The notes beneath the pieces are model-generated. The model ran no database searches, was not told the DNA's origin, and saw only the letters and a program-made list of their open reading frames with translations. From an uncultured Pelagibacteraceae bacterium (GTDB lineage: Bacteria > Pseudomonadota > Alphaproteobacteria > Pelagibacterales > AG-422-B15): a DNA stretch of 64,000 bases. Below, piece by piece: positions 1 through 64,000 of this stretch. Position 1 is the first letter of the stretch. The number at the start of each line of letters is the position of its first letter. The position numbers were made by a program, and so were the translations under genes. Where the stretch lies: positions 143,416-207,415 of the forward strand of contig CACCCN010000002.1 in assembly GCA_902544525.1 (NCBI GenBank), given 5' to 3'.

Positions 1-2
1 CT

Positions 3-506
3 AAAAATATTGGTATTTTTAAGGGTATTTCAAAAGATTTTGAAAAAAGTAATATTCCCGCACTAATTAATCTGTGTGAAAAATATAAAATAAATATAAA
101 ACAGCATAATACGGATTATCTTGATGATGGTTTTTTAAGCAAACATCCTTCGTTTGGGATTCATGCTGCTAATGTGGCTCCAGAATATGGTGTGGCTGAA
201 ACATTACAATTATTTAAAATAATTGAAGACTATAATATGCATAAAATTAAAGAAGAATTTATTGAGATTAGTGTTTCTTCAAAAAAATGGACTAAATGGA
301 TTATTGATAATGAAAAAATTAATGACTATGAAAGAGCAATCATAAGTGGTCATTACGTTTTTTCAACTGATAAATTTATTAACCTTAAAAAAAAATTAAT
401 TAGAGAAATTGGTTATAGTCAAAAAAGATTAGATAGTATTCTAAAGAATGCTGTCAAGTCATCAATAAAAAGATATATGACTTGTTTTAACTTAATTTTA
501 CATTAA
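3..506 (+). CDS. C-terminal part of a truncated CDS, possibly tagatose-bisphosphate aldolase-like (class II, non-catalytic type)
   Basis: The reading frame of the listed 174..506 ORF is open back to the window edge (…KNIGIFKGISKDFEKSNIPALINLCEKYKINIKQHNTDYLDDGFLSKHPSFGIHAANVAPEYGVAETLQLF…). Family call is from the HAANVAPEYGV motif only. Confidence 0.4.
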   Translation, partial: KNIGIFKGISKDFEKSNIPALINLCEKYKINIKQHNTDYLDDGFLSKHPSFGIHAANVAPEYGVAETLQLFKIIEDYNMHKIKEEFIEISVSSKKWTKWIIDNEKINDYERAIISGHYVFSTDKFINLKKKLIREIGYSQKRLDSILKNAVKSSIKRYMTCFNLILH

Positions 507-1273
507 TTTTTAAAAATATACTCAGTATTTCGTAATATACTATTTTTAAATAAAGATTTTTTATAAAAAACATATTTAAAAAGAATTTCTGCCCATTTAA
601 TTGCATGACTAAAAAGTTTTACATTAGATAATTGGTCATCTTCACTCCACATGATTGGAAAATAAAAAAACTTTGCTTTACTGTCACAAATATAAAAAAT
701 TAAACAATAATTAAATGTAAGATCATTAGGAAAATCTAAATAAAATCTATTTTTAAGATATGAGACTTTAAACATATTTAAACCAGAGCCTAAATCAGTT
801 AAAAACTTAAATGTTACAACTGATGCAACTAAGTTAATAATATAATTTGCATAAATCCTAAATTTTGGATAATTGACTAGTTTAGACTCTTTCGCAAACC
901 TTGAGCCAAGACAACAATCATAATTTTTATATTTATCATTTAGGAATATATTTTCTAAATTATTTATATCTCCTTGGTCATCACCGTGTAAAATAGTTAC
1001 ATAATCATAGTTATTATCAATGGCATAATTAAATCCTGTTTTATGGGTACCTCCTAAATTATAGTTATTTTTATTTTGGAAGAGTTTAAATTTATTCAAA
1101 TTTCTCTGAACTATTGTATTATTTACAACTTCAAAAGTATTATCAGTACTATTATTATCAATAATTATAATTTCTTCAAATTTACATTCTACTTTAGACT
1201 CTAATATCTTATCTATGACACGTAAGATTTGTTTTTCACAATTAAATACCGGAATAAAAAGTAAATGTTTCAT
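503..1273 (-). CDS. Family 2 glycosyltransferase (dolichyl-phosphate mannose synthase-like)
   Basis: N-terminal LLFIPVFNCEKQILRVIDKIL…EEIIIIDNNSTDNT and LHGDDQGD motifs. Confidence 0.85.
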   Translation of the reverse strand: MKHLLFIPVFNCEKQILRVIDKILESKVECKFEEIIIIDNNSTDNTFEVVNNTIVQRNLNKFKLFQNKNNYNLGGTHKTGFNYAIDNNYDYVTILHGDDQGDINNLENIFLNDKYKNYDCCLGSRFAKESKLVNYPKFRIYANYIINLVASVVTFKFLTDLGSGLNMFKVSYLKNRFYLDFPNDLTFNYCLIFYICDSKAKFFYFPIMWSEDDQLSNVKLFSHAIKWAEILFKYVFYKKSLFKNSILRNTEYIFKN

Positions 1274-1281
1274 TAAATAAT

Positions 1282-1611
1282 TTAGCCTTTAAATGCCTTA
1301 ATCTCTGATATTTTTGAATCTTGGTTAAATGTAATTTTGTCTAAAACTTTTATAATCTCATTGTTATGAAGAGTAATCTCTATTTCAGCAAAAATAATAT
1401 TTTCTGACTGAGTTAAGTCAATTATTTTTAGTTTAAAATTATCTAAATTTTCAAAAATTTTCTTATTCTGCATTACGACATTATCAAAACCTTGAACATT
1501 TATTTCCCAATCACGTAATTTTACTTCACTTCCAAATAAAGATTTTAATGATTTGATATTTTTATTTTCAAAATATAGAAAATATTTTTTTGCAAGGGGT
1601 ATTAAATTCAT
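1282..1611 (-). CDS. SnoaL/NTF2-like small protein
   Basis: 109 aa with NTF2-like pattern (LAKKYFLYFENKNIKSLKSLFGSEVKLRDWE…). Confidence 0.55.
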   Translation of the reverse strand: MNLIPLAKKYFLYFENKNIKSLKSLFGSEVKLRDWEINVQGFDNVVMQNKKIFENLDNFKLKIIDLTQSENIIFAEIEITLHNNEIIKVLDKITFNQDSKISEIKAFKG

Positions 1612-1650
1612 ATACTATAAAACTATATTAACTACTTTTGGGTAAAAGAT

Positions 1651-2388
1651 ATGTTAACTCTTCTTTCAAAGTTGCATTTTTTAATAAATATAATAATTAG
1701 AATTTACAATCTATTACCAATACCTGTCTACCATAACCTTGAAAGAATTAAAGCTTATAGAAGAATATTTTTCTTGATTAATTTTGAAGCAGTAAAAGGA
1801 GATTATTTGGAGTTTGGTGTGTTTGAAGGGACTTCACTTATCTCTGCATATTATGCTAATAAATCAACAGGAAAAGTTGATAAATTAGTGATGCTTAATA
1901 AACCTAACAAAAGAAGATTCATAGGTTTTGATAGTTTTGAGGAGGGTTTTAAATATTTTAAAGAAGAAGATAAACATGATAATTGGATAGAGGGTCATTT
2001 ATCCTCAAATCTTAAATTAGTAAAAAAAAGAGTGTCAAGAGTATCAAGAGATGACTTTATACTTGTAAAGGGATTTATCGAAAATACTCTTGAAGATATT
2101 AAAAAAAATAATGATACCATTGAAGGTTATAAAATAGAAAAAGTTGCAGTTATGTTAATTGATATGGACTTAAAATCTCCAGCAGAAAAAGCCTTGAGGT
2201 TTTGTCACGATAAACTACAAAATGGATCAATAATAATTATTGATAATTATTTCAATTTTAATTGTGATCCAAATAAAGGGGAATTTGCTGCAATAAGCAA
2301 TTTTATAGACTATTCAAAAATAAAATTAATTGACTTTGGAAATTATGGAGTTACTGGAAAAATATTTATAGTATCAAAAACTACTTAA
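1651..2388 (+). CDS. TylF/MycF-like class I SAM-dependent methyltransferase
   Basis: GDYLEFGVFEGTSLISAYYA, RRFIGFDSFEEG, MLIDMDL…IIIIDNY. Confidence 0.7.
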   Translation: MLTLLSKLHFLINIIIRIYNLLPIPVYHNLERIKAYRRIFFLINFEAVKGDYLEFGVFEGTSLISAYYANKSTGKVDKLVMLNKPNKRRFIGFDSFEEGFKYFKEEDKHDNWIEGHLSSNLKLVKKRVSRVSRDDFILVKGFIENTLEDIKKNNDTIEGYKIEKVAVMLIDMDLKSPAEKALRFCHDKLQNGSIIIIDNYFNFNCDPNKGEFAAISNFIDYSKIKLIDFGNYGVTGKIFIVSKTT

Positions 2389-2720
2389 CTTCTTCCAAAA
2401 TCATCTTCTACTCTCACTACATCGTCTAATTCTGGTGTCGAGGACTCTAGATATAAAACATCTGTATCCACTGCAGACATTCTATGAACCTGGCCAACAG
2501 AAATGGTAATTGAATCAGTTGGTTTTAATAAAATAATTTCTTTGTTTAATTCAATTGTTAAATTACCATTTAAAACATAAATAGTTTCAAGTTTTTTTTC
2601 GTGAAATTGTAAGCTACATCTGTTGCCTTTTTTCATAAATAATTTTTTTAAACAATATTTATCATTTAATTCAATCAGCTCCTCATAACCCCACGGTTTA
2701 TCAATTTTCTTATTTTTCAT
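2385..2720 (-). CDS. Cupin, mannose-6-phosphate isomerase type II C-terminal-like
   Basis: KPWGYEELIELNDKYCLKKLFMKKGNRCSLQFHEKKLETIYVLNG. Confidence 0.75.
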   Translation of the reverse strand: MKNKKIDKPWGYEELIELNDKYCLKKLFMKKGNRCSLQFHEKKLETIYVLNGNLTIELNKEIILLKPTDSITISVGQVHRMSAVDTDVLYLESSTPELDDVVRVEDDFGRS

Positions 2721-4287
2721 TTAATACCTTATTCAACATATCTTTGCCTAGATAATATAAAAATAGAGAATATGGTTGATGGTGTAAGGTTGCAATATTT
2801 AAATATATTAATGATGTTAAGATATTAACCTTATTTAAAGAGAATTTATTTTTTTCAACAAAACTATTGAATATTCTTTCACACTCATATGATTTTTGTT
2901 TTCTATATAATTCAAAATCTACAATATTTTTAGACTTTGATATTTTAATTTCAAACATATTATTTCTAATAGCATCATGGTCTACAATTATGCCATGTTT
3001 GAGTTTTGCTAAATCATAGTATACATCGCCATAATCGATTAAACCCCCAAAATCCTGCCTCCAATCGATAAACTTATATTTACCTTTTTTATTTAAAAGA
3101 ATATTTTCAAAATGAAAATCTCCATGAATTCTAGAAGCTATTCCATCACATAATATATTCCAATCAATTTGGTTTAATAAATTTTTTAATTTTGGTGATT
3201 TAAAATTATTAATAATTTCCTCATTATCTGAAATTTCATGGGTCTGATAAAAACTATTTATTCTATCTATTGTTTTGTGATAATAAAAATTTAAACACAC
3301 CTCACGGAACTTTTCTTTATCTTTGGTGGTGAGTTTTTTCTTAATCCAGAATTCTTTGTTGCAATTTTTCAGAAATTCATTCAGTGATTTATACAAATCA
3401 ATTTTTGTAGATAGTAATTGACCTTCAACGTAGTCATATACATAAAAATTTTTTGAAAATCTTTTAATTTTTGGAACAAAGTTCTTTAACTTTTTTGCTC
3501 TCTGAACTCTTTTTTTTGAGAGCTCAGGATTTATAAAAAATTTAATAACTTGGTTATCTATAAAATAAATGAACTCATCTTCTTTTGGAAGATTATCAAA
3601 ATCCGAAATATCTTTACGTGCTCTTTTTAAATCATCTATATCTCCTACATCATACCAATGATCTATAAAAAAATTATTTATTTTATTTTTAGTTTTTAAT
3701 TTATTAATGAAGTAATCTGACTCACCTAGTGAAAAAGAGATTTTAGATAGGAACTTTTTAAAATCTTTGAAATCTTTTATATATGCAACACCTATGTAGT
3801 TATATAAATTTGAAATTTTCTTGGTAGTTTTGTCAATTAGCTTCACAACTGAAGTTTTGTTTATTTTTACTGTCCTATATTTTAGTGAGTTAACCTTGTT
3901 GCTACTTAAAAAAATAGTATCGGTATTTATATTTTTGAAATTTATTTGGTCTAATATTATTCCATCATTTGAATGAAAAAAAAAATCTTCTTTAATATGT
4001 GGCTTACAACATCTCAATGTATATCCAAGCCCTGAGCCAGGACCTTCATAAGGATCTACATTTACAAAGACGAAATCTCTTTTTGGATATACTAGGGAAA
4101 TAAAATCTTTTATATAACCGCCATTATAACCAAGAGCTATAATAAATTTATAATCAGATGGATACCATTCAATTATATATGAAATTGCTGGTTTAACACC
4201 AACAGGTATTAATGCTTTATTAATATTGGAAGTTAAGGTTCCTAATCTGCTTCCCAAGCCTGCTGTGGGTATAATTACTTGTGTCAT
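2710..4287 (-). CDS. Bifunctional sugar-nucleotidyltransferase / APH-choline-kinase-like phosphotransferase fusion
   Basis: N-terminal VIIPTAGLGSRLG…NKALIPVGVKPAI (NTP transferase); C-terminal RIHGDFHFENILL…FIDWRQDFGG (APH-type kinase). Confidence 0.75.
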   Translation of the reverse strand: MTQVIIPTAGLGSRLGTLTSNINKALIPVGVKPAISYIIEWYPSDYKFIIALGYNGGYIKDFISLVYPKRDFVFVNVDPYEGPGSGLGYTLRCCKPHIKEDFFFHSNDGIILDQINFKNINTDTIFLSSNKVNSLKYRTVKINKTSVVKLIDKTTKKISNLYNYIGVAYIKDFKDFKKFLSKISFSLGESDYFINKLKTKNKINNFFIDHWYDVGDIDDLKRARKDISDFDNLPKEDEFIYFIDNQVIKFFINPELSKKRVQRAKKLKNFVPKIKRFSKNFYVYDYVEGQLLSTKIDLYKSLNEFLKNCNKEFWIKKKLTTKDKEKFREVCLNFYYHKTIDRINSFYQTHEISDNEEIINNFKSPKLKNLLNQIDWNILCDGIASRIHGDFHFENILLNKKGKYKFIDWRQDFGGLIDYGDVYYDLAKLKHGIIVDHDAIRNNMFEIKISKSKNIVDFELYRKQKSYECERIFNSFVEKNKFSLNKVNILTSLIYLNIATLHHQPYSLFLYYLGKDMLNKVLNEK

Positions 4288-4377
4288 GAGCTAATAAATT
4301 TCAAAATTTTGATATTTATAAAAGTGATTAAAATTTATATCATATATTTGATAAAATAAAAATTTGTTTTTTATTAA

Positions 4378-5073
4378 ATGAACCGACCAAAATTAAATTT
4401 AAAAATACTATCTATAACTATTATAATAATATTAGTTATCATAGTATCATCTATATATACTTTACAACTAAAAGATTTTATAATTGCAAACAATCTTATA
4501 ATAGAGTCATTTGTTAAAGATAATTATTTACTTGTAGCGTTTTTATCTATGATTTTGTTTATTATGATAATATCTTGCATAGGTCCTGTTAGCCCCTTTG
4601 TAATAATTATTGGTTATTACTTTTCTTTTTTGGATGCTATTGTTATTTCTTATTTAAGTCAAATACTAGGCTCTATCGTAGTTTACTCTTATAGTAATTA
4701 TTATTTTAAGGAGTATTTTAGTAAACTAATAAATAAACAATTTAGTCATTTAAAATCCAGATTTGATAATAACTCAATTAGTTTTTTAATAATTCTTAGA
4801 CTTGTAGGTGGAATTCCTTTCTCAATACAAACGATTATTGTCTCTGTATTTGGTATGAGTTTTAAAAAATTTATTTTAGCTAATCTTATAAGTATAATTC
4901 CATATATATATATATTTACTTCCGTAGGTAATAGTATGAATTCATTAATTGGTAATTCAGATTTGAATTTTAATATACTTATGGAAAAAAAATATTGGAT
5001 ACCTGTGTGCTTGATAATTATTATAGTAATATTCAATGTTTACTATAAAAATAAAAAAAATAGCTTTAAATGA
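4378..5073 (+). CDS. VTT/TVP38-TMEM64 (SNARE-associated) family membrane protein
   Basis: Multi-TM protein with GPVSPFVIIIGYYFSFLDAIVISYLSQILGS…LIILRLVGGIPFSIQTIIVSVFGMSFKKF. Confidence 0.7.
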   Translation: MNRPKLNLKILSITIIIILVIIVSSIYTLQLKDFIIANNLIIESFVKDNYLLVAFLSMILFIMIISCIGPVSPFVIIIGYYFSFLDAIVISYLSQILGSIVVYSYSNYYFKEYFSKLINKQFSHLKSRFDNNSISFLIILRLVGGIPFSIQTIIVSVFGMSFKKFILANLISIIPYIYIFTSVGNSMNSLIGNSDLNFNILMEKKYWIPVCLIIIIVIFNVYYKNKKNSFK

Positions 5074-5077
5074 AGAT

Positions 5078-6187
5078 TTATATTTTTTTATTTTCTAAAT
5101 TTCTAATACCAATATATGAATATAGTATAATAAGCATGCCTGGCATAAATCTTGTTGAAATATGATCTAATACTGATCCAAATGTAAGTGCTAGAAAATA
5201 TAAAATAATAAGTAATAAAAAATAAAGTTGTAATCTACTATTTCTTACATAAAAAATAATAATGGGAACGAAAAAAATAATAAAGTTATAAAAAATTGCA
5301 TTTAATGTTCCAATAAATTGAACTGAAAATAGATCATGCCAGGTTGTCTGGGCTTCCATTCCTTTTGTCGAATATATAAAGCCATCTTCAAGGAAATATT
5401 TGAATAGGTCATAATTGCTTATTACATATGGGATTATAGCAAAAATAGGTAGAAATAGACTCCATGTTAAAAATTTTTTAAACTTTAAATAATTTAGGAG
5501 CCAATAAAAACCTGATAAAAAAATACCACTTTCTCTTACCAATGGTGCGGCCATACAAATCGCTACGTATAGAATCATATTTATAGTCCCACCCTTTGTA
5601 AGACTGTAAATGGCCCACATCATTAAAAATGTTTCGAAAATTGAAAAGTTGTCCTCTCCTCCACGATAATGCGAGAAAAAAATTAAGTAAGTTAATAATA
5701 TAAATGTAAAGCTTGAATATATAAGTATGTTAAATACGTTAGTATTTTTTATATTTTGGTTACTTTCATACTCCATATTTTTAATTATATAAAACAGAAA
5801 TAAAAATATTGAATATAAAACTATACCTATAAAAACTGAATATAAAAATAAAGCTATTTTTTCTGACGGATAAGCTGTAATTTTTTTTGAGTTATCATTA
5901 ATGAATGACATCGTTTTAGTAATAAAAGTTAAAAAGACCCATCTTGTTTTTTCTCTTTGCTCTAACTCTGCGCCAGGCTGATTAATATAACTTCTTGTCC
6001 AATTATATTCGCCTGATTCATACTGATAAATTTCATAATTGAGATATTCTTCAAATTTCTCGTAGAATGTAACTGGACGATCAAAATTATTAAAATTTTG
6101 CCAATGTTCCTTGGTTAGATTTAAACAGATAAACAGCATAAAAGTGAATAAAATAACTTTACTGATCAATAATTTTCTATTGGACAT
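5078..6187 (-). CDS. Polytopic membrane protein, possible glycosyltransferase/polymerase (Wzy- or PMT-like)
   Basis: Many hydrophobic helices, extracellular loop motif, polysaccharide context. Confidence 0.5.
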   Translation of the reverse strand: MSNRKLLISKVILFTFMLFICLNLTKEHWQNFNNFDRPVTFYEKFEEYLNYEIYQYESGEYNWTRSYINQPGAELEQREKTRWVFLTFITKTMSFINDNSKKITAYPSEKIALFLYSVFIGIVLYSIFLFLFYIIKNMEYESNQNIKNTNVFNILIYSSFTFILLTYLIFFSHYRGGEDNFSIFETFLMMWAIYSLTKGGTINMILYVAICMAAPLVRESGIFLSGFYWLLNYLKFKKFLTWSLFLPIFAIIPYVISNYDLFKYFLEDGFIYSTKGMEAQTTWHDLFSVQFIGTLNAIFYNFIIFFVPIIIFYVRNSRLQLYFLLLIILYFLALTFGSVLDHISTRFMPGMLIILYSYIGIRNLENKKI

Positions 6188-6213
6188 TGTGATTTATTAA
6201 TTTTTTTTAATAT

Positions 6214-6290
<77 letters not shown>

Positions 6291-6393
6291 TTAATAGCTC
6301 GTAAATCTATTCATTAATTTAATAAAAGTCAAATTATGTAGCAGATAATTTATTTTATTAAATTTTATAATTTACGAAATAATAAAGTAAAAG

Positions 6394-7428
6394 CTAAATT
6401 CCAAAATTACGAGGTTTTCCTGAGAAAGCATCTAAATCATATTTGGTCATTTTTTCTATTATGGTTTCTACATCTGTTGAAGGACTCCATCCTAATTCCT
6501 TCTTAATTTTTCCATAATCACCTCTTAAAAAAACTACATCAGAAGGTCTATAGTAATCTTTATTTACCTCGCAAATTAATTTATTTGTATTTTTATCAAA
6601 ACATTTTTCGTTTAAACCTTCTCCTTCAAATTCTGGTCTCATTCCGGAAGCTATTGCACTTAATCTTAAAAATTCTCTCACCGAGGTAATCTTGTTTGTT
6701 GCTACTACATAATCATTTGGCTTATTATTAATTATTAATGCCATTGCTTTGACAAAATCAGGTGCATATCCCCAGTCCCTAACTGAATTTAAATTACCTA
6801 ATTGTATAACTCTGTCACTTCCGTTAATTATCTCGGCAAGTTGAGACGTAATTTTACGAGTTACAAATTCTCTACCTCTTAACTCTGATTCATGATTAAA
6901 TAAAATACCTGATGAAGCTTCAATGCCATAAGCTTCCCTAAAATTTGCGACAAGGAAGTGTGCTGCAGCTTTTGACACAGCGTATGGACTTCTTGGATTA
7001 AAAGGTGTCTCTTCTGTTTGAGGATCCGATAAAACTTCACCATACATTTCTGATGTAGAAGCTTGATAGAATTTAGATTTTATCCCAGATAACTTAATCG
7101 ATTCTAATAAATTTAATGTTCCAATATAATTTATTTCTGTGGTTAAAATTGGATGTTTGAAGCTATCTTGAACGAAACTTTGTGCGGCTAAATTAAAAAC
7201 TAAATCAGGCTTAATCTCAGTTAAAATATTATAAACATTACTAAATTCTGTAACTTCTAGAGAAACTAAATTCGTTTTTTCTATAATATTTAAAAATGAT
7301 AGTCTCCCGATTTTGGGGGTGCTTCCTCTTCTTACAGCTCCATAAACCTTATAGCCTTCATTTATTAGATCGTTAGCTAGATACGCTCCATCTTGTCCTG
7401 TAATACCAGTTATTAGTGCCGATTTCAT
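6394..7428 (-). CDS. gmd: GDP-mannose 4,6-dehydratase
   Basis: ALITGITGQDGAYLANDLINEGYKVYGAVRRGST…STSEMYGEV…SPYAVSKAAAHF…FNHESELRGREFVTRKIT. Confidence 0.92.
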   Translation of the reverse strand: MKSALITGITGQDGAYLANDLINEGYKVYGAVRRGSTPKIGRLSFLNIIEKTNLVSLEVTEFSNVYNILTEIKPDLVFNLAAQSFVQDSFKHPILTTEINYIGTLNLLESIKLSGIKSKFYQASTSEMYGEVLSDPQTEETPFNPRSPYAVSKAAAHFLVANFREAYGIEASSGILFNHESELRGREFVTRKITSQLAEIINGSDRVIQLGNLNSVRDWGYAPDFVKAMALIINNKPNDYVVATNKITSVREFLRLSAIASGMRPEFEGEGLNEKCFDKNTNKLICEVNKDYYRPSDVVFLRGDYGKIKKELGWSPSTDVETIIEKMTKYDLDAFSGKPRNFGI

Positions 7429-9320
7429 AATTTATTTTTTTTATATTTTTTGTATAGTATATCGATAGCATTCATAAAGCCATACCCTTCGTTAAGGTGA
7501 GCCTGCCACACTTCGATAATTTTCATACCTCTTGTGTCTAAAAATATTGAAAAATCTTTTATATCACCAGTTCCTATTTGTAAACCCTCGCCATCAGTAC
7601 CTTGCGAGTCAGCTAAATGAAAATGCTCAGATATAGGTTTCAAATGTTTAAGCCAAATTTTCCAATTTGCATTATAGAAATTTGCTGATAAGGCAAGATG
7701 ACAAATATCAAGACATATTGCTAGCGAATTTTTCTTCAGGTATTCGATATCTTCAATTGAATTAAATAAATCTATCTTTACGGATCCACCAAAATACCAT
7801 GCGTAAACTGGGAGCCATTGGGGTAATATTTTATGTTTCACATATCTACTATGATTAAGAAAACTAAAAAGATCATCAAGTAATTGTGTTTTTTTTCTTC
7901 CATTTGTTTGAGAAAAACTTGCAATAATTGGAACATTTTTTTCAATTCTGAATTCTAATTCTTTAGCAAATTCGGTTACTCGTTTAATTGTTTGTCTGCT
8001 GTCATGTCTTGTAGTTTTATCATCCGAAATTGGATCAAGTATTCGATTTCCATGTAAGTAATCTGGCATATGTATAGAAAAATTATCACTTGAATTAATT
8101 TTTTTTAAAATATGATTAAGTTGTTTTGAAAACACTTCTTTATAAGAAAGATGAAACTCATAATTTTTAATTGGTATTATATTAGATAAGTATTCAAAAT
8201 CATGTAACCTTACTGGTATACCAATATTTTTTTTTGCTGCAAAATGAAATAATCTCTGCCTATTAAACTTTTTTATTTTCTCAAAATTTTCAGTTTTTAA
8301 CGCATCACCAGCATTCATATTTGACGTTATTCTTTTATTTTTAAACTCAGATAAAAAAGTTCCGACAGAGATACCTAGTCTTGGAGCTTTAATTTCAAAA
8401 TCTACACTCTTTATAAATTCGTTCTTTTTTTTTCTTTTTCTTAAATAAATTCCTGTTCCTAAATTCTGCATATTTAATTTTTCCCCTTGATTAGGTATTC
8501 TTTTTTCATCGCCATAAATAGAATCAATTGATTTAATTAATTGATTTAACTTTATAAAGTCTCCAATTTCTGAGCTTGATGAGTCATCTAAGCCAGATCC
8601 TAAAACATCAATTGTTAAATGTCTTTCAATCCAATTAGCACCTAGACTAATTGCAAATAAACATACCTCATAAAAGCTATCATGACTGGAATATCCAATA
8701 TCCTTAAATCCAAGTCTTTTTAAGCTTTTAATAAAGTTTAGATTTTGTGACCCTAATTTAACAGGATAATTTGCGACACAGTGAAATATTATTAATTTTT
8801 TATTTTTAAAATTTAAAAGAGTTTTTTTTATTTCATGTAAAGAATGGCCACCAGTACTAACCATTACAGGTTTATTAAGCTTAAGAAGTGTGCTTATTAG
8901 TTCAACGTTTGTTGCCTCTGCAGATGGAACCTTAAAAAAATCAAAATTCTTAATGATAGACCTTAAATTAATAACATCCTCAATTCTAAAAAAACTTATT
9001 CCTATGTTAATTGATAATGACTTTGAATATTTTATAAGATTACTTAATTGGGAAATTTTTAAATCAACACGCTTCATTTCATCGATAAGTATTTCATCTC
9101 CTATTTCATTAGTTGATTTGTAGAAAGTATTTATATCTCTATATTGAAATTTCACCCCCCAACAACCAGAATCTTTTGCGGCTTTGATTAAAGTTTTAGC
9201 TATTTTAATACTTCCTTTGTGATTAATACCTATCTCAGCAATTACATTGGCTTTATGCAATTTGTTTTTATTATTCATAGTTTTTTTATTACTGAAATCT
9301 TTTATATAAAACTGGTTCAT
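7425..9320 (-). CDS. NeuB-like nonulosonate synthase with SAF domain fused to a sugar-phosphate isomerase/epimerase-like TIM barrel
   Basis: NVIAEIGINHKGSIKIAKTLIKAAKDSGCWGVKFQYR, MVSTGGHSL, GYSSHD, IERHLTID (NeuB); C-terminal half …SIHMPDYLHG…LAICLDICHLALSANFYNANWKIWLKHLKPISEHFHLADSQGTDGEG (xylose isomerase-like barrel). Confidence 0.85.
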   Translation of the reverse strand: MNQFYIKDFSNKKTMNNKNKLHKANVIAEIGINHKGSIKIAKTLIKAAKDSGCWGVKFQYRDINTFYKSTNEIGDEILIDEMKRVDLKISQLSNLIKYSKSLSINIGISFFRIEDVINLRSIIKNFDFFKVPSAEATNVELISTLLKLNKPVMVSTGGHSLHEIKKTLLNFKNKKLIIFHCVANYPVKLGSQNLNFIKSLKRLGFKDIGYSSHDSFYEVCLFAISLGANWIERHLTIDVLGSGLDDSSSSEIGDFIKLNQLIKSIDSIYGDEKRIPNQGEKLNMQNLGTGIYLRKRKKKNEFIKSVDFEIKAPRLGISVGTFLSEFKNKRITSNMNAGDALKTENFEKIKKFNRQRLFHFAAKKNIGIPVRLHDFEYLSNIIPIKNYEFHLSYKEVFSKQLNHILKKINSSDNFSIHMPDYLHGNRILDPISDDKTTRHDSRQTIKRVTEFAKELEFRIEKNVPIIASFSQTNGRKKTQLLDDLFSFLNHSRYVKHKILPQWLPVYAWYFGGSVKIDLFNSIEDIEYLKKNSLAICLDICHLALSANFYNANWKIWLKHLKPISEHFHLADSQGTDGEGLQIGTGDIKDFSIFLDTRGMKIIEVWQAHLNEGYGFMNAIDILYKKYKKNKL

Positions 9321-9403
9321 TGAAATTTTCCTAGTTTCTAGAAGTATTTTATTTTTTGCTAGTAAATCCTAATTCTGCTGTAAATAAATTAATTTTTATA
9401 ACT

Positions 9404-10126
9404 TTATCTATTAGATTTAATTTCATTATTATTAATTACATATTCTGCATAGTTCCAATCATTCATATCATTTATATCTATAATCTCAAAACCTTGTAAT
9501 TTACATGGAAATGCTTCTGAAAAAAATCTATGTTTTGCTTTCATAAAATTTTTTGTTTTAAAACCATAAAAAGCTCCAGTTTCATTTAATTGTAAAGGAA
9601 TAAACTGTCTTCCTAATCTTTTTTTAAATGGATGTGAGATAGGTATAAAACTTTTTTTATTTTTTCCTTTTTTACCCTCTTTCCATAAAAAATAATGAGA
9701 CTCATGCGCCGCAAAAATAGTTCCATTAGGATTTTTTTCTAATATTTTTATAGCCTTTTTGTATGTACTTGGTTTAATAAATGGAGCAGTACAAGAAGTC
9801 ATAAAGATAAATTTTGGCCATTCGTTTTGGTCAATATTTTCCAATACCTCGATTACTGGAAGCTCTGACATTGAATGATCATTTGAGTGTGTTTTATTTA
9901 TTCTTTCATGTGTATCAACTTTATAATTCTGAGAAATTTTAATGATTTTACTATTATCTGAAGTAACTATAATTTTACTAAAGCATTTTGATTTTTTTAG
10001 ATTTTTTAATGTATGAGCGATTAAAGGAAACTTGCCAAGTCTTTTTAAGTTTTTAAATTTTACACCCTTTGAACCTCCTCTTGCAGGAAGTATTGCCCAA
10101 AATTTATCTCTATGAAACTGTTTCAT
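9404..10126 (-). CDS. CMP-N-acetylneuraminate synthetase-like cytidylyltransferase
   Basis: WAILPARGGSKGVKFKNLKRLGKFPLIAHTL…IIVTSDNSKI…MTSCTAPFIKPSTY. Confidence 0.88.
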   Translation of the reverse strand: MKQFHRDKFWAILPARGGSKGVKFKNLKRLGKFPLIAHTLKNLKKSKCFSKIIVTSDNSKIIKISQNYKVDTHERINKTHSNDHSMSELPVIEVLENIDQNEWPKFIFMTSCTAPFIKPSTYKKAIKILEKNPNGTIFAAHESHYFLWKEGKKGKNKKSFIPISHPFKKRLGRQFIPLQLNETGAFYGFKTKNFMKAKHRFFSEAFPCKLQGFEIIDINDMNDWNYAEYVINNNEIKSNR

Positions 10127-10422
10127 AATAAAATAAGTTTGTTCAGATCTTACGTTCCCGTATTAAGCTAATTTATATAAATATCAATTAAATAAAAAAT
10201 TATTTGTATTTTGAAATTAAGTTGAATCTTAAATATATTGATTATTTAGAGATTGTTTAAATATATGTTAGTATCTAGACATTTAATATACTATTTGAGT
10301 TTACGTTGATATCTAACATCTTCAAAATATAAAATGATATGCCCATAAGTTTGCGATTAGAAAATATCATCTGTGCTTAAATAAATGATAAAAAAGATTA
10401 CTTTATACAATAATTATTACAA

Positions 10423-11532
10423 ATGATTAAATTTAAATTAATAAATAAAAATATAAATGATATTTTAATTTTAGACTCCGTTACAAGTGAATATTTACAT
10501 TATTGCTTACCTGACAATATAAAATATGAAACTATAAACATAAGAAATAATATAAATATTATATTTAGTTTTTGTTTTTTTTTAAATTTTTTTATTTTTT
10601 TTTTAAAGTCTCACAAGATTTTTTTATCCAATATCATCGCTTTGAGTAAAGTAAAAAAAACAAAAGTTATTATTAGTTTTACTGATAATAATCCACTTAT
10701 TGGACAAATAGGTAAATACGAAAAATTCTTAAGGTGTATCGCTATTCAAAATGGTACCCGTGGCACATCTCATTATCATGGTTGGAAAGCTATAAATTAT
10801 TTTCCACATTTATATGGATTTGGAAAATATGAGATTGATATATTAAATAAAATGAAAAAAAATGTAACTAGATATAAAGATGTAGGGTCTTTAAAGTATG
10901 GAATATTTAAAAAGCATTTCAAAAATAAGCTCAATTCAAACAATAAAAAAAGTATTGCATTCATATCAACTTGGAGAGATACATCAATTTTAGCAGTTGA
11001 TCAGAATACTGCTTATTCAAATCTTATTAAATTAGATTCAATATCTAAGAAATTAAATTTTAAATTCAAAATTGTCTTGAATTATAAAGGCGAGAGTCAA
11101 CCCCAAATTCAAGAGAGACAATTTTACCATTCATTGCTAAAAACTAGAGAAGATCTATTTACAAATAACTCTGATCCGATGAATTCATATTTGACCTGTG
11201 AAAATTGTGATATTGTCGTTACATATGCATCAACATTGGGCTTTGAGCTCTATGGTGCGGGTAAAAAAGTTATTTTTTTAGGCACACTTGATTCATTTAA
11301 ATATGAATTCAAAGAAATTTTCAATGAATGTTTTTTAAATTTACCAGATTTAGTAAAAATAAAAACTTCTGAACTTTCAGACTTTGATAAAAAAATCAAT
11401 TACTTATATAATCTAAGTCAGGAGGAATACATGGAAATTACACGTGTTTCAAGAAAATACTATATGAATTATCAAGACAGATATGCTCATGAGATAATAA
11501 AAGATGATATAAATCAATATCTAAAAAAATGA
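10423..11532 (+). CDS. Putative surface carbohydrate biosynthesis protein (GT-B-like, LA_1612-type)
   Basis: AIQNGTRGTSHYHGW…YGFGKYEIDILNKMKK…VGSLKYGIF…CDIVVTYASTLGFELYGAGKKVIFLG. Confidence 0.55.
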   Translation: MIKFKLINKNINDILILDSVTSEYLHYCLPDNIKYETINIRNNINIIFSFCFFLNFFIFFLKSHKIFLSNIIALSKVKKTKVIISFTDNNPLIGQIGKYEKFLRCIAIQNGTRGTSHYHGWKAINYFPHLYGFGKYEIDILNKMKKNVTRYKDVGSLKYGIFKKHFKNKLNSNNKKSIAFISTWRDTSILAVDQNTAYSNLIKLDSISKKLNFKFKIVLNYKGESQPQIQERQFYHSLLKTREDLFTNNSDPMNSYLTCENCDIVVTYASTLGFELYGAGKKVIFLGTLDSFKYEFKEIFNECFLNLPDLVKIKTSELSDFDKKINYLYNLSQEEYMEITRVSRKYYMNYQDRYAHEIIKDDINQYLKK

Positions 11533-11726
11533 ATTAAATCAAAAATATTAATAATCCCCTTAATGATTTAATTCAATTTATAGAGCAATTTTATGTTGAT
11601 GAAAGTAAGGCATATATGTATAAGCTCATTATGAAATATATTAAGTTGCTGATCATATAGATTTTAAAATAAAAAAACTAAAATTGAATAATAAAATAAA
11701 ATTAATTTTTTGGTAAATATGAAAAT

Positions 11727-13094
11727 ATGAAAATGAAAAAAGTTTATGTAGTTCATTGTATAGATTCAGAGGGCCCACTTCACGAGTCACTAGATGCTAC
11801 TTTTGAGAGAATAAAGCATATATTTCACTTAGATTTAAAGCCAAGTAAAGAATTGCTAAAAGATCTTCAAGAGGGAAATGTAGATCTTAATGGAGCTGAA
11901 GAATCAGTAAAGATGACACTTGATCCACATTTGCTTAATTATAACAATACCTGGAATAAGGTAGAAGAAATGCTCCAAGACTGTTTATCTGAAGAGTTTA
12001 GAAATAGATTTAAAGACTCAAATGGCGGTGGTTGGATTTATAATTGGCACTGTGTGGATCACATAGACTATGAGATGAATCCAAGAAGAAGAGATATGGG
12101 CTACCATAATATTTTTGATGAATATAAAAGAATTCTCAATGAAAATAATAGTAGTCAAGATGGATTTCATTTTCATTACCATCCTCATCCAATGATTAAA
12201 CATGCACATTTGTGCGCAACTAGATGGCTTGGGCCTACTGATAAATTATTTCAAGTTCTTTCAAGAAGAATAATTGATAGAAATTGGTTTCCTTCGGTAA
12301 ATAGACCTGGATTTCAAGTAAATAGACCTGATAGTCATTGGTTTTTAGAGCAATTTATTCCATTTGACTATGCAACTTTAGCAATGGAGCCTTCAATTGA
12401 AGATAATCATCAGTTTGATTTTTCAGCGGGTAGATCTGGTGACTGGAGAAGAGCTCCTATTACGTGGGTGCCATACCATCCACATCACGATGACTATCAA
12501 AAGATTGGAAATTGTAGAAGGATTATTACTCGGTGTTTAAATATAGGAACAAGAGCATATCTAATGGATGAAAACGAAGTAAGACGTGCTTTTGAAGAAG
12601 CTAAAAATGATAAACCTGTCATCCTATCATTTGCAAATCATGATTTTAGAGATTTAAGAGTTGATGTTGCTGAAGCACATAGACTTTTAACGAAAGTGTC
12701 CGATGATTACGATAATGTTGAATTTATATATTGTGAGGCAGTTGATGCCATCAGAAAATCAATGAAAATTAAAAACAAAAGTAAATGTGAATTTACTATT
12801 GATTTAAAACAAATTAGTAAAGGTGTAAACACACTTTCTATTAAATCATCTGTAGACACATTTGGTCCTCAGCCATTTTTTGCAATTAAAACTAAAACAA
12901 ATCAATATTTTCATGATAATTTAGATTTTCAAGTACCATTTCAAGAATGGACTTATACTTTTGATGATGAAACAATGCCTTTGGATGCAATTGAAAAAAT
13001 AGGTATTGCGACAAATAATAGTTATGGGGTTACTACCGTGACTAATTTTGAAGTTGAAAATAAAAAAGTTGAAAATTTTTTTTATAATCTCTAG
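11727..13094 (+). CDS. Divergent polysaccharide-deacetylase-like / NodB-barrel protein
   Basis: N-terminal VVHCIDSEGP; His-rich GFHFHYHPHP; ILSFANHDFRDL; location beside sulfation genes. Confidence 0.45.
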   Translation: MKMKKVYVVHCIDSEGPLHESLDATFERIKHIFHLDLKPSKELLKDLQEGNVDLNGAEESVKMTLDPHLLNYNNTWNKVEEMLQDCLSEEFRNRFKDSNGGGWIYNWHCVDHIDYEMNPRRRDMGYHNIFDEYKRILNENNSSQDGFHFHYHPHPMIKHAHLCATRWLGPTDKLFQVLSRRIIDRNWFPSVNRPGFQVNRPDSHWFLEQFIPFDYATLAMEPSIEDNHQFDFSAGRSGDWRRAPITWVPYHPHHDDYQKIGNCRRIITRCLNIGTRAYLMDENEVRRAFEEAKNDKPVILSFANHDFRDLRVDVAEAHRLLTKVSDDYDNVEFIYCEAVDAIRKSMKIKNKSKCEFTIDLKQISKGVNTLSIKSSVDTFGPQPFFAIKTKTNQYFHDNLDFQVPFQEWTYTFDDETMPLDAIEKIGIATNNSYGVTTVTNFEVENKKVENFFYNL

Positions 13095-13126
13095 AACTAC
13101 CGGTAAGTATTTATTCAAATATTAAT

Positions 13127-13588
13127 ATGGCCCAAAATAAAGGAGTTTGGTTTTATGGCTTGTCAGGTTCAGGAAAGTCTTCTGCTTCAGAGTTATTAAG
13201 CAAAAAAATTAAATATTCTTGCTTAATAGATGGTGATATTGTTCGTAAATATATTTCTTACGATTTAAAATATTCAAAAAAAGATAGGAACATTCAATTA
13301 CATAGAGTATTAGGAATTAGTAAGATTGCCATTGAATCAAATATTTTCCCGATAATATCAACAGTTTGGATGAATGAAAAAATTTTAGCTGAATCAAAAA
13401 AATTTGGAATAAGGGTAATTAAGGTTAAAACAGATATAAATAATTTAATTAATACGCACAAAACTTATAAAAATAAAAAAGACGTAGTTGGGGTAAATAT
13501 TAAGTATAGTAGAAATCTAAATACAGAAACTATAATTAACAATAAGGACGAGGAATTTTGGAAAACTATCAAGAAATTGATTCGATAA
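13127..13588 (+). CDS. Adenylylsulfate (APS) kinase-like protein
   Basis: GVWFYGLSGSGKSSASELL (P-loop), DGDIVRK, followed by ATP sulfurylase. Confidence 0.78.
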   Translation: MAQNKGVWFYGLSGSGKSSASELLSKKIKYSCLIDGDIVRKYISYDLKYSKKDRNIQLHRVLGISKIAIESNIFPIISTVWMNEKILAESKKFGIRVIKVKTDINNLINTHKTYKNKKDVVGVNIKYSRNLNTETIINNKDEEFWKTIKKLIR

Positions 13589-14565
13589 CAAGTAATCAAA
13601 GGTATCTAATAGATTATGCTAATATTAAAAGTGGAATTATAACTTATCAAAAAAGTTTTCAAAATCTAGATCAGTTTTATAAAATTATAAAAAATCCCTC
13701 TCTTGGTTTGCCAATGCTTTTACCCTTAAACAACAGTTGTTTTAATTACAACAATTGTAAAGAAATATTTGCTATTGAACCTAATATTATTTCAAAAAAA
13801 ATATTTAATACCAATAATCTTAACTATATTGGTGTAAAGAATTTTCTTAAATATGGAAATACATTTTGCGTTGGAGCTGAACCAAAAAAAAAATATCAAC
13901 GACTAGTTTCAATCATTCAGAGTTTTAATGACTCACTAATAAAAAAAATTAATAAATTAAAAGAAGAGGGTAAAACTATAGGTGCATTTCAAACAAGAAA
14001 TATTCCACATTTAGGACATGAAAAAATAATTGAAAGACTTTTAGAAAAATGTGATCATGTGATAGTTAATCCGGTCTTAGGACCAAAAAAAGCAGGCGAC
14101 CTAAGAAATGAAATTTTAAAATTATCTTTTGAATTTTTAAGTAAGAACTTTTATCACAATAAAATCTCTTATATGCCAATTTGTGCAAACATGTTTTACG
14201 CGGGTCCAAGGGAGGCCTTACATCACGCTCTTTTACGAAAAGCCGTTGGTTTTTCCCACTTTATCGTTGGAAGGGATCATGCGGGTGCAGAAAATATTTA
14301 TGATCCTCATGCAGCACTTATGTTACTTGAAAATTATAAAAACAATATTGGTATTAATGTGATAACTCATAAGGGCAGCTATTTCAGCAAAAAAAAGAAT
14401 GAAATTATCATAAAGCAAGAAGATGATTTAGACACTGATTTAGAAAATATTAGAGGTTCAGATTTTAGAGAACATATTAAAAACAAGACTTATTTTAATT
14501 ATGCAAGATATGAACTTCAGGAATATCTATATACTTTAGGTGATAAATATTTTAATAATTATTAG
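13558..14565 (+). CDS. sat: ATP sulfurylase (sulfate adenylyltransferase, Sat/MET3 type); TTG start overlapping the APS kinase gene
   Basis: GAFQTRNIPHLGHEKII (QTRNPxHxxHE-like), GPREALHHALLRKAVGFSHFIVGRDHAGA. Confidence 0.88.
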   Translation: MENYQEIDSITSNQRYLIDYANIKSGIITYQKSFQNLDQFYKIIKNPSLGLPMLLPLNNSCFNYNNCKEIFAIEPNIISKKIFNTNNLNYIGVKNFLKYGNTFCVGAEPKKKYQRLVSIIQSFNDSLIKKINKLKEEGKTIGAFQTRNIPHLGHEKIIERLLEKCDHVIVNPVLGPKKAGDLRNEILKLSFEFLSKNFYHNKISYMPICANMFYAGPREALHHALLRKAVGFSHFIVGRDHAGAENIYDPHAALMLLENYKNNIGINVITHKGSYFSKKKNEIIIKQEDDLDTDLENIRGSDFREHIKNKTYFNYARYELQEYLYTLGDKYFNNY

Positions 14566-15914
14566 TGAGTAAAATCTTGGCAACAATTGGGCCAGTAAGC
14601 GATGGCATTAATGATATTAAAAAGGTGATTAATATTACATCTACTTTAAGACTTAATGGTTCTCATAACACATTAAAATGGCATGAAAAAATATCTAGCA
14701 GAATAAAAAAAATTAACAAAGACTGTAAAATTCTTTTAGACGTACCTGGAATTAAACCACGAACTAATAATCTTGAAAATATCAAAATTAAGCAAGGTGA
14801 AAATATAATTTTTAGTTATAGGACTAAAAAATTAAATAAGCTTGTTAAGATTATTAATATTACAAACCCATTGCCAAAAATTAGCAAAGATGTAAAAGTT
14901 TTTTCTATAAGCGATGGTCAGTTTGAGTTTTCTTTAGTAAGGCATGGTAAAAATTTTATTGAAGGTAAATCTAAAGAAACTTTTCTACTTCAGCCAAAAA
15001 AAGGGCTTAATATTCCTTTTTCAATATATGATGAAAATGCTCAATTTAGGATCTATTCAAATTTTATTAATAAATATAAAAAAGTTAAATATGATGCCTT
15101 GGGATTAAGTTTTGTTCAAAGTGCTTCAATTTTAAAGAAGATAAGAACTAAATTCAAAGATATAGTTATTGTAGCTAAAATCGAAAATTACTTGGGTTTA
15201 GAAAATGTTGAGAATATTTGCAGGCATACTGACCTTATAATGATTGATAGGGGCGACTTGGCAGCAGAAATAGGTAATAATAAACTTTATTCAGCTATTG
15301 TTAAAATATCCAAAACTTCAAAGAAGTATGGTAAGTCAATAATTATGGCTACTGAAAATCTCGACTCAATGATGACTAGAAAAACGCCTACAAAAAGTGA
15401 AGTTGTTGCATTAGGTTTTAGTTTAGGTCTTAATGCTGACAAAATAATGTTGAGCGATGAGACTGCAACATCAAGAAATTGGTACTCTGTTTTACTTTGG
15501 CTAAATAATTTTCTAGCCGTAGATCAATTAGAAAAAATAAACTTGCCTAATAATGATGACTTATTTTGGAATATTATTGAAAATCTTCCGATGGGAATAC
15601 CTTTAGTAATTTTTTCAAAAAAGGGAATTGCAATAGAAAAATTAGCTAAAATAAGAGATGGCATTGACTTAACGATATTTACTGATAATGCCAATACATC
15701 TACTATTTGCTCTTTTAGATCTAATGCAAAAACTATATTTATCGATAAGTTTGATGATAGTAAAAAGAATTTCTATATATTTGCAGCATTAAAAAAATAT
15801 AGGAAAAAGATTTTTGAGAATGCAAATGCTGTTATTGTAATATATATTTCGTATCCAAGAAAAAATTCAAGAGCAAACACTATTGCTTTGGTAGATAAGA
15901 AAGATTTTGTATAA
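14565..15914 (+). CDS. Divergent pyruvate kinase homologue (GTG start)
   Basis: KILATIGPVSD, LRLNGSHN, KIENYLGLENVENI, MIDRGDLAAEIG, ATENLDSM…TKSEV…KIMLSDETA correspond to PK signature motifs. Confidence 0.82.
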   Translation: MSKILATIGPVSDGINDIKKVINITSTLRLNGSHNTLKWHEKISSRIKKINKDCKILLDVPGIKPRTNNLENIKIKQGENIIFSYRTKKLNKLVKIINITNPLPKISKDVKVFSISDGQFEFSLVRHGKNFIEGKSKETFLLQPKKGLNIPFSIYDENAQFRIYSNFINKYKKVKYDALGLSFVQSASILKKIRTKFKDIVIVAKIENYLGLENVENICRHTDLIMIDRGDLAAEIGNNKLYSAIVKISKTSKKYGKSIIMATENLDSMMTRKTPTKSEVVALGFSLGLNADKIMLSDETATSRNWYSVLLWLNNFLAVDQLEKINLPNNDDLFWNIIENLPMGIPLVIFSKKGIAIEKLAKIRDGIDLTIFTDNANTSTICSFRSNAKTIFIDKFDDSKKNFYIFAALKKYRKKIFENANAVIVIYISYPRKNSRANTIALVDKKDFV

Positions 15915-16944
15915 CGCAAAACAAAATATAATGAAAAAATTTATAAAATCAGATTTGCAGTTATTAATTACTGGTTGTTACAGGTCAGGCACTGATTATT
16001 CTAGTGTCTTATTAAATAACCATCCAGACCTTGTTATTACAACTTATACCACTAGTTTTATGCGTTATTCATTTAATAGATATAACCCAATTCATATTAG
16101 AGAAAATTATATTGAATTACTTAATGAAGCAAAAAAAAGAATCAAAGTTAGATGGGGTAGAAATTTAAATGTAAAAAATATTATTGAGTACTGTGATCAG
16201 AAGAAAAAGGTAAATTACGCAATTCTCTATGATCTCATGATGAGTGATCTATTTCTTGATGAACAGGTAAAGAAATGGGGTGAAAAAACTCAATTAGTTT
16301 GGACACAAATTCCTAATTTTTTGAAATTATTTCCAAATGGCAAAGCTTTAAATATAATAAGAGATCCACGAAGTGTTTTAGCTTCTTTTAAAAAATCTAC
16401 ATACAATCCAGAACCAGCATATTTAGGTGCAATATTTAATTGTTTTGATTCAATGCAAAAAAGTATCCTTTATTCTAAAAAATATAAGTCAAATTTTATG
16501 TCTTTCAGGTATGAAGATATTGCCTTAAAACCAAAATCAACCTTAAAAAAAATATATAAATTTTTAAATTTGAGTTCAGATCATAATCTGCTAGATGAAA
16601 AAGAATGGTTAGATGCGTCTGGTAATAAATTTACACACAATTCAGTTTTTACAAATAAAAAGGCAAAAAAAGGTGATTTTGATTTTAAGGCATCAGTTTT
16701 TAGATGGAAAAATCAACTGAACAGTTCAGAAATTGCTTTTTGTCAATATGTTAATAAAGATATGATGAAAAAATTTGGTTATAAACTTGACAATAAATCT
16801 AATAATTTTAATGAAATTTTGCCAATAATATTTAATGATGAAAAAATTCATAAATACTTTGAAAACTGGCTTTTAAAAAATAAGGGGATCGAAGAATTTC
16901 CTAACGATCCATTAAATCCAAAAAATTGGGACGAAAATAATTAA
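15907..16944 (+). CDS. Sulfotransferase family protein
   Basis: LLITGCYRSGTDYSSVLLNNHPDL (PAPS 5'-PSB-like), LNIIRDPRSVLASF (3'-PB-like), FRYEDIALKP. Confidence 0.85.
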   Translation: MYNAKQNIMKKFIKSDLQLLITGCYRSGTDYSSVLLNNHPDLVITTYTTSFMRYSFNRYNPIHIRENYIELLNEAKKRIKVRWGRNLNVKNIIEYCDQKKKVNYAILYDLMMSDLFLDEQVKKWGEKTQLVWTQIPNFLKLFPNGKALNIIRDPRSVLASFKKSTYNPEPAYLGAIFNCFDSMQKSILYSKKYKSNFMSFRYEDIALKPKSTLKKIYKFLNLSSDHNLLDEKEWLDASGNKFTHNSVFTNKKAKKGDFDFKASVFRWKNQLNSSEIAFCQYVNKDMMKKFGYKLDNKSNNFNEILPIIFNDEKIHKYFENWLLKNKGIEEFPNDPLNPKNWDENN

Positions 16945-16970
16945 TAACTATCTAATCTAACTTTATTTAT

Positions 16971-17702
16971 ATGGATTATTATTTACTGCTTGGAATCATA
17001 ATAATTCTATCATTTATACAATCAATTTTAGGTATTGGCTTGCTAGTATTAGGCACTCCAACATTAATACTTATGAACTACTCATTTTTTGAGACAATGG
17101 CAATTATATTACCATCATCAATTGCTATAAGCTTAATACAAACAATAGAAAGTAAGGATAATTACAATAAATTTAAAAAAGATTTCTTAAAATATTGTTT
17201 ACCTGGTGTTTTAGTAAGTTTAATAATTATTTTATACATAAGTGAAACAATTAATTTCAAATTAATAGCTGGTTTAATGTTATTAATCTCAGGATTAATG
17301 AGACTTTGGAAAAGTAATTCTGTGATGAGTGAATTTATTTATACTAATAGTAAAAAATTTCAAATATTTATTGGTCTTATGCATGGGCTAACAAATATGG
17401 GTGGTGGATTTTTAGCATTATTCACCTCCTCAATATTTAAAAGTAAACAAACAATTAGATCAAGTATTGCCTATGGATATTTATTCATGGGATTATTGCA
17501 ATATTCATTTTTATTATTTTTTGTAGAGAACACATTTAGAAAAGATATATTTATGCTAATAATAATATCTCTAACTTCCTATTATTTTTTAGGAAAACCA
17601 ATTTTTAAATATATTTCAAATATTTTCTTTCAAAGAGTTATTACTTTAATAATTATAATTTACGGATTTATTATAATTTTAGGAGAATTTAAGTATTTTT
17701 AG
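16971..17702 (+). CDS. TauE/SafE-family permease
   Basis: Multi-TM; FIQSILGIGLLVLGTPTLILMNYSFFETMAIILPSSIAIS…LTNMGGGFLALF. Confidence 0.75.
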   Translation: MDYYLLLGIIIILSFIQSILGIGLLVLGTPTLILMNYSFFETMAIILPSSIAISLIQTIESKDNYNKFKKDFLKYCLPGVLVSLIIILYISETINFKLIAGLMLLISGLMRLWKSNSVMSEFIYTNSKKFQIFIGLMHGLTNMGGGFLALFTSSIFKSKQTIRSSIAYGYLFMGLLQYSFLLFFVENTFRKDIFMLIIISLTSYYFLGKPIFKYISNIFFQRVITLIIIIYGFIIILGEFKYF

Positions 17703-17775
17703 CTTAATAGATAATTTTTAAATTTAAATTCACGACTTATTATCATATAATATTTTTTTAAACTTTTTTTTAAAC

Positions 17776-18744
17776 ATGTATTCTCAAAAATTTAATTATT
17801 TCCATGGAATAATGTTTCACCATTTTCATGATGATAGAATTTATAAATATGGTCAAGGCTCGATTAGTAAAGAAGATTTTATAAATATTATAAATTATAT
17901 TGGTAGAAAAAATATAATAAATGCGGATGAATTCTACTTAAAATCAATTGAAAATAAACTTAATGAGAACGAGGTTTGTCTTACTTTTGACGATGGAATT
18001 AAATGTCAGCATGATATTGCCCTACCTATTTTAGATGATCAAAAAATAAAAGCTTTTTTTTTCGTTTATTCAAGTTTATTTGACGGTAATCCTGATCTAT
18101 TAGAAGTGTATAGATATTTTAGAATAAATTATTTTAATAATATTGACGAATTTTATGATCTTTTTTTTAGTATTATTAAAATAAATTTAGATAAATTTTT
18201 TTTAGAAAATGATCATATTATCTCTTCTAATAGTAAGAAATTTCCCCACTATTCAACTAATGACATAAAATTTAGGTTAGTTAGAGACATGTTCCTTACA
18301 TCTCAAGAGTATGAAGCAATAATGTTTAAAATATTTGATAAATATGAATTTGACCCAAAGCTATATTATAAAAGACTTTTCATGAGTGCAGATGATTTAA
18401 AAAATATTGATTTTAATGGACATATAATTGGCTTGCACTCTCACAGTCATCCAACGCTGATGGAAAAGTTACCATTTAATGAGCAATATATGGAATATGA
18501 TAAAAATAGAGAAGTCTTATCCAAAATTCTTAAAAAAAATAAATCAAATTTTAAATGTATGTCCCATCCATGTGGTAGTTATAACGAGGATACTAAAAAT
18601 GCCTTATATCAATTAGGAGTTCAATTAGGTTTCAAACAAATTATGACTGTTGAAAAAGAGAGAAATATGCAAAAATTAAATAATTCTTCATTAGAAATTG
18701 CAAGACAAGATCATGCAGATATTATGAGCATGATGCAAAAATGA
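17776..18744 (+). CDS. Polysaccharide deacetylase (NodB domain)
   Basis: IMFHHFHDDR, VCLTFDDGIKCQHDIALPIL, AFFFVYSS, IIGLHSHSHPTL. Confidence 0.85.
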   Translation: MYSQKFNYFHGIMFHHFHDDRIYKYGQGSISKEDFINIINYIGRKNIINADEFYLKSIENKLNENEVCLTFDDGIKCQHDIALPILDDQKIKAFFFVYSSLFDGNPDLLEVYRYFRINYFNNIDEFYDLFFSIIKINLDKFFLENDHIISSNSKKFPHYSTNDIKFRLVRDMFLTSQEYEAIMFKIFDKYEFDPKLYYKRLFMSADDLKNIDFNGHIIGLHSHSHPTLMEKLPFNEQYMEYDKNREVLSKILKKNKSNFKCMSHPCGSYNEDTKNALYQLGVQLGFKQIMTVEKERNMQKLNNSSLEIARQDHADIMSMMQK

Positions 18745-19514
18745 AAATCACTTTATTCACTGCAGATAAAATAAGACATAATTATCTAATAAATTTACTT
18801 TCTAATACTTTTGATGAAGTTTTTGTCATTCAGGAGTGTTTTCCAAAAGTATCAGGTATAAATTTTAACTCAAATATTATAAATGAATACTTTAATAAAG
18901 TGAATGAAGCGGAGATTAAAATTTTTGATAACAATTTAAAAAGAAATTTAAATAGAACTAATGTAAAGATACTTCCTATAAATGGAGGGAGTCTAAATAA
19001 TTTAGATCTATCCTCCAAAAGTGAGTACTTTAGTAGTGATGCATATATAGTTTTTGGATCAAGTTACATCAAGAATGATTTAGTTAATTTCTTAATTAAC
19101 AATAATGCTTTAAATATTCACATGGGTATTTCCCCATACTATCGTGGGACAGATTGTAATTTTTGGGCTCTATTTGATAATAATTTACATTTAGTTGGTG
19201 CAACGATACACTATCTATCAAAGGGCTTAGATAATGGCAATATTTTATATCATGCTATGTCAAACCTTAAATCAAATCCTTTTGAGTATACTATGTCTAC
19301 CGTGAAATCAGCTTTTTATTCTTTAATAGAAAGAATACAAGATAAAAGTATATTTAGAATGCAGTCAATTGAGCAAGATAGATCAAAGGAGATAAGATAT
19401 TCTAAAAATATAGAATTTACAGAAGAAATATTAATCCAATATAAAAATCAAAAGATTGATCTTGATAGTTTTTCATTCAATAATAATTTACTAATAAGCC
19501 CATATTTTTTATGA
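18741..19514 (+). CDS. Formyltransferase family protein (sugar N-formyltransferase-like)
   Basis: NIHMGISPYYRGTDCNFWALFDNNLHLVGATIHYLSKGLDNGNILYH; start overlaps preceding stop (ATGA). Confidence 0.83.
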   Translation: MKITLFTADKIRHNYLINLLSNTFDEVFVIQECFPKVSGINFNSNIINEYFNKVNEAEIKIFDNNLKRNLNRTNVKILPINGGSLNNLDLSSKSEYFSSDAYIVFGSSYIKNDLVNFLINNNALNIHMGISPYYRGTDCNFWALFDNNLHLVGATIHYLSKGLDNGNILYHAMSNLKSNPFEYTMSTVKSAFYSLIERIQDKSIFRMQSIEQDRSKEIRYSKNIEFTEEILIQYKNQKIDLDSFSFNNNLLISPYFL

Positions 19515-19654
19515 CTTATCGTCAAAGCACAAGTAGTTATTTTTTATCAAATAAATATTATAATTTAGTAAATAGTATGATTTATGTCGTAGCAGAAATA
19601 ATTTTTTCTAAAAACAACAAAATATTACCTCTGTATTTATATACTAACTCATAA
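19511..19654 (+). CDS. Small ORF (47 aa), unknown
   Basis: ATG overlaps formyltransferase TGA; MTYRQSTSSYFLSNKYYNLVNSMIYVVAEIIFSKNNKILPLYLYTNS*. Confidence 0.25.
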   Translation: MTYRQSTSSYFLSNKYYNLVNSMIYVVAEIIFSKNNKILPLYLYTNS

Positions 19655-19673
19655 TTTAATTTTAAAAAAATTT

Positions 19674-21515
19674 ATGAAAAAAATTATTTTGAGTAGTTAT
19701 GAAAATTCACATAATAATTCTTCTCCAGTATATTACTGGAATGGATTTGGTAATTCAAAATACTATATTAGTAATTTTATAGAAAAAAATAAGGATCAAA
19801 TTAGAAATGAGTACCTTAAATTTATTGAAAATATAGATGCTGAAAAGCCAGGAGAAAAAAAGATAAGAAAAATATTTGGTATAAATAAATTTCATAATTT
19901 ATGGCATATGTCAGCAATATATGAAAAGTGTCCAAATAAATCGTTAGCAATAAATGACTGTATAAAACTAATTGCTTTTGAAAAAATTTTAGATATTGAA
20001 AATCCAAAAATCGTTAGCTTAGATTCAAAAAATGTAAATCTTCATAAGTCTATTAAAATACTATGTTTAAGGAAAAAAATCATATTTGAAAATAATTTGA
20101 ATTTACCATACTTTTTTTATTTAGATAGTAAAAGCTTAATACCTAATTTTTTAAAAACAATTATTTTTATTTTTAAAATATTCTTATCAAGTTTATCAAG
20201 GGGGAGAAACTTAGTTAATAATAACTTTGAAAATCATATTTCTTTTATTTCATATTTTATAAATTTTAAAATCAAAAAAGATAATGATAATACAATAAAG
20301 TTTTTTTCAGATTATTGGCATAATTTGCCAGATTTAATTTTTCAATATGATAAAAAGATTAATTGGCTTCACTTTGGCATTAATAGAAAGGCACCAAAAG
20401 AATTTAAAATATTAAAAAATAAAAAAGAATTGTTAAATAGTGCAAAAATAAGTCATTTACTTATTGATAATTATATTTCAATTAAGATCTTTATTCAGTC
20501 ATTAATTATTTTTTTAAATGTAAGTATTAAGTCATTAATTACTTTTAATATTAAAAAAATGTTTGATTTAAAGAATTCTAATATTAACTTCTATACATTT
20601 TTAAAAAATGATTGGATTACTTCTACTCGTGGCTCTCAATTATTTTATTCGATTATTATCATAAAGATATTAGACAAGCTGTTCTCGAAGATTCCCAAAC
20701 AAAAACTAGGATTCTATTTATTAGAGTATCAATCTTGGGAAAGAGCACTTATTGGTTCATGGAAGAAATTTAATCATGGAAAAATAATAGGTGTAGAGCA
20801 TACAAGTGGGTATATGAGATACTGGGATTTAAGATTTTATAAATCAATTGATTTTTATAAAGACACTAAAAATCTAAAATTTATGAATGATTTCACTTGT
20901 ATTAACGGGCCTAAATCAAAGGAGCTTTTAATTTGTAGTGGCTATCCAAAAAATAAAATCATTGAAGTTGAGGCGTTGAGATTTAATTATTTAAATAAAC
21001 ATATTGATAAGTTAAATCCTACAAATTTTAGTAGCAATAAAATTCTCCTTATTGGTGACATAGATTACATTTCAACTAAAAATTTATTGGAAGATATAAA
21101 AAAAATATATTTCAATTTAGAAAAAGATATAAAAATTTATTTTAGGCCACATCCAGGAACTCCTAATAAACAGATATTAATTAATTTTGCAGAAAGTTTG
21201 AGTATAAATATTTCTGAAAAGCCACTTATATCAGATATAAATTATAATGATAAAATAATAATAGTTGGAGGTAGTTCTGTAAGTATTGAAGCCCTTCTTA
21301 TGAATAAAACAACCATAATATATTTAAATAAAAATAAGCTTAATTTAAGTCCTATAAATTTTATTCATAAAATAAATTTTGTATCAAATAGCCAAGATTT
21401 ACTGAGCTCAATAAATTCCAACTTAAAAAATAGAAATAGCAAGCAAGAGTTTTTTTGGTTGGATGATAATTTACCAAAATGGAAAATATTTCTTGATAAG
21501 CAATTGAATTATTAA
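19674..21515 (+). CDS. Putative surface carbohydrate biosynthesis / GT-B-like glycosyltransferase
   Basis: YLLEYQSWERALIGSWKKFNHGKIIGVEHTS…FRPHPGTPNKQ…IIVGGSSVSIEALLMNKTTIIYLN. Confidence 0.6.
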   Translation: MKKIILSSYENSHNNSSPVYYWNGFGNSKYYISNFIEKNKDQIRNEYLKFIENIDAEKPGEKKIRKIFGINKFHNLWHMSAIYEKCPNKSLAINDCIKLIAFEKILDIENPKIVSLDSKNVNLHKSIKILCLRKKIIFENNLNLPYFFYLDSKSLIPNFLKTIIFIFKIFLSSLSRGRNLVNNNFENHISFISYFINFKIKKDNDNTIKFFSDYWHNLPDLIFQYDKKINWLHFGINRKAPKEFKILKNKKELLNSAKISHLLIDNYISIKIFIQSLIIFLNVSIKSLITFNIKKMFDLKNSNINFYTFLKNDWITSTRGSQLFYSIIIIKILDKLFSKIPKQKLGFYLLEYQSWERALIGSWKKFNHGKIIGVEHTSGYMRYWDLRFYKSIDFYKDTKNLKFMNDFTCINGPKSKELLICSGYPKNKIIEVEALRFNYLNKHIDKLNPTNFSSNKILLIGDIDYISTKNLLEDIKKIYFNLEKDIKIYFRPHPGTPNKQILINFAESLSINISEKPLISDINYNDKIIIVGGSSVSIEALLMNKTTIIYLNKNKLNLSPINFIHKINFVSNSQDLLSSINSNLKNRNSKQEFFWLDDNLPKWKIFLDKQLNY

Positions 21516-21530
21516 CTAGAAAATTACTAT

Positions 21531-22190
21531 TTATATTATTTTAGCTTCTATAACTTCATCGAAATCTTTGAATATCTTATAGGAAAATTTATTGCATATT
21601 TCTTTACCATCTTTCCAATCTGAATATCCTGATAAATAAATAAATTCTAAACTAAATTCATTTGCAGCTATCATATCCGACATTGCGTCTCCAAAATAAA
21701 AATTATTTTTTTTTGTGGGCTTATCATTAAGTACAATATTTATATTTTCAATCTTTGTCGACGGACTTCCATATATACCTTTGAAATATCTATCTAGTTT
21801 TTTATATTTTAAGACATCTCTCAGTTCATTCTGTTCTGATCCTGATATAACATAACAGTGATAATTTAATTTATTTGCATTTTCCAAAAAAATTTTTACT
21901 CCATTAACTAACTCTGAGTTTTTTAAATTCATTATACACATACTTGAGTATTTATCTAATGCGTCATGATAGTCTTGTTGAATAAAACTTTTTTTAATTT
22001 CAGTAAAAAAGTAATTTAATTTTTCAAATCTATTAATACCCTGATTCTTTTTATGATAATCTATAAATAAATCAACGTATTCTTTTTTTTCATTTTTTAG
22101 ACTCTCTCTAAAAGCTTTAGTCTTAATTTGATTAGAGTCCAAGATAACCCCATCACAATCAAAGAATAAATTATGACTATGCGTTTGCAT
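21531..22190 (-). CDS. HAD-superfamily phosphatase
   Basis: NLFFDCDGVILDSNQIKTKAF…VISGSEQNEL…YFGDAMSDMIAA. Confidence 0.87.
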   Translation of the reverse strand: MQTHSHNLFFDCDGVILDSNQIKTKAFRESLKNEKKEYVDLFIDYHKKNQGINRFEKLNYFFTEIKKSFIQQDYHDALDKYSSMCIMNLKNSELVNGVKIFLENANKLNYHCYVISGSEQNELRDVLKYKKLDRYFKGIYGSPSTKIENINIVLNDKPTKKNNFYFGDAMSDMIAANEFSLEFIYLSGYSDWKDGKEICNKFSYKIFKDFDEVIEAKII

Positions 22191-22920
22191 TAAAAATTTT
22201 TCTTACTTTTTTTAAGTCTCTTAATGTATCTACTGCAATCGATTTATTTGAGAGTTTTACCATCTTAACTTTTAATCCTTTCTCAAGAAAACGAAGTATT
22301 TCGATATCTTCAACCGCCTCTAACTTACTTTTTTTATTGAATAAATTGTTTTTAGTCAGAACATCTCTTGGAAATGCATAAATACATACTTGCTTAAATG
22401 CATTTTTAAATAATTTTTTTTTCGTAATAGGGATAGGAGACCTACTTATATACAATAAATTGCTATCGTTATCTGTAACTATTTTAGGAACATTTATATT
22501 TCTAAAGTCTTTTTCGAAATCAATCTTAGACATACCGTTTATAATATATGATCTATTAGCATTATAGGACTTGATGATTTTTTTAATATCTGAGGGACTA
22601 ACTAGAGGTTCATCTCCTTGAACATTTATATAAAAAGTTCGTTTAATTTTTTTTGAAACTTCTATTACCCTATCTGTACCTGTTTTACACTTACTGGAAG
22701 TCATTAAAAAATTCATTCCAACCTCTTTACAATGTGTTGCTATCTTATCGCTATCTGTAGCAACTAAAACTTTATCTTTGCCACTGACCTTTATGCATGA
22801 CTCCCATACCCTATTTAACATTGTTTTACCAAATATTTTAAGTAACGGTTTTCCTGGAAGTCTAGTTGAGTCATATCTAGCAGGAATTATAATTAAATAA
22901 TTATTATTTTTTCTACTCAT
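22177..22920 (-). CDS. KdsB-like CMP-ulosonate cytidylyltransferase
   Basis: LIIIPARYDSTRLPGKPLLKIFGKTMLNRVWE…VATDSDKI…KTGTDRV…NVQGDEPLV; listed ORF begins at 22944 but MSRKNNN at 22920 overlaps upstream stop. Confidence 0.88.
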   Translation of the reverse strand: MSRKNNNYLIIIPARYDSTRLPGKPLLKIFGKTMLNRVWESCIKVSGKDKVLVATDSDKIATHCKEVGMNFLMTSSKCKTGTDRVIEVSKKIKRTFYINVQGDEPLVSPSDIKKIIKSYNANRSYIINGMSKIDFEKDFRNINVPKIVTDNDSNLLYISRSPIPITKKKLFKNAFKQVCIYAFPRDVLTKNNLFNKKSKLEAVEDIEILRFLEKGLKVKMVKLSNKSIAVDTLRDLKKVRKIFNANA

Positions 22921-24514
22921 TGTTATTAATTTGAGCAAAGCCATAGCTAGTTGGTGTTATGGATAAGATTTTTAATGAATTTTTACATTTTTTATATAAT
23001 TTCAAGGATTTTAACATTTCATTTTGAAGTTTTTTGTCATCATATCCATCAAAACCAGCTAAATAGACATTTTTTGCTCCTCCAATGGTTATCAAAGCTA
23101 AAGCATATATCGCTGTCAATTGAAATGGAATTGAACAAGATTTATGGTTTATATAAAGACATCCTTTAGTAATAATTGAACCATAATCATTGATTTTTTT
23201 TTCAAGCTTATCTTTATTGGGAATATCTGATATCAAATCTTTTGGCATATATATAGGCTTATTTAAATCAAAATAATGTTTTGAGTCCATTAATATCCTA
23301 GATTTATTTGCGGAAACTATTCCATCTATAAATTCATCTGGTATTTGTTTTTGAATATTAATTGCTAATTTCAAAACTTTATTATTTTTAATAAAATCTA
23401 AAATCTCATTTCTATGAGTTTTGATGCTTGGACCATTACCAATTAAAAGTATATCTTTTCCACTGCACCAATTTTTTGCATTCCAGGAGCCATCATAATT
23501 TTCATTAGACTTTATTCTTACTTCATCTAAAGTTTCCTGATTATAGGAAGAAGAGGGTATTTCCTTCATATATTCAATAATTTCCATTATTTGCTTCTGA
23601 CTGTACCTCTGATCTGAAACCATTTCTTGAATATATGTTGGATGTATATTGTAATCAGCAGCTAAAGAATATAGATCACTAGCACCCCACTTATATTTGT
23701 TATGTAAACTCTCAAAATCTTCTGTAGAAATTTTCACTAGACCGTCAACTATATAGCTATTTGGCTTCAATTTATTAAGCTCGATTAAAAGTTTTTCACT
23801 CTTAGCATTTCCAGCGCCTCTTCCCATCCCTTTAACAGTAGAGTCTACCCAAGTCACGCCATTATCTATTGCGGTGAGAGTATTCTTTATTGCCATACCC
23901 TTATTATCATGAGTATGAATACCTATTGCTTTTTTCCAATTTTTTTTTATAGCCTTAGTTATATTAATTACGTCTTCTGGAGACATATTGCCCAATGAGT
24001 CTGCAAAATATAATACATCAACTATATTCCAGCTGGCTATTAATGAGGTTGCTTTTTCTATCTCCTCTATACTTCTTCCACCTGCTTGCATCATATTAAG
24101 ACCCACCTCATAACCAAGTTCTTTTAGTGTTCCAACAATTTCCTTGCACCTATCAATATCTTTAAAATGTACCGCTACCCTAACTAAAGAAATTATAGAC
24201 TCAGATTTAGGCAAATAAAGCTGTTCAACTTGTCTACTTATTCTTTCTTCACCAGAAAAAAAAATTGATGCATCAGACATGACGCCAACTTTAATTTTTT
24301 TAATGTTTTTTTTATGTTTTAAATGATTATCAAGGGAGTATGCGTAGGGTCCTAAATATGTATCACTTGAAAAATTTCTAAAACCAATTTCTATTATATC
24401 AATTCCAGACTCTATAACTCTTGCTATATATTTATCAACAAGAGACTCATCAAAGTTCCAATTGTTATAGTAACCTCCATCACGCAATGTGCAATCAAGT
24501 GTTGTTAAACTCAT
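22913..24514 (-). CDS. DRE-TIM (HMGL-like) aldolase fused to a C-terminal DUF115/MptE-like domain
   Basis: TTLDCTLRDGGYYNNWNF, IEIGFRNF, IGIHTHDNKGMAIKNTLTAIDNGVTWVDSTVKGMGRGAGN; C-terminal DILLIGNGPSIKTHRNEI…. Confidence 0.83.
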   Translation of the reverse strand: MSLTTLDCTLRDGGYYNNWNFDESLVDKYIARVIESGIDIIEIGFRNFSSDTYLGPYAYSLDNHLKHKKNIKKIKVGVMSDASIFFSGEERISRQVEQLYLPKSESIISLVRVAVHFKDIDRCKEIVGTLKELGYEVGLNMMQAGGRSIEEIEKATSLIASWNIVDVLYFADSLGNMSPEDVINITKAIKKNWKKAIGIHTHDNKGMAIKNTLTAIDNGVTWVDSTVKGMGRGAGNAKSEKLLIELNKLKPNSYIVDGLVKISTEDFESLHNKYKWGASDLYSLAADYNIHPTYIQEMVSDQRYSQKQIMEIIEYMKEIPSSSYNQETLDEVRIKSNENYDGSWNAKNWCSGKDILLIGNGPSIKTHRNEILDFIKNNKVLKLAINIQKQIPDEFIDGIVSANKSRILMDSKHYFDLNKPIYMPKDLISDIPNKDKLEKKINDYGSIITKGCLYINHKSCSIPFQLTAIYALALITIGGAKNVYLAGFDGYDDKKLQNEMLKSLKLYKKCKNSLKILSITPTSYGFAQINNNE

Positions 24515-24528
24515 ATCAATTAATTATT

Positions 24529-24603
24529 TCTAAAAATTTTATTAAGGGCAGAACGTACAATATAGCTAGTACAAATTATCATGACATTGAAACTATTTCA
24601 TAG
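24529..24603 (+). pseudogene. Inverted partial copy (~75 bp) of the adjacent epimerase gene
   Basis: ctaaaaattttattaagggcagaacgtacaatatagctagtacaaattatcatgacattgaaactattt closely matches the reverse complement of ~24857-24930; encodes FIKGRTYNIASTNYHDIETIS vs FIPGRTYNIASTNYHDIETIA. Confidence 0.75.
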
Positions 24604-24676
24604 CATATATTGATCATAAAATATTATTTTATATTGATTTAATTGCTACTGAAAGGAAATTATTTGCAAAATAATA

Positions 24677-25615
24677 TTACTGTTTCATCCAATCAATTGT
24701 TTTTTTGATACCTTCTTCTAATGAAAGAGAATCTTTGAAATTAAGTTCCTCTACAGAGAGTGTATTATCAGCTTTTTTATTAATTGTGGTTAATACCTCA
24801 GGATCCTTTAAGTTTATAAGATCTCTTGATGCTCCTGTGTATGACCAAATAATATCAGCAATAGTTTCGATGTCATGATAATTTGTACTAGCTATATTAT
24901 ATGTTCTACCTGGTATAAAATTTTTGGATATATTTATTAAAGCATCAACACAATCATCTATATAGGTACTTGATCTGTAGTGTCCCTTATATAAGTTTAT
25001 TGGCAAATTATTTATTGCGTGGTAGCAAAACTTTGCATTAACAGATCTGTAAGGATGATAGGCTTCTCCTGGTCCATATGTGTTAAAAAGTCTAACAACT
25101 ACATTATCTGAGTTGTACATTATTTCATGATTTTTTATTTGCATTTCATTGGTCCATTTAGAAATTGCATAGTCATTCATTTGTTTTATTTCAAATTCAT
25201 CCATCACTGACTCTTTCATTAATTCATTGAAATCTCCATATACTTCAGATGATGAAAAATGGACTAATTTAAAAGGGGACAACGTTTGCAGTAATAGTAA
25301 ATTTTTTAAACCGACTACATTTGAGCTCCACAATTGTTCAAAAAAATCTTCACCATTCCATCTTCCAAATTCGGCTGCACAATTATAAATTATATCAAAT
25401 GGACCATTATTCATAATGATCCTCTCAATCTGTCTATAAATACTTATATCACATCTTGTATATTCTAGTGGCTCATTACTCATCACTTGAGAAAAGCCCG
25501 TTTGACCAGGGTGATGCAAAAGATCACATCCTAGCACACTATGGTTATTTTGTTTCAACTTCTCGACAAGCAACTTGCCAACAACACCTTTGCTTCCTGT
25601 CACTAAAATTTTCAT
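24677..25615 (-). CDS. NAD-dependent epimerase/dehydratase
   Basis: MKILVTGSKGVVGKLLVEKL…VHFSSSEVYGDFNE…YAISKWTNE. Confidence 0.88.
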   Translation of the reverse strand: MKILVTGSKGVVGKLLVEKLKQNNHSVLGCDLLHHPGQTGFSQVMSNEPLEYTRCDISIYRQIERIIMNNGPFDIIYNCAAEFGRWNGEDFFEQLWSSNVVGLKNLLLLQTLSPFKLVHFSSSEVYGDFNELMKESVMDEFEIKQMNDYAISKWTNEMQIKNHEIMYNSDNVVVRLFNTYGPGEAYHPYRSVNAKFCYHAINNLPINLYKGHYRSSTYIDDCVDALINISKNFIPGRTYNIASTNYHDIETIADIIWSYTGASRDLINLKDPEVLTTINKKADNTLSVEELNFKDSLSLEEGIKKTIDWMKQ

Positions 25616-26778
25616 AAAATAGACATAACACGCTTGTTTCTTTTAAATAGGATTTTATCGAAAGTCTTATGTTTAACTAATGGGATCAAAATATCATTAT
25701 TTTTTATTTGTTCCAACGAAATTAATTTTTTTCTATACAGTGAATTTTCACTCATATCAAAGAGTGGATCACAAGCATAAATATTTTCATATTTTTTATA
25801 AAGTGATTGGAATATCTTTAATGCAGGCGCATTTCTTATATCATTGCAATCTTCTTTATAAGTCAGGCCTAGCAGTACAATCCTAACTTTATTATTATCT
25901 AAAACAATTTTTTTTATTTTTTTTATACACCTTGTTGTAGTTTTGTCATTAATAAGTCGGCTATTTTTAAGAATTGTACTTTTATAAAAATCTGGAAGAA
26001 AATACGGATCTACTGGTAAGCAATGTCCTCCCACACCAATTCCATAGCTATGTAAATTAACTCTCGGATGCATATTTGCTAACTGAAATATTTTTTTGAC
26101 GTTGAGATTGTTATTAGAAAGAATAAAATTTAATTCATTAGATAGAGCAATATTCACATCCCTAAACGAGTTTTCAACAAGCTTACATGCTTCTGCAGTT
26201 TCTAAATCTGTTTTTATAATTTGAGATTTAACAAATTTTTTGTATATATTTATTGCTTTATTAAGACCCCTATTTGTATTTGAACCAATAATTCGATCGT
26301 TATGTATCATTTCATTTATTGTGTTACCTGGAAATGCTCTTTCAGGAGAGTGAGCTATAAGAATATCTTCATTATCAATTTTCTTTATAATGTTAGAACA
26401 AGTTTTTACAGGAATAGTAGACTCAATTATTAGTAAATCATTTTTTTTTAACAGCTTACGAATAGCATTTACAGCATGGTTTAAATATCTTAAATCTGCG
26501 GTAAATTTTTTATTTTTCTTTTTGATGGGAGTTGGTACACACACTATATAAACATCAGCTTTATTTAGTCTATTAGAAATTATAAAATTTTTATTTACAT
26601 TTTTGTTATTTAAAATTTGAAAAATATCATCATCAAAATATTCTTTTTTTGGTTTTAAAATTTTTTTTATACGATTTTTATCAAGATCATAACCATAAAC
26701 TTTTTGGTTATTTTTTGATAATAACAAACTAAGTGGAAGTCCTATTGCACCAAGTCCAATAATAGAAATCTTATTCAT
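25612..26778 (-). CDS. wecC: Nucleotide-sugar dehydrogenase, UDP-ManNAc dehydrogenase-like
   Basis: SIIGLGAIGLPLSLLLSKNNQKVYGYDLD…ESTIPVKTC…GVGGHCLPVDPYF; next to wecB-like gene. Confidence 0.85.
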   Translation of the reverse strand: MNKISIIGLGAIGLPLSLLLSKNNQKVYGYDLDKNRIKKILKPKKEYFDDDIFQILNNKNVNKNFIISNRLNKADVYIVCVPTPIKKKNKKFTADLRYLNHAVNAIRKLLKKNDLLIIESTIPVKTCSNIIKKIDNEDILIAHSPERAFPGNTINEMIHNDRIIGSNTNRGLNKAINIYKKFVKSQIIKTDLETAEACKLVENSFRDVNIALSNELNFILSNNNLNVKKIFQLANMHPRVNLHSYGIGVGGHCLPVDPYFLPDFYKSTILKNSRLINDKTTTRCIKKIKKIVLDNNKVRIVLLGLTYKEDCNDIRNAPALKIFQSLYKKYENIYACDPLFDMSENSLYRKKLISLEQIKNNDILIPLVKHKTFDKILFKRNKRVMSIL

Positions 26779-27886
26779 TCAAAGTTATCCTTAAAATTTT
26801 TCTAGAAGCATCTCCTTTGCCATATGGGAATGACTTAGTCTGATATTTATTTTGACTCTTACTAGAGATCATATCGTTAAAATCTTTGACAAAACTTCTA
26901 ATTTCAAATGATGAGAGTTTTACATTTTTATTAATTACCTCTGACCTCTCAGTATACTCTCTCATTAAAAGCATTGGCTTACCTAAAAAAGCAGCCTCTT
27001 CCTGTATTCCACCGCTATCTGAAACTATAAGTTCTGATTTTGACATAAAATAGCAAAACAACATATGATCTATAAAATTCACACATTTAAAATTTTCTTT
27101 ATTAAATTTTCCCAAATATTTCTTATTAATCTGTCTAAGATAAGGACTCGGATGCACTGAGAATAAAAAAAAATAATTTTGATTATTTTTTATTAATTCT
27201 TTTATAGCTATATAAAAATTAACAAGATTTTGATTTTGATTTTCTCTCCTATGCATTGTGATTAATATTAGTTTTTTCTTTCTTAGAATATCATGATAAA
27301 AATTAAAATCAGGATGTTTCAAATAAAGTTTTTCTTTGAGTGTTTTTTTTATACAGTCAATAACTGGATTACCAACTACATGAATCGTTTCTCTATTTAT
27401 TCTCTCGCTTATTAAATTTTGAGCAGAGACTTTTGAAGGAGCAAAATTAATTTTTGCGATTACTGAAATCATTCTCCTGTAACTTTCTTCAGGCCAAGGA
27501 TGGAGGTGATTGTAAGTTCTAAGTCCACTTTCAATATACGCTACCTTAATTTTATTATTATAAGCTGCTTGAGCTCCCATTAAGGCAGTTGCAGTGTCTC
27601 CCAGCACAAAGACATAGTCATATTTATGTTTAGAAAAATGATTATCAAGACTGCTCAACAGCTTGGAGGAAAACTTACTTAGTGTGATATTTTTATTTTT
27701 AACATTTGAAATGTAATCAACTTTTAAACTGTATGTTTTAAGTAAAGGCAGTAAAATTTCGACATGCTGTTGGGTATTGAATATTTTAGTAGTAAAATTT
27801 GAATTATTTTTAAATTCAGATATCACTGGAAATAATTTAATTATCTCTGGCCTTGTTCCAAAAACAAACAAAATTTTTTTTTTCAT
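26771..27886 (-). CDS. wecB: UDP-N-acetylglucosamine 2-epimerase (non-hydrolysing)
   Basis: ILFVFGTRPEIIKLFPVI…VLGDTATALMGAQAAY…HVEAGLR-like YIESGLRTYN…HRRENQ…VSDSGGIQEEAAFLGKP. Confidence 0.9.
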   Translation of the reverse strand: MKKKILFVFGTRPEIIKLFPVISEFKNNSNFTTKIFNTQQHVEILLPLLKTYSLKVDYISNVKNKNITLSKFSSKLLSSLDNHFSKHKYDYVFVLGDTATALMGAQAAYNNKIKVAYIESGLRTYNHLHPWPEESYRRMISVIAKINFAPSKVSAQNLISERINRETIHVVGNPVIDCIKKTLKEKLYLKHPDFNFYHDILRKKKLILITMHRRENQNQNLVNFYIAIKELIKNNQNYFFLFSVHPSPYLRQINKKYLGKFNKENFKCVNFIDHMLFCYFMSKSELIVSDSGGIQEEAAFLGKPMLLMREYTERSEVINKNVKLSSFEIRSFVKDFNDMISSKSQNKYQTKSFPYGKGDASRKILRITLNE

Positions 27887-27995
27887 AAAATCGAATCAAC
27901 TTGAGTTACTATCCTAAATACTAAATCATTAATGACTATTACATATAGTTTTTTCAAGATATTTTTATGTGAAGTAACAGTAATTTCACGTTTAG

Positions 27996-28115
27996 CAGAC
28001 TTGGCAATGTCCTACTCTCCCATGCCTTAAGACATAGTACCATCGGCGCTGGAGCCCTTAACGTTCGAGTTCGGAATGGGATCGTGTGTAACCTCTCCGC
28101 TAAAACCACCAAGTC
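27996..28115 (-). rRNA. rrf: 5S rRNA
   Basis: Minus strand GACTTGGTGGTTTTAGCGGAGAGG…CCGAACTCG…GGGAGAGTAGGACATTGCCAAGTC. Confidence 0.93.
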
Positions 28116-28205
28116 AACAAAACGTGAAATCAATACTAAAAAATTTTTTAAAGATTTAATTTATAAAGTGTTGCTTGAAGTGCATAGTTTATTTCTAGTA
28201 CATAG

Positions 28206-30948
<2,743 letters not shown>

Positions 30949-31069
30949 ATGTACAAAAAATAAACTTTTGCTTTTATTTTATGCACTTTATTAATTAATT
31001 GAATTCTCTAAAAAATTTTATTTTTAGTATTGATGTCACTTCACGATGTAAATGGAAAAGCTTAAAACT

Positions 31070-31145
31070 TGGTGGAGCTTACCGGGATCGAACCGGTGAC
31101 CCCCTGCTTGCAAAGCAGGTGCTCTCCCAGCTGAGCTAAAGCCCC
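31070..31145 (-). tRNA. tRNA-Ala (TGC)
   Basis: GGGGCTTTAGCTCAGCTGGGAGAGCACCTGCTTTGCAAGCAGGGGGTCACCGGTTCGATCCCGGTAAGCTCCACCA. Confidence 0.96.
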
Positions 31146-31164
31146 TTAAAAAACCACCATAATA

Positions 31165-31242
<78 letters not shown>

Positions 31243-31367
31243 GGATATATTCGATAGGCTTCATAGTTTTAAACAAATTGAAAGAGAAACGAGGACGGTA
31301 AGCTGTAAGAATTACTAAGTTAAAAAGTTTATAAATTTTGAAAACAAAATTCACAAACAACTCTTAG

Positions 31368-32852
<1,485 letters not shown>

Positions 32853-33308
32853 GTTTAAAAATGACATACACAAACTTATTGGCGGTTTTACATAATAAAT
32901 ATGTAAATCCAATAAACGTGTACGATTATATTGTACTACAGTATTACCGCCCACGTTTCTCTTCCAAATATACTTTTCCAAGAGCATAACGACAGACAAG
33001 ATCTCTAGCTGTTTTATAGCAAACAGTTAAAAATCTAGTTTATTGTTATTAGTTAGAGCCAAATTTAGCCCTTCAAACCGCAATCCCAGATCATCTCCAG
33101 AAGAGGGTGAGAGAGGTTTTATAGTATAGGCCTAATAAGTCAAGGCAGATGATATAGAATAATTAAAAAGAAATAAGACACTAAAATTATAAAAAAGTGT
33201 TTAATTACAATAACTTATTTATATAAAGAATTTTGTCGATCATTAGAAAATATCATTTTAAATAAATTTCTTTAAATATCTGAATATAACTTTAAAAAAA
33301 ATCAAATT

Positions 33309-34568
33309 ATGTCGCTAAAAAAGCTATACCTAATTCCATTATTGATTCTTTTTTTTATTTTCACTTATTACTTAATAAGAAACTTCTCTGATAATAAAAT
33401 CTATATTGAAAATACCGAAAGTTCTTCTAGTGAAATAAAATTAGATGATACAAAAAATTTTTCGCCCTTAGTCGTTGAAGTTATTTATGAAGATCTTTTA
33501 CTTATAAAAGAAGGTCAAACATTTGGAGAGATTTTAAACAATTATGAAATTTCTAATTCGGTAAAATCTAAGATTTTAGAGTCATTAAATAGCAAAGTTG
33601 ATTTAAGTAAATTAAATATTAATACTGAGATTAAAATTACTTTTACTAAAGAAAATGATTTAACTGAAATAAAAAGAATTAGCGTCCTAGACAAGGAAAA
33701 TAACCATATTAAAGTTATTAAAAAAGACGATAATTATATTATTGAGACCTCGTCAATATTATCATTTACTAAACACGTCCTGAAAGAAGTTACTATTAAG
33801 GATAGCCTATATAAATCAGCAATTGAAGCAAATATTCCACCAAATATTATAATGCAATTTGTAAACCTGTATGCTTTTGATGTGGATTTTCAAAGAGAAA
33901 TTCGAAATGGAAATAAAATAAAAATTTTTTATGAAGTATTTTTAGACAGGAAACATATTGTTCGACAAACAGGTAATATTAAATTCGCCTCCTTGGCTCT
34001 TAGAAAAGATACTTACAATCTTTATAGATTTACAACTGATGATAATGGAAAATCTGAATATTTTGACTCAGAAGGAAAAAGTGCAGTTAAAGCTCTAATG
34101 AAAACTCCAATTAACGGCGCTGTTTTATCCTCTGGATATGGAATGAGAAAGCATCCAATTCTTGGATATGATAGAATTCATCAAGGTGTGGACTTTGCCG
34201 CGCCAAAAGGAACTCCAATAATGGCTGCGGGCACTGGTTTCATTGAAAAAATAGGTATGAATGGTGGTGCAGGAAATTATATTAGAATCAAGCATCTCAA
34301 TGGCTATAAAACTGCATATGGACATATGAGTAAATTTGCTTCAGGCATGAAAAAGGGAACAAAGGTTACGCAAGGCCAGACGATTGGTTTTGTTGGTTCA
34401 ACCGGTATGTCGACGGGTCCACATTTACACTACGAAGTCATTTTTAATAATAAAAAAATTAATCCAATGAAAATGAAATTGCCTTCAGGAAGAAAGTTAA
34501 AAGGGAAAATTCTTGAGGATTTTGAAATTTATGTAGCTGATCTTAATAAAGAAATGCAGGTAAATTAA
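33309..34568 (+). CDS. M23 family metallopeptidase (murein hydrolase)
   Basis: GYGMRKHPILGYDRIHQGVDFAAPKGTPIMAAGTG…YGHMSKF…GSTGMSTGPHLHYEV. Confidence 0.93.
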   Translation: MSLKKLYLIPLLILFFIFTYYLIRNFSDNKIYIENTESSSSEIKLDDTKNFSPLVVEVIYEDLLLIKEGQTFGEILNNYEISNSVKSKILESLNSKVDLSKLNINTEIKITFTKENDLTEIKRISVLDKENNHIKVIKKDDNYIIETSSILSFTKHVLKEVTIKDSLYKSAIEANIPPNIIMQFVNLYAFDVDFQREIRNGNKIKIFYEVFLDRKHIVRQTGNIKFASLALRKDTYNLYRFTTDDNGKSEYFDSEGKSAVKALMKTPINGAVLSSGYGMRKHPILGYDRIHQGVDFAAPKGTPIMAAGTGFIEKIGMNGGAGNYIRIKHLNGYKTAYGHMSKFASGMKKGTKVTQGQTIGFVGSTGMSTGPHLHYEVIFNNKKINPMKMKLPSGRKLKGKILEDFEIYVADLNKEMQVN

Positions 34569-34569
34569 T

Positions 34570-35016
34570 TTATTTTTCTGTAGCCGCTGCTTTTTTTAAA
34601 GTTTTTTTCTTAGCTTGAGGAGTAGTTTCTGTCTCTACCTCTTCTTGCGTATCATCCATCGGAATGGGCTTCAAAACTTTTACAATATCTACAGGTTCAC
34701 TATCAAGTTTTTCAGTATCTTCAGAGGTATTGCTACCATTTGGTTTTGATGATCTTGTCTCTGAATTATTTTTAAGATTTCTCTCGTTGATTACTCTTGC
34801 AAAATGTTCAGCATGTTGCAAATAGTTTTCTGCGGTTACATAATCACCTGCGGATGAAGCATCTTTTGCAAGGTTTTTATATTTTTCTAGAACAGTAGTT
34901 AAGTTGCCGGTAACTTTAGGTGCATTATTAGAAGATTCACCCTGTCTACGGTGGTGATTATTACTTCTCTTAAATGTTCTATTTTTATTATTACTTCTTG
35001 AATTCGAAAATTTCAT
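34570..35016 (-). CDS. DUF4167-type protein
   Basis: TTVLEKYKNLAKDASSAGDYVTAENYLQHAEHFARVINER pattern with basic N-terminus. Confidence 0.8.
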   Translation of the reverse strand: MKFSNSRSNNKNRTFKRSNNHHRRQGESSNNAPKVTGNLTTVLEKYKNLAKDASSAGDYVTAENYLQHAEHFARVINERNLKNNSETRSSKPNGSNTSEDTEKLDSEPVDIVKVLKPIPMDDTQEEVETETTPQAKKKTLKKAAATEK

Positions 35017-35117
35017 TTTAATTATTTATCTTGGAAATTTGCTTCTATTATTTTTTTTTAAAAAAATTAAGCAATCAATGAACGTAAACTAGTGTTAACT
35101 TTTGCAATAATCAAGTT

Positions 35118-35969
35118 CTAATTTATAATTTTTTTTGCAATAACACACCTAGGTATGTTTGCTAAATCAACTTTAGTTAAAATCTCAGTAAAACCATTGT
35201 TTTTCAGTAGTTTAGTGACCTCACTTGCTTGACCTAAACCAATTTCTAGAAATAAAAAAAAGTTTTTATCAATTCTTGAAGCTAGGTTACTTATAATTTT
35301 ATTATATGCTTCAATTCCATTATTTTTAGAAAATAATGCTAAATGTGGCTCATAATCATATACATCTTTCTGTATATCTAAACTATCTTGTGAAATGTAT
35401 GGCGGATTAGACACAATAATATCAAACCCATTTAGATTATATTCGGCATAATCTTCATCTAGCAATTTTAGTCTCTCGTGATTTTTTAAAAGTTTTTTAT
35501 TTTCATTTGCTATTTTAATTGCTTCCTTACTGATATCAATACCAATACCACTTGCATTAATATACTCTTGTAACAAAGATATGATTATGCAGCCAGAGCC
35601 AGTGCCTAAATCGGCAATATTTAAATCTATTTTTTTATCAGGAAAATAACTTATTACGCTCTCTAAAATTAGTTCAGTTTCAGGTCTTGGTATTAATGTA
35701 TCCTTAGTAACTTTAAATTCATCGTTCCAGAACGATTGTTTATTAGTAATGTATGCAATTGGCTCTCTTTTTATTCTTCTATCAATGAGTTCAAAATAAG
35801 ATTTAGTTATTTTGCTACTTATTTCATTTTTTTTAAATAATTCAAATTGTTCATTGTCGACAGATAGAATATGCTTGAAAATTATTTTTGCGTCTAAGTT
35901 TGGGTTCTCAACTTCAGCAGCATTTAATTTTTGTATACCGCTTAGAAATACTTCTTCGACCGTTACCAT
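35118..35969 (-). CDS. prmC: Peptide chain release factor N5-glutamine methyltransferase
   Basis: YITNKQSFWNDEFKVTKDTLIPRPETE, IVSNPPYI; downstream of prfA. Confidence 0.92.
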   Translation of the reverse strand: MVTVEEVFLSGIQKLNAAEVENPNLDAKIIFKHILSVDNEQFELFKKNEISSKITKSYFELIDRRIKREPIAYITNKQSFWNDEFKVTKDTLIPRPETELILESVISYFPDKKIDLNIADLGTGSGCIIISLLQEYINASGIGIDISKEAIKIANENKKLLKNHERLKLLDEDYAEYNLNGFDIIVSNPPYISQDSLDIQKDVYDYEPHLALFSKNNGIEAYNKIISNLASRIDKNFFLFLEIGLGQASEVTKLLKNNGFTEILTKVDLANIPRCVIAKKIIN

Positions 35970-37019
35970 TTATTGATTTTGGCTAGCTATTATTAAACCA
36001 GTTATAATTTCCTCAATACCATCTGCATTTAAAATTTGATCTAGTTTATACAAAGTTAAGTTTATTCTATGATCGGTAACGCGACCTTGTGGAAAATTAT
36101 AAGTGCGAATTCTCTCGGACCGGTCACCACTGCCAATTTGTGACTTTCTTTTTTCTGACATTTCAGAGTCTTGTTTATTTCTCTCAAAATCATATAACCT
36201 GGACTTTAACACAAGCATAGCCTTAGCTTTATTTTTATGCTGTGATTTTTCATCTTGTTGAGTTACTACGATTCCAGATGGAGCATGGGTTATTCTTACT
36301 GCGCTATCAGTGGTATTTACTGATTGACCCCCTGGCCCACTTGACCTAAACACATCTATTCTAAGATCTTTTTCTTCAACATGAATATCAACATCATCTG
36401 CCTCGGGTAAAACAACTACGCTGGCTGCTGATGTATGAATTCTACCTTGAGATTCAGTCTCTGGGACTCGTTGAACGCGATGAACACCTGATTCAAATTT
36501 TAGTTTTGAATAAACTTTTTCGCCTGAAATTTTACAAATAGCCTCTTTAATTCCACCATGATCAGCATCAGAAGTTGACAAAAGTTCTAACTTCCACTTT
36601 TCAGTTTCTGCATAGCGCTGATACATGCGTAACAAATCGCCAGCAAATAGTGCAGCTTCGTCTCCACCTGTTCCCGCTCTGATTTCAACAATAACATTTT
36701 TTTCATCTAAAGGATCTTTTGGTACAAGGCTTACTTTAAGTATATTTTCAGACTCGTTTAATTTTTCCTTACATGAAGTGATTTCTTTTTTTGCTATTTC
36801 AATAATTTCTTCGTCATTACCCTGAATTAAAGATAGCAATTCTTCATGTTCCTTTTTATAGCTTTTATAAGTGTCTATGTTGTCTACAATTGGTTTTAAG
36901 TCAGAGTACTCTTTGGAAATCTTGACAAACTGTTCATTATCTCCTGATGCTTGACTCATTAAATCTTCAAGCTCTTTACTTCTTAATAAAATTTTTTCTA
37001 GTTCCTCTTCCTTAAGCAT
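35970..37019 (-). CDS. prfA: Peptide chain release factor 1
   Basis: [41 protein letters not shown] (GGQ); start MLKEEELEK at 37019 (overlaps ispG stop) preferred over 37043. Confidence 0.95.
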
Positions 37020-38103
37020 TTGTCTCGGCAACTCTTTCCTCAACCAGCTTGACTACTTTATTGACTATATCATCGTTAGATATTTTTTGATCAGTTACAC
37101 CTGACAAATATAGCATATTACTTCCTTTGCCCCCTCCAGTTATACCAATATCACTATTAAGTGCTTCTCCGGGACCATTTACTATACAACCAATAATTGA
37201 TACGGTTATAGATTGTTTTATGTGCGATAGTTTTTCCTCTAAGACTTTGACAGTTTCAATAACTGGAAAAGCTTGTCGCGCACATGAAGGACATGAAATT
37301 ATTTTTACACCACGAGATCTTAGATCAAGGCTTTTAAGTATTTCATAGCCTATTTTAATTTCTTCTACTGGATCTGCAGTTAGTGAAACTCTAATTGTAT
37401 CTCCAATTCCTTGGGAAAGAAGTCTTCCTATACTCATTGAAGATTTTATTGAACCACTAACATAGGTACCGGCTTCTGTTAAACCTAAGTGAAGAGGATA
37501 ATTGGTTAAAAGACTTAATTTTTCATATGCTGCAACCATTGTATGAACGTTTGAAGCTTTCACACTAATTTTAAAATTATCAAAATTATTTGACTCAAGT
37601 AATTTTATATTTTCAAGAGCACTGTCTACTAAAGCATCGGCACCTGGTTCTTTATATTTATCTAATATTTTTTTATCAAGAGAGCCTGCATTAACACCTA
37701 TTCGCATTGAGATTTTATTGGCTTTTGCGGCAGCTATGACTTCTTTTATCTTTTCTGGACCTATATTTCCAGGATTAACACGAAGACAAGCAGCGCCTGA
37801 GTCTGCTGCTTCGAGTGCTCTTTTATAATGAAAGTGGATATCCGCAACTATAGGTATATCTGCAGTATTAACTATTTCTTTTAAAGCCTTAGTCGCATCA
37901 GTATTTGGACAAGAAACTCGTACAATATCTGCACCCTCATTTTCAAGAGATTTTATTTGATTAACTGTTGCTTCTACATCTTCTGTAATAGTGTTTGTCA
38001 TAGACTGCACACTAATCAATGCATCTCCTCCAACTTTGACGTCACCAACCATTATTTGTTTGGTTTTTTTTCGGGATATTTTATTATCAATATTATAGCT
38101 CAT
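37012..38103 (-). CDS. ispG: 4-hydroxy-3-methylbut-2-enyl diphosphate synthase
   Basis: [35 protein letters not shown]…[11 protein letters not shown]…CIVNGPGEA. Confidence 0.95.
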
Positions 38104-38153
38104 GATTTTTGTTTTCTCATATCAGCAGTTATTACTAATGATTTTATTAATAT

Positions 38154-39389
38154 TTATAATTTATCAAGTTCAAATATTTGATGTAAAGATCTAACGGCTT
38201 CTTCTGTTCTGGCCATATCAATAAGTACGCTTATTTTTATTTCAGAGGTAGATATTACTTCAATATTGATGTTGTTTTTTGAAAGACAGTCAAACATTTT
38301 TGCAGCAATACCTGGTTGGTTTCTCATACCCGCACCTATAATAGATACTTTAGATAAATTGTTTTCACTAATTACCTTTTCATAATTAATAGAGCTTTTT
38401 AAATCATCTAATATTTTTACAGATTGATCTAAGTCAGTGACTGGGACCGTAAAAGTTAAATTAGTTTCTTTTCTCTCAATAAAATTATTTTGAACTATCA
38501 TATCTACATTAATACTCTTATTAGATAGTGCGTTGAAGATAGTTGCTGCAATACCTGGTTGGTCCACTAGACCTATCACTGTAATTTTAGCCTCATCTTT
38601 TGAGTAAGCCACTCCAGATACAGCCTTACTTTCGTTATTCATTACTTCATCACTGATTACTGTGCCCATGTCATCTGGATGGAAAGTTGATCTAACTTGA
38701 ACTTTTACATTATGATTAATAGCCGACTCTACAGATGATGTTTGTAATACTTTGGCACCCTGAGATGACATTTCTATCATCTCCTCATAAGATATTTTGT
38801 TAAGTCGTTTCACATTGTCTGCCATTCTAGGATCAGTAGTATAAACACCGTTAACATCCGTATATATGTCACACCTTTCTGCGTTTAAGGCTGAAGCAAG
38901 AAACACTGCTGTATTATCAGAGCCTCCTCTTCCAATAGTTGTTATCCTGCCATCAGAACCAACTCCTTGAAAACCTGCTACAACTGCTACCTGTCGGTTT
39001 TTAAAACCATTTATAATTTTTTCATCCTCAATTTTAGATATAACTGAATGCCTATGATTTCCAGAAGTATAAATTGGAAGTTGCCAGCCCAACCAAGATC
39101 GAGCATCAATATTTAAATCTTTTAGCGCTAAAGCCATAAGACCAGAAGTAATTTGTTCTCCCGATGCGACGATTGCATCATACTCAGCGTCATCGTGAGC
39201 ATTTTTATTTTCAGAATTTATTAAATTTATATTTTCAATTAACTTATTAGTAGTTCCTGACATTGCAGATACCACCACTGCAATATTATGGCCTAAATCA
39301 TACTCTTTTTTAATAATTTGTGCTGCTGACTTTATTAAATCTACTGATCCAACAGATGTTCCCCCAAATTTAAGGACTAAAATAGACAT
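38154..39389 (-). CDS. lysC: Aspartate kinase
   Basis: VLKFGGTSVGSVDLI, GRGGSDNTAVFLA, two C-terminal ACT repeats. Confidence 0.95.
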   Translation of the reverse strand: MSILVLKFGGTSVGSVDLIKSAAQIIKKEYDLGHNIAVVVSAMSGTTNKLIENINLINSENKNAHDDAEYDAIVASGEQITSGLMALALKDLNIDARSWLGWQLPIYTSGNHRHSVISKIEDEKIINGFKNRQVAVVAGFQGVGSDGRITTIGRGGSDNTAVFLASALNAERCDIYTDVNGVYTTDPRMADNVKRLNKISYEEMIEMSSQGAKVLQTSSVESAINHNVKVQVRSTFHPDDMGTVISDEVMNNESKAVSGVAYSKDEAKITVIGLVDQPGIAATIFNALSNKSINVDMIVQNNFIERKETNLTFTVPVTDLDQSVKILDDLKSSINYEKVISENNLSKVSIIGAGMRNQPGIAAKMFDCLSKNNINIEVISTSEIKISVLIDMARTEEAVRSLHQIFELDKL

Positions 39390-39497
39390 AATTATTTATT
39401 ACTTCGTGATGACTTTTGTTAATATTTTTCTATATGTTGTTATGGCTAGAATTAATGTAAATAGCTATATTTAGCAAGAATAAGTTTGGATCGAGCA

Positions 39498-40238
39498 ATG
39501 GAAGAAATTAAAAATACTATAAATACTGAAGAAATAAATAAGTTTTCTCAACTTGCAGATGAATGGTGGAAAATTGATGGTAAGTTCAAAACTCTTCACA
39601 AATTTAATCCTATTCGATTAAAATTTATTATTGATCAAACAATCACAATTTTTAACTGTGACCATAAAAATGAATTGCCGCTAAAAGGTATAAAAATATT
39701 AGATATAGGCTGTGGCGGAGGTTTATTATCTGAACCACTATCACGTCTTGGTGCCGAAGTAACTGGCGTGGATGCAGCAGAAAATAATATTAAAGCAGCA
39801 AGTATTCATGCAAAAAAAGAAAATTTAGAAATTAATTATATTAATGGTGATATTGATAGTCTTAACCCTGATGAAAAGTTTGATATAATATTGAATATGG
39901 AAGTAATTGAACATGTAGATAATACAGATTACTTCATGAAAAGTTGTTGTGATAGAGTTAGGTCAAATGGACTAATCTTTATGGCAACTATAAATAAAAC
40001 ACTATTCTCATTAATTTTTGCAAAGTATATGGCTGAATATGTTCTAGGATTTTTACCCAAAGGAACACATGATTGGAATAAATTTTTATCTCCAGAAGAA
40101 ATCTATGCTTTTCTAATTAAAAATCATTTTAATGTTAGAGAAACATTAGGGGTTAATTATAATCCAATTAAAAATAATTGGTCTATTTCTCGATCAACTC
40201 CAGCAAATTACATGGTGCTTGGTCAAAAAAATAATTAA
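39498..40238 (+). CDS. ubiG: Ubiquinone biosynthesis O-methyltransferase
   Basis: FSQLADEWWKIDGKFKTLHKFNPIRLKFI…ILDIGCGGGLLSEPLSRLGAEVTGVD…GFLPKGTHDWNKF; ATG 39498 (or TTG 39486). Confidence 0.94.
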   Translation: MEEIKNTINTEEINKFSQLADEWWKIDGKFKTLHKFNPIRLKFIIDQTITIFNCDHKNELPLKGIKILDIGCGGGLLSEPLSRLGAEVTGVDAAENNIKAASIHAKKENLEINYINGDIDSLNPDEKFDIILNMEVIEHVDNTDYFMKSCCDRVRSNGLIFMATINKTLFSLIFAKYMAEYVLGFLPKGTHDWNKFLSPEEIYAFLIKNHFNVRETLGVNYNPIKNNWSISRSTPANYMVLGQKNN

Positions 40239-40247
40239 GGGATAATT

Positions 40248-41057
40248 TCATGCCTTTAATGATGGAATTGCTCTTTGCGTAGCATCAACTTCTGCAAGAT
40301 TAATTTCAGCCATCATTATCCCCACGCCTTTCTTTTTAATTTTAACATTAGTGCCCCACGGCGAGACTATAATACTATTTCCAAAAGTTTCTCTACCAGC
40401 ATAATGACGTCCATATTGTGCTGGGGCAACAATGAAACAACCATTTTCAATTGCTCTAGCTTTTACTAGAGTTAACCAATGAGCTTTTCCTGTTGTTTTA
40501 GTAAAAGCAGAAGGTATAAAAATTATTTTACATCCCAATTTGGCAAGACTTCGATACATGTTTGGAAATCTCAAATCATAGCATATACTCAAACCAACTT
40601 TAGCCCATGGTGTTTTAGCAGTTTTTAATTTTTTTCCATTTTTATACAAACTTGATTCATTATAAATTTCTTTATCTGAAAGTTTTACATCGAACATATG
40701 AATTTTGTCATAAGTTGAGATAATTATGCCTTTATTATTAATTAAGTAAGATCGATTAGAAAGTTTACTACTATTCTTAATTATTAAGGAACCAAGTAAA
40801 ATCCATACGGAATGTGCTTTAGCTATCTTTTGAATTCTATTTAAAAAATTTGTATTATCTTTATTGGAACAGGCTAACACAAGCTTCTCTTTGTTAGGAT
40901 GCATTATATTGGTATTTTCTGGAGTGGCTATAAATTGAGCTCCTTTTTTGATAGCGGAATTGATTAAAACCTCTACAACTTCTAAATTTTTATTAATATT
41001 GGATTTACTGTTTATCTGAATACAAGCAATTTTTAATTTATTACTTTTTTTGTTCAT
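40248..41057 (-). CDS. Carbon-nitrogen hydrolase (nitrilase superfamily)
   Basis: GAQFIATPENTN, YDKIHMFDV, VGLSICYDLRFPNMYRSLAKLGCKIIFIPSAFTKTTG. Confidence 0.9.
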   Translation of the reverse strand: MNKKSNKLKIACIQINSKSNINKNLEVVEVLINSAIKKGAQFIATPENTNIMHPNKEKLVLACSNKDNTNFLNRIQKIAKAHSVWILLGSLIIKNSSKLSNRSYLINNKGIIISTYDKIHMFDVKLSDKEIYNESSLYKNGKKLKTAKTPWAKVGLSICYDLRFPNMYRSLAKLGCKIIFIPSAFTKTTGKAHWLTLVKARAIENGCFIVAPAQYGRHYAGRETFGNSIIVSPWGTNVKIKKKGVGIMMAEINLAEVDATQRAIPSLKA

Positions 41058-41313
41058 CGATCAGCAAGCTGTTTAAATCACCACTCGCTGACAATGTGGC
41101 TAATTCACTATAGCCGCCTACGTGTGTATCATTAATGAAGATCTGTGGCACCGTTCTCATACCATTTGATTTTTCTAACATTTCTGTGCGCAGCTCACTA
41201 TTATGTTGAATATTTAATTCTTCATAAGTTAGGCCTTTACTATCTAAAAGTTTTTTAGCGTGAACACAGTAGTTACAATAATCAGATGTATAAACTTTAA
41301 TTTTATTTTTCAT
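41041..41313 (-). CDS. grxC: Glutaredoxin 3
   Basis: VYTSDYCNYCVHAKKLLDSKG…RTVPQIFINDTHVGGYSEL. Confidence 0.92.
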   Translation of the reverse strand: MKNKIKVYTSDYCNYCVHAKKLLDSKGLTYEELNIQHNSELRTEMLEKSNGMRTVPQIFINDTHVGGYSELATLSASGDLNSLLIDEQKK

Positions 41314-41362
41314 ATATAAACATATAATAGAGATTATATCTTAAAACAATAATTAAAAATTT

Positions 41363-42130
41363 ATGATTAATAAAAATAGATATATCATGGCACGAAGTCG
41401 CTCACTCACTATGAGTGATACAAAAGATACTGTTGATCATTTTATCACTGATCGATTTATTGAAATAATATTAGACCATAAAAAAACATTTAATAACGCC
41501 TTAATTATAGGTGATAGAAATAATTTTACTAAAAAAAAGTTAAGTGAAATTGGTATAAGAAATACTACACAAATCGATATTTCTAACGAGGAAGAGTCTA
41601 AAAATTTTTTTATCCTCTCAAATACTGAAGTATTACCAGATCTAGAAGAATACGATTTAATTATTGGACTATCATTAATAAATTTTCTCGAAGATATTCC
41701 GAGCTTTTTGAAACAATTAAAAAATATACTGACTAAAGATGGGCTTTTACTAACAAGCTTTTTTTCAGAAAATAATATTCTTGAACTTAAGGACTTATTT
41801 TCTAGAGTTGAATTAAACATATATGAGGGAATTTCTCAGAGATTCATGCCTATTATAGATATAAGAGAAGTAGGAGACCTAATTAATAATATTGGATTTT
41901 TTGACACAGTAATAACAAGAGAAAAATTAGAATACAAATATGAAAATTTTAATGAAATGGTCTCTCACCTGCGTTTAATGGCTTATACTAATTTTCTTGA
42001 TGTTAAAAATAATAAATTTATTACCAAACATTTCATAAATTCACTAGTTAATGATTTTGAAAAAAATAAAACTAATAGCTTATTCAAACTTAGTTTTGAT
42101 ATTTTAATTATAAACTCATGGAATAAATAA
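41363..42130 (+). CDS. SAM-dependent methyltransferase (BioC/NDUFAF5-like)
   Basis: Arg-containing N-terminus, YDLIIGLSLINFLEDIPSFLKQLKNILTKDGLLLTSFF, beside grxC as in many alphaproteobacteria. Confidence 0.65.
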   Translation: MINKNRYIMARSRSLTMSDTKDTVDHFITDRFIEIILDHKKTFNNALIIGDRNNFTKKKLSEIGIRNTTQIDISNEEESKNFFILSNTEVLPDLEEYDLIIGLSLINFLEDIPSFLKQLKNILTKDGLLLTSFFSENNILELKDLFSRVELNIYEGISQRFMPIIDIREVGDLINNIGFFDTVITREKLEYKYENFNEMVSHLRLMAYTNFLDVKNNKFITKHFINSLVNDFEKNKTNSLFKLSFDILIINSWNK

Positions 42131-42131
42131 A

Positions 42132-42533
42132 TTAAAATTTTTTACTTTTTAAAATTTTTTGGATAATTTTTCTACTTGCTGGCAGCATATTACAATCATT
42201 AAGCATTGCCTTATCTACCCATTTAATTCTTTGCTTTTCCATACCTTTAACTTTTCCTTGCCACTTGTTAGCAAAATAAACTTGCATTGATAGAAAATAG
42301 TTAGGGTATTGATAAAAAATATTCATTAAAAACTGTAGGTTCTTAATTTCTATTTGAACTCCAAGTTCTTCATTTATTTCCCTAACAGCAGCAGCATTGA
42401 ATTGCTCAAAGTTTTTTACTTTGCCACCTGGAAACTCCCAAAAACCTTCCATGAATTTACCACTCGGTCTTTGTGTAATAAGAACTTTTCTTTTATTGGT
42501 TATAATTACACAAGAGCAAAATAAAACTCTCAT
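42132..42533 (-). CDS. mutT: NUDIX hydrolase, MutT (8-oxo-dGTP diphosphatase)-like
   Basis: GFWEFPGGKVKNFEQFNAAAVREINEELGV (Nudix box). Confidence 0.88.
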   Translation of the reverse strand: MRVLFCSCVIITNKRKVLITQRPSGKFMEGFWEFPGGKVKNFEQFNAAAVREINEELGVQIEIKNLQFLMNIFYQYPNYFLSMQVYFANKWQGKVKGMEKQRIKWVDKAMLNDCNMLPASRKIIQKILKSKKF

Positions 42534-43759
42534 GTTTTATAGGAAGCATTAATTCTGACATAATCGTAAGAGTAATCGCAAGTCATCATTTTAGCGGTAC
42601 CTTTGCCTATACCTAAATCAATAGAAATTATTATTTGATCATTTTTCATATAATTTTTAAGCTTTAATTCATTATATGCTGGACTTTGAGTTCCATTTTT
42701 TGCCACTATTTCTCTACCAATTTTGATTTTTAGCTTTTTTTTATTTATTGGCTCTCTTGATTTACCAATTGCCATAACAATTCTTCCCCAATTTGGATCC
42801 TCACCATAGATCGCAGTTTTAACTAAAGGTGATTGGGCTACAGAACGCGCGATGCTTTTTGCAGAATTAGTATTTTTTGCACCACTTACACTTATATTTA
42901 CCAACTTTGTAGCTCCCTCTCCATCTCTTACTATTTGTTCAGATAAATTGCCCATAATAGTTTTTAATTTAAGCACAAAATCTTTTAACTTTCTGTCATT
43001 TTTGTTTTTTATATTTTTATGCTTAGATGCGTTCGTACTTATAAGCATTACAGTATCATTGGTAGATTCATCACCATCAACACTAATAGTATTAAAAGTT
43101 TCCTCGTTTATTTCTGATAAAATAGATTGAAGCACTGATCTATTAATATTTGCGTCAGTAAAAATAAATCCAAGCATAGTGGCCATATTTGGCGCAATCA
43201 TTCCAGAGCCCTTAGCAATACCTTTTATAGTCACTTTTTTGCCATCAATCATTGCGCTAGCTTCACTAACTTTAGGAAAAGTATCAGTTGTCATAATGGC
43301 TTTTGCGGCATTAAGCCAATTTGACTTTTTAGCTTTATCAAATTTTGATACTGCATTAATTATTTTTTTAAATGGAAAAGGTTCTCCAATAACACCTGTA
43401 GAAGCAACAAATATTTTATTAGAAAGAATATCAAATTTTTGACCAATAAAATTAACCAATTTGTGCATAGCTTTTGCTCCTGCATCACCTGTAAATGTAT
43501 TAGCATTTCCAGAGTTTATAATTATTGCTTTGACTTTTCCTTTTTTTAAATTTTTTTCATTCCAATCCAAGGTGATAGATCTTGTTTTTGATTGTGTAAA
43601 AACTTCTGCAATACTAAATTCTTCATCAAATAGAAAAAAAAGAACGTCCAGTCTAGAGTTTTTATATAAATTAGCTGTATAGGTATAAATATTAATACCT
43701 GGAATCGGTCCCATTGATTTTATCTTCTTTGGAGCTAGTGGTGATACTTTATTTTTCAT
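42530..43759 (-). CDS. argJ: Bifunctional ornithine acetyltransferase / N-acetylglutamate synthase
   Basis: NSGNANTFTGDAG, KGSGMIAPNMATMLGFIFTDA, SVDGDESTNDT. Confidence 0.94.
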   Translation of the reverse strand: MKNKVSPLAPKKIKSMGPIPGINIYTYTANLYKNSRLDVLFFLFDEEFSIAEVFTQSKTRSITLDWNEKNLKKGKVKAIIINSGNANTFTGDAGAKAMHKLVNFIGQKFDILSNKIFVASTGVIGEPFPFKKIINAVSKFDKAKKSNWLNAAKAIMTTDTFPKVSEASAMIDGKKVTIKGIAKGSGMIAPNMATMLGFIFTDANINRSVLQSILSEINEETFNTISVDGDESTNDTVMLISTNASKHKNIKNKNDRKLKDFVLKLKTIMGNLSEQIVRDGEGATKLVNISVSGAKNTNSAKSIARSVAQSPLVKTAIYGEDPNWGRIVMAIGKSREPINKKKLKIKIGREIVAKNGTQSPAYNELKLKNYMKNDQIIISIDLGIGKGTAKMMTCDYSYDYVRINASYKT

Positions 43760-43887
43760 TGTGTCTTTTGGCCTTTTTATTGTTTTTTTTAGCTAATAAC
43801 TCTATGAGCGTTGATTATTTGACAATGTTGTTGCAAGGTTTAAAAGTAATATCATTTTAAACTAATTTAGATTTATACTAAACTATA

Positions 43888-46494
43888 ATGGCAAATTTAT
43901 CCTCTTTTTTAGGCTCAATTTTTAGTCCTTACAATAAAAATAAATTAAAGAAATTTCAGGCCATAGTTAAAGAAATTAATGAAGTAGAAGCTCAATACGA
44001 AGGCAAGAGTCAATCTGAATTAATTCAGATTACTAATAAAATGAAGACTGATTATCAAGATGGTGTTGAATTAGATCAAATGCTTGTTCCAGCGTTTGCA
44101 CTTGTAAGAGAAGCAGCAAAGCAAACTTTAAATCAGAGACATTTTGATGTTCAGCTGTTGGGAGGGTTAGTTCTTCATAACGGTGCCATAGCTGAAATGA
44201 AAACAGGAGAGGGAAAAACATTAGTTTCAACATTACCTGCTTTCCTAAATGCACTTAGTGGTAAAGGTGTACACATAGTTACTGTAAACGAATATTTAGC
44301 TAAAAGAGATTCTGAATGGATGGGGAGAGTTTTTAAATACTTAGGATTATCAGTTGGTTGTATTTCAAATGATGTGAAAACAAATGCTGAAAGAAAAGCA
44401 ATGTATGAGTGTGATATAACCTATGGCACAAATAATGAATTTGGTTTTGATTATTTGCGTGACAATCTAAAGCTTCAAAAAATGCATATGGTACAACGTA
44501 ATCACAACTTTTGTATTGTTGATGAGGTTGATAGTATTTTAATTGATGAGTCAAGAACACCTCTAGTTATTTCAGGCGCTATTGAAGATAAGACAACATT
44601 ATATAAAACTATAGATAGTTTAATTCCTAGCTTGAAACCAGAGGATTATGAAATTGACGAAAAATCTAAATCAATCAGTCTCTCAGAAATAGGCACAGAT
44701 TCTGTTGAAAGGATCCTATCTGGAAAAAGTATTATGAAATCAGACTCACTATATGATGTTGAGAATGTTGCAGTAGTACATCACATCAATCAAGGATTAC
44801 GAGCCCATAAACTTTTTGAAAAAGATACTGATTATATTGTAAAAGATGGTCAAATTATCATTATTGACGAATTTACTGGAAGAATGATGGAGGGAAGACG
44901 TTACGGTGATGGACTACATCAAGCAATAGAAGCAAAAGAGCGGGTTGCTGTTCAAAGCGAAAGTCAAACAGTTGCATCAATTACTTATCAAAATTATTTT
45001 AGGCTATATGACAAGATTTCTGGTATGACTGGAACGGCATTAACTGAAGCAGAAGAATTTGCAGACATTTATGCTCTATCTGTTTTTGATATTCCAACTA
45101 ATCAGCCGGTTACAAGAATAGACCAACAAGATGTTATATATCGGACATCGAATGAAAAATACGATGCTATTGTAAATCAAGTCTTGGATTGTAATAAAAA
45201 AAGTCAACCAGTCTTAATTGGTACAACAAGTATTGAAAAATCTGAAAAAATATCAAAAATTTTAAGTAAACAAAAAATTAAGCACAACGTTTTGAATGCA
45301 AAACATCATGAAAAAGAAGCAGAGATTATTTCAAATGCTGGTTATCCTGGTGCAGTTACTATTGCAACTAACATGGCTGGACGAGGAACAGATATCCAAC
45401 TAGGTGGTAATTTAGAATTTAGCTTGAATAAAAAAAATCAAAATATTGACGAAAATGAATTAATACAAGCAATTAAAAAAAATAAAGAACAGGTAATCGA
45501 CTCTGGTGGTCTTTACGTAATTGGTAGTGAAAGACATGAAAGTAGACGCATCGATAACCAATTAAGGGGTAGATCTGGACGTCAAGGTGATCCAGGTGAA
45601 ACAAAGTTTTTTCTTAGTTTGGAAGATGACTTAATGAGAATTTTTGGGTCTGATAAGATGGATGGAATGCTAAAATCATTAGGTTTATCGGAAGGTGAGT
45701 CTATTCAACATTCTTGGATAACAAAAGCATTAGAGCGTGCGCAAAAAAAGGTTGAGGGTAGAAACTTCGATATAAGAAAAACATTATTAAAATTTGATGA
45801 TGTATTAAACGATCAAAGAAAGAATATTTTTGAACAACGTCTTGACTTAATGGATACGGAAGAAATTACCGAAACTATTAATGAAATGCAGTATGATACT
45901 ATCGATGAATTTTTAGATGAACATATACCTAAAGATTCCTATGTAGATCAATGGAATATTGATGGTTTAGAAGGTGATATTAAGAATTATCTTGCAGGTA
46001 TTTCAAATATTAAAACACTTGCTGAACAAGATGGATTTGATAAGGAGCAACTAAGGGAACACTTGTATGGTTTAGTTAGAAAAAAATCTTCTAAAAGAGC
46101 AGAAGGTCATTCAAAAGAATCAGTAGAAAATTTAGAGAGAATGGTTTTGTTGAGAATTTTGGATGATAAATGGAAAGATCATATTAATAATCTTGAGCAA
46201 CTTAGACAAACTATTGGACTTAGGGGCTACGGACAAAGAGATCCTCTCAATGAATATAAAAATGAGTCATTTGCATTATTCGAAGGTCTATTAACAAATT
46301 TAAAAACCGATGTAACAAAAACCTTTTCAAGGATAGTCATCAAAGAGTCAAGCGAGGTGAATAATAGTGAAGAGAATTTTATTGAAGGTCCAAGTCAGGA
46401 ACAAAAGCTTCAAAAGAAAGAAAAGGTGCCTAGGAATGCTCCTTGCCCGTGTGGTTCAGGCAAAAAATTCAAACATTGTTGCGGTAAAATTTAA
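43888..46494 (+). CDS. secA: Preprotein translocase ATPase SecA
   Basis: AEMKTGEGKTLVSTLPAFLNAL, DEVDSILIDESRTPLVISG, C-terminal zinc motif CPCGSGKKFKHCCG. Confidence 0.97.
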   Translation: MANLSSFLGSIFSPYNKNKLKKFQAIVKEINEVEAQYEGKSQSELIQITNKMKTDYQDGVELDQMLVPAFALVREAAKQTLNQRHFDVQLLGGLVLHNGAIAEMKTGEGKTLVSTLPAFLNALSGKGVHIVTVNEYLAKRDSEWMGRVFKYLGLSVGCISNDVKTNAERKAMYECDITYGTNNEFGFDYLRDNLKLQKMHMVQRNHNFCIVDEVDSILIDESRTPLVISGAIEDKTTLYKTIDSLIPSLKPEDYEIDEKSKSISLSEIGTDSVERILSGKSIMKSDSLYDVENVAVVHHINQGLRAHKLFEKDTDYIVKDGQIIIIDEFTGRMMEGRRYGDGLHQAIEAKERVAVQSESQTVASITYQNYFRLYDKISGMTGTALTEAEEFADIYALSVFDIPTNQPVTRIDQQDVIYRTSNEKYDAIVNQVLDCNKKSQPVLIGTTSIEKSEKISKILSKQKIKHNVLNAKHHEKEAEIISNAGYPGAVTIATNMAGRGTDIQLGGNLEFSLNKKNQNIDENELIQAIKKNKEQVIDSGGLYVIGSERHESRRIDNQLRGRSGRQGDPGETKFFLSLEDDLMRIFGSDKMDGMLKSLGLSEGESIQHSWITKALERAQKKVEGRNFDIRKTLLKFDDVLNDQRKNIFEQRLDLMDTEEITETINEMQYDTIDEFLDEHIPKDSYVDQWNIDGLEGDIKNYLAGISNIKTLAEQDGFDKEQLREHLYGLVRKKSSKRAEGHSKESVENLERMVLLRILDDKWKDHINNLEQLRQTIGLRGYGQRDPLNEYKNESFALFEGLLTNLKTDVTKTFSRIVIKESSEVNNSEENFIEGPSQEQKLQKKEKVPRNAPCPCGSGKKFKHCCGKI

Positions 46495-46509
46495 TTAATG
46501 ACTAAAACA

Positions 46510-46580
46510 TTATCTCGGGATACCTAAAAAGATTTAGTGAGCATAGCATTAATTGCTATGATTATAATAACCCGAGATAA
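46510..46580. repeat. Branched inverted repeat (10-bp closing stem with two internal hairpins)
   Basis: ttatctcggg (46510-46519) / cccgagataa (46571-46580); ctaaa-aaga-tttag (46524-46537); catagca-ttaat-tgctatg (46542-46560). Confidence 0.8.
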
Positions 46581-46596
46581 ATAATAAGCTTATTGA

Positions 46597-46803
46597 CTAT
46601 TCAACAACACTTAAGTTTACGGCAGATTCTTTACCTTTATTCTCTGCCATTTCATATTCTACTTTTTGGCCTTCATCTAGTCCACTAAGACCAGCTTTTT
46701 CAAGAGCTGAAATATGAACGAATACATCCTTGTCGCCACCTTCAGGTGCGATAAAGCCATATCCTTTTTTAGTGTTGAACCACTTAACAGTACCTATTGC
46801 CAT
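46597..46803 (-). CDS. Cold-shock protein
   Basis: [38 protein letters not shown]. Confidence 0.96.
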
Positions 46804-46832
46804 TATTTATTCCTTTATTTTTATTTATTAGT

Positions 46833-46859
46833 GTCTCATTAGCCACACAGCTAAGAGAC
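46833..46859 (-). promoter_or_regulatory. Hairpin in the 5' leader of the cold-shock gene
   Basis: Minus strand GTCTC-TTAGC-TGTGTG-GCTAA-T-GAGAC, ~30 nt upstream of the start codon. Confidence 0.4.
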
Positions 46860-47059
46860 TTTTAATTATAAAATTGATACCAATAGAAAAATTAATCAAA
46901 TAGAGAATAAAAAAAAGGATTAAGATTATAGAAATAATTTTGCCTTTTATTAGGTTCTGCTAAATATGTAAAATTTTTTTCTCCAGAGGAACAAAATTAA
47001 TAATCAATTGCAGTTATATAATTGATAAACAAAAATAGCAATTTTTTAAAATAATATAA

Positions 47060-48007
47060 TTAATTGTTTTTGTTTAGATTTAGAAAGGTAAATACGTTTT
47101 CTGAGTTATTTTTCCACCAATTAAGGCCCATTTTCTTAATATTTTCTAAGTTTTTTTCTGAATAATCATCTAAATTCCAATTTATATTTTCAGCTGCAGA
47201 ATTTATTCTTAAATAATCTTTACCAATTAAATCTTTTAATATTTCATGATCGGCATGTGACTCTAGCAATATTCCTAATATATCATTAGCTAACCAACCA
47301 AAAGGTCCCCAGGTTGAACTATCTTCACCGCTTAAATTTTTTACATGCATGCCCGTGCCCACGCTAAAGACTTTTATTTTTTCTGTTTCAAAATATTTCC
47401 TTGCTTCATTATAGCCAACTAGACATGGATTATTTGCAACAACTCCACCATCTATTAACCATGAACCATCTTCAACTTGTACTGTAGGATAATATAAGGG
47501 AGCTGCTGAAGTAGCATTAATAGCACTTATGACTCTTATGTTCCTGTCATTATAACTGGAAAGTACTCTCGGTTTTCTATCTTCAACATCATAACTCAAT
47601 ACTGCAATAGGTTTTTCGCTATCACTTATAAGTTTATTTCCAAAATATCTCTCTAATAACTCTGTTCTAGACTCATTATTATATTTAGGCTTGGTTGTTA
47701 AAAAAAAATTTTTTGTCCAAAACGACCCCTTCATGCTCATCGCTAAATTATCTTGAGACCAAAAATCCTCTAGGTCATTCGCACTTGTTTTATTAATGAC
47801 TAAGTGCATAGCACTTAAACCACCAGCACTCGTACCAATAAAAAAATCAAATAAGTCAAAAATTTTTTTACCACTTATCTTCTCTAACTCTTTAAGAAAT
47901 ATAACAGTAGCCAGCCCACGAACACCGCCTCCATCTAGAGATAAAACTAGTTTATGGTCATCTTCTAATTTCTTAGATTTAAATAAGTTTAGTAATTCTT
48001 TTAACAT
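47060..48007 (-). CDS. Patatin-like phospholipase
   Basis: LVLSLDGGGVRGLATVIFLKELE…DFFIGTSAGGL…DGGVVANNPC. Confidence 0.92.
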   Translation of the reverse strand: MLKELLNLFKSKKLEDDHKLVLSLDGGGVRGLATVIFLKELEKISGKKIFDLFDFFIGTSAGGLSAMHLVINKTSANDLEDFWSQDNLAMSMKGSFWTKNFFLTTKPKYNNESRTELLERYFGNKLISDSEKPIAVLSYDVEDRKPRVLSSYNDRNIRVISAINATSAAPLYYPTVQVEDGSWLIDGGVVANNPCLVGYNEARKYFETEKIKVFSVGTGMHVKNLSGEDSSTWGPFGWLANDILGILLESHADHEILKDLIGKDYLRINSAAENINWNLDDYSEKNLENIKKMGLNWWKNNSENVFTFLNLNKNN

Positions 48008-48059
48008 GATATAATTCTAACTTGATTAATTTAATAATTTTATAAAAAAACTTCACATT

Positions 48060-48761
48060 ATGGCAACTAAATCCAGCGAACTTTTTAGGGGTGCAAAAGA
48101 TATTTTACCTCATCACTTGGGAGTTTTTCCGTTTGGGCTTGTCTTTGGCGTTTTAGCTATTGCAAGTGGTCTTTCCCCACTTGAAGCAATATTAATGTCT
48201 TCAATTGTTTTTGGTGGTGCAAGTCAAATCGTTTTTGTGCAATTATGGTCAGCAGGAGTTCCGCCATTTATTGTTGGAACTTCTGTAAGTATCGTTAATT
48301 TAAGACACGTTTTGTACAGCGCATCTTTATCTCAATATATAAAAAATTTACCTTTAGTATGGAGATTAATATTAGCTTACTTTCTAACAGATCAAACTTA
48401 TGCCAATGGATTAAATCATTATCGATCCAATCAACTATCAAAGTATGATCATTATTATTTTCTTGGAAGTGGTTTAGCTCTATGGTCAGGATGGCAGATT
48501 GCTACAATTTTTGGTGTCTTGGGAGCAACTATTATTCCCAGTGAATGGTCTTTAACTTTTGCTATATCGTTAACTTTTATAGCAATTGTAGCACCAATGA
48601 TAAAAAGATTTTCAGATGTTGCTGCATGTATAACTACAGGAATTTTGGCTATCATTTTGCAACCTTTGCCATGGAAGTTATGGCTTATTGCTGCTGGCTT
48701 TGGTGGTATTCTTATAGGTTGGTTTATAAATTATTTAATGAAAGAGGGTAAAAATAAATGA
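48060..48761 (+). CDS. azlC: AzlC family branched-chain amino-acid exporter subunit
   Basis: GVFPFGLVFGVLAIASGLSPLEAILMSSIVFGGASQIVFVQLW, followed by azlD. Confidence 0.88.
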   Translation: MATKSSELFRGAKDILPHHLGVFPFGLVFGVLAIASGLSPLEAILMSSIVFGGASQIVFVQLWSAGVPPFIVGTSVSIVNLRHVLYSASLSQYIKNLPLVWRLILAYFLTDQTYANGLNHYRSNQLSKYDHYYFLGSGLALWSGWQIATIFGVLGATIIPSEWSLTFAISLTFIAIVAPMIKRFSDVAACITTGILAIILQPLPWKLWLIAAGFGGILIGWFINYLMKEGKNK

Positions 48762-49072
48762 TTTGGCTTATTATGATATACGCCGGTTTTTTAACTTACC
48801 TCACGAGATTTTCTATGTTCAGCAAATCATTCGCACGTTGGTTGCCTGGCTGGATTGAAACTCCATTATATTATGTGCCTATCACAATGCTTACTGCAAT
48901 AATAGTTCCTGAGGTTCTGTTAATAGAAGGCTCTCTAAATTTTTCTCTATCTGAAAATTTACGTTTAATAGCCGCAAGTTTTGCGATTGTAGTAGCGCTT
49001 ATAACGAGAAGTGTTTTTATAACAATTTTATCGGGATTGATTTGTTTGTGGATTTTACAATGGCTATTTTAA
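48758..49072 (+). CDS. azlD: AzlD family branched-chain amino-acid exporter subunit
   Basis: Small TM protein YAGFLTYLTRFSMF…YVPITMLTAIIVPEVL overlapping azlC. Confidence 0.85.
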   Translation: MIWLIMIYAGFLTYLTRFSMFSKSFARWLPGWIETPLYYVPITMLTAIIVPEVLLIEGSLNFSLSENLRLIAASFAIVVALITRSVFITILSGLICLWILQWLF

Positions 49073-49116
49073 CAAATTTATGGACAAAATTTGAATTTAC
49101 ATTAGTTATTTAGAAT

Positions 49117-49509
49117 ATGAATGAAACAACCGAATATACTTTCTTAGGCCAGAGAATGGAAAATATCTCTATAATATATGGAGTTTTTCTAATTTTATGG
49201 GGGACAGGTGTAAGTTACTTAAGCTCAAGTGACTCAATTACTTCTTATATTCCATCTATGTTTGGAGTGCCTATATTAATCTTGGGAATACTAACAATTA
49301 TGTTTCCTAGTAGAAAAAAATTGCTAATGCATATAGTGGTTTCTCTTGGGTTAATAGTATTTTTAGGAGGGCTTGATTTTTTTAGAAGTTTTGGGAATCT
49401 ATTTGACAATTACTGGGCAGATAGTTCTAAGCTCATGATGTTGATCACTGGATTTGTCTTTACCTACCTGTGTGTAAAATCTTTTATCTTCGCTAGAAAA
49501 AATCGATAA
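49117..49509 (+). CDS. Hypothetical membrane protein (4 predicted TM segments)
   Basis: Hydrophobic 130-aa ORF in otherwise coding-dense DNA. Confidence 0.7.
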   Translation: MNETTEYTFLGQRMENISIIYGVFLILWGTGVSYLSSSDSITSYIPSMFGVPILILGILTIMFPSRKKLLMHIVVSLGLIVFLGGLDFFRSFGNLFDNYWADSSKLMMLITGFVFTYLCVKSFIFARKNR

Positions 49510-50163
49510 TTAAGCTTTATTCGTAACAATAGGCTTCTTCCTATTTGGATAGCAAGTAGAACAAATCTTACATTCAAGTCCATAACAGCTTCTTGCTTGA
49601 CAGTACTCTCTGCCGTAAAAAATAATTTGTAAGTGAAGTTTATTCCATGATTGCCTCGGAAATAGTTTCTTTAAGTCTTTTTCAGTTTCAACAACATTTT
49701 TACCGCTTGTCAAACCCCATCTTTGGGCAAGCCTATGAATATGTGTATCTACAGGAAAAGCAGGATGGCCAAACCCTTGTGACATAACAACACTTGCAGT
49801 TTTATGTCCAACTCCGGGAAGCTTTTCTAATTCAACAAAATCTTCAGGCACCTGCCCTTTAAATTTTTCTATTAAAATTCGTGATAGGTCATAGATTGAT
49901 TTAGATTTTTTTGGCCCTAATCCACATGGCTTTATAATCTTATAAATTGTATTTAACGGAATTTTTTTCATTTGATGAGCATTATTTGCTTTTTTAAAAA
50001 GTAAGGGTGTTACTTGATTAACCCGTTCATCCGTACACTGTGCACTCAATAAAACTGCAATAAGCAATTCAAACTTATTTTTATGATTTAGTGGTACAGG
50101 GATTTTTGGATAAATTTGATTCAATTTTTTATGAATAAAGGCAACCCGGTCTGCTTTTTTCAT
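49510..50163 (-). CDS. nth: Endonuclease III
   Basis: LIAVLLSAQCTDERVNQVTP…LPGVGHKTASVVMSQGFGHPAFPVDTHIHRLAQRWGL…C-x6-C-x2-C-x5-C-like cluster. Confidence 0.94.
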   Translation of the reverse strand: MKKADRVAFIHKKLNQIYPKIPVPLNHKNKFELLIAVLLSAQCTDERVNQVTPLLFKKANNAHQMKKIPLNTIYKIIKPCGLGPKKSKSIYDLSRILIEKFKGQVPEDFVELEKLPGVGHKTASVVMSQGFGHPAFPVDTHIHRLAQRWGLTSGKNVVETEKDLKKLFPRQSWNKLHLQIIFYGREYCQARSCYGLECKICSTCYPNRKKPIVTNKA

Positions 50164-50168
50164 TATTT

Positions 50169-50999
50169 TTATTGATCAGGCTTCCATTCAGGTCTGCCAA
50201 CAAAACATAGAATCTTATCTTTGAATGATTTTGCTCTTCTGTAATCCTGATACATTGTAACCCAAAATTGAAATGTAATCTTTATAGGATTAAATGTTTT
50301 AACATTATCTCTTATTCCATAAACAACAGTATCTTTTTCATCAGCAAATGTTCCAAATATTCGATCCCATATAATCAAAAGGTTGCCATAATTTTTATCA
50401 ATATACTCCTCATTGGACCCATGATGTACTCGATGTGATGATGGTGTAACGAATAAGTATTCCAATGGTCCAAGTCTTTTTATCCATTGTGTGTGACTTA
50501 GTACACCCCATAAAGTTGAAATAATACCTGCAGCAGCTGTAATAATTGGATCAAAACCAATTAAAGGCATGAGCATAAAAAAAGGAATTTTTGTTATTGG
50601 CCCAAACCAAGCCTGCCTTAATGCGACTGAAAAATTCATCTCCTCACTAGAATGATGATTCATATGTACTGCCCATAAAAATCTAATTCTATGTGAGCAG
50701 CGATGATACCAATAATAAATAAAATCAATTGTAATAAATGTAAGCACCCATACTAATAAGGGGCTAAAAAGATCATTAATTGTTAAAAATTTAAATTGAT
50801 ATAAATAGATATAAAAAAATAAGATTGAACCTTTAGTTGAAAAATTAACCAAAATATTGCCAGCTAGTAAACCGTAGCCAGCCAAACTATCTTTTAATTT
50901 ATAATATCCCAAACCTTTGGCTGACGAATAAATGACCTCAGCCAAAATTAAACAAAGAACGATTGGAACACCATACTTATAAATTTCAAAATCTGCCAT
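50169..50999 (-). CDS. Sterol desaturase / fatty acid hydroxylase family protein
   Basis: YYWYHRCSHRIRFLWAVHMNHHSSEEMNFSVALRQ…SSHRVHHGSNEEYIDKNYGN. Confidence 0.92.
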   Translation of the reverse strand: MADFEIYKYGVPIVLCLILAEVIYSSAKGLGYYKLKDSLAGYGLLAGNILVNFSTKGSILFFYIYLYQFKFLTINDLFSPLLVWVLTFITIDFIYYWYHRCSHRIRFLWAVHMNHHSSEEMNFSVALRQAWFGPITKIPFFMLMPLIGFDPIITAAAGIISTLWGVLSHTQWIKRLGPLEYLFVTPSSHRVHHGSNEEYIDKNYGNLLIIWDRIFGTFADEKDTVVYGIRDNVKTFNPIKITFQFWVTMYQDYRRAKSFKDKILCFVGRPEWKPDQ

Positions 51000-51032
51000 A
51001 CACTGAAGTTATAACCTAATTTAAATAGCAAA

Positions 51033-52242
51033 TTAAGTATATTTTTTCACTAAAGGTTTTTCGTATATAGGAAAGTGCATTGCCGCTGAAGCGAAACCAA
51101 GACCAACACAAATCCACCACATAACGTCGTAAGACCCGTATAAATCGTAGAATCTTCCGCCAAACCATGACCCAGTAAATGAGCCAATTTGATGAGATAA
51201 AAATGTAAATCCATATAGCATTGACATATATCTTGAACCAAAAATAACTGAAATTATACCGCTTGTAAGAGGTACGGTAGAGAGCCATAAGACACCAAGT
51301 AGAGCAGCAAAAATTAAAATAGTAATTTCCGTTTTTGGTATAAAAATGAAAACTAAGAATAAAAACGATCGAAGACTATAGAGTATTACTAGTAAGTTTT
51401 TTTTCGACTTGCTATCACCTAAATACCCAAACATAATAGTACCAACTACATTAAATAATCCAATTAAAGCTAACGACCATGAACCAATCCAAACTGGTAG
51501 CGAGATATCTTCTAAATAAGCTGGCAAGTGAGTAGCCACAAATGAAACATGAAATCCACAAACAAAAAAACCTACCGTTAATAAGATGTAGCTTCTATTG
51601 CCAAATGCCTCAACTAACACTGACTTTAAAAGTCGATCTTGATTACCTTCTCCACCTGAATTTTTAGAGGGTAGAGAAAGAGCTAGAGAAAATAAAAGCA
51701 TAATAAGTGCTATAAAGCATAAGTAGACGATTGATCTTTGCCAATCAGTCGCTTCTATCATTGCTCCAGTTAAAGGCACAATTAGAAATTGTCCCAACGA
51801 GCCTGCAGCCATTACTATACCAAGAGATAAAGTTCTATGTTTTTCTGAAACTGCTTTCCCTACTGCACCAAGCACAACTGCCGTTCCACATCCAGCACAC
51901 CCAAGGCCAAATATGGCTTGCGAAAAAATTAACATGACTGAGCTATTCACAAGCGAAAATAAGTATAGCCCTATTAGAAACAAGATCACGCTATAGAGGG
52001 CGGCTTTGCCAGAGCCGTATTTATCAGCAATTGCACCAAAAATTGGTGAGCCAAATCCAATCATCAAAAAATTGGATTGCAATTGCTAATCCAAATATCT
52101 CCCGCCCACTTCCTAGTTGATTAGAAATCGGTATTAAATAAAGTCCCGATGAATGCCGAATACCAAAAGAAACTAACAAAAGTACGCAGCCCGCAACAAT
52201 AACAATTAGAGATGTTGATTTTTGTGGAATAAAAAGTTTCAT
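51033..52242 (-). pseudogene. MFS transporter split by an apparent 1-nt frameshift (may be a sequencing/assembly error)
   Basis: N-terminal ORF 52024..52242 and C-terminal ORF 51033..52082 join as …FGLAIAIQFLMIGFGSPIFGAIADKYGSG… if one A of the A6 tract at 52066-52071 is removed. Confidence 0.8.
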
Positions 52243-52261
52243 AAATAAAAAATTATATTAA

Positions 52262-53431
52262 ATGTATTTAATAGAAAATGATACAAACCAATTATATAAA
52301 ATGAAATTTTTACCTAACAAAAAATTTGCAAGAGAACATTTAGACTCCTTTATTGAAGAGCAAATTTTAGATTATACTCGACTAAGAAATTATGATTATG
52401 GTGTAAAGAATAGGAACAATGTATCTTTATTATCACCTTTTATATCTCACAGAATATTATTTGAATTTGATATTGTAAAAAAAGTTTTGAGCAAATATCC
52501 CTACTCAAAAGTTGACAAATTTATTCAAGAAGTTTTTTGGAGAGTATATTGGAAAGGTTGGCTTGAATTAAGACCTTCGGTATGGAGTGATTTTATAAAA
52601 AGCTTAGACAATTTTGAACAAAATCAAAATTATTTAAACGCTATTAATGGCAACACAAATATTGAGTGCTTTAACGAATGGGTCAAAGAAATAAAACAAC
52701 ATAACTACTTGCATAATCATACAAGAATGTGGTTTGCGAGTATTTGGATTTTTACTCTAAAGCTACCTTGGCAACAAGGAGCTGCATTTTTTTTAGAACA
52801 TTTATTTGATGGCGATGCTGCATCAAACACGCTCAGTTGGCGTTGGGTTGCAGGACTTCAAACAAAGGGAAAACACTATTTGGCAAAGTCTTGGAATATT
52901 GAAAAATTTACCCAAAATAAATTTTCAAATATCAACTTAAATGAGTCTGCTGAACCGCTAGAGGAAAGTATGTTTTATGAAATATCACCTATAAATTATT
53001 CAAATAAAAATATTAATAATGAAGATCTAATTATGTTTGATACTGATCTATATTTAGATAATTACACGTCTAAGTACAAAAAAATTTTTTTGGTCTTACC
53101 TGATAATAATAATCGGCAGATTAATTTGAGTGAAAACGTTCTTAATTTTAAAAAAAATTTACTCGCAGATATTTCAAATACAGCAAATAATATTAAAATA
53201 ATTAAACACGATGAGCTTACAGAAATATTTACTACAAAAAAAGACTTTGACATAATTTACCCATTTATTGGCGAAAATTATGACTATTTAAAACTTTTAG
53301 AAGCTGCATATGATCTCAATTTAAACATAATTTTTAAAGACGAAGATATATACTGCTGGCAATTTTCAAACAAAGGTTATTTTAATTTTAAAAGTAATAT
53401 TCCTAAAATTTTAGGTAAATTTATTATTTAG
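52262..53431 (+). CDS. Photolyase/cryptochrome FAD-binding-domain protein with an extra C-terminal alpha/beta domain
   Basis: VSLLSPFISHRILFEFDIV…FIQEVFWRVYWKGWLELRPSVW…HNHTRMWFASIWIFTLKLPWQQGAAFFLEHLFDGDAASNTLSWRWVAGLQTKGK. Confidence 0.85.
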   Translation: MYLIENDTNQLYKMKFLPNKKFAREHLDSFIEEQILDYTRLRNYDYGVKNRNNVSLLSPFISHRILFEFDIVKKVLSKYPYSKVDKFIQEVFWRVYWKGWLELRPSVWSDFIKSLDNFEQNQNYLNAINGNTNIECFNEWVKEIKQHNYLHNHTRMWFASIWIFTLKLPWQQGAAFFLEHLFDGDAASNTLSWRWVAGLQTKGKHYLAKSWNIEKFTQNKFSNINLNESAEPLEESMFYEISPINYSNKNINNEDLIMFDTDLYLDNYTSKYKKIFLVLPDNNNRQINLSENVLNFKKNLLADISNTANNIKIIKHDELTEIFTTKKDFDIIYPFIGENYDYLKLLEAAYDLNLNIIFKDEDIYCWQFSNKGYFNFKSNIPKILGKFII

Positions 53432-53466
53432 AAATTTAAATATTTATATTAACCTAATTAATAAAT

Positions 53467-53631
53467 ATGGCATTTACATTTGCATACCTTGTTATACTTC
53501 TGTTGTTAATTGGACTAGTAATTAGAAAGCAGATAAATAAAATTAAAAGTGAAAAAACATTTGATGAAAGAGCTATGCTTTTAGCATGGCTATTCCTTGG
53601 AGTTATTGGATTAGCAACTGGCGGTTTATAA
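53467..53631 (+). CDS. Small membrane protein (54 aa, two hydrophobic segments)
   Basis: MAFTFAYLVILLLLIGLVIRKQINKIKSEKTFDERAMLLAWLFLGVIGLATGGL*; fills a gap between two co-oriented genes; below the ORF-track cutoff. Confidence 0.55.
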   Translation: MAFTFAYLVILLLLIGLVIRKQINKIKSEKTFDERAMLLAWLFLGVIGLATGGL

Positions 53632-53647
53632 TTTTAAATATTAATAA

Positions 53648-55441
53648 ATGAGAGCTAAACAATATTTTATTATTTTTATCATTTGCCTGCTTAATATATC
53701 GGTTAAATCTTCAGAAATATCCGATGAAGTATCTCCTGAAATTTTTGATTCAATCTCAGTTGAAGCTAGTGCACTGGGTGTAGAAACTTCACTTCAAAAA
53801 AAAATAAGTGGTTATCCTGTAATAGCAGATGAATGGATGATCGTAACAGCAAATGCTTATGCTTCTATTGCTGGAGCAGAAATATTAAAAGATGGTGGAA
53901 CTGCTGCTGATGCAATGGTAGCCGCACAAACAGTGTTAGGACTTGTAGAGCCTGAGTCATCTGGTTTGGGTGGTGGAGGATTTTTGGTTTGGTATGACAG
54001 TAATACAAAACAAGTCACAACATTAGATGGCAGAGAAACAGCTCCATCAAGTTCACAAGTGTCTCAGTTTCAAAATAAAGACGGTGAATCTATGAAATTT
54101 TTTGAGGCTGTAATAGGTGGATTATCAGTAGGAACTCCTGGTATACCGGCTTTAATGTTTGAAGCGCATAAAAAATGGGGCAATAAGCAATGGGGGCAGC
54201 TTTTTGCCTATGGTATTGGTTTAAGTGAGAATGGATTTATGGTTTCTAATAAGTTAGCGTCTTCGATACAACGAGATCTCGAAAGATTAAAAACTTTTCA
54301 AGCAACTCGTGATTATTTCATGCCTGGCAATTTGCCACTAAACAATGGTGATATGATTAAGAATCAAGATTATGGAGATACCTTAAAAAAAATTGCATCC
54401 TCTGGAATTGATGAATTTTATTTAGGTAATATTGCCGACGACATAATTGACACTGTAAAACATGCAAAAAATAATCCAGGTTATTTACAAAAAGAAGATT
54501 TAAAAAACTATAAAGTTATTGAGAGAAAGCCAATTTGCATTAATTATAAAATCTATGATATTTGTGGTATGGGCCCGCCCTCATCTGGTGGAATAGCAGT
54601 TGCGCAAATATTTAAAATTTTAGAAAATTTTGATTTAGAAACACTCAATAATCTTGATCCAATTACTTGGCAAATTATTGGTGATACAATGCAATTAGTT
54701 TTTGCCGATAGAGGTCTTTATCTGGCAGATAGTGATTTTGTAAATGTTCCCATAGAAGCATTGATAAATGCAGGCTATCTAAGAAAAAGAGCAGGTGAAA
54801 TTAATCCAGGAACTAAAACTGAAAATATTTTGCCTGGAAAACCAGTTGATAATTTAGCAATAAATTTAGCCAGCGATACCTCAATTGAAATGCCTTCAAC
54901 TACACACATTTCAATAGTTGACCAGTATGGAAATGCACTATCAATGACCTCTTCAGTAGAAAATGCGTTTGGCTCTAGATTGATGACACAGCATGGTTTT
55001 TTACTCAATAATCAATTAACAGATTTTTCATTTCAGTATGAAAAGAATGGTAAATTAATTGCAAACAGACTTGAACCAGGCAAACGGCCTCGTTCTTCAA
55101 TGTCACCTACAATCGTCCTTAAAGATAATGTACCAGTACTTGTAATAGGCTCACCTGGTGGCAGTAATATAATTGGTTTTGTGATTAATGCTATTATTGG
55201 ATTTATTGAATGGGATATGAATGTACAAGAAATTGTTTCAATGCCACATGCAATAAATAAATGGGGTAAATATGAAATAGAGGATTCAAGTTATGCCTCC
55301 AACTTAAATCAAGCTCTATCAGATATGGGCTATGAAACCAAAATAAGAAAGTATTACTCTGGATTGAACGCAATTAGCATAGGTGAGAAGTTAAAAGGTG
55401 GCTCAGATCCACGAAGAGAGGGAATTGCACTTGGTGAATAA
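53648..55441 (+). CDS. ggt: Gamma-glutamyltransferase
   Basis: ANAYASIAGAEILKDGGTAADAMVAAQTVLGLVEPESSGLGGGGFLVWYD…STTHISIVDQYGNALSMTSSVENAFGS. Confidence 0.94.
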   Translation: MRAKQYFIIFIICLLNISVKSSEISDEVSPEIFDSISVEASALGVETSLQKKISGYPVIADEWMIVTANAYASIAGAEILKDGGTAADAMVAAQTVLGLVEPESSGLGGGGFLVWYDSNTKQVTTLDGRETAPSSSQVSQFQNKDGESMKFFEAVIGGLSVGTPGIPALMFEAHKKWGNKQWGQLFAYGIGLSENGFMVSNKLASSIQRDLERLKTFQATRDYFMPGNLPLNNGDMIKNQDYGDTLKKIASSGIDEFYLGNIADDIIDTVKHAKNNPGYLQKEDLKNYKVIERKPICINYKIYDICGMGPPSSGGIAVAQIFKILENFDLETLNNLDPITWQIIGDTMQLVFADRGLYLADSDFVNVPIEALINAGYLRKRAGEINPGTKTENILPGKPVDNLAINLASDTSIEMPSTTHISIVDQYGNALSMTSSVENAFGSRLMTQHGFLLNNQLTDFSFQYEKNGKLIANRLEPGKRPRSSMSPTIVLKDNVPVLVIGSPGGSNIIGFVINAIIGFIEWDMNVQEIVSMPHAINKWGKYEIEDSSYASNLNQALSDMGYETKIRKYYSGLNAISIGEKLKGGSDPRREGIALGE

Positions 55442-55458
55442 TAAAGTATAAATTTAAT

Positions 55459-56643
55459 ATGACTGATCCAATCGATAAAAATTTTAAACAAGCATATCTT
55501 AGAGAAAATAAAGATGTAATTGCTAGGCATATAGAAGACAGTCCATTCATTAGTTTTTTAAATAGCGACAAAGTTATCAGGGGTATTTATGCTGAGCGAT
55601 ATTTTCCCATTTCAGTTGATGAGAATATTATAGAAAAATACTGGCTGTTAAGACAAAAGGCAGCATTATTTGATGTCCCAGAAAAACCAATTGAAATTAC
55701 TGGCAAGGACTCTGAGAAATTTCTTGATTATATATTTTGTAGAGATTTAAGTGGGATAAAAATTGGCAGAGGGTTCTACTGCCTTGCATGTACTCCAAAA
55801 GGTGGCATCTTTATGGACGGTATATTATTCAAGCTTGAAACCGATAGATATTGGTATGTTCAAGCAGATGGTCAGTTTGAAACCTGGCTTTTAGCAAATA
55901 GTAATGGATTTAATGTTAACATATCGAATCCACATGTTTGGGTTTTACAAATACAAGGGCCTGCGTCTACTTCGGTGCTTAAAGATGCATCTAATAATTC
56001 ATTAGACGAGAGCTTTGGTTATTATAAATCTGATTTTTTTGACTTAGGTGGTCAAAAAATTTATGTTTCGAGAACTGGCTATACTAATGAACTTGGTTAT
56101 GAACTCTATTGTCCTTCTGATATTAATCATAAAGCCCTATGGGATCACTTAATGAAGTGTGGTGCTCCATATGGAATGGAATTTTCTTCAACTCGTGCCA
56201 TGACTATGAGAAGAATCGAAGGTGGCATCAGAGAAAATCTTGTAGATATGGATACATCAGTTAATCCGTATGATGTTGGGCTGGGTCAATTTGTTAATCT
56301 TGATAAAGAAAATTTTATTGGCAAATCGTCACTAATAAACGCAAATAAAGAAAATAAACTCTTTGGGGTCATATGTAAAAAATCTGTACCTGAAGTTCAT
56401 GCTAAAATAACAAAATCAGGAAAAGAAATAGGAAAAATAACATCTGGAGTTTTTTCACCTACTTTAAAATGTGGCATTGGGTTTTTGAGACTTAATTCTC
56501 CACTTAAAATTATTGGCGAAGAAGTTCAGATGATTTTGAGTGACGATTCAATAGAAAACTGTGAAGTGGTTGATTTACCATTTTTTGATCAGGAAAAAAA
56601 GATTGCTAGAGGTTTAGATACCACAATTCCAGACGTCAGTTAA
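55459..56643 (+). CDS. GcvT-family aminomethyltransferase-like protein (DmdA-like features)
   Basis: EITGKDSEKFLDYIFCRDLSGIKIGRGFYC…LQIQGPAS…RTGYTNELGYELYC. Confidence 0.82.
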   Translation: MTDPIDKNFKQAYLRENKDVIARHIEDSPFISFLNSDKVIRGIYAERYFPISVDENIIEKYWLLRQKAALFDVPEKPIEITGKDSEKFLDYIFCRDLSGIKIGRGFYCLACTPKGGIFMDGILFKLETDRYWYVQADGQFETWLLANSNGFNVNISNPHVWVLQIQGPASTSVLKDASNNSLDESFGYYKSDFFDLGGQKIYVSRTGYTNELGYELYCPSDINHKALWDHLMKCGAPYGMEFSSTRAMTMRRIEGGIRENLVDMDTSVNPYDVGLGQFVNLDKENFIGKSSLINANKENKLFGVICKKSVPEVHAKITKSGKEIGKITSGVFSPTLKCGIGFLRLNSPLKIIGEEVQMILSDDSIENCEVVDLPFFDQEKKIARGLDTTIPDVS

Positions 56644-56770
56644 ACAAATATATCTCATTAAGCTGGTTCTTTAAACCATTGTGGAAAAGGGTCAGTCATT
56701 TTTTGATAACTTATTGTATAGTTAAAGTTCATACTGGCTAAATTTCAATAAATCATTATAAAATATATGT

Positions 56771-59062
56771 ATGAATATTGAGTATAAAGTTGAAAGATTT
56801 ACAAAAGCCATCATATCAAACAAAATAAAAACACTTTTTGTAGCTTTAATTTTTATACTACTTGCTACGTCCGGTTTGCGTTTTTTAGAAACACCATCTG
56901 GATATAGATCTTTTGTTGAAAATGATCAGCCTAATTATCAAGATATTTTAAATATTGAGGAAAAATATGGAAATATTGATGTTCTTACTTTCGTTATTAA
57001 GCCTAATGAGGGGGACATCTTTCAAAAAGATGCTTTGGATGTTATTAATCAATTAACTGAATTGTCCTGGAAATCTCCTTACTCATCAAGAGTTAGCTCC
57101 TTGACAAATTATCAATATACTACGGTTGAAGGCGATGACATAAATATTAATGATTTTATTAATGATATTGATGCTTTAAACGATAATGATTTACAAATTC
57201 TTAAAAAATTAGCATTACAAGAAAAAAATATAGTCAACTTCATATTATCTAAGAGTGCAAAGGTTAGTTTTGTAAATATTACGCTTGATATGCCAAATGA
57301 TGTTGATTTTGTCGAACCTATTGCTTTTGCAGAAGAACAAAAAAAAATATTTAATGAAAAATATCCAAATATTTTTGTAACAGTTGCAGGCTCAGCGAGA
57401 TTTTCACAAAATTTTCAAGAAACAGCACAAAGTGATGCTACTAATATGTATCCAGCATTTCTTGTTTTAATAATAGTACTATCTTATTTACTTTTAAGAT
57501 CTGTATTAGCATCATTACTATCATTAATAATTATATTTCTATCTATTTTGCCTTCAATGGGTTCTGCAGGATGGCTTGAATATCAGGTTTTACCTCCATT
57601 AATTATCGCTCCAATTGTAATTCTAACTATCGCATTAGCACATGCTATACACATTCTATCAATTGCACTTTCAAATATGAATGAAGGTATGCAAAAAGAT
57701 GTGGCAATTATTGAAAGTATGAAAATAAATTTTATGCCAGTATTTTTGACAAGTTTTACCACTGGAGTTGGTGTCGCTGGAGTTAATTTTGGTAATATTC
57801 CTGCTTTCAGTGAAATGGCTAATGCTGTTGTATTTGGTTCACTCTATAGTTTCTTGTTATCAATTACTGTTCTTCCAGCCCTATTCATGATCATGCCAAT
57901 AAAATCTAGCAAAAAAAATAATTTAATTTTGCCAGTTCTTCATGCACTTGGAAATTTAATTTTTAAATTTAAATATTATGTAATCGCAATTGTATCGCTA
58001 ATAACTATATTTTTAGTGTCATTAATTCCTAGTTTGTATTTTGATGATGATTTTGATGCATACTTTGATCGTGTTGATGATTGGGTAGAAGTTAAAAATA
58101 TTGTAAATGACGAATTTGGCAGCTCGTTCTTTATTTTTGCAAATATGGATTCTGGTGAAATAGATGGAATTACTGATCCTAACTATCTTAATAAACTTGA
58201 CGAATTTGCTAATTGGCTCGAAAGTCAAGATGAAGTTGTTACCGTATCAACAGTTGCAGATGTTATTAAAACACTTAATAAAAATATGAATGCTGGATCT
58301 GAAGATTTTTATACAATACCAGATAGTAAGGCCTTAAACGCGCAATATTTTTTAATGTATGAGTTTTCGGTTCCTTACGGAATGGATCTTAAAAATCAAA
58401 TGACCGCCAATAAATCTCAGTCAAGATTACTCATCAGAATTAATAATGCCACATCAATTCAATCTAGGGCATTTCATCAAAGAACTAAGGAATGGATAGC
58501 TGATAATCTTGGATCATATGAATCAGATGGAATTGTCGGAATACCCGTCATGTTTCCCTATGTTTACCAAGAAAATACCCAAGGCCTCGTAAGGGGACTA
58601 ATATTTTCTTTTGGCATAATAATTGTCGTAATTGGAGTGACGCTTAGAAGTGTTAGATTTGGTTTAATAAGTGTTGTGCCAAATGTTGTTCCGTTTCTTC
58701 TTGCCTATGGAGTGCTATCAATTTTCACAAAAGTTGTTACTTTCAGCCACACAGTAGCAATCTTAATCGCAATTGGTCTTGTCGTGGACGCAACTATTCA
58801 TTTCTTAACAAAATTTAAAAAAGCAAACTCAATGAATTTATCTCCATACGATGCAATTCAATACTGCTATAAGTATGTCGGGTACCCGATTATAGTTGCT
58901 TCAGTTTGTTTATTTTCAGGTTTCTTATTTTTAATACAGTCAAGCTTCCAAACAAATTATGTTTTAGGTGGCATGTGTGCATTAATTATTTTACTTGCAT
59001 TAGTAATAGATTTATTATTACTTCCATCTCTTTTATTAATCTTTGGAAATAAATCACGATGA
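56771..59062 (+). CDS. RND/MMPL-family transporter
   Basis: 763 aa with two SSD-like TM blocks (LRFLETPSGYRSFVEND…; ALAHAIHIL; GLVVDATIHFLTKFKKA). Confidence 0.88.
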   Translation: MNIEYKVERFTKAIISNKIKTLFVALIFILLATSGLRFLETPSGYRSFVENDQPNYQDILNIEEKYGNIDVLTFVIKPNEGDIFQKDALDVINQLTELSWKSPYSSRVSSLTNYQYTTVEGDDININDFINDIDALNDNDLQILKKLALQEKNIVNFILSKSAKVSFVNITLDMPNDVDFVEPIAFAEEQKKIFNEKYPNIFVTVAGSARFSQNFQETAQSDATNMYPAFLVLIIVLSYLLLRSVLASLLSLIIIFLSILPSMGSAGWLEYQVLPPLIIAPIVILTIALAHAIHILSIALSNMNEGMQKDVAIIESMKINFMPVFLTSFTTGVGVAGVNFGNIPAFSEMANAVVFGSLYSFLLSITVLPALFMIMPIKSSKKNNLILPVLHALGNLIFKFKYYVIAIVSLITIFLVSLIPSLYFDDDFDAYFDRVDDWVEVKNIVNDEFGSSFFIFANMDSGEIDGITDPNYLNKLDEFANWLESQDEVVTVSTVADVIKTLNKNMNAGSEDFYTIPDSKALNAQYFLMYEFSVPYGMDLKNQMTANKSQSRLLIRINNATSIQSRAFHQRTKEWIADNLGSYESDGIVGIPVMFPYVYQENTQGLVRGLIFSFGIIIVVIGVTLRSVRFGLISVVPNVVPFLLAYGVLSIFTKVVTFSHTVAILIAIGLVVDATIHFLTKFKKANSMNLSPYDAIQYCYKYVGYPIIVASVCLFSGFLFLIQSSFQTNYVLGGMCALIILLALVIDLLLLPSLLLIFGNKSR

Positions 59063-59847
59063 AATCTTATATTTTTTCATTTCTAATCATAGTTATATGT
59101 AATGTACATACCTTTGCAATGTCAGATGAAGAAAAAGGACTCAAGATAGCTAAAGATGCCTATGATAGTACCCGAGGATATGTCGATAGTACTTCTGAGC
59201 AAATAATGATTCTTATCGATCCAAAGGGTAATGAGGTAATTCGAGAAATCTCAGGTAAGAATTTTGAAAATATGGATCCGAATGATGGTGATAAATCATT
59301 AATTTTTTTTAACAAACCTAAAGATGTTGAGGGTACAGTTATGCTGTCCCATACTCACGTCAATGATGATGATGATCAATGGCTTTACTTGCCGGCGCTA
59401 GGAAGAGTCAAAAGAATTTCATCTAGTAACAAATCAGGGGCGTTTATGGGAAGTGAGATATCTTTTGAAGACTTCTCAGGCTTGGATTACAGGAAATATG
59501 ATTGGAAATATCTTGGTGAAGAAAATTATGAAAACGAAATTTGTTATAAATTAGAGTCTTATCCAAAATATAAAAATTCTGGCTACACAAAAAGAATTGG
59601 ATTAACTGACCAATTGCTAAGAGCGCGAAAAATTGAATACTATGATAGAAAAGGAGATCTTTTAAAAACCATATATTTTGAGGATCATAAACTTTATAAT
59701 GAATCAATTTGGTTTGCCGACACTTTTAAAGTTGTAAATCATCAAAATGACAACATCACAATATATAAATGGGAAAATCGATTGCTAAATACAGGTCTTA
59801 ATGAAAAAGATTTTGAAAAGTCTAGTTTAAGCCGCTTAACTGACTAA
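59059..59847 (+). CDS. Outer-membrane lipoprotein-sorting (LolA-fold) protein
   Basis: Signal peptide; DDQWLYLPALGRVKRISSSNKSGAFMGSEISFEDFSG motif. Confidence 0.85.
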   Translation: MKSYIFSFLIIVICNVHTFAMSDEEKGLKIAKDAYDSTRGYVDSTSEQIMILIDPKGNEVIREISGKNFENMDPNDGDKSLIFFNKPKDVEGTVMLSHTHVNDDDDQWLYLPALGRVKRISSSNKSGAFMGSEISFEDFSGLDYRKYDWKYLGEENYENEICYKLESYPKYKNSGYTKRIGLTDQLLRARKIEYYDRKGDLLKTIYFEDHKLYNESIWFADTFKVVNHQNDNITIYKWENRLLNTGLNEKDFEKSSLSRLTD

Positions 59848-59849
59848 TT

Positions 59850-61043
59850 GTGATAAAAATCTCCGCTAAAAGTATATACTTATCTCTTATTGTTTATCTG
59901 ATTTTAAATTCTTCTCCTATCCACGCTAGTGATTATAAAGCTTATGGCTTCATTCAACCAGAGATGTCAGTTTTTTTCAATGGCAAGGGTCGACATGGAC
60001 AAAAAAATACCAATCTATCAATTTTTGGAAAAGGAACCTTTATTTCATATTTACAAAATGATGATGCAAAATTCTCAATTAATATCCTAGGACGTTATGA
60101 TGATAATGATAGGGAGCTTAGGTACTTAGATTTTCAAAAGCTTAAATATGAGTATTTTTTTGATGATCTAGAATTTAAAATCGGCAATGATATTATTTTT
60201 TGGGGTGTAAATGAGACATTCAATATTGTAGATATCGTCAACCAGTCAAATTTAGCAGAGGACTTAGCGGGAACAAAAAAACTTGGTCAAACTATGGCTT
60301 CATTATCTTACAGTCATGACTATGGTAAGTTCGATATTTATCTTATGTCTAATTTTCAAGAAAGATCATTTCCAGGAAAAAATGGCCGACCAAGGTTATC
60401 TATGGAAATTGATAAAAATACTGTGACTTATGAATCTTCAGCAAAAGATAAAAAGGTTGATTTTGCTATTAGATATTCAACTGTTCTTGATGATTTAGAT
60501 TTTGGACTATCACATTTCTATGGAAACAATAGAGCGCCAGAATTAAAGCCTAACTCATCAACTTTAAAGTTTGATCCTCTTTATCCAATATTATCACAGA
60601 CTGGATTAGACATACAATCAACTAAAGGTTCATGGCTTTATAAGCTTGAAAGCATAAGTGCTAAAAATGGAAATGAAAGACATTTTAGTGCTGCAGGTGG
60701 AATAGAGTACACTTTTTATGGAATCCAAAATACTCAAAGTGACCTTGGAATAATCATTGAATATATCTTTGATGATAGAAACAATAATCCATTAAATAAT
60801 GATGGAGTTTTAGGTCTCAGGTGGAATAGAAATGATATTAAATCAACAACCTTTTTAGCAGGTTTATTGATCGATTTAAGTGGAAATTCTAATAGGCTAC
60901 AGGCTGAATTTGAACAAAGGATTACCGATGATCTAAAGCTCTTTGTAGATTTTTCTCTTAATGGAAATATAAATCGAGCGGACTTTAGCTATCAATTTAA
61001 AGAAGATTCAAAAATAACTGTAAAGATTGCAAAGTATTTTTAA
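59850..61043 (+). CDS. Predicted outer-membrane beta-barrel protein (DUF1302-like)
   Basis: Signal peptide, alternating beta-strand pattern, aromatic C-terminus (…DSKITVKIAKYF), downstream of RND/LolA-like genes. Confidence 0.65.
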   Translation: MIKISAKSIYLSLIVYLILNSSPIHASDYKAYGFIQPEMSVFFNGKGRHGQKNTNLSIFGKGTFISYLQNDDAKFSINILGRYDDNDRELRYLDFQKLKYEYFFDDLEFKIGNDIIFWGVNETFNIVDIVNQSNLAEDLAGTKKLGQTMASLSYSHDYGKFDIYLMSNFQERSFPGKNGRPRLSMEIDKNTVTYESSAKDKKVDFAIRYSTVLDDLDFGLSHFYGNNRAPELKPNSSTLKFDPLYPILSQTGLDIQSTKGSWLYKLESISAKNGNERHFSAAGGIEYTFYGIQNTQSDLGIIIEYIFDDRNNNPLNNDGVLGLRWNRNDIKSTTFLAGLLIDLSGNSNRLQAEFEQRITDDLKLFVDFSLNGNINRADFSYQFKEDSKITVKIAKYF

Positions 61044-61147
61044 TTAAATTCTTTGTGACTTGAGGTTTAGTATAAAATAGGGAATTTAATTTCACGTTCT
61101 GTTGAAATAGACGCTGTAACTTTAAAGTGTTTCTATTAATTTATTTT

Positions 61148-62008
61148 TTATCTAATAAAAATATAATTAAATGACCTATCATATTTAGTGTTTCTAAACA
61201 TCTGTTCATTATGTTTTTTGTGTAAAATTTTAAAATTATGTTTTTTCATTATTTGTATCAATTTAGTATACTGTTCAGTGAAGTTTTCATTTATTTCAAT
61301 TGACAGACTTTTTATCTTTTGGTTACTTAAATATTTCATCGCACCCTCTAAAATAAGGTGTTCAATACCATCAACATCAATTTTGATATAATCAGGTATC
61401 TCAAGTATGTGATTATCAAGTAAATAATTAATACTAGTACCAAGTAAGGTATAATTCATTTCAGATTGAAAATTTTTACCTTCGAAATTAAAATTTTCAC
61501 CAAATGAATTTAATGCGCTACCTTCAACAAATTGACCTTCTTTCATTGTAAAAAACTTATTTTCGACATTGGTAAGTGGAATTGGCATTATTTTGATCTT
61601 TTTTTCAAATTTATTGATCGAAATATTTCTACTTAAAACTCTTAAATTTGAAGTGGAGGGTTCAAATGAAATTGTCTTAGAATTCTTGTGCTTTATTGCA
61701 TTATAGATTGAATAAAGCCCAACATTAGCTCCAATATCCCAAAAAATTATTTCTTCATCGGTATTGAATGAATTAATCCATTCAATTGTTTCTGGTTCTT
61801 TTGAAAAATAGCTATTTACTCTAAAATCAACAAGTTGATTAGGAACAAAAAAATTGATTTTTCTATCTAAAATTATTAACTCAGTATAAGAATCATTTTC
61901 TAAAAATTCATTAAACCAAATTAATAGTTTTCTTTTTGTTACAAGAAAAAATATTTTATCAAAATAATATAGAGTTTTATAAAAAAAGCGACTTAGTTTT
62001 TTTATCAT
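61148..62008 (-). CDS. FkbM family methyltransferase
   Basis: IIFWDIGANVGLYSIYNAIKHKNSKTISFEPS…YIKIDVDGIEHLILEGA. Confidence 0.88.
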   Translation of the reverse strand: MIKKLSRFFYKTLYYFDKIFFLVTKRKLLIWFNEFLENDSYTELIILDRKINFFVPNQLVDFRVNSYFSKEPETIEWINSFNTDEEIIFWDIGANVGLYSIYNAIKHKNSKTISFEPSTSNLRVLSRNISINKFEKKIKIMPIPLTNVENKFFTMKEGQFVEGSALNSFGENFNFEGKNFQSEMNYTLLGTSINYLLDNHILEIPDYIKIDVDGIEHLILEGAMKYLSNQKIKSLSIEINENFTEQYTKLIQIMKKHNFKILHKKHNEQMFRNTKYDRSFNYIFIR

Positions 62009-62011
62009 ATT

Positions 62012-62782
62012 TTAGCTATGATGAACGTCTAGATAATTATTTTTGTAACTAAAAACCGTTGGTCTCAAAAATAAACAATTAGATATGATTGTTATAGTCT
62101 TTTTTACACCTATATCAATTAGCTTAGAACAACCAGCATTTAAAATATAGTGATTATTATCTAATGAAAATTTAATAATTTTTGTTGTTGGATTTGAAAA
62201 AAATAATTCATTTTTATCAAATCCTCCAAAATATTTTTGAATTCTGTAATGATTATTTTTAAATAAGGATGTTTTTACAAGATTACTCTTTATTTTTCCA
62301 TCGTAAGAGATTTTTGTTGATTTTGCCAACGTATTACCATGAACAAACGAATATAGATTTTGATTATGTGAATACCCAATATAACAACGATTTGAAATTA
62401 AAACATCTTCTTCAATATTTTCTTCAGAGAAATGATGAATATAAAATACACCATAACTTTCTATTCCATTTAAATAATCTGAGTTTATTTCTATTTCATT
62501 TGAGAGATCTAAATTATAATATTTCTTTTTTTTGATTAATTTATTTTCCTTTGAAAAAAAATGAATTTCTATCCATGAATCTTTAACCTTATAAAAAATA
62601 TTTAAAATATCCGAATATTTAAATATTGTTGTAAAATTGTTATCAGTTCTCCACGCAAACGCATCGCTTATGGATGAAGCTTCAAATGTTCTTGTAGATA
62701 TAGGAACAGGTCTAAATTTAAGAGAATTTCTGAGTGTGATCCCAATGCTAGATAAAGTAATATTTTTAACTAATGATTTCAT
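62012..62782 (-). CDS. Hypothetical protein
   Basis: Long ORF in a minus-strand run with overlapping neighbour (62766..63530). Confidence 0.6.
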   Translation of the reverse strand: MKSLVKNITLSSIGITLRNSLKFRPVPISTRTFEASSISDAFAWRTDNNFTTIFKYSDILNIFYKVKDSWIEIHFFSKENKLIKKKKYYNLDLSNEIEINSDYLNGIESYGVFYIHHFSEENIEEDVLISNRCYIGYSHNQNLYSFVHGNTLAKSTKISYDGKIKSNLVKTSLFKNNHYRIQKYFGGFDKNELFFSNPTTKIIKFSLDNNHYILNAGCSKLIDIGVKKTITIISNCLFLRPTVFSYKNNYLDVHHS

Positions 62783-63530
62783 TAATTTCTCTTTTTAACT
62801 CAGCTACTTTTGTAAATTTATTTTCACTAAATATATACTCATGAGGTGGGTGAGTATGCTCAAATGAAAGATGTTGATTTTTTACTGAAGCATATATTGG
62901 AATTCCAAGATAGTCTTTGGTAACTAAAAAAATTTCTGGTTTAATTAACTCTCGATCAAGCTCGATGCAGTTTGTATAATTTGTTTTAATTTGAAATTTT
63001 TCTTCTATATGTTTTGTTTTTATATTTACTAAATAGGCATCAAAATAATCTATTATTGGTTTCTCATATATGTTCTTTATAAATATAAAATTTTTATCTG
63101 CATTCTTATTTCCTAGAGAGCATACAGAACTCAATATAGTGCCTTTTTTAGAAATCATAGAATATGGATATTCAGATTGATAAGATGAGAAACCAGCATT
63201 TTCATGCATAAATATTTTTAAATTTGCTCGATAACTAGGAGATGTATCAGTAAAATTATTAAAGTTTTTAAGCTTCAACTTATCATAATTAAATAGTTCC
63301 TCTGGATGTGCTAAAAAGTAAATCTCATTATTGGTATTTTTGTTACAATTGATGTAATAAAATTCAGGTGCTTCTTCTATTTTTTCAATTTTTTCAATAA
63401 TCCAACAATCATTTTTTGGCCAACATTTATATAAATTTATTGTTTTTGATGTCACACCATTATTTTGAAAAGTTGGTATTTGAATTTCAGAGTCGAAAAG
63501 CTCGTTTTTTATGTTAAAGAAATAATTCAT
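62766..63530 (-). CDS. Hypothetical protein
   Basis: Long ORF overlapping the next gene by 17 nt. Confidence 0.6.
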   Translation of the reverse strand: MNYFFNIKNELFDSEIQIPTFQNNGVTSKTINLYKCWPKNDCWIIEKIEKIEEAPEFYYINCNKNTNNEIYFLAHPEELFNYDKLKLKNFNNFTDTSPSYRANLKIFMHENAGFSSYQSEYPYSMISKKGTILSSVCSLGNKNADKNFIFIKNIYEKPIIDYFDAYLVNIKTKHIEEKFQIKTNYTNCIELDRELIKPEIFLVTKDYLGIPIYASVKNQHLSFEHTHPPHEYIFSENKFTKVAELKREINEIIS

Positions 63531-63634
63531 TCAGATTTATTGAATTAATATATATATAATCAATACAATAAACATTTAAGTTAATTTAGTCTAGCTCATA
63601 ACTATCTCTGTAACTATTGTAAAGGAATAAACAA

Positions 63635-63672
63635 GAACCCTCGATACGGTCACCCGCATACACGCTTTCCAA
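63635..63672. repeat. Partial tRNA-Ser-derived repeat, copy 1 (att-like)
   Basis: gaaccctcgatacggtcacccgcatacacgctttccaa; one mismatch to 63849-63886. Confidence 0.85.
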
Positions 63673-63828
63673 TTCATGAGTCCGAGATTAGAGGATAATA
63701 TTTTCCTATAAATGGGGGAATAAATCAGAGGAAGTATTTAATTTAATTTGGTTATTTGGATAAGATTTGGATAGAGATCAAGTTGTAATTAAAAAGTAAA
63801 TATATTTAAAAGTATTTTTATTAAAGAA

Positions 63829-63886
63829 TGGCGGAAAGGATGGGATTCGAACCCACGATACGGTCACCCGCATACACGCTTTCCAA
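63829..63886 (-). pseudogene. 3' fragment of tRNA-Ser (GGA), anticodon loop to CCA, 5' half absent
   Basis: Minus strand TTGGAAAGCGTGTATGCGGGTGACCGTATCGTGGGTTCGAATCCCATCCTTTCCGCCA; the DNA 5' of it does not provide the matching GGAAAGG acceptor strand or D-arm. Confidence 0.8.
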
Positions 63887-64000
63887 GCTGTCGCCACTAA
63901 CAACGATCCTTGATTATCCCATAGTATATATACGTTACCGAGCATGTGAATCTTTATTTAGTGTGGAAGAATTGTGGAAGTCATGTTCCATAAAAAGTGA

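Follow-up and report, generated by a model that had tools for sequence, protein, structure and literature searches.

SAR11 bacteria are among the most abundant marine bacteria. In the 64,000-nucleotide stretch of DNA analysed here (the window), from an uncultured Pelagibacteraceae bacterium, a pyruvate kinase (PK) gene lies between two sulfate-activation genes and a sulfotransferase gene, raising the question of what such a gene set produces and what part a pyruvate kinase could play in it. The initial annotation described a self-contained operon whose only purpose in importing or activating sulfate is the sulfation of a cell-surface glycan, and which looks devoted to modification and not to assimilation.

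Gene content and setting of the locus

The five open reading frames of the cassette (13127-17702, forward strand) are co-directional and tightly packed, as annotated, and their products all score above the Pfam gathering cut-offs. The features are as follows:

13127-13588, + strand: CysC-like short APS kinase, 153 aa, ATG start
13558-14565, + strand: Sat, ATP sulfurylase, 335 aa, TTG start, 31 bp overlap with the CysC-like gene
14565-15914, + strand: pyruvate kinase, 449 aa, GTG start, 1-bp overlap
15907-16944, + strand: PAPS-dependent sulfotransferase, TTG start as called, ATG at 15931 likelier
16971-17702, + strand: TauE/SafE (DUF81) permease, Pfam TauE
17776-18744, + strand: polysaccharide deacetylase, Pfam Polysacc_deac_1
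18741-19514, + strand: formyltransferase-like gene, Pfam Formyl_trans_N
19674-21515, + strand: TIGR04326 surface carbohydrate biosynthesis protein, NCBIfam, 295 bits against a cut-off of 250
27999-32856, - strand: rRNA operon (5S, 23S, tRNAs, 16S), Rfam, bounding the glycan region

Downstream of the cassette and in the same direction, the deacetylase and formyltransferase-like genes represent glycan modification, and the cassette as a whole sits inside a nonulosonate/O-antigen-type cluster adjoining the rRNA operon. The locus combines PAPS-synthesis genes and a sulfotransferase within one polysaccharide cluster, the arrangement that marks a sulfated-polysaccharide locus. The capsule loci of Vibrio sp. 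KMM 8419 and Cobetia marina KMM 1449 share this combination, the latter adding CysQ and a sulfate permease (PMC11641403, PMC11766843); those loci, however, use GTP-driven CysDN with no mention of a pyruvate kinase, whereas the cassette has Sat, a dedicated PK, and TauE. As an island of cell-surface polysaccharide genes with rRNA genes at its boundary, the region also resembles SAR11 HVR2, which in HTCC1062 has the 5S and 23S genes on its flanks (PMC2217521). Unlike in HVR2, the rRNA operon of the window is intact and lies on one side.

CysC, Sat, and PK score far below the NCBIfam cut-offs and hence appear to be divergent members of their families; an NCBIfam scan of the sulfotransferase and TauE gave no matches. 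The CysC-like protein (Pfam APS_kinase, 43.9 bits) reaches 48 against 244, 44 against 138.7-163, and 34.5 against 127 bits with the NCBIfam APS-kinase models. It retains the APS-kinase motifs, namely the P-loop GxSGSGKS (GLSGSGKS, 13157-13180), DGD..R (DGDIVR, 13229-13246), and DR....R (DRNIQLHR, 13283-13306), and its AF2 model (pLDDT 92.5) adopts the corresponding fold, the best 50 PDB matches listed all being APS kinases or carrying a domain of the APS-kinase type. On the basis of motifs and model, it is predicted to turn APS into PAPS. Sat (Pfam ATP-sulfurylase, 147 bits, E 6e-43; NCBIfam 170 against 387 and 146 against 323 bits) likewise carries the family motifs QxRN.PH..H (QTRNIPHLGHE, 13990-14022), GPREA (in YAGPREA, 14197-14217), and GRDHAG (14269-14286). 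The best match of its profile is the solved Methanothermococcus ATP sulfurylase (E 5e-52), and the protein is predicted to form APS out of sulfate and ATP.

The Sat and CysC homologues could alternatively activate another oxyanion or make a nucleotide-linked modifier other than PAPS, as a CysC homologue does in the Campylobacter methyl phosphoramidate pathway. The short length of CysC and its scores below all NCBIfam APS-kinase cut-offs would fit this, but we consider it very unlikely given that the Sat signature motifs are kept, that APS kinases are the closest fold matches of the CysC model, and that sulfotransferases and CysQ-type phosphatases co-occur with related genes, the latter in two distant loci.

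The sulfotransferase (Pfam Sulfotransfer_3, 60 bits, E 5e-16; also Sulfotransfer_1) has PAPS-binding-type residues, whose loss was among the outcomes that the initial annotation regarded as contrary to its reading: a 5'-PSB-like GCYRSGT at 15973-16002 (GxxRSGT) and a 3'-PB-like RDPRSVLAS at 16354-16386 (R-x7-S). Among solved structures, a tyrosylprotein sulfotransferase is its closest relative, and it is the gene context that suggests a glycan as the acceptor. The permease belongs to the TauE family (Pfam TauE, 55.5 bits, E 8.5e-15) and is predicted to import sulfate by analogy with CysZ of C. glutamicum, a DUF81 protein that, judged by mutant phenotype, behaves like a high-affinity sulfate transporter (PMC1266029). 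CysZ is also encoded with sulfate-activation genes, a likeness drawn at the level of the family; it serves assimilatory reduction, unlike the TauE of the cassette.

Sulfate use in the host genome

Sulfite reductase is absent from the whole genome and from 40/40 relatives, and a search for CysH in the genome found none. Nothing in the cassette would hence serve cysteine synthesis, so that an assimilatory role can be rejected and the annotated preference for modification is supported by the very search that it had proposed. SAR11 makes no growth use of sulfate, yet would spend ATP and PEP on decorating its surface with it.

Only one Sat, that of the cassette, was found in the genome; in the HTCC1062 genome, sat is reported absent (PMC5069961). 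The cassette is, however, not the only source of PAPS, since CysD and a CysNC with an intact APS-kinase domain are encoded about 60 kb away. The cassette itself encodes neither a PAP phosphatase nor a pyrophosphatase, and the description as self-contained is not supported as given.

A different role for Sat would be to run in reverse, with AprBA oxidizing sulfite to APS, Sat converting APS to ATP and sulfate, and TauE exporting sulfite or sulfate, for detoxification or energy gain. AprBA is common in SAR11 strains and thought to detoxify sulfite (PMC5069961), and AprB occurs in 9 of the 16 genomes searched, mostly cassette-bearing ones. This reading is weakened by the search for AprB, which was not found in the window genome itself (87% complete) or in a 98%-complete congener. 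The reverse route moreover gives CysC, PK, and the sulfotransferase no role, and the cassette is set among glycan genes; we judge it highly improbable.

A pyruvate kinase subfamily paired with ATP sulfurylase

The cassette PK matches the Pfam PK barrel (142 bits, E 2e-41), and its AF2 model (pLDDT 90.4) matches solved pyruvate kinases over the full length of the fold. The catalytic Arg, Asn, Asp, Lys, Glu, Asp, and Thr are present; all 66 PKs counted have R32, N34, D66, R73, K220, E222, R244-D246, and T278 (E. coli PykF numbering) without exception. K+-dependent and K+-independent PKs share this fold and these catalytic residues (PMC8835810), but combine the canonical ARGDL loop with either T113/K114/E117 or L113/Q114/K117. 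The cassette PK has neither combination. It carries DRGDL with V113/P114/K117, and across the subfamily a third signature (I/V/L113, P114, K117, DRGDL) is conserved together with a PGxK..RT motif, such that Asp replaces the canonical Ala of ARGDL and Pro replaces Lys/Gln114. The Lys at the K+-independence position, 117, is as in the K+-independent cluster. By these sequence signatures, the enzyme belongs to a distinct PK subfamily, one linked to sulfation, and it is predicted to regenerate ATP at the expense of PEP.

It is also the only PK found in the genome, as in four other small cassette-bearing genomes, which would be consistent with a housekeeping enzyme parked in the operon with no functional link to its neighbors. 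Nearly all relatives in the same family, however, show no PK, the exception (G051) bearing the cassette. Stappia, Hongsoonwoonella, Aquirufa, Prochlorococcus, and SAR116 hosts have a second, separate PK, which effectively refutes the parked enzyme as a general explanation, and the pairing with Sat is conserved across phyla. For the window organism, too, we find this reading scarcely credible.

Relatives of the cassette were recovered from genome contigs using a four-member PK alignment as the query; a single-sequence Sat search of genome contigs gave no match. Searches of viral contigs with PK and of phages with Sat found no relatives, and Sat matches on plasmids were canonical Sat or Sat/CysC fusions with <40% identity. 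Sat lies within 5 kb of a subfamily PK in 52 of 75 loci, which span several phyla and include some archaea. The two genes are co-directional and within 100 bp of each other in 46 of these 52 Sat-bearing loci, and CysC is found within 1.5 kb in 36. Compared with controls, in which none of 30 canonical Sats was paired with PK and none of 16 canonical PK loci with Sat, this adjacency is not due to chance.

The complete five-gene order was seen in this genome alone. A synteny search proposed with the initial annotation thus recovers the gene set in other genomes but not its order, and none of the outcomes named there as contrary (complete assimilatory genes using these enzymes, no synteny in any relative, lost PAPS-binding residues) refuted its reading. 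The conserved core is Sat-PK, with CysC and TauE, while the sulfotransferases vary. TauE homologues are found with Sat-PK at loci of other SAR11 members, SAR116, Stappiaceae, and Aquirufa; TauE is often divergent or missing nearby. Sulfotransferases, too diverse for counting by regular expression or single-sequence iteration, were counted by Pfam scans of flanking genes; they are diverse and movable, and are the commonest Pfam class flanking the distant loci. In two SAR11 loci, a small nucleotidyltransferase replaces Sat, with PK, CysC, TauE, and a sulfotransferase retained.

Members of this PK subfamily are also encoded in a PK-TauE-AEC operon that has neither Sat nor CysC and occurs in Pseudomonas, Enterobacter, Caballeronia, Rhodopseudomonas, and Acetobacter, so that the role of the PK need not be tied to sulfate. 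Together with the family-wide change from Ala to Asp beside the RGD loop and the Pro in place of Lys/Gln114, this could indicate that the PK homologue, instead of regenerating ATP, accepts a different substrate or works together with TauE on an organic acid or a sulfonate; the adjacency to Sat would then reflect some other shared chemistry. We regard this as unlikely: every catalytic residue is invariant, the PK is retained at loci where Sat has been displaced, and the Sat-less clade branches from within a Sat-linked PK clade, which would fit loss of Sat at a later stage. Regeneration of ATP remains the preferred role, and the operon PK probably supplies energy for sulfate activation.

Proposed mechanism and relation to known systems

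We favor, with moderate confidence, a reading from sequence in which the operon is a dedicated module for making PAPS and transferring sulfate to a surface polysaccharide, with PK regenerating ATP. TauE would import sulfate, and, as suggested by family, motifs, and fold, Sat would adenylate it to APS and CysC would phosphorylate APS to PAPS, releasing ADP. The K+-independent-type PK could then use PEP to convert ADP to ATP, which would relieve ADP inhibition and pull the unfavorable activation of sulfate forward, allowing PAPS to accumulate. Finally, the sulfotransferase would take the sulfuryl group of PAPS and place it on a sugar in the nonulosonate/O-antigen-type glycan encoded alongside.

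Gene identities, motifs, and folds count for this module, as does the persistence of the other four components in the two Sat-replaced SAR11 loci. Counting against it are the Asp of DRGDL, which might alter the PK substrate, the very short and divergent CysC, the redundancy with CysD-CysNC, and the 8 of 12 Sats from the same order that have no PK neighbor. That the target is solely a surface glycan, as first annotated, is an inference: in relatives the cassette lies near flagellar genes, and in one SAR11 genome it sits apart from glycan clusters.

The proposed coupling has an engineered counterpart. In vitro, PAPS synthase operating without PK and PEP lets ADP build up and yields hardly any PAPS, and in a cascade of PAPS synthase, pyrophosphatase, PK/PEP, and sulfotransferase, PK recycles the ADP of the APS-kinase step, as proposed here (PMC9885120). 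That cascade is man-made from mammalian enzymes, whereas the cassette would be a natural version, its coupling suggested by gene content. Such a natural form of the ATP recycling used in biotechnology is suggested by the conserved, phylum-crossing link of the PK subfamily with ATP sulfurylase. Diatoms, haptophytes, and Phytophthora have ATP sulfurylase-pyrophosphatase fusions, which similarly couple an extra enzyme to ATP sulfurylase against the unfavorable equilibrium (PMC2275785); the fusions remove pyrophosphate, whereas the cassette would recycle ADP with PEP through a neighboring PK.

More tentatively, and with somewhat less than even confidence, we suggest that the widespread, previously unnamed PGxK..RT/DRGDL subfamily is dedicated to coupling energy to the activation of sulfate for sulfation reactions, with PEP as the driving force in place of the CysN GTPase or of coupling through pyrophosphatase. 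The subfamily may keep this role where a 120-residue HxGH nucleotidyltransferase replaces ATP sulfurylase, and may have been taken up for surface glycans, perhaps for flagella too. PAPS genes in polysaccharide loci were already known, the sets described in the papers searched using CysDN(C); within those papers, a search largely outside subscription journals, we found no description of a PK-Sat-CysC set. The cassette could mark sulfated surface structures in genomes, those of SAR11 among them, and its relatives occur in culturable hosts (Stappia, Hongsoonwoonella, Aquirufa, and the SAR11 isolate HTCC9565), which makes the proposal testable.

Cassette genes and their predicted products

The five genes recognized in the initial annotation, and the rRNA operon that marks the end of the surrounding glycan region, are arranged as follows:

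13127-13588, + strand, APS kinase-like gene (CysC)
13558-14565, + strand, ATP sulfurylase (Sat)
14565-15914, + strand, pyruvate kinase homolog (PK)
15907-16944, + strand, sulfotransferase
16971-17702, + strand, TauE/SafE permease (TauE)
27999-32856, rRNA operon

All five open reading frames are present as described, co-directional and tightly packed, with overlaps of 31, 1, and 8 bp followed by a 26-bp gap; the probable start codon of the sulfotransferase is ATG 15931, not TTG 15907. Every product exceeds its respective Pfam gathering score. CysC, Sat, and PK miss the NCBIfam cut-offs by a wide margin and are therefore divergent family members. CysC retains the P-loop, DGD, and DR motifs, Sat retains QTRNIPHLGHE, YAGPREA, and GRDHAG, and PK retains its Arg/Asn/Asp/Lys/Glu/Asp/Thr set, and the sulfotransferase retains the PAPS-binding-like motifs GCYRSGT and RDPRSVLAS. 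The predicted structure of CysC (pLDDT 92.5 despite its short length) has APS kinases as top fold matches, and that of PK (pLDDT 90.4) matches full-length pyruvate kinases, including the C-terminal domain. Judging from family, motifs, and folds, the products would have the corresponding enzyme activities, with sulfate the presumed substrate of TauE.

Conserved linkage of Sat and PK

Searching 85,488 species genomes with a profile from a four-member PK alignment yielded 80 loci, 75 of which gave a PK ORF and form the basis of the linkage counts. Sat lies within 5 kb of PK at 52 of the 75, a frequency that describes this PK subfamily and not all Sats, since the loci were picked by PK similarity; CysC is found in this range at 40 and TauE at 23. 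Sat and PK are co-directional and at most 100 bp apart at 46 of the 52 Sat-bearing loci, and CysC lies within 1.5 kb at 36 of them, so that the linkage is conserved across genomes. The pairing was missing from both control sets: no PK lay within about 1.5 kb of any Sat among 30 canonical ones of the phylum, and no Sat, CysC, or TauE accompanied the PK at 16 canonical loci of the order. A Sat-first search within the order gave a PK neighbor in 4/12; the order's Sats without PK mostly form a separate group, some of which have CysC and a gene resembling cytidylate kinase as neighbors. In a further type of SAR11 Sat locus, without PK (L116-L121), CysC occurs in two and a cytidylate-kinase-like gene near Sat in three, and a GxGVIG oxidoreductase also lies nearby. 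Capsule loci with PAPS genes and sulfotransferases are already known (PMC11641403, PMC11766843); no description of the PK-Sat module was found in the literature searched.

The PK of the window falls in a marine clade of 27 members (SH-aLRT 100) from SAR11, SAR116, Rhodobacteraceae-like genomes, and one gammaproteobacterial MAG. Sat accompanies 24 of these PKs; one locus (L046) ends at a contig edge, and two SAR11 cassettes (L030:5086-5457 and L032:7646-7996) carry in its place a 116-123 aa HxGH nucleotidyltransferase (GRFQPFHxGH...ISATKIR), with PK, CysC, TauE, and sulfotransferases as neighbors, which is a candidate minimal sulfate adenylyltransferase. Alphaproteobacteria, Elusimicrobiota, and Bacteroidota contribute the Sat-linked PKs of a second clade (n = 37), and other Sat-linked PKs, from Prochlorococcus, a myxococcal MAG, a Parcubacterium, and archaeal MAGs, fall near it or elsewhere. 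Nested inside the 37-member clade is a 13-member group without Sat, mostly PK-TauE-AEC, a placement that fits an old Sat-PK association with later losses in this quick tree, whose root was not inferred. The motifs PG-x-K-x-R and DRGDL occur in every one of the 66 PKs counted and set this subfamily apart from both published PK clusters (PMC8835810). In L100:3168-4886 (archaeon-labeled MAG, where PK lies upstream of Sat and CysC) and L108:5437-7059 (Parcubacteria-labeled MAG), PK has an N-terminal extension that resembles a winged-helix DNA-binding domain.

A proposed role for PK

An in vitro PAPS synthase without PK/PEP builds up ADP and makes almost no PAPS (PMC9885120). A PK dedicated to the module, beside the APS kinase, would be a natural remedy, and we infer that the cassette PK recycles ATP. 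A dedicated role is supported by the additional PK that Stappia, Hongsoonwoonella, Aquirufa, Prochlorococcus, and SAR116 hosts keep, by the lack of any other PK found in the window's family except in one cassette-bearing genome (G051), and by the retention of PK where Sat is displaced. Caution is nevertheless warranted: the PK may act on an altered substrate, since Asp replaces Ala next to the RGD loop throughout the family and since some members of the subfamily are encoded beside TauE and an AEC permease at loci that lack Sat. Such three-gene PK-TauE-AEC operons, also without CysC, occur in Pseudomonas, Enterobacter, Caballeronia, Rhodopseudomonas, and Acetobacter (L064, L077, L081, L073, and L060).

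Sulfate use and the surface-glycan setting

The window's genome (1.26 Mb, 23 contigs, 87% complete) contains no sulfite reductase (PF01077) in its assembled sequence, nor do any of the 40 relatives searched (own genome counted; 27 at least 90% complete). PF01507 matches were rejected as CysH, being CysD and a sugar-amidotransferase-like protein. These absences exclude sulfate assimilation for this genome, bear out the earlier reading of modification rather than assimilation, and match the literature, in which SAR11 is described as lacking assimilatory sulfate reduction (PMC5069961). The description of the module as self-contained is not supported as it stands: CysD adjoins a CysNC with an intact APS-kinase domain elsewhere in the genome, so the module is dedicated, yet not the cell's sole PAPS source. 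At this CysD-CysNC locus (L024:7509-10885; own genome C2, about 93.5-96.9 kb), CysD has about 190 additional N-terminal residues; CysD was found in only 5 of the 40 genomes.

Around the cassette, Pfam and NCBIfam identify a polysaccharide deacetylase, a formyltransferase, and a TIGR04326 surface-carbohydrate protein, and NeuB-, NeuA-, and dehydratase-like proteins are putatively encoded, as named from sequence. Directly upstream, 11727-13094 encodes a 455-aa protein that matches neither Pfam nor NCBIfam and has no homolog near other cassettes. Candidatus Pelagibacter ubique HTCC9565, of the same order, has a cassette as well, on NZ_LANA01000001. The surface island HVR2 of HTCC1062 is bordered by 5S and 23S genes (PMC2217521), and three other cassettes (L029, L038, and L054) are likewise only a few kb away from rRNA genes.

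When the genes on either side were scanned with Pfam, marine loci typically had nonulosonate, nucleotide-sugar, and CDP-glycerol transferase genes as neighbors; Sulfotransfer_3 accounts for 6/100 marine neighbor genes, and Sulfotransfer_1/3 tops the list of distant neighbor genes (7/87). Two Inositol_P (CysQ-type) genes adjoin sulfotransferases (L072 and L088). The acceptor of sulfation is presumably a glycan. A CDP-glycerol glycerophosphotransferase-like gene lies immediately or one gene after PK in several SAR11 cassettes (L026:12159-13415, L028:11429-12604, L035, L041, and L045), which suggests a surface polymer that is both sulfated and decorated with glycerol phosphate. Flagellar sulfation is possible at six marine alphaproteobacterial loci where PK lies near a FliD gene (L040, L042, L046, L047, L049, and L053), some with other flagellar-type genes; these PKs have 349-412 aa and similarity confined to the barrel, with CysC and Sat alongside in five of the six.
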